Source of the DNA: Alphaproteobacteria bacterium
Lineage (GTDB): Bacteria; Pseudomonadota; Alphaproteobacteria; Micropepsales; Micropepsaceae
NCBI GenBank assembly: GCA_003139615.1
Contig: PLJH01000084.1
Coordinates: 1-33,589, forward strand
Reading direction: 5' to 3'
DNA length: 33,589 nt
Under the pieces are notes generated by a model. That model worked only from the letters and a program-made list of their open reading frames with translations. It ran no database searches and was not told the DNA's origin. Below, piece by piece: positions 1 through 33,589 of the stretch; the stretch's first letter is position 1, and each line of letters starts with the position of its first letter. The position numbers and the translations under genes were made by a program.

Positions 1-40
1 TCCCGGCCTTCGGCCGGACTTCCCCCGCAAGCGGGGGAGA
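1..40. repeat. Two adjacent short palindromes (REP-like or terminator)
   Basis: Two GC-rich hairpins sit side by side at the window edge. The first has 6-bp arms CCGGCC/GGCCGG at 3-8 and 12-17. The second has 8-bp arms TCCCCCGC/GCGGGGGA at 21-28 and 31-38. They precede the deacetylase gene and may end an upstream gene outside the window. The tight arms and absence of a T-run fit a dispersed palindromic repeat better than an intrinsic terminator, but copy number cannot be judged from one window. Confidence 0.5.
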
Positions 41-119
41 AAAATGAATAGCATTGACGTATCTCCAAGACTGATGACGAATCGTTGACACGGTTCCGGG
101 GCCGTCCGCTACATCGCCC

Positions 120-1151
120 ATGCGGATATGGCTCCTGATTCGCAAGTCACTTGGGCGACATGGCGGCGATGCGGCGCTTGCTTTGATGCTGGCGCTTGCG
201 TTGATCGGCGGCGGCGCGCGGGCGCTGTCGGGATTTCCCGCACTCGCCACCGTTCTCATCCCGCCGGGCTTGTTCGCGGCCGAAGCCAGTGACGATCCCC
301 AGGCTTCGAACGTTTCGCTTCGGGTTGCCGCGAGCGTGCCGCAGAGTTCATTTGCGCCGGAAGTGCTCGAGCCCGTCCAGCAGCATGGTTTCCCCGATTG
401 GCTTGTCCGCCGCGACGAGAGCAAAGAAGTCGAGGCACGCCTGACGCCGCCCGCGATTGTTCCCCATCACCCGCCCGAGATCGCCATCGTGATCGACGAT
501 CTGGGCGCGGATGTTGCGGGCACGCGCCGCGCGATTGCGCTTCCGCCGGAAGTAAGCCTGTCGTTCCTGCCCTATCCGGACGCGACGCCGGAATTCGCGC
601 GCGCGGCGGTTCGCGCCGGTCACCAAATTCTCGTGCATGTGCCCATGGAGCCTGACGGCGCCGACAATCCCGGACCCAATGCGTTGATGACGGGCCTCGG
701 CACGAACGAGATCGTGCGCCGGCTCGATTGGGCGCTGTCACGCGTGCCCGGTTACAGCGGCATCAACAATCATATGGGCAGCCGTTTCACGGCGGACCGC
801 GGGGCGCTTGTTCCCGTGGTGGAAACTTTGGCGGACAAGCACGTGTTCTTTCTCGACTCCCGGACCACGACAAGCACCGCGGTCGTCCCGCTTGCGCGCG
901 CCTTCGGCGTCGCGAGCGCGGGGCGGGACGTGTTTCTCGACGATGAACAAGTCGTGGGCGCAGTCGATCAGCAGATCGCCGCACTCGAAGCGCGCGCCCG
1001 CGAGCAAGGCGTCGCCATCGGCATCGGACATCCCCATGCGGTGACGATGTCGGCGCTGGAGGCGTGGACGAAGCACGCGGCGGCGCGGGGATTCGTGTTG
1101 ATTTCGGTGAGCACCGCGATTCGGCTCAAAACCGAGCGCGATAATTTCTGA
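120..1151 (+). CDS. Divergent polysaccharide deacetylase family protein (YibQ/DUF610-like)
   Basis: 343 aa. Residues about 19-35 form a hydrophobic segment, probably a signal anchor, so the catalytic part should lie in the periplasm. From about residue 118 the protein matches the divergent polysaccharide deacetylase family: IAIVIDDLG at the start of the barrel, then SFLPYP, HVPMEP, NNHMGSRFT and FLDSRTT, ending with a GIGHPH segment. In relatives this family often follows the carboxy-terminal protease gene ctpA and is assumed to act on the cell envelope; its substrate is not established. It is convergent with the unknown minus-strand gene that follows. ATG start; no strong ribosome binding site is visible. 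Family call firm, function weak. Confidence 0.85.
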   Translation: MRIWLLIRKSLGRHGGDAALALMLALALIGGGARALSGFPALATVLIPPGLFAAEASDDPQASNVSLRVAASVPQSSFAPEVLEPVQQHGFPDWLVRRDESKEVEARLTPPAIVPHHPPEIAIVIDDLGADVAGTRRAIALPPEVSLSFLPYPDATPEFARAAVRAGHQILVHVPMEPDGADNPGPNALMTGLGTNEIVRRLDWALSRVPGYSGINNHMGSRFTADRGALVPVVETLADKHVFFLDSRTTTSTAVVPLARAFGVASAGRDVFLDDEQVVGAVDQQIAALEARAREQGVAIGIGHPHAVTMSALEAWTKHAAARGFVLISVSTAIRLKTERDNF

Positions 1152-1232
1152 ATTCGACCGCAAAATGTTGCTCGAGTGTGAAAATGCGTGCGCGGCGTAT
1201 AGTCAAGAATTCAGGCACCTATCCAGAATCGC

Positions 1233-1249
1233 AAAAAAACCTCGCGAGG
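1233..1249 (-). terminator. Putative intrinsic terminator of the 732-aa unknown gene
   Basis: Read on the minus strand, the 10-nt palindrome CCTCGCGAGG (1240-1249) is followed directly by seven T residues (1233-1239), 14 nt beyond the stop codon at 1264. The stem is short, since the palindrome has no separate loop, so the hairpin would be weak. The position and T-run still fit a Rho-independent terminator. Confidence 0.45.
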
Positions 1250-1263
1250 AATATCGGTCATTC

Positions 1264-3462
1264 TCAGCATTTTTCTTGACGTCGCTTCGTTTTTACTTTG
1301 CCGCGATTTTTCCACCACCAGTAGAAGGACAAAAATAAAGGTAACAGACCTAGCGAGATCCCTGCTGACCACTTGAATGACACGTTTGGCCACTTGCTAA
1401 TCGTTTCTCCGAGCGGATGAGCAAGCGCGATAAGCGCCAAAAACATCGCGAGCGCAGTGATAAGCAAGCCTTGATTGATTCCTTCTACTTGACTCTTGTT
1501 CTGTTCAGCCTGCATGCGCACGTTTACAAGTTCGGCGATTTCCGTAATGCGGCGGCGCAGCATTTCATAGCGCTCGCCCACTCTGGTTATCGTTCGCAAG
1601 GGGCGAGTGTAGCGACGTTCCAGGTATTCGCTGAGGCTCTGATAACCCGGCAACGGTTGCTCCCGAATAGAATCGAGCTTTTTCACAATGGCGGTATGTG
1701 CCGGACTTGTGGCGTTTGATCGATCCATAATGCCGCCTTCAATCACGTCGTTGAGAACCGATAGACATGAAGACAGGAATTCCAATGAATTAAGAAGACC
1801 TTCTGGGCCGCAGCGTTCCCCTCCTCGTTGAACGCGATCGGCGTAGCTCGGAGGCGCGGTTTCCTCGGGTTGCGGCCTGTTGCTTTGGTAATAAGAGAGC
1901 GCCAAGCTGATGCGGGTCTGCACGACATTCAGCGCGTGATGAACGAGGCGAAAACGCGCCAACCACTGCAATGACATGATCCGTTCGGAAGCGAATTCCG
2001 TAATTGTTTGGATCAACCGGCCGCGCTCATAGTTGTTCAGGCCGCAATCGATGATGATTGTGCGGCTGAACAGTCCTTCGTGATCGGCTTGCTTTCTGTG
2101 AGGTCGATTGCGGACGTCAGTAAATACATACCCGCGACCACCCATGCATTTGTAACCGACAAATTCGCTATCGAAGCGGTCGCTCCGATCGACCAAAAGG
2201 CAGTGATTGAGAAGAAAGTCACGCGTAGCGCCAACGACCAATGCATCAAGTTGAGCCCCCCGAACCTCATTCTCTTGAAAGCTGCGCATCAGGGCTCGAA
2301 ATTCCCTGTCCCAAAGTCCTTCCATATCCGGGTCATTAGCCCAATCGCGCCATTTCGCGGCCATGGAGTCATCGATCGACCCAGGATCTAGCTGCCGAAG
2401 AGTTTCAAGAAGGGATGCGCTGGGCGTGGTTGGGGCATAACGGGGGGCAATTTTGCAATTAAGGAACATCTTCAACGGCAAAATGAGCAAATTTGCACCA
2501 TGCACGTACTTGCCCATTACCTTTTCAAAGACATCCAGCTTCAGGTCCTTCATGGCATTGTGGTCGAACGGAAAGTTGGCTCCTCCGTTGTTGGAGCCTT
2601 CGGCAATCGAATCCACGATCGCTTGGGTCCAGTTTTCGGTCCTTAGCGGTGTGGAAGTCGTATAGTCATCAGCCGTCCGGGCGAACTCGTTGGTGAACGT
2701 AAAGGTCTGGTATGGCCTGTCGTGGCGGGCCCAACGGAAATGTCCCTTACGTCCTTTTGACGCGCGCCAGAAAAACTCGATCGTGTTCGCGAGGATGTTG
2801 CTGTAGCCGGACCGAATAAAATATTTGTCGTATTCACTGGTCTCGTTGCGAGCCTCTTCGGAGGATATCGCATCGGCTGCTTCTTTGATCTTTACGATGT
2901 ACCTTTTGGGCGTGGCGTAAGGCTCTGAAAAATCCTGAAGCTCCTGAACGTATTCGAAGATGTCGTCTTTTCCCCCTCGGAAGTCGTCCTTTGGACCTTC
3001 ATCGTGTATGGCGCGATCCCAAAGCCAGCGCAGTGTGTCCTGCGTACCCTCATCCAACACTTTCATGATGTCGTCGGGATATTCCGCAGACCTTTCTAGA
3101 CCGTCCTTGGGAGGTAGTCGGTCGACATAAACCGGCGCAAAAACCAAATGCGATACTTGAGCCAGAGGGCCGAGTTTTCGCGCCGAGTTAAACAAGAATT
3201 CGTTGTGAACGTAAGGAAACATCCGATCCAGAAATGGTGATTCGAACGGTTTCTTCGTTTCGTAGGAAGTCTCTAATGCCTTCGCTCGATAATCCCTAAG
3301 CGCGGCAGCTCGGTCCGTAGCGGGCGCATGGCTGAGGCGGGTCAACTCGCGAAGCTTCTGTAACAATCCGTCATAGGCTGTTTGTGGTTTCGCGTTCGGA
3401 GCGACACCGCCCAATTCGACAACATTTGGCGCAGCCGCGCGCTTTCTCGACCAGATAGGCAT
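1264..3462 (-). CDS. Unknown protein with large soluble domain and two C-terminal membrane helices
   Basis: 732 aa from the ATG at 3462, which has a GGGGGA ribosome site 5 nt upstream; a GTG at 3489 would add 9 residues but lacks such a site. I do not recognise the large N-terminal part (about 1-560), which is charged and has no signal peptide. Residues about 560-660 look like long amphipathic helices. Two hydrophobic helices follow (about 665-684 and 699-717), then a basic tail. The layout of soluble domain, helical stalk, two close membrane helices and basic end resembles CorA-like channels topologically, but no GMN loop motif is present. Two counted lines have 48-53% GC against 60% for one line of trpE, suggesting acquisition. 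It stands alone, downstream of trpE, with its own likely terminator. Confidence 0.7.
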   Translation of the reverse strand: MPIWSRKRAAAPNVVELGGVAPNAKPQTAYDGLLQKLRELTRLSHAPATDRAAALRDYRAKALETSYETKKPFESPFLDRMFPYVHNEFLFNSARKLGPLAQVSHLVFAPVYVDRLPPKDGLERSAEYPDDIMKVLDEGTQDTLRWLWDRAIHDEGPKDDFRGGKDDIFEYVQELQDFSEPYATPKRYIVKIKEAADAISSEEARNETSEYDKYFIRSGYSNILANTIEFFWRASKGRKGHFRWARHDRPYQTFTFTNEFARTADDYTTSTPLRTENWTQAIVDSIAEGSNNGGANFPFDHNAMKDLKLDVFEKVMGKYVHGANLLILPLKMFLNCKIAPRYAPTTPSASLLETLRQLDPGSIDDSMAAKWRDWANDPDMEGLWDREFRALMRSFQENEVRGAQLDALVVGATRDFLLNHCLLVDRSDRFDSEFVGYKCMGGRGYVFTDVRNRPHRKQADHEGLFSRTIIIDCGLNNYERGRLIQTITEFASERIMSLQWLARFRLVHHALNVVQTRISLALSYYQSNRPQPEETAPPSYADRVQRGGERCGPEGLLNSLEFLSSCLSVLNDVIEGGIMDRSNATSPAHTAIVKKLDSIREQPLPGYQSLSEYLERRYTRPLRTITRVGERYEMLRRRITEIAELVNVRMQAEQNKSQVEGINQGLLITALAMFLALIALAHPLGETISKWPNVSFKWSAGISLGLLPLFLSFYWWWKNRGKVKTKRRQEKC

Positions 3463-3584
3463 GTGTCCCCCAACCCCTAGTTGTGACACACGCTAACGGC
3501 AAATATTCACAAATGCGAGTCTTGAGCTGAATCAGTGACTTAGGGATAAACCGAGAGTGAAATCTGTATTCGCAAGACAATTTC

Positions 3585-5105
3585 TCACTGCCCGCGTCTG
3601 GCGGAACTCGCGTAGCGTATCGCTTCTTCGGCGGCGGCCATCAGCGCTTTCGCCTTGTTGACGGATTCATCGTATTCGGCCTGAGGATCGCTGTCGGCGA
3701 CGATGCCGCCGCCCGCCTGTACATACATCGTGCCGTCCTTGACGACGGCAGTGCGCAACACGATGCAGGTGTCCATCGCGCCATTGGCTGCGAAATAGCC
3801 GACCGCACCCGCGTAGGCGCCACCGCGTTTTTCTTTTTCGAATTCGTTGATGATCTGCATCGCGCGGATTTTCGGCGCGCCGGACAATGTACCCGCGGGA
3901 AGGCCGGCCGCGAGCGCGTCGATCGCATCGAGACCTTTGCGCAATTTGCCTTCGACGTTCGAAACCAGATGCATAACGTGCGAGTAACGTTCGATGAAGA
4001 AGCTGTCCGTCACCTTGACGGTTCCGATTTCCGCCACGCGTCCGACATCGTTGCGCCCGAGATCGAGCAGCATGAGATGCTCGGCGCGTTCCTTCGGATC
4101 GGCCATCAGCTCTTCGGCGAGACGCGTGTCGTCTTCCGGCGTGGCGCCCCGGCGGCGTGTGCCTGCGATGGGCCGGATCGTCACCGTGCCGTCGCGCAGA
4201 CGCACGAGAATCTCCGGGCTCGAGCCCACAATCGTGAATCCCGGAAAGGCGAGGTGATAAAGGAACGGCGACGGATTGAGCCGGCGCAGCGCACGATAAA
4301 GCGAGAAGGGCGGTAGTGCGAAAGGCCGGCGAAAGCGCTGGCTCGGCACCACCTGGAAAATATCTCCCGCGCGGATGTATTCCTTCGCCCGCTCGACGAT
4401 GTCGAGATATTCGTCATGCGTGACATTGGAATCGATCGCGGACACCGTCGGCAGCGTCGCAAGCGGCGCGGGTGTGCCCGGCAATGCGCGTTCGAGATCG
4501 CCGATCGCGTCGTTCAAGCGCTCCGATGCCCGCGCATAGGCGGCGCGCGCGTCAAGTCCTTTCTCGGGCCATACCGGCGACACGATGGTGATCTCGTCGC
4601 GCACATTGTCGAAGATCGCCGTGATTGTGGGACGGATCAGGATCGCATCGGGAAGGTCGAGCGGATCGGGCGGCGGCGGACCCAGGCGCTCGATCGCGCG
4701 CACCATGTCGTAGCCGAGATAGCCGAACAGGGCGACCGCCATGGGCGGCAGGTCGCGGGGCAATTCCATCTGCGTGGCGTTGAAAAGCCGTCGCAGCGAT
4801 TCAAGGGGACGGTCGGCGAGTTCGTCGGCAACGAATTTATCGGGCGTCGCGCGCGCGTTGCGGTTGATCTCGGCTTTGCCGTTGCGGCAGCGCCAGATCA
4901 GATCGGGTTTCGCGCCGATCATCGAATAGCGGCCGCGCGTTTCGCCGCCCTGGACGCTTTCCATCAGGAAGGCGTTGTCGCGGCCTTCGGCCAGTTTCAG
5001 GAATGCGGAAACCGGTGTCTCGAGATCGGCGATCAGCCGCGTGTAAACCGCCTGCGCGCGTCCCGAATCGTAAGCGCGTGCGAAGCTCGCAAAATCGGGT
5101 TCCAT
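3585..5105 (-). CDS. trpE: Anthranilate synthase component I
   Basis: 506 aa, full length. It converts chorismate plus ammonia or glutamine-derived nitrogen to anthranilate, the first committed step of tryptophan synthesis, together with TrpG. The N-terminal Trp-binding region includes FLMES at 46-50. The chorismate-binding domain shows SPEILVR, PIAGTRRRG, LDLGRNDVGRV and SGAPKIRAMQ. Its start lies 7 nt beyond the ppiD stop, and a GGAGGA ribosome site lies inside the end of ppiD, so the two are probably translationally coupled. The partner gene trpG, which often follows trpE in alphaproteobacteria, is not next to it: an unrelated low-GC gene follows instead. Confidence 0.97.
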   Translation of the reverse strand: MEPDFASFARAYDSGRAQAVYTRLIADLETPVSAFLKLAEGRDNAFLMESVQGGETRGRYSMIGAKPDLIWRCRNGKAEINRNARATPDKFVADELADRPLESLRRLFNATQMELPRDLPPMAVALFGYLGYDMVRAIERLGPPPPDPLDLPDAILIRPTITAIFDNVRDEITIVSPVWPEKGLDARAAYARASERLNDAIGDLERALPGTPAPLATLPTVSAIDSNVTHDEYLDIVERAKEYIRAGDIFQVVPSQRFRRPFALPPFSLYRALRRLNPSPFLYHLAFPGFTIVGSSPEILVRLRDGTVTIRPIAGTRRRGATPEDDTRLAEELMADPKERAEHLMLLDLGRNDVGRVAEIGTVKVTDSFFIERYSHVMHLVSNVEGKLRKGLDAIDALAAGLPAGTLSGAPKIRAMQIINEFEKEKRGGAYAGAVGYFAANGAMDTCIVLRTAVVKDGTMYVQAGGGIVADSDPQAEYDESVNKAKALMAAAEEAIRYASSARRGQ

Positions 5106-5112
5106 CGGTCGC

Positions 5113-6999
5113 TCACGATCCTCCGCCGCCGATCACCTGATCGACCTGCTTCTGATTGATCGTGACGGTTGCCTTCTTGCGCGCCGCCTGCGCCAGCGAA
5201 TAGACGACGTCTTTTTGCGAATCCTCGTTCAGCTTGCCGAGGAATTGCTGCTGATATTCCGGAGCGCCCACCGGTATCTGGGGATGCGCCACGCCCGTGA
5301 CGAGCGCAACGATGTAGACATCGCCTTTGGCAGTCGGCCCGGACACGGCAGTTGCAGCCGGCGTCAGAAAGATGTCGTCGATCAGCGCTTTGGGAAACAC
5401 TTCGGTCGCGCTCTCGCGTGAAAGCGGTCCGGACGATTGAACGGTGGTGGAGAGCGTCGCGGCGATGGCGGACAGACTGTGCGCAGCGGTCGCTTGCGCC
5501 GCAAGTTGCTTGGCCTTGTCCGCGAGGCGTTTCGCACGTTCCTGCGCCGTCCAGGCTGCCGTCACTTCCGCGCGTATGCTGTCGAGCGGCTTCAGCTTCG
5601 GCGGCGTCACGCCATTGACCTTCAGCACGAATTCCAAATTGTCGCTCGCGCCGAACGGGTCGCCTTCGTCGCCGGGCTCCGCCTTGAAGACTTGCGGCAG
5701 GAATTCGGGCTCGGCCGGGATCTGGGCTTTGGTTCCGTCCGGCGTCAGGCCGTTCTGATCGACGGCCGCCACATGAACGACATGCATGCCCACTTTCTTC
5801 GCGGCGTCGGCAAGCGTATCGCCTCCCGCACGTGCATCTTCGAATGCGTTGACGACGTCGCTGATCTTGCTCGTGGCGAGTTGCTTCTGAACATCCTGGC
5901 GCAGCGACGCCTTCACGTCGTCGAACGTCTTGTTCACGCCGGGCGTGATCTTCGTGACGTGGATCAGCACCCAACCGGCGATGAACTTCACCGGCTGCGT
6001 CACGCCGTTCGGCTGCACGGCAAACGCCGCCGGACCGCGATCGGGTCCGAGATCTGCAAGGGTTGCGGTGCCCTGATTGATGTCGGACGGCTTGAGACCG
6101 CGCGCCGCTGCGATGTCGGCGAAACTCTTGCCGGTATCGATCTGGGCGCGCGCCGCCTTGGCGCTCGCCTGATCGGGGAACGATATCTGTTCGATGTCGC
6201 GTTTCTCGGGGATCTGATACGTGTCTTTTTTCAGTTCGTACTGTTCGCGCAGCTGGGTATCGGAGACCTGAACCTGATTCATCAGGTCGTCGGGGCCGAT
6301 GCTCGCATAGGTGACGTCGCGATATTCCGGCGTGCTGAATTGCGCCGGATGGGAATTGATGTAAGCGGACAAAGTCGCATCGTTCGGAGCCGGAATGGTT
6401 CCGGCGGCGGATTCCGGCAACGTCACATACTGAACCGCGCGGCGTTCGTTGAGATACAGGAAAATGGTTGCCGCATAATCGGGCGACGGCTGGATCCCAT
6501 TGACGATCGTCGAGACGAGCTCATTGCGCATGATGTCGCCGCGCGTCTCGGCGATATAGGAGTCCTCGCTGTAGCCCGCACGTTGGAGAACCTCGAGAAA
6601 CGTTGCGCGGTCGAAGGAACCCAGCGGGCCCTTGAATGCGCCGACCTGTTGAATGTTCGCGCGCACCTGCTCGTCGCTTGCGATCAGCCCCTTGCTCGCG
6701 ACCACCTGGTCGAGTGCGGTTTTGTCGATTGTGTTTTGCAGGATCTGCTGGCCCAGCACGCGTGCCATTTCAGGCGTCAGCTGCCCGCCGGATTGTTGGG
6801 CGGCGCGGTCGCGCACATTCGTGAAATCCCGCTGGAATTCCCCGGCCGCGATTTTCACGTTGCCGACGGTCGCAACGCTCGTGTCGGCGCTGCCCTGAAA
6901 GACGTCCGCGATGCCCCACAGCCCGAACGTGGCCGCCAATCCGACAAGAAAAATCCCGGAAATCCAGGATCTTGCAAAGGAGCGCATCTTTTGAAGCAT
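5113..6999 (-). CDS. ppiD: Membrane-anchored peptidyl-prolyl isomerase, PpiD type
   Basis: 628 aa. The ATG at 6999 (MLQKMRSFARSW) is chosen because it gives a normal N-in signal anchor (about residues 12-32, ending in GLWGIADVF); a TTG 63 nt upstream only adds an unlikely proline- and arginine-rich leader. A SurA/PpiD-like N-terminal chaperone domain follows (VATVGNVKIAAGEFQRDF), then a parvulin-like region around residues 235-360 and a C-terminal helical region. PpiD homologues sit in the inner membrane facing the periplasm and help outer-membrane proteins fold near the Sec exit. Divergent from tpiA and first gene of the ppiD-trpE unit, an arrangement common in alphaproteobacteria. Parvulin catalytic activity is uncertain, as in many PpiD proteins. 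Confidence 0.9.
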   Translation of the reverse strand: MLQKMRSFARSWISGIFLVGLAATFGLWGIADVFQGSADTSVATVGNVKIAAGEFQRDFTNVRDRAAQQSGGQLTPEMARVLGQQILQNTIDKTALDQVVASKGLIASDEQVRANIQQVGAFKGPLGSFDRATFLEVLQRAGYSEDSYIAETRGDIMRNELVSTIVNGIQPSPDYAATIFLYLNERRAVQYVTLPESAAGTIPAPNDATLSAYINSHPAQFSTPEYRDVTYASIGPDDLMNQVQVSDTQLREQYELKKDTYQIPEKRDIEQISFPDQASAKAARAQIDTGKSFADIAAARGLKPSDINQGTATLADLGPDRGPAAFAVQPNGVTQPVKFIAGWVLIHVTKITPGVNKTFDDVKASLRQDVQKQLATSKISDVVNAFEDARAGGDTLADAAKKVGMHVVHVAAVDQNGLTPDGTKAQIPAEPEFLPQVFKAEPGDEGDPFGASDNLEFVLKVNGVTPPKLKPLDSIRAEVTAAWTAQERAKRLADKAKQLAAQATAAHSLSAIAATLSTTVQSSGPLSRESATEVFPKALIDDIFLTPAATAVSGPTAKGDVYIVALVTGVAHPQIPVGAPEYQQQFLGKLNEDSQKDVVYSLAQAARKKATVTINQKQVDQVIGGGGS

Positions 7000-7184
7000 G
7001 GCGGAATCCGGGTGTGGCGATGAAAAGCGGCGGATGATAGGGAGGGCACCTCGGGACGGCAAGGCGAGCCGCCCAAACCGTCCAATACCCCGGGCAAGTC
7101 CCCCGGGAGAGCCTTAGTCGAGCTTTCCCGCCGAATCTATCGCGAAGTTGAACGCCGCCAAAGAACACTCCAGAGAGGACCAGC

Positions 7185-7934
7185 ATGCGACATCTCATTG
7201 CCGGCAATTGGAAGATGAACGGGCTGGCTGCGTCCCTGCCGGAAATCGAATTGGTGGCCGATGCAGCGTTCAAATCGCCGCCCGATGTCGACATCCTGAT
7301 TTGCCCGCCCGCGACGCTCGTGGCGCGCGCCGCCGGCGCCGCAGCCGCCCGCATCGCCATTGGCGGGCAGGATTGCCACGCCGAACCGTTCGGCGCGTTC
7401 ACCGGCGAGATCAGCGCCGAAATGCTCAAGGATGCCGGCGCCTCGGCCGTCATCGTCGGCCATTCCGAGCGCCGCCAATATGCGGGCGAGACGGATGCAC
7501 AGGTGGCGGCGAAAGCGAAGGCCGCCTGGCGCGCGGGCCTCCTGGCCATCATCTGCGTGGGCGAATCCGAGGCGCATCGCGATGCGGGCCAAGCGCGCGA
7601 TGTCGTGGGTGGGCAGATCGCCCACAGTGTTCCCGAGGGTGCGACCGGTGACACGACGGCAATCGCCTATGAACCCATTTGGGCGATCGGCACCGGCCGC
7701 ACGCCCACGATTGCGGAAATTGCGGATATGCATGCCGATATTCGAGCCAGGCTGATCGAACGGCTTGGCGAGGCCGGACAGGGGGTTCGCATTCTCTATG
7801 GCGGCTCGGTCAAGCCGGGCAATGCCGCGGAAATCCTGGCGACCGCAGATGTGGGAGGCGCACTTGTGGGGGGAGCCAGCCTGAAGGCCGCCGACTTCCT
7901 TGCAATTGTCGCGGCTGCGGGCGGGAAAGGTTAA
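7185..7934 (+). CDS. tpiA: Triose-phosphate isomerase
   Basis: 249 aa, normal family length. It interconverts dihydroxyacetone phosphate and glyceraldehyde 3-phosphate in the cytoplasm. Catalytic residues are visible: Asn8 and Lys10 in GNWKMNG, His93 in VGHSERR, and Glu163 in [11 protein letters not shown]. The phosphate-binding loop YGGSVKPGN lies near residue 205. A GAGAGG ribosome site precedes the ATG. It is divergent from ppiD over a 185-bp region that must hold both promoters. In many relatives secG and pyrG come next; here about 10 kb of other genes intervene. Confidence 0.98.
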
Positions 7935-8005
7935 CCACGCCGGGCCACCGTTCCTTAACTCGCCAAGCGCGATCCTGAAGAGGTTGCGAGGATGCGGGAT
8001 TACAA

Positions 8006-8950
8006 GTGGCGCGGCTGTCCTACGATACGACTGAGACCCTGATTTACGATCCCGTTGCGGCCAACCGCACCGCGACGCGCGCAGCACTTTACAATCTGGG
8101 CTTTCGGCGTCTCGAAACGGTGGCGACGCTCGACGCGCTGGGGGAGTGCATCCGGCGCCGTCCGCCCGATCTGATCCTCTGCGAGGCGCAAGGTGCGGAA
8201 CCCGAACTCTGCGCCATGGTCCAGAAGCTCAGGCAAGGCGCGACCGTCTATAATCCTTTCATCGTGATCATCGTGACGGCGTGGGAGCACAACAGCGCGC
8301 TGGTCACGCGCGTGCTCAATTCGGGCGCGGACGATCTTCTGCTGCGGCCTTTTTCGACGACCACCTTGGGACAGCGCATTCAGAGCCATGTCGAGCGCCG
8401 CAAGGGATTTGTGATCACGTCCGAATATGTCGGCCCCGACCGGCGCAAGGATTCCGCGCGGCCCTCGAATGTGCCGCTTTTCGATCCCCCCAATTCGCTT
8501 CGCATGAAGGCGCAGGAAAGGCTCACGACGGAAGAAGCGACGCAACGTCTCGATGCCGAATTGAAAGCCGCGCGCGACATGCTGAACGCGGAGAAGCTGC
8601 GCCGCGATGCCTTCCAGATCTGCATCCTGTGGCGGCTCATGCAGGAATCGACGTCCAAGAAATTCGATATCGATCTGACGAAACTGAAAGACGTGACGCG
8701 CAGCGTGGCGCGCCGCTGCAGCGGCACCGATTTCGAGCCCGCCATCGAATGGTGCGATTCCATTCTGGCCGCGATCGAAGGGCTTGAACTGGGTGTGGAT
8801 CGCAACGCCTCGATGCATCTGCTGGGCCACGCCGCGTTGAATCTCAACCAGACCTTCTCGCCGGAAAAAACAGTCGCCGATCACCTGAACGCGATCGACG
8901 CGACGGTGGCCATCGTCAAAGCCCGCTTCGAGCCCGCGCTGGCGTCTTAG
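8006..8950 (+). CDS. Response-regulator-like protein with a degenerate receiver domain
   Basis: 314 aa from a GTG start. Residues about 10-125 resemble a CheY-like receiver: LIYDPVAANR at the first strand, DLILCEAQG where the phosphoacceptor strand should be, VTAWE, and LLLRPFS at the final strand. The phosphoacceptor Asp is replaced by Glu60 and the usual conserved Lys by Arg, so it is unlikely to be phosphorylated normally. The segment YVGPDRRKD after the receiver is common in alphaproteobacterial receiver proteins. The remainder (about 165-314) is helical, with a coiled-coil-like stretch and no DNA-binding or enzymatic domain I recognise. It lies 71 bp after tpiA and is convergent with the MFS gene. 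Partner unknown. Confidence 0.7.
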   Translation: MARLSYDTTETLIYDPVAANRTATRAALYNLGFRRLETVATLDALGECIRRRPPDLILCEAQGAEPELCAMVQKLRQGATVYNPFIVIIVTAWEHNSALVTRVLNSGADDLLLRPFSTTTLGQRIQSHVERRKGFVITSEYVGPDRRKDSARPSNVPLFDPPNSLRMKAQERLTTEEATQRLDAELKAARDMLNAEKLRRDAFQICILWRLMQESTSKKFDIDLTKLKDVTRSVARRCSGTDFEPAIEWCDSILAAIEGLELGVDRNASMHLLGHAALNLNQTFSPEKTVADHLNAIDATVAIVKARFEPALAS

Positions 8951-9002
8951 CGCGGGCGCTTGACGTGTATCCAAACTGAGACAAGACGAAATCTCCCGGC
9001 TG

Positions 9003-10415
9003 CTACGATTCCTTCGTGTTGACCTGCTCAGCTGACGTGGTTGATAGAAATTGAAGCGTGCGAAGGAATGGGCGTTCCGCTTGGCGCATCAGCAAATAGG
9101 CCAAGAGCCATGCCGGGGTTCCAACGATGACGATCGCTAGAATTAGGGCTCTAGATTCCCGGTGCAACAAATCGGACACGACGCCGACAAGGATACCGCT
9201 TGCCCCACCTATCGGCACAGTGATCATCGCGTATATCGCCGAGAGTCTCCCACGTAGACGTGGCGGCGAAAGATCCTGGATCAGATTTGGTGCAAGCGAG
9301 CCGGCGGCGACGCCAGCGACTGTCTGGATTGCGACGAGGATGTAGGCCTGCCAAGGCTCCCGCGCCGCGATCAGAAACAAGCCCGGCACCAAGGCAAAGA
9401 GCATTGAAATCCGCCCGATGCGCAAGGGTGCCAGTTTGCCGTATTTCGGCACGATGAATCGCATCGTGACCCCGGCGATAAGAATGCCGCTAAGGCTCCC
9501 GAGGCCTATCAACAGTCCCAGCGCAATTCCACTCGATGCGGGCGTCAAGCCGTAGAACCGCACAAGGACAATCGGCATCCATGCAAACGCAGCTCCAAAA
9601 GCAAAGGTGTAGACTCCGATCGAGCTGTAAACCGACGCGATCGTTCGGAATTGCGAGCGCAGATATGGCAGAAAGTCTGGAGCCAGCTCTTCGAAGGCGG
9701 ATGCAAGGTTTCGCGTTTCGCCTCGCGGCAATCGCAGAAAGCAGATCAGAAAGACCAGCAGCGGAGCCGGCAGGGCAACGACAAAAAACGCCAGTCGCCA
9801 CGTTTCCCATGTTTGCAGCCACAGCGGCAGGTGCGCGTGTTGCGAATTGAGAAGGCCTATCGCCATTCCACCGAAGCCCAGTCCCGACGCGACGCCCAAA
9901 ATCGCGGCCACATAAAAAATAAAATTTGCCGTCACGCGTTGCCGGTAAGGAAATAGATCAGGCAGCGTAGAATAAATGATAGGGCTGAGGCCCGTCTCTC
10001 CCGCCGCAATTCCGATCGTCGCAAGGAACAGCTGCGTGAAATTATGCGCGAGTCCGCAGGCTGCCGTCGCGCTAGCCCATATCAGCACACAGAGCGCAAG
10101 AACGATGCGGCGGTCGTAGCGGTCGGCGAGTAGGCTCAGGGGGAAAACAAGCACAGTTGTGAAAACTGCAAATCCGAGCCCCTGGACGATTCCAAGCTGT
10201 GAATCGGAGAGACTTAGCGCGTGCTTGATCGGCTCCGCCAATAGCGAGATAACCTGACGATCGACGAAGCCGAAAAGCGTCGCGACGATCAGAACCGCAA
10301 GCGCAAACCAAGCCGACGCAGGAGCCGCAGGCTCCCGATAATCGTCCGTGACGATGGTCGATCCGCCCAACGAGGCTTCTTCAGTTGTCACTTGGGGCCG
10401 ACAGTCGGGATGCAC
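9003..10415 (-). CDS. Major facilitator superfamily transporter (spinster-like)
   Basis: 470 aa with about 12 predicted membrane helices in two halves. After a roughly 35-residue polar N-terminus the first helix reads LIVATLFGFVDRQVISLL, followed by LADRYDRR, the conserved MFS loop between helices 2 and 3. This pattern is typical of the spinster-like or phthalate-permease-like MFS groups that occur beside TonB receptors in soil alphaproteobacteria. GTG start; 9 nt separate it from the receptor gene upstream, so the two form one operon. The likely role is to carry whatever the receptor brings into the periplasm across the inner membrane. Substrate unknown. Confidence 0.88.
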   Translation of the reverse strand: MHPDCRPQVTTEEASLGGSTIVTDDYREPAAPASAWFALAVLIVATLFGFVDRQVISLLAEPIKHALSLSDSQLGIVQGLGFAVFTTVLVFPLSLLADRYDRRIVLALCVLIWASATAACGLAHNFTQLFLATIGIAAGETGLSPIIYSTLPDLFPYRQRVTANFIFYVAAILGVASGLGFGGMAIGLLNSQHAHLPLWLQTWETWRLAFFVVALPAPLLVFLICFLRLPRGETRNLASAFEELAPDFLPYLRSQFRTIASVYSSIGVYTFAFGAAFAWMPIVLVRFYGLTPASSGIALGLLIGLGSLSGILIAGVTMRFIVPKYGKLAPLRIGRISMLFALVPGLFLIAAREPWQAYILVAIQTVAGVAAGSLAPNLIQDLSPPRLRGRLSAIYAMITVPIGGASGILVGVVSDLLHRESRALILAIVIVGTPAWLLAYLLMRQAERPFLRTLQFLSTTSAEQVNTKES

Positions 10416-10424
10416 TTCGATTTC

Positions 10425-12875
10425 TTAGAAATTTGCGGCCAGCTCGATTCCGATGGTGCGCGGCGTGAATACCGGCGCGGTTTGAGGCCCAAGGCCACCG
10501 GCGAATGTCGTCGGATCGACTGAACTGAACGCAATCGTATTTCCGACATTCTTCGCATAGAACGTCAGAGTCCAACCTTGCGTTTCGATACCGGCTCTCA
10601 GATCGAGCATGTTGTAACTCGGCATTTGTTGGCGTGGGCCGAAATCCGTGAAATCTGAAAAACGAGCACCCGAAAAGCGCCAGCTCGCGCCGACAAACCC
10701 GGAATAATCACCGAACAGAGGACGCTCATAACCGGCACTCGCGGCGCTTGCCCACATTGGGACGTTGGGCAACAAAGCGCCGGCGGCGCCGATCGCGGGC
10801 GGCGGCAGCGCCTGCACCAGCCGCGCATCCGTGTACGAACCATTGAGATTCAAAGTCAGGCCTGGAAGAGGAACATACCCGAAATTCCATTCGACACCGT
10901 CGCTTTGGGCGCCTCCTCCATTCGTGATTCCCTCCAAGCTGCCCTCCAACGCTTCGATCTGGATGTCGGACCAGTCGATGTCGAAGACGTCGACGTCGAT
11001 GCTGACGCTGTCGTCAAACAGGCTACTCTTGACGCCAGCTTCGTAATTGATCGTTGTCGACGAATTGTATTGTAGCGGGAGCTTAGAGAGCGGCAGGACA
11101 TCGTTGGGGCCGCCGGGCACGAAGCCGGTAGCGATCCTCGCATATAGCATTGTGTCCGGTGTCCAGTGCCAACGCGCGTCTCCCGAATAGGTGAACACGC
11201 CCTGCGAGGAATTGTTGAATATGTCGTCGGCCCCGGTAAGGAGGCCGGCATTAATCTGGCGATAGGTCTGACTGTTCGTACTATAGCGACCGCCAAACGC
11301 AACATCGAAGGCCGGCGTGATGTGATAATCGAGATTTGCGAAGCCGGCCAATTCCCGATAGGTCGGCGTTATGTTATAGGTTCCGAGATTGACGGGAAAA
11401 TTGTATAACACTTGATGGGTGGTGGGGTCGACAAGGAATAATTGTTCGTATTCTTTCGCATATTCGTGTGTGAAGAAAGCTCCGACCTGCCATTCCAGAG
11501 GCCCACCTGTGGTCGATGAAAGGCGAAATTCTTGCGTGAAATTATAGACCGGCTCTCTGGCAACCTCCGCGCCGCCGTACGTCGGCGGTCCGAAGATCGA
11601 CGTAAAGAGCGCTCCGTAATAGCTGCTCCCATCCGCGACGAGGCTGAGAGGCGTCTCTGCGTAGCTGGTCGAAGAGAGCAATTTAGCAAATCCGAGGTCC
11701 CAGTTTGCCGTGACGTTGTAGAGCTCGTTCTTGGTTTCCTCTGGCTGCGCGATGTATCGTTCCTGGATCAAATTGCCATAGATCGGGGTCAGAGTACCGG
11801 GGTTTAGATCTTCGTTGCTCGTATCGCTGGCGCGAATGTCCTGGTAGAGCACGTTGAATCGAATCGAAAAATTTTGCGTCGGCGCATACAGAAGCGACGC
11901 CCTCCCTCCCGAAACATGAATGCCGTTGATATCTTTCAACCCTCGTGAAGGATCATCGATATAGCCGGGATAGAAGCTGTCGAAACCGACCACGCGCAGA
12001 GCTGCATCATCGGAAAGGGGAATATTGACCATTGCATGGAGGTCAAAACCGTCGCCGCCGTGATCTACGGAGCTGAGGCCGCCCTGAGCGCTGGCAGCGA
12101 AGTCTGTCGGATCGGGCGCGTTGGTGACGTATTTCAGGAGGCCTCCCAGCGCCTGTGAGCCATAAAGTGTGCCTTGAGGCCCGCGCAATACTTCGATGCG
12201 CTGAAGGTCATATGTATCGAGATTGGGTGCGAGGCCCGGATTGGCGAATGGACCTTCGGATGTGTAAGGCGTCTCATCGAGATAGGTTGCCACCGAACTG
12301 TTGATGGAATCGGCGCCGATGCTCACACCACGCAGCACAAGCTGGTTTGTCACGGCCGAAGTCTGGACGAGCGTCATGCCTGGAACTTTGTCGATGTAAT
12401 CCTGGAAGCGCGTGGATTGCGTGCGGACGAGATCTTCGCCGCTGATGGCCGTTACCGACATGGGAACATCGCCTAACGCTTCTTCCCGCTTCTCCGCGGT
12501 CACGATGACCGTCTCGACGGTGCTCTTTGAGTTGTCCGGTGCCGGTTCATTCTCGGCGCTTTTTTTTGCGAAGGTGAGCACGATGGTCTGTCCGTCGTCG
12601 GATGCAACTACGACGCCCGTGCCGGCAAGAAGCGCTTTGAGCGCATCATGAAGGTCGAGCGCGCCCTTGATTGCGGGCGTCTGCACACCTTTAAGTTGAT
12701 CTGCCGGTGCAACAATCTGGACGCCGGCCTGGCGCGCGAATTCGGGAATAGCCTTGACTGCGTCTTCAGCCGGTATGTCGAATGTTCGCTGCTGTGCCCA
12801 GGCGACGCTTGTGGACAAGAGCGCAATCGCTGCCACGCTGCCGTTGAGCGCGGCTTTTCCCCAATTGATTTTCAC
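10425..12875 (-). CDS. TonB-dependent outer-membrane receptor with signalling (STN) domain
   Basis: 816 aa from a GTG start with an AAGGGGG ribosome site. Signal peptide about 1-27, ending SVAWA. Residues about 30-100 form a secretin/TonB short N-terminal domain, as in FecA-type receptors that signal to an anti-sigma factor. The plug domain starts near 125 (VETVIVTAEKREE, then DVPMSVTAISGEDL) and includes LRGPQGTLYGSQALGG. The beta-barrel ends in a terminal Phe (GIELAANF). It takes up a ligand using TonB energy and reports it to FecR. It shares an operon with the MFS gene and follows fecI-fecR. A candidate ECF promoter lies 67 nt upstream. Ligand unknown; the neighbours suggest a peptide rather than an iron chelate. 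Confidence 0.93.
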   Translation of the reverse strand: MKINWGKAALNGSVAAIALLSTSVAWAQQRTFDIPAEDAVKAIPEFARQAGVQIVAPADQLKGVQTPAIKGALDLHDALKALLAGTGVVVASDDGQTIVLTFAKKSAENEPAPDNSKSTVETVIVTAEKREEALGDVPMSVTAISGEDLVRTQSTRFQDYIDKVPGMTLVQTSAVTNQLVLRGVSIGADSINSSVATYLDETPYTSEGPFANPGLAPNLDTYDLQRIEVLRGPQGTLYGSQALGGLLKYVTNAPDPTDFAASAQGGLSSVDHGGDGFDLHAMVNIPLSDDAALRVVGFDSFYPGYIDDPSRGLKDINGIHVSGGRASLLYAPTQNFSIRFNVLYQDIRASDTSNEDLNPGTLTPIYGNLIQERYIAQPEETKNELYNVTANWDLGFAKLLSSTSYAETPLSLVADGSSYYGALFTSIFGPPTYGGAEVAREPVYNFTQEFRLSSTTGGPLEWQVGAFFTHEYAKEYEQLFLVDPTTHQVLYNFPVNLGTYNITPTYRELAGFANLDYHITPAFDVAFGGRYSTNSQTYRQINAGLLTGADDIFNNSSQGVFTYSGDARWHWTPDTMLYARIATGFVPGGPNDVLPLSKLPLQYNSSTTINYEAGVKSSLFDDSVSIDVDVFDIDWSDIQIEALEGSLEGITNGGGAQSDGVEWNFGYVPLPGLTLNLNGSYTDARLVQALPPPAIGAAGALLPNVPMWASAASAGYERPLFGDYSGFVGASWRFSGARFSDFTDFGPRQQMPSYNMLDLRAGIETQGWTLTFYAKNVGNTIAFSSVDPTTFAGGLGPQTAPVFTPRTIGIELAANF

Positions 12876-12941
12876 AACCTGCCCCCTTCGATGGCCGGCA
12901 GGCCGCGCTCATTTTGCAGCGGCCAACCGGCTTCCAGAGAC

Positions 12942-12965
12942 TAGACGCTCAAACTTCCTGTTTCC
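12942..12965 (-). promoter_or_regulatory. Candidate ECF-sigma promoter of the TonB receptor-MFS operon
   Basis: On the minus strand, GGAAAC (12960-12965), a 12-nt spacer, then CGTCTA (12942-12947). The same two-part motif occurs ahead of fecR, the S9 peptidase and the cyclophilin. The -35-like half fits the GGAA(A) core favoured by many ECF sigma factors. The half-site distance is somewhat shorter than in well-studied ECF promoters, so the assignment rests mainly on recurrence. Confidence 0.55.
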
Positions 12966-12996
12966 CCCACACGTCATTCACGGGAATTTCACGATG

Positions 12997-13971
12997 CTAT
13001 CGTGAGAGCCGTACCTGGCCCTCGCCAACCTGCACTCGCAAATTCAAAGACAGCGCAACGGCCCTGGCGAATCCAACCGGATCGTTGGAAACGAAAAGTC
13101 CGGTGATCGTCTCACTTGCGACCGCCGGATCGTCGATGACGATTTGGGTATCGCTGTAGCGCGCGAAGGACGCGGCCGCGTCACGTAAGGTCGAGCCTTC
13201 GAATGCGAGTCTACCCTCCCGCCAGGCGAGCGCACGGCTCACTTCGGAGGGCGCGACAGCGAAAGCAGCAATGGCAGCGTTGCTGGGGGCAATCGCGCGC
13301 GTGTTCGCCGCCACGCGCACCGCCGGCGCAACCGGCACGCCCGGCCGCTTCACCTCAACCACACCTTCGCGCACGAGGACTTGCACCGGGCCACCGGGCA
13401 AACGCTCGACCGTGAAGCTGGTGCCGACCGCGCGCACCTGCGTATCGCCAGCCTCAACGACAAAGGGGCGATTCTTGTTCTTCGCGACATCGAACAGGGC
13501 CTCACCCTGGACAAGCACGATTCCGCGACGCTCTGCCGTGTAACGAACCTCTATTTCCGATTGGGTGTTGAGCGTCACGACGGAGCCGTCTTCGAGGGAA
13601 ACAACGCGCGTCTCCCCGAGCCCTGTCGCAACGCCCCCCACGCTCCGCAGGTAAAACGTCGTCCCGGTGACCAGGGCCACGGTCGCCGCAGCTGCCGCCG
13701 CGCCGCCCATAAGCATCACACGACGCGAAGGGCGCAGCACCGGGCGTGGCGCGAACGTCGCAGGATCGAAATTTACGCCCAGCGCGCGGGCGCGATCGGT
13801 GTGAAGGGCTACCGCCCGAGCTTTGGCGTATGCCCCCAAATGACGTGGATCGACCGCAAGCCAAGCCTCAAGGGCCACCTCCTCCTCGTTGGAAAGCGGA
13901 CGCCCATCGATCTTAGCTGCCCAATCGGCCGCAATATCGTCAACCTGTCGGCTCGGTGTCCGCTTTTCCAT
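12997..13971 (-). CDS. FecR-family anti-sigma factor
   Basis: 324 aa. The cytoplasmic N-terminal DUF4880 region (about 8-55) contains AADWAAKIDG and EEVALEAWLAVDPRH. One membrane helix lies at about 83-105. The periplasmic FecR domain follows (ETRVVSLEDGSVVTLNTQS, GEALFDVAK, VRAVGTSFTV), then a C-terminal STN-like region with AWREGRLAFEGSTLRDA. It should hold the neighbouring sigma factor inactive, or make it competent, until the receptor's signalling domain contacts it. Its start overlaps the 3' end of the sigma gene by 32 nt, indicating coupling. A candidate ECF promoter lies just upstream inside the sigma gene. Ordinary length and domains for the family. Confidence 0.93.
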   Translation of the reverse strand: MEKRTPSRQVDDIAADWAAKIDGRPLSNEEEVALEAWLAVDPRHLGAYAKARAVALHTDRARALGVNFDPATFAPRPVLRPSRRVMLMGGAAAAAATVALVTGTTFYLRSVGGVATGLGETRVVSLEDGSVVTLNTQSEIEVRYTAERRGIVLVQGEALFDVAKNKNRPFVVEAGDTQVRAVGTSFTVERLPGGPVQVLVREGVVEVKRPGVPVAPAVRVAANTRAIAPSNAAIAAFAVAPSEVSRALAWREGRLAFEGSTLRDAAASFARYSDTQIVIDDPAVASETITGLFVSNDPVGFARAVALSLNLRVQVGEGQVRLSR

Positions 13972-14539
13972 GCTTCAGAAGCTGTGTGTTCGCATCCCTA
14001 GACGCTTCGGAGGGCGATTTCCCCCCACGGCCGAAGGCTGCCATCAGCAGCCGAATGGCGCGTCCCATATTTTTTTCTACCGTGCTTTCCGTCACCCCTA
14101 ACCGCTCGGCAGTCTCGCGCTGGGAAAGGCCTTCTACGCGGCGAAGCATGATCACCTCGCGGCTTTTTTCCGGCAGACTCGTGATGAGCTCCGCAAGCTG
14201 CTGCAGCTCGTCCCGGTCCTCGATCTGCCGTTCCGGCGACGGTTCGGGGGCCGCCGCTCCAAAATCGTCCAGGTTTGCAGCCGCGCGGATCGAAACGATA
14301 CGGCTACGCCGGACATACGAAACGATGATGGAATGCGCGATCTGAAACGAGTAGGTCTTGCCATCTCGAATCTCGTCCACCGACTCCAGGCTCGCCAGCT
14401 TGGCATAGGTTTCCTGCACGATGTCGTCGACTTCGAGCCCGACAACCCGTTTTCGCATGAGCCACGCGCGCAACGCCGGCTCATGCGGCAGAACATGCCG
14501 CGAAAGCCACAAAGCCCGCTCGTCCAATACCCGCCTCAT
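13940..14539 (-). CDS. FecI-type ECF RNA polymerase sigma factor
   Basis: 199 aa from the ATG at 14539 (MRRVLDERALW); an in-frame start 45 nt upstream would add an atypical arginine-rich leader. Sigma region 2 includes VDDIVQETYAKL and TYSFQIAHSIIVSYVRR. Region 4 includes LPEKSREVIMLRRVEGLSQ with a helix-turn-helix ERLGVTESTVEKNMGRAI. The FecI group directs transcription of its cognate TonB receptor after an outer-membrane signal. The gene overlaps fecR by 32 nt and is divergent from the S9 peptidase. The tail beyond region 4 (about 30 residues, GRGGKSPSEASRD) is poorly conserved-looking and overlaps a candidate promoter for fecR. No copy of the shared motif was found ahead of this gene itself. 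Confidence 0.93.
   Translation of the reverse strand: MRRVLDERALWLSRHVLPHEPALRAWLMRKRVVGLEVDDIVQETYAKLASLESVDEIRDGKTYSFQIAHSIIVSYVRRSRIVSIRAAANLDDFGAAAPEPSPERQIEDRDELQQLAELITSLPEKSREVIMLRRVEGLSQRETAERLGVTESTVEKNMGRAIRLLMAAFGRGGKSPSEASRDANTQLLKHGKADTEPTG
13999..14022 (-). promoter_or_regulatory. Candidate ECF-sigma promoter of fecR, inside fecI
   Basis: Minus strand: GGAAAT (14017-14022), a 12-nt spacer, then CGTCTA (13999-14004), 28 nt ahead of the fecR ATG. Flanks resemble the receptor promoter: both have a run of G before GAAA and end AGCGTCTAG. It lies within the coding sequence of the sigma factor's tail, so coding constraint could also explain part of it. Confidence 0.45.
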
Positions 14540-14629
14540 GCCACAATTCTGACGCCAACGGGCCGCCAAGCGCAAGCCCATCACTCATCCGAGATTGGAG
14601 GGCGACGATTTTGTGCGTGCAGGCGTAGC

Positions 14630-14654
14630 GGAAACCCACCTTCCCAAGCGTCTA
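14630..14654 (+). promoter_or_regulatory. Candidate ECF-sigma promoter of the S9 peptidase
   Basis: GGAAAC (14630-14635), a 13-nt spacer, then CGTCTA (14649-14654). The region just around CGTCTA (AAGCGTCTAATC) agrees with the receptor site (GAGCGTCTAGTC) at 10 of 12 positions. It lies in the divergent region between fecI and the peptidase. Transcription would begin about 115 nt before the chosen ATG or about 40 nt before the alternative GTG at 14703. Confidence 0.5.
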
Positions 14655-14777
14655 ATCACGCTCACCGTTTGAGGAGCAGCTTGCAAGGCGTTCGTTCGTG
14701 CTGTGCCTGACCGCGCGTGCGACGCTTTGGACTGCGATCGCTTCAAGTACACTGAAACTCAGTTGTGGAGAGGCAAA

Positions 14778-17144
14778 ATGCCCGATTCCTGGCGGGAAAA
14801 ATACGCCATTATCCAATCGCTGCTGTTGCACGATCACAAGATGGTTGCCAACGGCGCCGTCTATCCGCGTTGGATCGAAGACAGCAACAACTTTTGGTAT
14901 GAGCGCCAGACAGCGACCGGAGTTGAATACAGGATCGTCGAGGCCAAGAGCGGCAACAATCGCCTTGGTTTTGCCTTCGAAGAACTGGCCGAAGCTCTCG
15001 AAAGCAAGCTGGATGTCAAGATCGACCGCGACATCTTGATGCTCCGAAATCTTCAGATATTCCTGGAGCCGGACCGCGCAACCTTTGAGGCTTACGGAAA
15101 ATATTGGGAATACAGCCGCGGCGAACTTGCGGAAGCAACCAAGATTTCTGACCAAGGATGGGCCAAATCGCGGGACACCAAATGGGCTGCCTTCGCGCGA
15201 GACAACAATCTGTGGCTGCGCGAGATCGCAACCGGCGCCGAGCGTGCGCTCACGACCGACGGAACGGACACATTCGCCTATGCCGATAAGCCATCGTCCG
15301 CCCGCTATGTGCGACGAATGCTCGGTGGCATGCCGCCGGAAGGCATCTGGTCACCCGACTCGAAATTCTTCCTGACCCTTCAGACCGACGATCGGCAGGT
15401 GCCCGATCTAGCAGTGATGAACTATGTTCCTGAAAGCGGTATCCGCCCGGAAGTCGCATCGAACAAGACCAGCCTACCTGCCGATCCCAAGGTCACCGAA
15501 TTTCGGATTGTTGCGATCGAAGCTGCAACGGGGCGCCAGATCGAAGCTCGTTACCCGCGCCTGTCGGCGGTGCGAATGAACGATACTCCATTCGCGGCGG
15601 GACTCGCCTGGTGGAACAACGACAGCAAGACAGCCTACTTCGTGGATATCGAGCGCGGAGAGAAGTCGGCGCACGTTGTCGCATTCGATATCCCGACCGG
15701 ATCCACGCGGGTCGTTTTCTCGGAATTGTCCGCGACCTATGTCGAATTAGGCGTTAATGTTTACGCACCGGCGCTGATATTTCCGCTTCCCGCGACCGAA
15801 GAGCTGGTCTGGTATTCCGAGCGCTCCGGTCATGGCCATCTCTATCTTTATGACCTGCGCAACGGCGCACTGAAGAACTCAATCACGAGTGGCGACTGGC
15901 AGGTTCGTGAAGTCGTTCACGTCGATGAGGGCCGCCGTGAGGTTTTTCTGCGCGCGGGCGGGATAGCCGCCGATGAAGACCCATACATCACAAAACCTTG
16001 CCTCGTCGGCTTGGACGGCGGCAAGGTCCAAATTCTTTCGCCCGAACCTGGGGAACACATCGTCTGGCGCGCGAGAGAATTCAGCCTCATGGCATTGGCC
16101 ATGACCGGGGCCGATCCGAGGCTCGTATCGGGTCTTTCGCCGGATGGAGAGTTTTTCGTCGAGACCATCGGTTCGATCGACCGCTTGCCGCAAACCATAC
16201 TGCGCACACGAGCCGGCAGGCAGGTCGCAATCGTCGAAACCGCGGAAGCCCGAGGGCTACCGAAGGAATGGCAATGGCCCGAAGCGGTATCGCTGAAGGC
16301 TGCCGACGGGAAGACCGATGTGTACGGTCTGCTGTTCAAGCCGGTAAACTACGATCCGTCGAAATCCTATCCGGTGATCGATTTCATCTATGGCGGCCCG
16401 CAGGTTTCCTGGGTGCCGAAGATCGCGTTCGTCGATGCCGTGGCCACTGGCACATTCATGGAAGCCGCAGTGCTGGCGACGCTAGGGGCATTCGCGTTCG
16501 TTCTCGACGGCCGCGGCACTGCCGGGCGCGAACGGGCCTTTCGCGAAGCCTCCCACGGAGCTGTCCAAACGGCATCGAATCTGGAGGATCACGTCGCCGC
16601 GATCCGCCAGCTAGGCGAGCTCTATCGAGCTATGGACCTCAATCGCGTCGGCATTACGGGATTCTCGGGCGGCGGCTATATGACGGCGCTTGCTGCCTTC
16701 CGGCATGGGGACTTCTTTAAAGTCGCGGTTGCTGGAGCCGGCAACTACGATCAGGCGCTGTTCTGGCACTCTTGGGGCGAACGCTATCACGGCGCATACG
16801 AGCCTGAACTCTATCGAGCCCAGGCCGCAAAGACCTACGCGTCAGGTCTGACCGGAAAGCTCATGCTGATTCATGGCCTGATGGATTCTGGCTGCCACCC
16901 CGCGGCGTTCTTTCAACTCGTCCAGGCGTTGATCGAGAACGACAAGGATGTCGATCTCGTAGTCCTACCAAAAGCTCGACATGAACTGACAGGCTATGGC
17001 GCTCGCCGCCGGTTGGACTATTTCGTCACGCATCTGTTCGGTTCCACGCCGCCTCCAGCGGTGAAATTCACCTTGCCGTTTGACAATGTGTTGAAACGGT
17101 TTGCCGCGAACGCCATGCTGCCCGAGAAGAAAAGCAGTGACTAA
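14778..17144 (+). CDS. Cytoplasmic S9 family serine peptidase (DPP IV/prolyl oligopeptidase-like)
   Basis: 788 aa from the ATG at 14778, which has a GGAGAGG ribosome site; a GTG at 14703 would add 25 residues. No signal peptide, so probably cytoplasmic. Residues about 90-520 resemble a DPP IV-type beta-propeller (EGIWSPDSKFFL, LYLYDLRNG). The C-terminal alpha/beta-hydrolase domain has catalytic Ser630 (GFSGGGY), Asp703 (HGLMDSGCHP) and His735 (KARHEL). The double-Glu motif by which true DPP IV holds a free N-terminus is not seen; the corresponding stretch reads TFAYADKP. It may therefore be an endo- or isopeptidase. It is divergent from fecI-fecR-receptor-MFS, as are the isopeptidases of lasso-peptide loci. 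Its stop codon overlaps that of the cyclophilin. Confidence 0.88.
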   Translation: MPDSWREKYAIIQSLLLHDHKMVANGAVYPRWIEDSNNFWYERQTATGVEYRIVEAKSGNNRLGFAFEELAEALESKLDVKIDRDILMLRNLQIFLEPDRATFEAYGKYWEYSRGELAEATKISDQGWAKSRDTKWAAFARDNNLWLREIATGAERALTTDGTDTFAYADKPSSARYVRRMLGGMPPEGIWSPDSKFFLTLQTDDRQVPDLAVMNYVPESGIRPEVASNKTSLPADPKVTEFRIVAIEAATGRQIEARYPRLSAVRMNDTPFAAGLAWWNNDSKTAYFVDIERGEKSAHVVAFDIPTGSTRVVFSELSATYVELGVNVYAPALIFPLPATEELVWYSERSGHGHLYLYDLRNGALKNSITSGDWQVREVVHVDEGRREVFLRAGGIAADEDPYITKPCLVGLDGGKVQILSPEPGEHIVWRAREFSLMALAMTGADPRLVSGLSPDGEFFVETIGSIDRLPQTILRTRAGRQVAIVETAEARGLPKEWQWPEAVSLKAADGKTDVYGLLFKPVNYDPSKSYPVIDFIYGGPQVSWVPKIAFVDAVATGTFMEAAVLATLGAFAFVLDGRGTAGRERAFREASHGAVQTASNLEDHVAAIRQLGELYRAMDLNRVGITGFSGGGYMTALAAFRHGDFFKVAVAGAGNYDQALFWHSWGERYHGAYEPELYRAQAAKTYASGLTGKLMLIHGLMDSGCHPAAFFQLVQALIENDKDVDLVVLPKARHELTGYGARRRLDYFVTHLFGSTPPPAVKFTLPFDNVLKRFAANAMLPEKKSSD

Positions 17145-17737
17145 TTCGAGCCCACTCTCTGCGCGAACAAAATCATCACGGGATCGCGAATGAGCTGGCC
17201 TTCGAGGTAGGCCACCGGGGCGTCCTGCTGCGTTGGCGCGCCGTGGATCGCGCGAACAATCTCCATGCCTTCTACGACGCGGCCAAAGGCGGCGAAGCCC
17301 TGGCCATCTTCGTTGCGCGTCGTTCCAAAATCCAGCGCGGGTTGATCGCCGATACAGATGAAAAAAGTGGCAGACGTACCCGTGCCGACTGCTGCGCGCG
17401 CGAGTGAGACGGTTCCGTCGACGTGGCGAATGCCGGTCTTCATTGTGGTCTCGTGCGGAACGCCAGGATGCGCCTTGGACATATCGGCGACTGCTGCCTG
17501 GACCACCTCGATAGGCGGGGCTCCGCGATCGTTATCGGCCCGCACCGTGCGAAAGAAAGAAGCGCCCGCGTATGCGCCTCCCTCGACGCATCGCAGGAAG
17601 GCGGCAGCGGAGATGGGGGCTCGGTCGAGATAGACTTCGATCGCCACAGCGCCCAGCTCCGTCACCAACCGGACCCGTTCTGTCAGCGGAGATGCTTGCG
17701 GAGCAGGATCGGTGGCAATCGCGACATCGTCATTCAT
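17141..17737 (-). CDS. Cytoplasmic cyclophilin-type peptidyl-prolyl isomerase
   Basis: 198 aa from the ATG at 17737 (MNDDVAIATD). An upstream GTG at 17770 lies only 5 nt from the candidate promoter, so it is disfavoured. Cyclophilin features: VTELGAVAIEVYLDRAP, SFFRTVRADND with the catalytic-type Arg, VVQAAV, SLARAAVGTGTSATFFICI, and GFAAFGRVVEGMEIV. No signal peptide, so cytoplasmic. Cyclophilins isomerise X-Pro peptide bonds. Its placement beside an S9 (Pro-linked) peptidase and a shared promoter motif suggest that it helps present proline peptides for cleavage; that is inference. It is convergent with the peptidase and their stops overlap by 4 nt. Confidence 0.9.
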   Translation of the reverse strand: MNDDVAIATDPAPQASPLTERVRLVTELGAVAIEVYLDRAPISAAAFLRCVEGGAYAGASFFRTVRADNDRGAPPIEVVQAAVADMSKAHPGVPHETTMKTGIRHVDGTVSLARAAVGTGTSATFFICIGDQPALDFGTTRNEDGQGFAAFGRVVEGMEIVRAIHGAPTQQDAPVAYLEGQLIRDPVMILFAQRVGSN

Positions 17738-17774
17738 GAAATCGCCGTGCCTGAATAAGCCATTGCGCACCAGT

Positions 17775-17798
17775 TAGACGAATGAGGACAGAGAATCC
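17775..17798 (-). promoter_or_regulatory. Candidate ECF-sigma promoter of the cyclophilin
   Basis: Minus strand: GGATTC (17793-17798), a 12-nt spacer, then CGTCTA (17775-17780). The -10-like half is identical to the other three sites; the -35-like half differs at two positions from GGAAAC. It places the transcript start about 30 nt ahead of the chosen ATG at 17737. Confidence 0.4.
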
Positions 17799-17970
17799 GC
17801 AACCGCAGATCAAAGCGATCAATCCATCGGGCGCTGGAATTCCAGTCCTCGAAAGGTTGTCCTCCGGGCATGATTGGTGCAGCTACGCGGAAGCCAGGAA
17901 CCAACTCGCCGCGAATTTGACTCCCTGCCGGAGACCGCACCATCCTTCTTCCGTCTCAGGCGGGGGATCG

Positions 17971-18438
17971 ATGGGGCAGGACGAAGCCCGGCGCTACGGG
18001 TTCGGGATGAGCCGCGAAGCGCATATCGCGTTCGTGACGATTTACCTTACGATCTTGCTGCTGGTTGCCGGGTTCGGCGTGCTGCGCTTAGCGGCCGCGC
18101 TCCCGTTCCGGGCGCCGCTATGGAATCGCCCGGCCGCCGCAGTGATGCGCGATCACCCCTATCCCATTTCCGATCCCGCCCGGCTGGGCCCGCACCAGGC
18201 CACCTATCCTCCCATCGCAATGAAGCTCCATCAGGAGGGGGATGTGCTCCTTCGGCTGACGGTATTGCCGGACGGCACCGTGGGGGACGCCAAAATCCTC
18301 ACATCGAGCGGCTCGCCGCAGCTCGATGCCTCGGCGCTCGTCTCGGTGGGGTATTGGCGGTATTGGCCGGCCAGGCGCGCCGGAAAGCCGGTCGCGGCCA
18401 ATGTGACCGTCAGGGTGAAGTTCAAGTTGGCGACCTAG
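17971..18438 (+). CDS. TonB-family C-terminal domain protein
   Basis: 155 aa from the ATG at 17971, preceded by GGGGGA; the frame is open upstream but has no good start. One membrane helix at about 23-44 (TIYLTILLLVAGFG). The C-terminal half is a TonB C-terminal domain: YPPIAMKLHQEGDVLLRLTV, PDGTVGDAKILTSSG and LDASALVSV. TonB proteins pass proton-motive energy from ExbB-ExbD to outer-membrane receptors. This one lacks the long proline-rich spacer of classical TonB and has no exbBD nearby, so it may not span the periplasm. It could serve the receptor at 10.4-12.9 kb, but it is also next to the core gene secG and may be independent of that cassette. Confidence 0.85.
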   Translation: MGQDEARRYGFGMSREAHIAFVTIYLTILLLVAGFGVLRLAAALPFRAPLWNRPAAAVMRDHPYPISDPARLGPHQATYPPIAMKLHQEGDVLLRLTVLPDGTVGDAKILTSSGSPQLDASALVSVGYWRYWPARRAGKPVAANVTVRVKFKLAT

Positions 18439-18511
18439 GCCCTTTCCCGCGCCCGGGCTTTGGTCTAAGAGCGGCCCGGAAAATAGACACACATTCATCC
18501 GGCCCGGTTCC

Positions 18512-18859
18512 ATGCAAAGCGTTTTGATTGCCATCCAGCTTCTGGTCTCGATCGCATTGGTCGCGGTCGTTCTCCTGCAGCGCTCCGAAGGCGGCGCGCT
18601 CGGCATGGGCGGCGGCGGTTCGGGCTTGGGCGGATTGTTCTCGCCCCGCGGCGCCGCGGACACGCTCACGCGCACGACGGCCGTGCTCGCGATCCTGTTT
18701 TTTCTGACGAGCCTCGCGCTCACCTTGCTTGCGCTGCATGGCCGCAGCGAATCGTTTATCCAGTCGCAGACGAATGCGCCGCTTTCGACCAGCGCTCTGC
18801 TCAAGACTTTGCCGCATCCGGCGCAGCCCAAGGTTCCTTCCGTTCCGCTTCCGCACTGA
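18512..18859 (+). CDS. secG: Preprotein translocase subunit SecG
   Basis: 115 aa. Two membrane helices (about 3-22 and 51-76) flank a glycine-rich loop with GGALGMGGGGSGLGGLF, the hallmark of SecG. It is the small subunit of the SecYEG channel in the inner membrane and assists SecA-driven protein export. The C-terminal tail is rich in Pro and Ser and variable, as is usual in alphaproteobacteria. It lies 115 bp ahead of pyrG, a conserved pairing. The preceding core gene in relatives is often tpiA, now about 10 kb away. Confidence 0.93.
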   Translation: MQSVLIAIQLLVSIALVAVVLLQRSEGGALGMGGGGSGLGGLFSPRGAADTLTRTTAVLAILFFLTSLALTLLALHGRSESFIQSQTNAPLSTSALLKTLPHPAQPKVPSVPLPH

Positions 18860-18974
18860 CAAAGTCTTTGATTTCAGAGGCTTCGCGGGTGCGCGCGGAT
18901 TACGCAGATAATTTCGCGCGTTTGGAGTCTTTGCGCTTGAGCGTCCATGACAGTTCTGCGTATGGTCCGATTCC

Positions 18975-20603
18975 ATGGCGCGGTTGATCTTCATCACCGG
19001 CGGCGTGGTCTCCTCGTTGGGCAAAGGTCTGGCGTCGGCGGCTCTCGGCGCGCTCCTGCAGGCTCGCGGTTATCGCGTGCGGCTGCGGAAACTCGATCCC
19101 TATCTAAACGTCGATCCGGGCACGATGAGCCCGTTCCAGCATGGCGAGGTGTACGTCACCGACGACGGCGCAGAGACCGATCTCGATCTCGGCCACTATG
19201 AGCGTTTCACCGCCGTCTCCTCCGCCAAGTCCGACAACATCACCGCCGGCAGCATCTATCAGCGGGTGATCGATAAAGAGCGCAAGGGCGGCTATCTCGG
19301 CCGCACGGTGCAGGTCATTCCCCACGTCACGGACGCCATCAAGGAATTCGTGATGACGGGCGAGGACGAGGTCGATTTCCTGCTGGTCGAAATCGGCGGC
19401 ACGGTGGGCGACATCGAAGGCTTGCCGTTCTTCGAAGCGATCCGCCAGCTGGGCAACGAATTGGGCCATGAGCGCGCGGCGTTCGTGCATCTCACGCTCG
19501 TGCCGTATATCGAGACCGCGGGCGAGTTGAAGACCAAGCCGACGCAGCATTCCGTGAAGGAATTGCGTTCGATCGGCATCCAGCCGGATATCCTGTTGTG
19601 CCGCGCCAGCGTTCCGATCCCGGAAGACGAGCGGCGCAAGATCGCGCTGTTCTGCAATGTGCGCAAAGAATGCGTGATCCAGGGTCTCGACTTCCCCACC
19701 ATCTATTCCGCGCCGATCCGCTATCACCAGGAAGGTTTCGACACGCAGGTGCTGAAGGTGTTCGGCATCACCGATGCGCCGGAGCCCGACCTCTCGCGCT
19801 GGAATTGGGTGGTCGACCGCGTGACGAACCCCGAAGGCGAAGTGCGCATAGCAGTCGTCGGCAAATACATGCAGGTGAAGGATTCCTACAAGTCGTTGTC
19901 GGAAGCGCTCACCCATGGCGGCCTCGCCAACAATGTCAAAGTCCATATGGACTGGATCGACAGCGAGATCTTCGAGCGCGACGATGCGGCGGTCTATCTC
20001 GAAAACGTTCACGGCATTCTCGTGCCCGGCGGCTTCGGCGAGCGCGGCACGGAAGGCAAGATCGAAGCGGTGAAGTTCGCGCGCGAGCGCCGCGTGCCGT
20101 TTTTCGGCATCTGCTACGGCTTGCATATGGCGGTGATCGAAGCCGCGCGGGATCTTGCCGGGCTTGAAGGCGCAGGCACGACGGAAAACGGCCATCCGCG
20201 CCATCCGGTCATTGCGTTGATGACGGAATGGACAAAAGGCAACGCGATCGAGACGCGCAAGGAAGACGCCGACATGGGCGGCACCATGCGGCTCGGCGCC
20301 TATACGGCGATGTTGAAGCCGGGCAGCAGGGTGGCCGAAATCTACGGCGCCAACGAAATCAGCGAGCGCCATCGGCATCGCTATGAAGTGAATGTCGGTT
20401 ACACGCGCCAGCTCGCCGAGCACGGCTTCCAGGTCTCAGGCTGGTCGCCGGACGGAAAACTTCCGGAGATCATGGAATTCCCCGATCACCCCTGGTTCAT
20501 CGGCGTGCAATTCCATCCCGAACTGAAGTCGCGCCCGTTCGCGCCGCATCCGCTGTTCGCGAGTTTTGTGGCGGCAGCGGTGAAGCAGGGGCGGTTGGTT
20601 TAG
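18975..20603 (+). CDS. pyrG: CTP synthase
   Basis: 542 aa, normal length. It makes CTP from UTP, ATP and glutamine in the cytoplasm. The N-terminal synthetase domain begins with [19 protein letters not shown] and contains [17 protein letters not shown]. The C-terminal glutamine amidotransferase domain carries the nucleophile Cys380 (FFGICYGLH) and the His-Glu pair in [12 protein letters not shown]. Its last 108 coding bases recur in degenerate form about 1.7 kb downstream (22205-22315), which points to an integration or duplication event at this 3' end. The gene itself is intact. Confidence 0.98.
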
Positions 20604-20632
20604 GACCGGTACCGAAGCAACGGTGGTGCGAG

Positions 20633-21577
20633 ATGCGAATAGTGGGCACTCGTTTCGTGCGATTTCTTTTTGTAATTTTGATTATCGCGGCCGATCCGGC
20701 TATTGCCGATGACGGTGCGGCATCGCTTGCAGCGGGCGGGATTGTTTTCACGAATCGCATTGCCGTTCGAATGGGGAATGAAGACCTTTATATCAGCCCC
20801 GAACTGGTGCGCGTCCGGTTCGAATTTGCCAACGACACGCCGAACGACATCGAGACTATCGTTGCGTTTCCGCTGCCTGATATCGACCTGGCTGACGAAT
20901 ATGCATCGATGGTAGGCCCGAACCTACCGCAGAACGGCCCCGTGAACTTCATGAACTTTAGGGCAACGGTTGACGGCAGGCCCATCGTATTTCGAACGGA
21001 GCGGCGCGCCTTGATCGCCGAGCGAGATGTTACGAGTTTAGTCGCGCCGAACGGCTCGCAAGCCGACGTATTGACGGTTGGCTTGGGCGTTCTCAGCAAC
21101 ACGCTTCCGCCTGGCGAGTTGGCGCGGCTGAATCATGCGGGTCTTCTCGTTGGCAACACAGGTAACTTTGGCCCGAAATGGCATGTGCGCACGAGATTCT
21201 TCTGGTCTCAACGATTTCCCGCGCATCAACGCGTCGTCATCGAGCACTCTTATAAGCCGGTGACGGGAACTTGGAATTCGGCCGACGCCGTGGTTGCTGA
21301 CAGCAAGCTTGATGCGCGCTTTTGCATTGGCAGCGGCGTGAAGGCTCTCGTGTTCAAGGACTCAGACGCCTTGGAAACGGACTATATCCTGAAGACGGCA
21401 AAAACCTGGAACGGCCCAATCGGTCACTTCCACCTGACTCTTGACAAGCTCAAGGCTCTGAATTCGCTGTCGCTATGCTGGGACGGAGAACTGCATCGCA
21501 CGAGTCTCACGACGTTTGAATTTACACAAGACAACTTTGTACCGACGCGCGATATCCAAATGCTCGTATTGCAGTAA
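20633..21577 (+). CDS. DUF4424 family exported protein
   Basis: 314 aa. Signal peptide about 1-25 with a likely cleavage after AIA. The mature protein matches the DUF4424 family: ASLAAGGIVFTNRIAVRMGNEDLYISPELVRV in outline, then FANDTPNDIETIVAFPLPDID and RFFWSQRFPAHQRVVIEHSY. Family function is unknown; members are exported and beta-rich. The gene starts 29 bp after pyrG, and the next gene belongs to a mobile-element-associated family. It lies between the real pyrG end and its degenerate copy, so it may have arrived with an insertion. Confidence 0.8.
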   Translation: MRIVGTRFVRFLFVILIIAADPAIADDGAASLAAGGIVFTNRIAVRMGNEDLYISPELVRVRFEFANDTPNDIETIVAFPLPDIDLADEYASMVGPNLPQNGPVNFMNFRATVDGRPIVFRTERRALIAERDVTSLVAPNGSQADVLTVGLGVLSNTLPPGELARLNHAGLLVGNTGNFGPKWHVRTRFFWSQRFPAHQRVVIEHSYKPVTGTWNSADAVVADSKLDARFCIGSGVKALVFKDSDALETDYILKTAKTWNGPIGHFHLTLDKLKALNSLSLCWDGELHRTSLTTFEFTQDNFVPTRDIQMLVLQ

Positions 21578-21600
21578 ATCAATTTGACAAAGTTGCCTCG

Positions 21601-21652
21601 ACCCGATGCGAATTCACCTCAGTTGTTGCACATGCTGTGCAGGGGATCGGGT
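21601..21652. repeat. Nested inverted repeat between two accessory genes
   Basis: An inner perfect inverted repeat TGCACA-TGC-TGTGCA (21627-21641) lies inside an outer pair ACCCGAT (21601-21607) and ATCGGGT (21646-21652). It sits in the 150-bp gap before the pRiA4b ORF-3-like gene. It could be an operator or the end of a mobile element; nothing else decides between these. Confidence 0.35.
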
Positions 21653-21727
21653 GAGTGACCGACGTACCGCAATTGATCGTGGCTCAGTCATTTGCAAATA
21701 TGGTTGTAGTTTCCACGGGAGGTACGA

Positions 21728-22159
21728 TTGGCTGAAGCCCAGACCCACATATTTCGGGTGTCATTGAGCCCGAAGGTTTATCGCGAATTCGAGATACTGA
21801 GTGCAAAGACTCTGTACCACCTGGGAGAGGAAATCGTTCGCGTTTTCGGATTCGGTTTCGATCATGCTTTCGGCTTCTACAGCAAGCTGACGGGATCGGT
21901 TTACGATTCGCCGGTCAAATACGAGCTGTTCGCCGACATGGGAGAGGGCGAGGCTCGCAGCGTGAAGCGAAGCCGGATCGCCGATGCGTTTCCCGCAATC
22001 GGCGCCAGGATGACGTTTCTCTTCGACTACGGCGACGAATGGCTGTTCCGGATCGAGGTTATCGACCTGAAGCGGAAGGAGCCGAAGGTCAGATATCCGA
22101 GATTGCTCAAATCAAACGGGGTTGCGCCCGAGCAGTACCCCGACGCGGACGACGAGTGA
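21728..22159 (+). CDS. Plasmid pRiA4b ORF-3-like family protein
   Basis: 143 aa from a TTG start that has a good GGGAGG ribosome site 5 nt upstream. It resembles the pRiA4b ORF-3 family (also called IS1096 passenger TnpR-like): an N-terminal strand FRVSLSPKVYREFEI, a helix TLYHLGEEIVRVFGF, and the characteristic FLFDYGDEWLFRIEVIDL, ending with an acidic tail. Members are common on plasmids and in mobile elements. The biochemical role is not known, and the resolvase-like name has little support. It lies directly before the degenerate pyrG fragment, in keeping with a mobile origin. Confidence 0.75.
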   Translation: MAEAQTHIFRVSLSPKVYREFEILSAKTLYHLGEEIVRVFGFGFDHAFGFYSKLTGSVYDSPVKYELFADMGEGEARSVKRSRIADAFPAIGARMTFLFDYGDEWLFRIEVIDLKRKEPKVRYPRLLKSNGVAPEQYPDADDE

Positions 22160-22204
22160 CGGCTCTCTGTAAAATGTCGAGTCTGACCCCGATTATTGCC
22201 GCTT

Positions 22205-22315
22205 GTTCATCGGCGTCCAATTCCATCTCGAACTCAAATCACGCCCCTTCGCGCCGCGTCCGTTATTCGCAAGCTTTGTCGTGACGGCAGTGAAGCAGGG
22301 GCGGTTGGTGTAGGA
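22205..22315 (+). pseudogene. Degenerate duplicate of the pyrG 3' end
   Basis: These 111 bases align without gaps to 20495-20605, the end of pyrG plus two bases past its stop, with 17 mismatches by my count (about 85% identity). Read in the pyrG frame it still encodes [17 protein letters not shown] and ends KQGRLV-stop, with most changes silent. It has no start codon and is not expressed as a gene. It lies in direct orientation about 1.7 kb from the true end, so the two copies bracket the DUF4424 and pRiA4b ORF-3-like genes. This suggests integration at the pyrG 3' end with a donor-derived copy. Confidence 0.85.
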
Positions 22316-22330
22316 ACTTAGATAGTTGAG

Positions 22331-22391
22331 CGCGGGCGTCTTCGCCCGCATCGTGACAAAGTCACAGCCCATGCGGGCGAGGACGCCCGCG
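22331..22391. repeat. Long imperfect palindrome (REP/BIME-like)
   Basis: Two 21-nt arms, 22331-22351 and 22371-22391, are reverse complements with one mismatch. Each arm is itself nearly self-complementary around GCGGGCG/CGCCCGC. The 19-nt centre holds the smaller palindrome GTGACAAAGTCAC. It sits just past the stop of the TetR gene and could act as a terminator, but the internal symmetry resembles a pair of REP units. Confidence 0.6.
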
Positions 22392-22400
22392 TTCCGTTCT

Positions 22401-22976
22401 TTAGAGCGGTGGTGACAGTACTCGATCTACCAATCGTCCAACAAAATCCGCATCCCGGATCGCACCCATGAAAAGCACGCGCAGGTAAATCGGCGCGAGG
22501 ACGAAATCCAGGATGTCCATGAGGTCGGGCGCATATTCGCCGCGCTTCCTCGCACGCGCGAGCATCGCTTCCAGCTCTGCGATGCGGCGTCCGATCGGCA
22601 GGCTGTTCAGATCGCGCGCGGTCCGGCTGGCGCGCGCCGTCGCCGTCATGATGCGCAGCAGCGCAGAATTCTTCCGATTGTTGAGGTTGCGGGCGACATT
22701 GCTTGCCCACCCTGTCAGGTCGCCGTGCAGCGAACCGGTGTCGGGCACCGGAAGATCGCGCACCAGCCGCTCGGTGGCGACTTCGGCCACGAGAATATTC
22801 ACGTCGCCCCAGCGCCGATAAAGACTGGTGGGGTTGACGCCGGCGCGCACGGCGATCGCGGCCATCGAGGGGATTCCGCCCGGATCGTCTGCGATCAGGT
22901 GTTCCACGGCATCGAACACCGCGGTCTTCACCCGCTCGCTGCGGCCGCCCGGACGGGGAGGGGCTGGCTTTTTCAT
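22401..22976 (-). CDS. TetR/AcrR family transcriptional regulator
   Basis: 191 aa. The N-terminal DNA-binding domain (about 12-60) shows VKTAVFDAVEHLIADDP and a helix-turn-helix MAAIAVRAGVNPTSLYRRWG. The C-terminal ligand-binding part is helical, with RARKRGEYAPDLMDILDFVLAPIYLRVLF typical of TetR C-terminal domains. It is divergent from an alpha/beta hydrolase across 82 bp, so it probably represses itself and that hydrolase until a small ligand binds. The ligand is unknown. Confidence 0.9.
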   Translation of the reverse strand: MKKPAPPRPGGRSERVKTAVFDAVEHLIADDPGGIPSMAAIAVRAGVNPTSLYRRWGDVNILVAEVATERLVRDLPVPDTGSLHGDLTGWASNVARNLNNRKNSALLRIMTATARASRTARDLNSLPIGRRIAELEAMLARARKRGEYAPDLMDILDFVLAPIYLRVLFMGAIRDADFVGRLVDRVLSPPL

Positions 22977-22999
22977 GAGTCGACACTAACGCATTTCTC

Positions 23000-23030
23000 T
23001 TGCTTTTATAGCGCCGCAGGATTAAAGCAA
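23000..23030. promoter_or_regulatory. Candidate TetR operator in the divergent region
   Basis: Inverted repeat TTGCTTT (23000-23006) and AAAGCAA (23024-23030), with 17 nt between arms, placed centrally in the 82-bp region between the TetR gene and the hydrolase. The position suits an operator controlling both. The region is locally AT-rich, which raises the chance of coincidence. Confidence 0.35.
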
Positions 23031-23058
23031 TAAAAATTGCAATAGCGAGGAACGCATA

Positions 23059-24336
23059 ATGCGCAAGTTTGGCTTGGCGGCGTTGGCCGCAATCGTGGTT
23101 CTGGCAGCGGCGTGGTTGTTCTGGCCGAAGCCGGAAGATCGCGGCAATCCGCGCTTCTTCGCCGACCAGACCTATAATTTCGAGACTATTCGCGCGCTGA
23201 ACGATGTCGCCGTCGCGGGCGGCGACTCGGCCGAGACGACCGAGGCGATTGCGGGTGTGAAGGCCGGCGATGCACAGGGCTGGTACGCCGCGTGGAGCGC
23301 GGAGGGCGATCGCGTGGCGGCGCTGGCGAACCGCACCAATGATCCGATCAGCAAGGGCAACGCCCTTTTGCGCGCGCACACCTATTATCGCGAGGCGGAA
23401 TTCTTTCTCGCGCCGGGCGATGCGAAGCGTCCCGCGATCTGGAAGAAAAATGTCGCCGCCTTTTATGCCGGGCTCGACACGCTCGGCGTCCGCTATGAGC
23501 GCATCGTCGTGCCCTACGGCAAATATCATCTCAACGCGATCTATTATCCCGGCCTGGCCGGCGCCGAGACAAAGCCTTTGCTCGTCATCGTCGGTGGTTA
23601 CGACAGCACGATGGAAGAGCTTTATCTGGGGCTCGCCGCGGCGGCCCATCAGCACGGCTATGCGGTGCTGACTTATGAGGGACCGGGGCAGGGATCCATC
23701 ATTCGCGAGCAAGGCCTCACCTTCACGCCGGAATGGGAAAAGCCGAATGGCGCGGTGCTGGACACGTTCCTCGCGACGCATGCGAAGCCGGCAAAGATCG
23801 TGCTGCTGGGCGAAAGCCTGGGCGGCTATCTGGCGCCACGCGCCGCAGCCTTCGATCCCCGCATCGACGGCGTTGTCGCCTATGACGTGTTCTTCGACGG
23901 CGGCGCTGCCGCCGCACGCAACGTTCCGCCTTTCGTGTTCTGGCTTCGCAAGCACGGCTATACCGGCGTGCTGAATGTCCTGTCCGGTCTGAAATCCGAT
24001 CCGGGCACGACCTGGGCGCAGCAGAACGGTATGTGGGTTTTCGGCTTGAAAAACAGTTTCGCCGTGCTCGATGCGTTCAAGGCCTATTCACTGGCGCCGG
24101 TCGCGTCGCGCATCACGGCCGATGTTCTGATGTTCGCGGGCACGGACGATCATTTCATTCCGCCGGTGCAGCTGGACGAATTCAAGAAGAGCCTGACCCA
24201 TGCGCGCGGCGTCACCAGCGTCGTGTTCGATCGCGCCTCGGGCGGCAGCGAGCATTGCCAGCTGGGCGCGCCGAGCCTGTGGCAGGCGTCTCTGTTCGAC
24301 TGGCTTTCGGCGAAGTTCGGACCGGCGCATACATGA
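23059..24336 (+). CDS. Alpha/beta hydrolase, membrane-anchored or exported
   Basis: 425 aa. Residues about 5-21 form a hydrophobic anchor or signal (LAALAAIVVLAAAWLFW). A helical cap region (about 30-160) precedes the alpha/beta-hydrolase core: LLVIVGGYDSTMEEL, EGPGQG, and the nucleophile elbow GESLGG with Ser253. The later Asp is in GTDDHFIP and the His in GSEHCQLG. The cap followed by core resembles the FrsA or 2,6-dihydroxypseudooxynicotine hydrolase group, although those are cytoplasmic. A GCGAGG-type ribosome site precedes the ATG. Divergent from a TetR regulator and upstream of an APC permease. Substrate unknown. Confidence 0.82.
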   Translation: MRKFGLAALAAIVVLAAAWLFWPKPEDRGNPRFFADQTYNFETIRALNDVAVAGGDSAETTEAIAGVKAGDAQGWYAAWSAEGDRVAALANRTNDPISKGNALLRAHTYYREAEFFLAPGDAKRPAIWKKNVAAFYAGLDTLGVRYERIVVPYGKYHLNAIYYPGLAGAETKPLLVIVGGYDSTMEELYLGLAAAAHQHGYAVLTYEGPGQGSIIREQGLTFTPEWEKPNGAVLDTFLATHAKPAKIVLLGESLGGYLAPRAAAFDPRIDGVVAYDVFFDGGAAAARNVPPFVFWLRKHGYTGVLNVLSGLKSDPGTTWAQQNGMWVFGLKNSFAVLDAFKAYSLAPVASRITADVLMFAGTDDHFIPPVQLDEFKKSLTHARGVTSVVFDRASGGSEHCQLGAPSLWQASLFDWLSAKFGPAHT

Positions 24337-24492
24337 TCGGGATTTAAGTCCCGGGCTCGTCGCGGCCTGGATTCTGTACGCGCATTCAAGGCCTACCGGA
24401 GCAATTTGCATCTGCAAATTGGACGGAGGATTATCCGGCGCAGGGCGGGCAGGGTGAGATTCCTCTCAGGCGCCATTGGGAGCCCGGGGGCT

Positions 24493-25818
24493 ATGGATTC
24501 AACCGTCGCAAACAAAAAACTCGGTCCGTTCCTGGCGACGATGGTCGTCGTCAGCACCATGATCGGTGCCGGCATTTATCTCCTGCCGGCGGGCCTCGGC
24601 GCGATCGGCTCGATTTCGATTCTCGGATGGCTTGGCGCGGTCGTCTGCGCGTCCACCCTTGCGGGCGTGTTCTCGTGTCTCGCAGTTCTGAAGCCGGGTG
24701 CTGCGGGTCTTTTTTCCTATATTCGCGATGCGTTGGGACCGGGTGTCGGATTCGTCGCCGCCGTCCTCTACTGGTTTGCCTGTTGGATCGGCGGCGTTGC
24801 GGTTGCGCTCGCGGTGACGGGATATCTGAGTGTCTTTGTGCCGGCCGTTGCCAAACCGCCCGGCATGATGATCTCGAACATCATCATCGTGTGGCTGCTG
24901 ATCGCGGCCAACATTGTCGGGCCCCGCTTCATTGCCCGAATGCAAAGCTGGACGCTGCTTCTCGGTCTGGCGCCCGTATTGTTCGTCGCGCTGGCCGGCT
25001 GGTTCTATTTTCACAGCCGGATATTCGTCGCGTCATGGAATGTCACCGGCCAAAGCTTCATCCATGTCGTGCCGCGGTCCATCGTGATCGCCTATTGGGC
25101 GTTTCTCGGGGTGGAAAGCGCCATCGTGCTTGCGACGCGTGTGCGAAACCCGGTGCGCGACGTTCCCATTGCGTCGTTCGCCGGGCTCGCCATCGCATCC
25201 GCGATCTATATCTCGGCCTGCGCCGCCATCATGGGTATTTTGCCGGCAACGGTTCTCGCAAAATCGAGCGCGCCTTTCGCGGACGCTGTGGCGCCGATGC
25301 TTGGAGCATCGATTGCCGCCCTGGTCGCCCTATGCGCGATGCTGAAGGCGTCCGGCACATTGGGTTCGGTGATCCTGCTTGTGGCGGAGACCGCCGAAAG
25401 CGAATCCATGCTGGGTCAGATGCGAAGTGTCCCGCGCGCGCGAGAAACCCACAAGGCCTCGACACCCAATCTGATCTTCACGGGCATATTGATGAGCCTC
25501 GCAGTCGTCGCGACGGCGAGTCCGACGCTTGCGCGGCAGTTCACCATCGTCGCCGATCTCACCGTTGTGTTCATCATGTTTGTGTATGTTGCCGCCTGCA
25601 TCGCGTTGTTGCGTATGAGCGGCGCGTTCTCGCCCGGATATCGGGTTCTGGCGCGCGCACTGGGGCTTTGCGGTGCGGTATTTTGCGTGATCCTGATCGC
25701 CGTGTCGGAAGCCGACCTTCTGATCTGGAGCGTGGTTGCGATAGGGCTGGCTGCTCTGGCTTATCTGGCGATCCGACTCCGGCGGGGTCACGCACTCGAT
25801 CCGGTCGCGGGTGCGTGA
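24493..25818 (+). CDS. APC family amino acid permease (antiporter-like)
   Basis: 441 aa from the ATG at 24493 (MDSTVANKKLG), which follows a GGGGG stretch; the open frame extends upstream into an arginine-rich leader unlikely to be real. About 12 membrane helices. The first contains VSTMIGAGIYLLPAGL, the substrate-binding glycine motif of the APC superfamily and close to arginine/agmatine or cadaverine/lysine antiporters. It imports or exchanges amino acids or polyamines across the inner membrane. It lies 156 bp after the hydrolase on the same strand and may be co-transcribed with it. Exact substrate not inferable. Confidence 0.87.
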   Translation: MDSTVANKKLGPFLATMVVVSTMIGAGIYLLPAGLGAIGSISILGWLGAVVCASTLAGVFSCLAVLKPGAAGLFSYIRDALGPGVGFVAAVLYWFACWIGGVAVALAVTGYLSVFVPAVAKPPGMMISNIIIVWLLIAANIVGPRFIARMQSWTLLLGLAPVLFVALAGWFYFHSRIFVASWNVTGQSFIHVVPRSIVIAYWAFLGVESAIVLATRVRNPVRDVPIASFAGLAIASAIYISACAAIMGILPATVLAKSSAPFADAVAPMLGASIAALVALCAMLKASGTLGSVILLVAETAESESMLGQMRSVPRARETHKASTPNLIFTGILMSLAVVATASPTLARQFTIVADLTVVFIMFVYVAACIALLRMSGAFSPGYRVLARALGLCGAVFCVILIAVSEADLLIWSVVAIGLAALAYLAIRLRRGHALDPVAGA

Positions 25819-25913
25819 GTTGATCGTAGCTCCAGTTGACGAGCGGCAACGTCTCCACAATAAACGGTTATCGGTTCCTTCCCAGATTTCTTCCCCCATA
25901 AGGATTCCTCTCC

Positions 25914-27626
25914 ATGCATTTGACGCGCAGATCATGGCTCGGTGCAGCCGCGGCGACGGGCGCCGTTGCGAGCAGTACCGCATTCGCAGCGGCGGGTGCG
26001 GTTCCGTCTGTGTTTAGCGTCAAACAGGCCGCGCGGCACGATTATTCGGCTGCGCTGGAAGCGCTGCAGGCTTACGCACCGCGTGAACTAAAGACCATCG
26101 GTCTGCCCGGCATGACGCTCTGTGTCGTCGATGCGGACGGGTTTGTCGCGCTGGCAACTTTCGGCTGGGCGGATGTGGATCGCCGCGTTCCCGTCTCGAC
26201 CGCAAATCTGTTTCAGATCGGATCGATCAGCAAGGCGTTCGCGGCGCTCACGATCTTCCGCCTGAGCGAAGCGGGAAAGATCGATCTCGATGCGCCGCTC
26301 GCGAAATATCTTCCCGACGCGATGTTGCCGGAGACACCCATCACGGTGTCGCAAGTGTTGAATCACACAGCGGGTTTGGCCGACAGCGCCCCCATCTTTC
26401 CGCGCGTGGCCGGCGGACGGCTGTGGTGCGGCTTCAAGCCGGGAACAGGTTTCTCCTACAGCAACACGGGCTATGAGCTTCTGGGTCATCTGATCGAGCG
26501 CGTCGCGGGAAAGCCGCATCCCGATGCCATTCGCGAGGCCGTGCTCACGCCGCTCGGAATGACGGCCACGAAAGGCATCATCACCGACCGGGGCCGCGCG
26601 CAATATGCGATGGGTTACATCCCGTTCTACCAGGACCGTCCGCCGCTGACGCAGGCGCCCATGACGATCGGTCCGTGGACGGATTTGGATTCGGCCGCCG
26701 GATCGATTGCCTCAACGGCAGAACAGATGGCGCATTATCTTCAGTTCCTGCTCACGCTGGGGAACGGCAAGGGCACACCCGTGCTGTCCGATCGCACTGC
26801 GCAACGATTCATAAAGCCAGTTACGGACGCGCCGGTCTTCGGTCCCAAAGCGAGATACGGAAATGGGATCGGAACCGTTTTGATCGACGGCAAGCCCTGC
26901 CTGCATCACACCGGCGGCATGATCACGTTCACGTCCTCGTTTCATGTCGATCCCGCCGCCGGTGTCGCATGTTTTGCGAGCGTGAATGGAAGCCTCGGCG
27001 ATTATCGCCCGCGCAAGACGACGGCCTTCGCGGTGCAGTTGATGCGCGCGGTACGCGCGAAAGCGCACCTGCCGGCGGCACCTGACCCAATCGGCAAGCT
27101 CGCCGTCCGGAAGCCTTCGGAATGCGCAGGACGGTTCGTTTCTGATACAGGCGACACGCTCGAATTCAAGCTCCAGGGCGGACAACTCGTGCTCGAAAGC
27201 GGCGGCGTCACCGGACGCGTGCAGCAATCGGATAAAGACTCGCTGATGACGGATCATCCGCAATGGGCGCCGCATATTTTCAGCTATGTGCGGGATGGCG
27301 GAAAGATCACCGCACTGTGGTGGGGCGAAAAACTTCTCGGACGCAACGCCAAGGTTCCGCAACCGGGCGTTCCGAATCGCCTGCATGCATTGGCCGGTAC
27401 CTATCTCAATCGCGATCCGTGGGTGGGCGGCGCCGTCGCGCTGGCGCAGGGCAACCGCCTGATCCTCGAAGGAGGCGGCGAATTGACGGAAACGAAAGAC
27501 GGCTATTGGAAGCTCTCCGATCCGCCACAGAGTCCCGAGCGCTTTGCGTTCGATGCGCCGCTGAACGGCCGCGCGTTCCGGCTCAACCAGTCCGGCAGTG
27601 ACATGCTGCGCAGTCCCGACGCATAA
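25914..27626 (+). CDS. Tat-exported serine hydrolase of the beta-lactamase/PBP4-like family
   Basis: 570 aa. The N-terminus MHLTRRSWLGAAAATGAVA has the twin-arginine pattern of a Tat signal, so a folded periplasmic enzyme is expected. The class C beta-lactamase-like domain has the SxxK motif at Ser104-Lys107 (GSISKAF), YSN in FSYSNTGYELLG, and HTG in LHHTGG instead of KTG. A further C-terminal domain of about 150 residues is beta-rich. Such proteins include D-aminopeptidases, esterases and peptidoglycan-modifying enzymes; resistance to beta-lactams cannot be assumed. 95 bp after the permease, same strand. Confidence 0.88.
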   Translation: MHLTRRSWLGAAAATGAVASSTAFAAAGAVPSVFSVKQAARHDYSAALEALQAYAPRELKTIGLPGMTLCVVDADGFVALATFGWADVDRRVPVSTANLFQIGSISKAFAALTIFRLSEAGKIDLDAPLAKYLPDAMLPETPITVSQVLNHTAGLADSAPIFPRVAGGRLWCGFKPGTGFSYSNTGYELLGHLIERVAGKPHPDAIREAVLTPLGMTATKGIITDRGRAQYAMGYIPFYQDRPPLTQAPMTIGPWTDLDSAAGSIASTAEQMAHYLQFLLTLGNGKGTPVLSDRTAQRFIKPVTDAPVFGPKARYGNGIGTVLIDGKPCLHHTGGMITFTSSFHVDPAAGVACFASVNGSLGDYRPRKTTAFAVQLMRAVRAKAHLPAAPDPIGKLAVRKPSECAGRFVSDTGDTLEFKLQGGQLVLESGGVTGRVQQSDKDSLMTDHPQWAPHIFSYVRDGGKITALWWGEKLLGRNAKVPQPGVPNRLHALAGTYLNRDPWVGGAVALAQGNRLILEGGGELTETKDGYWKLSDPPQSPERFAFDAPLNGRAFRLNQSGSDMLRSPDA

Positions 27627-27675
27627 ACGTGGAAATTTCCGCGGGCCGTCCTATGTAGTGACCTCGTGTTGCGGC

Positions 27676-27684
27676 TGATATAGT
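27676..27684 (+). promoter_or_regulatory. Possible extended -10 promoter of kdsA
   Basis: TGATATAGT at 27676-27684 fits an extended -10 element (TG-n-TATAGT), 34 nt ahead of the kdsA ATG. No convincing -35 is present at the usual distance, so this is weak. Confidence 0.3.
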
Positions 27685-27718
27685 GCCGGCCGCGAGCGAA
27701 ACGTCCGAAGGATACATA

Positions 27719-28564
27719 ATGCCCAATCATATCGATATTGCATTGCCCAAGGGCGGCAAGATCACCATCGGCAACGATCTGCCGCTCAAATTCATGATCG
27801 GCCCCAACACGCTGGAATCCCGCGCGCATGCGATGGAGATGAGCGCCGCGCTCAAGGAAATCGCGGAAAAATTCAAGATCGAGCTGATCTACAAAACATC
27901 CTTCGACAAGGCGAACCGCTCTTCCGTGAAGTCGGAGCGGGGCGTGGGTCTCGATGCCGCGCTGCCGATCTTTGCCGAGATCCGCGAGAAGACCGGGTTG
28001 CCGGTGATCACCGACGTTCACGAAAAGGAGCAATGCGCGCGGATCGCGGAAGTCGTCGACATTCTGCAGATCCCGGCATTTCTGTGCCGTCAGACCGATC
28101 TGCTGCTGGCCGCCGGAAAAACCGGCCGCCCGATCAATGTGAAGAAGGGCCAGTTCCTCGCGCCCTGGGACATGACGAACATCGTCACCAAGATCGCCAC
28201 GACCGGAAACGACAAGATCATGCTGTGCGAACGCGGCGTGAGCTTCGGCTACAACACGCTTGTCACCGACATGCGCGCGTTTCCGATCATGGCGCAGACC
28301 GGTTGTCCCGTCGTGTTCGATGCAACGCATTCGGTGCAGCAGCCGGGCGGGCAGGGCGACCGCGCGGGCGGTCAGCGCGAATTCGTGCCGGTGCTCGCGC
28401 GCGCAACGGTCGCCGTGGGCCTTGCCGCGATCTTCATCGAAACGCATCCCGACCCGGACCACGCGCCATGCGACGGGCCGAGCATGACGCCGCTCAAGCA
28501 GTTGCCGGACCTTCTCGGCGATCTGATCGAACTCGACCGGATCGCCAAGAGGCGCGCGCGTTAG
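27719..28564 (+). CDS. kdsA: 3-deoxy-8-phosphooctulonate synthase (Kdo-8-P synthase)
   Basis: 281 aa from the ATG at 27719, with AAGGA upstream. It condenses phosphoenolpyruvate and arabinose 5-phosphate to Kdo-8-phosphate for lipopolysaccharide core synthesis. Family motifs: YKTSFDKANRSS, ITDVHE, IPAFLCRQTDLL, INVKKGQF, RGVSFGYNTLV, FDATHSVQQPGG and ETHPDPDHAPCDGPSM. The residue after GP near the N-terminus is Asn30 (IGPNTLES), where metal-dependent enzymes have Cys, so this is probably the metal-independent type. It precedes eno, as in many proteobacteria. Its stop overlaps that of a convergent MAPEG gene by 4 nt. Confidence 0.97.
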   Translation: MPNHIDIALPKGGKITIGNDLPLKFMIGPNTLESRAHAMEMSAALKEIAEKFKIELIYKTSFDKANRSSVKSERGVGLDAALPIFAEIREKTGLPVITDVHEKEQCARIAEVVDILQIPAFLCRQTDLLLAAGKTGRPINVKKGQFLAPWDMTNIVTKIATTGNDKIMLCERGVSFGYNTLVTDMRAFPIMAQTGCPVVFDATHSVQQPGGQGDRAGGQREFVPVLARATVAVGLAAIFIETHPDPDHAPCDGPSMTPLKQLPDLLGDLIELDRIAKRRAR

Positions 28565-29019
28565 GCGGACGCGGTGCCGCCGCCGGTGGTCGCCATCCAC
28601 GTCATCACGATTCCGATGATGGCGATGATGATCAGCAGCAATTGTGCGATGCCGGAGATGAGGAAGCCGGTGCTGCGCTTGGACGGATCGGCGATGTAGC
28701 CCTGCATGTAAAGCAGGCGGCCGATGATCCACACGATCCCGAGTGCTGCAGGCAGCCAGACAAACTGGAGCCAGCTAATGGCCTCGATATAGGCGGTCGC
28801 GAGCCACAGAGCCGGCAGGAACACCGGCATCTGTTCCAGCGTGTTCAATTGCACCCGATAGGCGCGCTCGAATTCGGGATGGCCGGTGATGGCAGGGGCT
28901 TCGATCTTGTGCTTGCCGCGCAAGCCGCCGACACGAAACGTAATCACGATGCAAAGTATGCCGACCAGGATCGTGACGATCGCGGTCAGCATCACGGAAT
29001 GCGAAGACATATTGAGCAT
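28561..29019 (-). CDS. MAPEG family membrane protein
   Basis: 152 aa with four membrane helices (about 8-28, 64-85, 87-106 and 119-143). It matches the MAPEG family (membrane-associated proteins in eicosanoid and glutathione metabolism): after helix 1, RVGGLRGKHKIEAPAITGHPEFERAYRVQLNTLEQMP in outline, with the family's conserved ERAYRVQLNTLEQ core, and later GRLLYMQGY. Some homologues are glutathione transferases or peroxidases, but bacterial members are mostly untested. GGGG lies a few bases ahead of the ATG. Convergent with kdsA, with overlapping stop codons. Confidence 0.88.
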   Translation of the reverse strand: MLNMSSHSVMLTAIVTILVGILCIVITFRVGGLRGKHKIEAPAITGHPEFERAYRVQLNTLEQMPVFLPALWLATAYIEAISWLQFVWLPAALGIVWIIGRLLYMQGYIADPSKRSTGFLISGIAQLLLIIIAIIGIVMTWMATTGGGTASA

Positions 29020-29084
29020 GACGTTTCCCCTTGGGATTGACGCGAATCGAAAACGCGTCTTGGGGAAACTCTAGCGCATTGCCG

Positions 29085-29128
29085 CGAAAAACGAATCGGC
29101 CGCCGCGGTATTGCTCCGCAGCGGCCGA
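29085..29128 (-). terminator. Intrinsic terminator downstream of the Pro/Gln/Gly-rich protein gene
   Basis: Arms 29096-29108 and 29116-29128 pair over 13 positions with one mismatch around a 7-nt loop. On the minus strand the hairpin is followed by TTCGTTTTT. It begins 13 nt beyond the stop codon at 29142, as expected for a Rho-independent terminator of that gene. Confidence 0.7.
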
Positions 29129-29141
29129 GATCGAACTTGTA

Positions 29142-29771
29142 TTACTGGCCGCCCGGCCCCGGACCGTCGTCCTGTCCTGGCGGAGGACCTTGGTAAGGAC
29201 CCTGCGGTCCACCTTGTCCGGGGGGCGGGCCCTGATATTGGCCCTGATAGCCACCCTGACCCGGAGGCGGGCCATACTGGCCGGGACCTTGCGGAGGTCC
29301 ATATTGGCCTTGACCCTGACCACCGCTGCGACGCTCGGCGAGCTTCTGCTCGAATTTCTGCTGCCGGCCCGGCGGCAATGCATTCCACTCGGCCTGAAGC
29401 TGGTTGCGCAGAGCGTCTTTTTGTGGAGGGCTCATCGCTTCGAACTGGGCCCGCAATTGTTGATGAAACGCGTGCCGCTGATCCGGCGTCATCGACACCA
29501 ATTGATCACGGTGATCGCGCGCCCACATCATCGCCAGCTCTGGCGGAAGGAAATGGTGCCGACGCCCCGGACCCATATTCGGTCCCTGGTCGCCGGGAGG
29601 AGGACCGTATTCGCCGGAAGGCGGCGGGCCGTACTGGCCTTGATCGGGCGGCGGCGGGCCGTATTGCCCCTGGTTGGGTGGCGGAGGCGCATTCTGCGCA
29701 ACCGCCGCTCCGGCGGTGCCCAGCAGCAGGCCGGCCGACAAGCCGGCCAGCAGGAGGCGTGACAATTTCAT
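29142..29771 (-). CDS. Exported Pro/Gln/Gly/Tyr-rich protein with helical core
   Basis: 209 aa from the ATG at 29771, with AAGGAG upstream. A clear signal peptide (about 1-26, ending AAVAQ) predicts export. Residues about 27-62 and 150-209 are low-complexity, built from units such as QYGPPP, QGQ and GPPPGQ, and should be disordered. The centre (about 70-148) is helical, with repeats of MTPDQRHAFHQQLRAQF and MSPPQKDALRNQLQ type, reminiscent of DUF3106 proteins. I do not know the function; a periplasmic or surface scaffold is possible. A terminator follows, and it is divergent from eno. Repeat number may vary between strains. Confidence 0.8.
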   Translation of the reverse strand: MKLSRLLLAGLSAGLLLGTAGAAVAQNAPPPPNQGQYGPPPPDQGQYGPPPSGEYGPPPGDQGPNMGPGRRHHFLPPELAMMWARDHRDQLVSMTPDQRHAFHQQLRAQFEAMSPPQKDALRNQLQAEWNALPPGRQQKFEQKLAERRSGGQGQGQYGPPQGPGQYGPPPGQGGYQGQYQGPPPGQGGPQGPYQGPPPGQDDGPGPGGQ

Positions 29772-29928
29772 GGGATTACTCCTTGTTGGCCTCACCTTGC
29801 GGCAGGACCATTGTTCGAACCCCTCCGAACATAACGCGCACGGCCCAAGGATCGGTTGTCCTTGCCGCTTGGCGCGTCATCTCCTAGAAGGCCAACGTAA
29901 TCCGACTTTTCTATGTCGAGGACATTAA

Positions 29929-31206
<1,278 letters not shown>

Positions 31207-31247
31207 AACGGCGTGAAACGGCCGGAAAGCCGTGATAATATCTGCCC

Positions 31248-31478
31248 ATGACCAAGGAACAGATCGAAAGCATTCTCGAACGAGTGCGGACATGGCCCCT
31301 CCAACGACAGGAGGATGCGGCTCAGATGTTGCTGGCCATGGAGGAGGCGGGAACCGGCATATACGTTCTTTCGCCGGAGGAAGAAGCCGAAATTGATGAG
31401 GCGCTGGCGGAATGTGACCGAGGTGAGTTTGCTTCCGACGAAGAGGTTAAGGCGTTCTTCGCACGTATTCTCAAATGA
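31248..31478 (+). CDS. Putative antitoxin of a ParE-type toxin-antitoxin pair
   Basis: 76 aa. The N-terminal half is helical (TKEQIESILERVRTWP) and the C-terminal half has YVLSPEEEAEIDEALAECDRGEFASDEEVKAFF, the pattern of small acidic addiction-module antitoxins whose tail wraps the toxin. Its stop overlaps the toxin start in ATGA at 31475-31478, the usual sign of coupled translation. It begins 41 bp after eno, perhaps sharing its transcript. An inverted repeat ACGGC/GCCGT (31218-31233) lies just ahead and could be its operator. Confidence 0.78.
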   Translation: MTKEQIESILERVRTWPLQRQEDAAQMLLAMEEAGTGIYVLSPEEEAEIDEALAECDRGEFASDEEVKAFFARILK

Positions 31479-31789
31479 AATGCTCGCTGAGCGCGCGCGC
31501 TTTGCGACAGTTGGATGAAATTCACCGCTACATTGCCGAACACGATCCCTCGGCCGCTCACACTCTCATGGAACGTGTGCAATCGCTGCTGCTGATATTG
31601 GAAGATCAGCCCTATATCGGACATCCCACGCGTAAATCGAACGTGCGCGTGCACGCGCTGGTTCGTTATCCGTATTTGTTGTTTTATCGCGTTAACACCC
31701 GCAAAAACGAAGTCGAAGTGTTCAAAGTTATGCACGCCGCGCGGCGGCATCCGGGCTTTCAGGAATCGTCGGAACAATTCGCCCGTTAA
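31475..31789 (+). CDS. RelE/ParE family toxin
   Basis: 104 aa. ParE-like fold markers: SARALRQLDEIHRYIAEHDPSAA at the first helix, LEDQPYIGHPTR, VRVHALVRYPYLLFYRV and EVFKVMHAARRHP at the C-terminal strand. ParE toxins poison DNA gyrase, whereas RelE relatives cleave mRNA; this sequence fits the ParE branch better because of the RYPYLLFYRV and MHAARR pattern. It overlaps the antitoxin by 4 nt. It appears intact. The pair sits between eno and ftsB, which are close neighbours in many relatives, so it was probably inserted. Confidence 0.85.
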   Translation: MKCSLSARALRQLDEIHRYIAEHDPSAAHTLMERVQSLLLILEDQPYIGHPTRKSNVRVHALVRYPYLLFYRVNTRKNEVEVFKVMHAARRHPGFQESSEQFAR

Positions 31790-31797
31790 CACAATTC

Positions 31798-31837
31798 TTC
31801 TTGACCTGCCGAATCGGTTTATGATTCGGTCGCACTC
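31798..31837 (+). promoter_or_regulatory. Possible promoter and hairpin ahead of ftsB
   Basis: TTCTTG (31798-31803) and TATGAT (31820-31825) are 16 nt apart and could form a sigma-70-type promoter. A hairpin CCGAATC/GATTCGG (31809-31815, 31823-31829) overlaps it, so the site may instead be a weak transcription stop after the toxin gene. Confidence 0.3.
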
Positions 31838-32155
31838 ATGCGAATCAGATACAGCGTGACACGGTTCTTCGGCATTCTTGTGATCCCGGCCATCGCTGCC
31901 GCGTTTGTCGCGTATTTCGGCTATTACACGATCTTCGGTACGCGGGGGCTCCTCGCACTGTCCGATGTCCAGGCGCAACTTTCCGTCAAGCAGCAGGAAT
32001 TCGCATCCGTCCATGCCGACCGCACGCGGCTGGAACACCGCATCAGCCTCCTGCAGCCGGGGCACGTCGACCCCGACCTCGTCGAGGAAATCGCCCGCGG
32101 CCAGCTGCTCGGCAGCGCACCCGGCCAGGTGGCGGTTCCCCGCGACAAGCAATAG
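31838..32155 (+). CDS. ftsB: FtsB/DivIC-type septum formation protein
   Basis: 105 aa. One membrane helix (about 11-32, FGILVIPAIAAAFVAYFGYY) is followed by a coiled coil (about 40-72, LSDVQAQLSVKQQEFASVH and RTRLEHRISLL) and the typical VDPDLVEEIARGQL motif. FtsB joins FtsL and FtsQ in the divisome and helps activate septal wall synthesis. Its position between eno and pdhA is the standard alphaproteobacterial one. Short and basic at the N-terminus, as expected for an N-in membrane protein. Confidence 0.9.
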   Translation: MRIRYSVTRFFGILVIPAIAAAFVAYFGYYTIFGTRGLLALSDVQAQLSVKQQEFASVHADRTRLEHRISLLQPGHVDPDLVEEIARGQLLGSAPGQVAVPRDKQ

Positions 32156-32243
32156 GCCCGAAAAGCCCGTTTCGGCTTGCCAAAATCCCGGCCGCTTGCC
32201 ACAACCGCCGACGCTCCGGGCGGTTACGGGAGGATTATCGGGA

Positions 32244-33251
32244 ATGGCCGAAGCAAAGGCAGCCCAAACGAACAAAGCCGGCAAGATCAGCCAACACGAA
32301 ACCGCGCTTCAGAAGAAATTCTATTCGGACATGCTGCTGATCCGCCGCTTCGAGGAGAAGGCGGGACAGCTCTATGGCATGGGCCTGATCGGCGGCTTCT
32401 GCCACCTCTATATCGGGCAGGAAGCGGTGGTCGTGGGCCTGCAGGCTGCACTGAAGCCGGGCGACGATGTCATTACGGCCTATCGCGATCACGGCCATAT
32501 GCTGGCCACGGGCATGGACCCGAAAGGCGTCATGGCCGAGTTGACGGGCCGCGCCACCGGCTATTCCAAGGGCAAAGGCGGCTCGATGCATATGTTCAGC
32601 CGCGAGAAGCATTTCTTCGGCGGCCACGGCATCGTGGGCGCCCAGGTTCCCATCGGCACAGGCCTCGCCTTCAGCCAGAAATACCGAAAGACCAACGGCG
32701 TCACGCTCACCTATTTCGGCGACGGCGCGGCCAATCAGGGCCAAGTCTATGAATCCTTCAACATGGCGGAACTCTGGAAGCTGCCGGTCGTCTATGTGAT
32801 CGAGAACAACCAATATGCCATGGGCACAAGCGTCGCCCGCTCAAGCGCGCAGGCGCAATTCTCGAAGCGCGGCGCGTCGTTCAATATCCCGGGCGAGGAA
32901 GTCGACGGCATGGATGTCGAAGCGGTGCACGCTGCCGGCGAGAAAGCGGTCAAGTGGTGCCGCGAAGGCAACGGGCCGATCATTCTCGAGATGAAGACCT
33001 ATCGCTATCGCGGCCATTCGATGTCCGACCCCGCGAAATACCGCACGCGCGAGGAAGTGCAGGAAGTGCGCGAGAAGCGCGATCCCATCGAGCATTTCGG
33101 ACAGAAGCTGATCGAGCGCGGCATCGCGACGGAAGACGATTTCAAGGCGATGGACAAGGAGACGCGCGCCATCGTGAACATGGCGGCGGAATTCGCGACC
33201 GAAAGTCCGGAGCCCGCACCGGAAGAACTCTACACCGACGTGTTGGCCTGA
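32244..33251 (+). CDS. pdhA: Pyruvate dehydrogenase E1 component, alpha subunit
   Basis: 335 aa from the ATG at 32244 ([13 protein letters not shown]); the open frame extends further 5' but overlaps ftsB with unlikely composition. It decarboxylates pyruvate with thiamine diphosphate and passes the acetyl group to the E2 lipoyl arm. Motifs: [29 protein letters not shown], the thiamine diphosphate site from [12 protein letters not shown] to ENNQYAMGT, and [11 protein letters not shown] at the phosphorylation-loop region. A GGGAGG site lies 14 nt upstream and GGGA closer. It is separated from the next gene by 2 nt, so they form an operon. Confidence 0.97.
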
Positions 33252-33253
33252 TC

Positions 33254-33589
33254 ATGTCCAGCGAGATTCTGATGCCTGCGCTGTCGCCCACCATGGAGGA
33301 GGGCAAGCTCGCCAAATGGCTGGTGAAGGAAGGCGACGCCGTGAAATCCGGCGACATCCTCGCCGAGATCGAGACCGACAAGGCGACGATGGAATTCGAA
33401 GCCGTCGATGAGGGCAAGATCGGAAAAATCCTCGTGCCGGAAGGCACGGAAGGCGTGAAGGTCAATCAGGCCATCGCGACCTTGTTGCAGGATGGCGAAA
33501 CGGCGCCGACAGCAAAAGCGGAATCGAAGGTTGCTGAAACGAAAATCACGGACTCTCACCCTCCCCTGAAAGGGGAGGGTCAAACCGGC
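33254..33589 (+). CDS. pdhB: Lipoyl-domain protein, probably pyruvate dehydrogenase E1 beta (partial)
   Basis: 112 codons before the window ends. Residues 1-80 are a complete lipoyl domain: [19 protein letters not shown], then the lipoylation site ETDKAT. In alphaproteobacteria the gene after pdhA is usually pdhB, an E1 beta subunit with an N-terminal lipoyl domain; the E2 gene pdhC also starts with this domain, so the choice rests on position. From about residue 99 the linker is encoded by a perfect palindrome (33558-33580) giving HPPLKGEGQ, an insertion unlike the Ala/Glu/Pro-rich linker before it. Reading frame stays open to the edge. Confidence 0.85.
33558..33580. repeat. Perfect palindrome inserted within the pdhB reading frame
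   Basis: Arms ACCCTCCCCT (33558-33567) and AGGGGAGGGT (33571-33580) are perfect reverse complements with a 3-nt loop GAA. It falls in the linker after the lipoyl domain and keeps the reading frame. This looks like a small dispersed palindromic element rather than native linker sequence. Confidence 0.65.

Follow-up and report, generated by a model that had tools for sequence, protein, structure and literature searches.

The window, by which we mean the whole stretch of 33,589 nucleotides analysed here, carries an accessory cassette of about 9.5 kb, flanked by a receiver-domain gene (8006-8950) on one side and by secG (18512) on the other. The cassette combines the genes of a FecI-type signalling system with a peptidase, a transporter and a cyclophilin, and all four of the promoter-like sites discussed below lie inside it:

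8975-18440, no strand: accessory cassette, about 9.5 kb, ends approximate
9003-10415, minus strand: MFS transporter, starting 9 nt past the receptor gene
10425-12875, minus strand: TonB-dependent receptor with an N-terminal STN domain (residues 52-101), plug and barrel
12942-12965, minus strand: site 1, GGAAAC-N12-CGTCTA, predicted promoter of the TonB receptor and MFS genes, matrix score 22.3
12997-13971, minus strand: FecR, with DUF4880 and FecR domains
13940-14539, minus strand: FecI-type ECF sigma factor with regions 2 and 4 (Sigma70_r2, Sigma70_r4_2)
13999-14022, minus strand: site 2, GGAAAT-N12-CGTCTA, within the 3' end of the sigma gene and upstream of fecR, matrix score 23.9
14630-14654, plus strand: site 3, GGAAAC-N13-CGTCTA, predicted promoter of the S9 peptidase gene, divergent from the sigma gene, matrix score 22.7
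14778-17144, plus strand: S9 peptidase of DPP IV type, Ser-Asp-His aligned, no signal peptide evident by eye
17141-17737, minus strand: cyclophilin-type peptidyl-prolyl isomerase, convergent with the S9 gene, the stop codons overlapping
17775-17798, minus strand: site 4, GGATTC-N12-CGTCTA, candidate promoter of the cyclophilin gene, matrix score 17.4
18007-18438, plus strand: TonB C-terminal domain protein, start placed by eye, scanned from 17782

The cassette was absent from the corresponding place in all 12 relatives read there. A relative of the TonB C-terminal protein stands alone at that place in one locus (L208), so this gene may lie outside the cassette. The repeats found at the cassette ends were short and poor only, and there is no tRNA gene in the window. 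The sigma factor scores 74-76 bits against two FecI models whose cut-offs are 185 and 260, and is thus related to E. coli FecI without being FecI itself. The receptor and MFS genes are probably carried on one transcript.

The first-pass annotation had placed the four sites at the positions and strands listed above, close upstream of start codons, and all four are present as described. The gap between CGTCTA and the likely start codon, as judged from the sequence, measures 66 nt for the receptor (GTG at 12875), 27 nt for fecR (ATG at 13971), 123 nt for the S9 peptidase (ATG at 14778) and 37 nt for the cyclophilin (ATG at 17737), each on the appropriate strand. The sites pair a GGAA-type -35 with a CGTC-type -10 element, as ECF promoters do. 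The pattern GGAAAY-N11-14-CGTCTA occurs three times in the window against none in 100 dinucleotide shuffles, while CGTCTA by itself is not enriched there (9 found, 7.1 expected).

The motif was learned from other genomes only, beside related sigma factors. The best 40 of 59 matches to sigma factors other than our own were fetched as loci, and one comparison of related sigma loci took the nearest 18 of 57. After removal of near-identical regions, 54 fecR-upstream (of 56) and 50 receptor-upstream regions (of 52) were submitted to expectation maximisation (EM) from random starts, 200 with the actual sequences and 60 with the shuffled ones, with spacers of 9-18 permitted. In a trial with regions of 230 nt, EM put other, probably coding, motifs first, and the motifs listed for the receptor set did not include GGAA/CGTCTA; the regions were then cut to 125 and 85 nt. 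After this the fecR set gave gGGAAA-N13/14-CGTCTA (log-likelihood 255, shuffled 34) and the receptor set GGAAaT-N12/13-CGTCTA (122, shuffled 35), two motifs identical apart from a one-base shift and seen next to FecI homologues of several genera of Alphaproteobacteria.

Each set also predicted the other in held-out tests, for which, as for the scoring of the window, matrix training was seeded with the GGAAAT/CGTCTA consensus. With the matrix of fecR sites, 21 of 50 receptor regions scored 14 or more, against 26 of 2000 random regions, leaving 29 of the 50 below the cut; with that of receptor sites, 36 of 54 fecR regions did so against 6 of 2000, with 18 of the 54 below. Sites resembling site 2 recur at the sigma/fecR junction of relatives; loci with sites include, for example, those of Asticcacaulis (L041, L049). 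Site 2 is part of the sigma ORF, and EM on the longer regions had given probably coding motifs first, so that the junction motif might be taken for conserved coding sequence of the sigma gene end; this is exceedingly unlikely, given that the motif was found independently upstream of receptors and that the fecR and receptor sets predict one another.

Within a locus the sites tend to agree: across 23 two-site loci (L110, L114 and L125 excluded by hand), -10 hexamers were alike at 5.13 of 6 positions within loci and 4.45 of 6 between loci (permutation p 0.0002). Clade history may be the source of this agreement, and spacer length showed none in the same 23 loci (p 0.73). In relatives, one GH43 gene and two genes of the S9 family that neighbour related sigma factors have similar sites in front of them. 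In 10 of 16 loci, as well as in the window, a divergent site such as site 3 was found some 116-133 nt ahead of the sigma gene; in some of the relatives no divergent gene follows it. The 58 sigma-upstream regions scored were unthinned, and two of them (L056 and L110) are apparently one place. The sigma gene itself has no such site of its own, and so is presumably transcribed from a housekeeping promoter.

A matrix trained without the window was run in full on the window and the fetched loci; elsewhere in the genome, which comprises 4.65 Mb in 142 contigs, pattern matches only were scored, and in one set of 41 matches the 11 without a locus were left unscored. Sites 1-4 take ranks 1-4 in the whole window by this other-genome matrix. 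The best match in a shuffled window averaged 15.3 and reached at most 21.1 (40 shuffles), which places sites 1-3 (22.3-23.9) above every shuffle and site 4 (17.4) below the maximum. Genome-wide, the four again rank 1-4 among 22 zero-mismatch pattern matches, and sites 1-3 are the highest of all scored matches, one-mismatch ones included. The strict pattern GGAAAY-N11-14-CGTCTA occurs five times in the genome, three of them in the window and two elsewhere with an 11-nt spacer and within ORFs; its reversed form likewise occurs five times. ORFs in these placements are stop-to-stop frames, some of which are possibly not genes. This genome pattern search yielded no further regulon member, zero-mismatch matches beyond the four scoring at most 15.8, and the sole one of these outside ORFs (L158) has no convincing gene downstream. 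One one-mismatch match, L230 (score 16.8), lies in no long ORF. The core loci of 12 relatives (161 kb) gave no match of at least 17.4, while the cassette at a strict cut of 17.4 gave five, apparently sites 1-3 and two second registers, site 4 falling marginally below 17.40. The idea of a regulon would suffer if hits were as frequent in coding as in upstream DNA: the strict pattern withstands this check, but with one mismatch allowed it does not. Ten other one-mismatch places, all within ORFs, score above site 4.

On these sequence comparisons, we hold it highly likely that the FecI-type sigma factor (13940-14539) uses the sites as -35/-10 promoters, driving the genes for receptor and MFS, FecR, S9 peptidase and, probably, cyclophilin. 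The four matching sites, together with their recurrence near related sigma factors in many other bacteria, make it very probable that the sigma factor turns on the genes of its receptor, its FecR partner and the peptidase together. Other ECF sigma factors of the genome, 30-34% identical to that of the cassette, could in principle read the four sites as well. Bipartite repeats can also serve as operators of a DNA-binding repressor or activator, and an ECF promoter would usually have a longer spacer, but such a role is very unlikely here: the sites are asymmetric and oriented with the gene, their GGAA...CGTC elements resemble known ECF -35/-10 elements, the motif recurs by FecI homologues across several alphaproteobacterial genera, and the cassette genes scanned include no further regulator.

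The first-pass annotation had the sigma factor drive all four transcripts. For the receptor (with MFS), fecR and the S9 gene this is well supported by the motif from other genomes, the held-out tests, the within-locus agreement and the ranking of genome matches; for the cyclophilin support is only moderate, coming from the shared inserted cassette and the use of GGATTT by relatives, while its site has an ordinary score and the closest three homologues looked at lack one. Of 300 shuffled windows, 40 contained a match of 17.4 or more, and with ten in-ORF places scoring higher, the case for site 4 depends on where it lies and on relatives having a GGATTT variant. We had considered the cyclophilin as a partner conserved elsewhere and rejected this, as the closest three homologues looked at (44-46%) have no such site ahead of them and different neighbours. 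There is a considerable chance, somewhat short of even, that the sites of receptor, fecR and S9 gene are the real ones and that the cyclophilin is a passenger of the cassette with a fortuitous site 4, as the shuffled windows, the higher-scoring places in ORFs and the three siteless homologues would suggest; against this stand the correct strand, the short distance to the ATG, the shared cassette, and the GGATTT sites that precede genes for receptors, S9-family proteins and GH43 enzymes in the neighbourhood of related sigma factors.

The promoter geometry is unusual. Although spacers of 9-18 were permitted, the hexamers lie 12-13 apart in the window and in relatives, outside the range of 15-17 used for ECF02/ECF11 (PMC10880074) and about 3 bp under published ECF examples. 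This raises the structural question of how these sigma factors hold -35 and -10. We suggest tentatively, as a possible if rather unlikely reading, that an alphaproteobacterial clade of FecI-type factors has its own 12-13 spacer in place of one of about 15-16, drives fecR by a promoter lying inside the sigma gene, and retains a divergent promoter even when geneless, which would then yield an antisense or regulatory RNA as an element of the circuit and would have captured substrate-specific enzymes such as S9 peptidases or GH43.

The cassette has the parts of FecI/FecR signalling, namely a FecI-like ECF sigma factor, a DUF4880+FecR protein and an STN-bearing receptor. Binding of substrate to the TonB receptor would let the STN domain signal to FecR in the inner membrane, which would then free or activate FecI; FecI with RNA polymerase would in turn transcribe receptor and MFS, fecR (from the sigma gene end), the divergent S9 gene and probably the cyclophilin gene. 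The resulting control would be positive for uptake and digestion, with feedback through FecR. We infer that this is probably an uptake locus under cell-surface signalling, with peptides as the likely substrate, crossing the outer membrane through the receptor and the inner membrane through the MFS transporter to reach a cytosolic DPP IV-like hydrolase. The peptidase matches the DPP IV (S9B) family with its Ser-Asp-His triad. In that family a glutamate motif anchors the substrate N-terminus; in alignment to 2d5l, the REF stretch faces residues without Glu, with a gap adjacent. Iron uptake was set aside as the main reading. Of the receptor models a siderophore one fits best, yet it reaches 107 bits where the cut-off is 223.5, and the peptidase, cyclophilin and MFS neighbours make iron less likely.

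Lasso-peptide isopeptidase loci hold an S9 peptidase with FecIR and a TonB receptor, and the cassette is alike in that its S9 peptidase adjoins FecIR and receptor. It differs in that its peptidase is DPP IV-like and matches the isopeptidase model (NF033523) weakly, at 26 bits against a cut-off of 400, by which we rejected that identity; no lasso maturation gene was found in the subset of window ORFs scanned. The ferric citrate system FecI/FecR/FecA of E. coli likewise comprises a FecI-type sigma factor, FecR and a receptor with a signalling domain; there fecI and fecR share a single mRNA controlled by Fur, and fecA is driven by FecI (PMC9249621). In both systems the receptor gene is sigma-driven (here by prediction) and the sigma gene is not autoregulated. 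The cassette differs in having a separate site for fecR within the sigma gene and another for the divergent peptidase gene, and in neighbours that do not suggest iron. Sinorhizobium meliloti FecI/FecR/SMc04205 shares the alphaproteobacterial fecI-fecR-receptor order; its authors could not tell to which ECF group FecI belongs, and ahead of fecI, fecR and the receptor gene they detected no promoter motif that matched (PMC6180224). The ECF models of Rhodius et al. (2013) are bipartite -35/-10 like ours, and the FecI-like groups ECF05-10 were omitted there as not autoregulating (PMC3817407). It is because of this lack of autoregulation that FecI-type promoters are missed by the usual search upstream of the sigma gene; searching ahead of fecR and receptor genes gives a clear motif, and the regulons and substrates of such systems should thereby become predictable.

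The four promoter-like sites lie in the window at the positions and on the strands first reported for them, and all fall within a putative insert of about 9.5 kb (8975-18440), whose genes run, with the sites, from left to right as follows.

9003-10415, minus strand: MFS transporter, the first gene
10425-12875, minus: TonB receptor (STN, plug and barrel)
12942-12965, minus: receptor site
12997-13971, minus: FecR (DUF4880 and FecR domains)
13940-14539, minus: FecI-type ECF sigma factor
13999-14022, minus: fecR site
14630-14654, plus: S9 site
14778-17144, plus: S9 peptidase, DPP IV-type
17141-17737, minus: cyclophilin
17775-17798, minus: cyclophilin site
after the cyclophilin: TonB C-terminal protein, the last gene, possibly not part of the insert

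Three sites fit GGAAAY-N12/13-CGTCTA exactly, and the cyclophilin site reads GGATTC-N12-CGTCTA. Shuffling the window 100 times never reproduced the three-site pattern; CGTCTA alone is not enriched there. The genome comprises 4.65 Mb in 142 contigs, the window being one entire contig (C38); GGAAAY-N11-14-CGTCTA occurs five times in it, three of them inside 1.7 kb of the window, and the pattern in reverse likewise occurs five times. A matrix trained on sites of other genomes, leaving out the window, ranks the four sites first to fourth within it (fecR 23.9, S9 22.7, receptor 22.3, cyclophilin 17.4; next-best place 16.4), while the top match of shuffled windows averaged 15.3 and reached 21.1 (40 shuffles). 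Matches of at least 17.4 averaged 0.14 in shuffled windows, with at least one in 40 of 300, and across 161 kb of core loci from 12 relatives there were none, and one of at least 16. Among the 22 zero-mismatch pattern matches in the genome, the four sites again rank first to fourth, ahead of 15.8. With one mismatch allowed (51 places scored, 11 further matches left unscored), the receptor, fecR and S9 sites are still the top three, but the cyclophilin site was outscored by ten other places, all within ORFs. The refuting test set by the first-pass annotation is withstood by the strict pattern but not when a mismatch is permitted. Because of these ranks, and of scores set against shuffles and other genome places, the first three sites can be considered secure instances of the motif. 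The cyclophilin site appears moderately supported by its position, strand, cassette membership and the GGATTT variant of relatives, which precedes receptor, S9-family and GH43 genes.

The sigma factor has one close copy in its own genome, where other ECF matches are 30-34% identical. Of 96 family genomes, 25 (its own counted) hold a match at E 1e-15, and a scan of named genomes for related sigmas gave 57 loci, near ones being in records titled Asticcacaulis, Caulobacter, Brevundimonas, Phenylobacterium, Sphingobium and Gluconacetobacter, among others. We compared 58 loci, from the named genomes the nearest 18 (L039-L056, 41-62% identity) and from the family genomes the top 40 of 59 matches, by random-start bipartite EM, permitting hexamer gaps of 9 to 18 and keeping the window out of both region sets. 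The top motif in the 125 nt before receptors (50 regions) was GGAAaT-N12/13-CGTCTA (log-likelihood 122 versus 35 shuffled), and the 85 nt before fecR (54 regions) gave gGGAAA-N13/14-CGTCTA (255 versus 34), the same motif displaced by one position. Initial runs on 230-nt regions had ranked other motifs first, with this one below the top in the fecR set and absent from the motifs printed for the receptor set; regions were shortened because 230 nt extend into preceding coding sequence. In held-out tests at a cut of at least 14, the fecR-site matrix matched 21 of 50 receptor regions versus 26 of 2000 random regions from the same loci, and the receptor-site matrix 36 of 54 fecR regions versus 6 of 2000. 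With 29 of 50 receptor regions and 18 of 54 fecR regions below the cut, the motif either falls short of universal at these loci or has drifted. Of the 104 regions, 74 (31 of 50 receptor, 43 of 54 fecR) supplied sites to the combined matrix. At 23 loci with both sites, -10 hexamers are 5.13/6 alike within a locus versus 4.45 when permuted (p 0.0002), as one sigma reading both sites would predict, or as shared clade history may produce instead; spacers show no such agreement (p 0.73). The proposal that the sigma factor drives all four transcripts appears largely right, with strong support for receptor, fecR and S9 and moderate support for the cyclophilin. Three related FecIR-receptor loci adjoin carbohydrate genes: L099 has a GH43 gene (Pfam), and L041 and L049 have genes that by eye look lyase- and pectinase-like.

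The fecR gene has its own site, within the 3' end of the sigma gene. Relatives also carry a site before fecR (43 of 54 regions, combined matrix), overlapping the end of the sigma match in loci inspected, such as L042, L096, L100 and L103-L106. An own-strand site of at least 14 lies within 250 nt upstream of only one of 58 sigma genes. Just upstream of the sigma start, 14540-14600 (minus) contains, by eye, a loose sigma70-like TTGCGC ... CAGAAT, and TTGCAA ... TTTCCT precedes the start in several relatives, suggesting a near-leaderless sigma mRNA. Opposite-strand sites were found within 250 nt upstream of sigma in 15 of 58 loci versus 55 of 2000 random regions, and in 16 of 58 when 400 nt were scanned with a cut of 13.5. 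In 10 of those 16 (L098, L100, L104, L121-L124, L126, L129, L135) the far edge is 120-133 nt from the sigma start, near the 116 nt of the window's S9 site; as several share one clade, the number of independent events is below 10. The gene behind the divergent site is S9 in the window and GH43 in L099 (site at 212 nt, outside the 120-133 slot), and in L127 a gene follows 119 nt beyond; in L098, L100, L104, L126 and L135 the ORFs seen were all antisense to the adjacent gene, or no ORF was seen close by.

The search for secG found it in all 16 chosen family genomes, and the 12 loci then read all have the order trpE-ppiD-tpiA-receiver-domain gene-secG, followed beyond secG by pyrG. Between tpiA and secG, only the receiver-domain gene was seen in seven (gap 1.1-1.3 kb), and five have other extra DNA (gap 1.8-4.1 kb); such DNA includes a TonB relative in L208 and, at the cassette place, two paired genes (about 390 and 505 aa) in L210 and L213. 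No match to the window's MFS, receptor, FecR, FecI, S9 or cyclophilin was found in the 12 loci by tblastn (E 1e-5), and the window's gap, in which the cassette lies between the receiver-domain gene and secG, is 10.6 kb, so that the cassette has the appearance of an accessory insert.

Aligned to bacterial DPP IV structures, the S9 peptidase matches at Ser, Asp and His, and no signal peptide was seen by eye. The stretch of P. gingivalis DPP IV that we take to hold the Glu anchoring the substrate N-terminus is unmatched, next to an alignment gap, and strict dipeptidyl-peptidase activity seems doubtful. The joint occurrence of receptor, inner-membrane MFS carrier and probably cytosolic DPP IV-like enzyme suggests a peptide substrate, and a prolyl isomerase such as the cyclophilin would suit proline-containing peptides. 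An S9 homologue, L146 (35%), has by eye an MFS-like ORF two genes off, a weak parallel.

The domain content fits FecI/FecR cell-surface signalling. According to passages of PMC9249621, polymerase is guided to the fecA promoter of E. coli by FecI together with FecR, and fecIR is without autoregulation. By analogy, a ligand on the TonB receptor would signal via STN and FecR to FecI, which would transcribe receptor and MFS, fecR, the S9 gene and, with some probability, the cyclophilin gene. The additional FecR made at each activation would then provide feedback. In the portions consulted, PMC3817407 omits FecI-like groups from promoter models because they lack autoregulation, and PMC6180224 found no motif for S. 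meliloti FecI; our search of partial texts, which did not extend to the ECF reclassification (10.1093/nar/gkaa1229), found no published account of GGAAAY-N12/13-CGTCTA. The spacer between GGAANN and CGTC is 12-13 in window and relatives alike, unusual against the 15 and 16 that we count in two S. meliloti RpoE4 target promoters printed in PMC6180224; an ECF02/ECF11 promoter scan described in part of PMC10880074 used 15-17. The cassette appears to encode a variant of the known FecI/FecR-type system, unusual in its short spacer, its fecR site inside the sigma gene and its divergent site.
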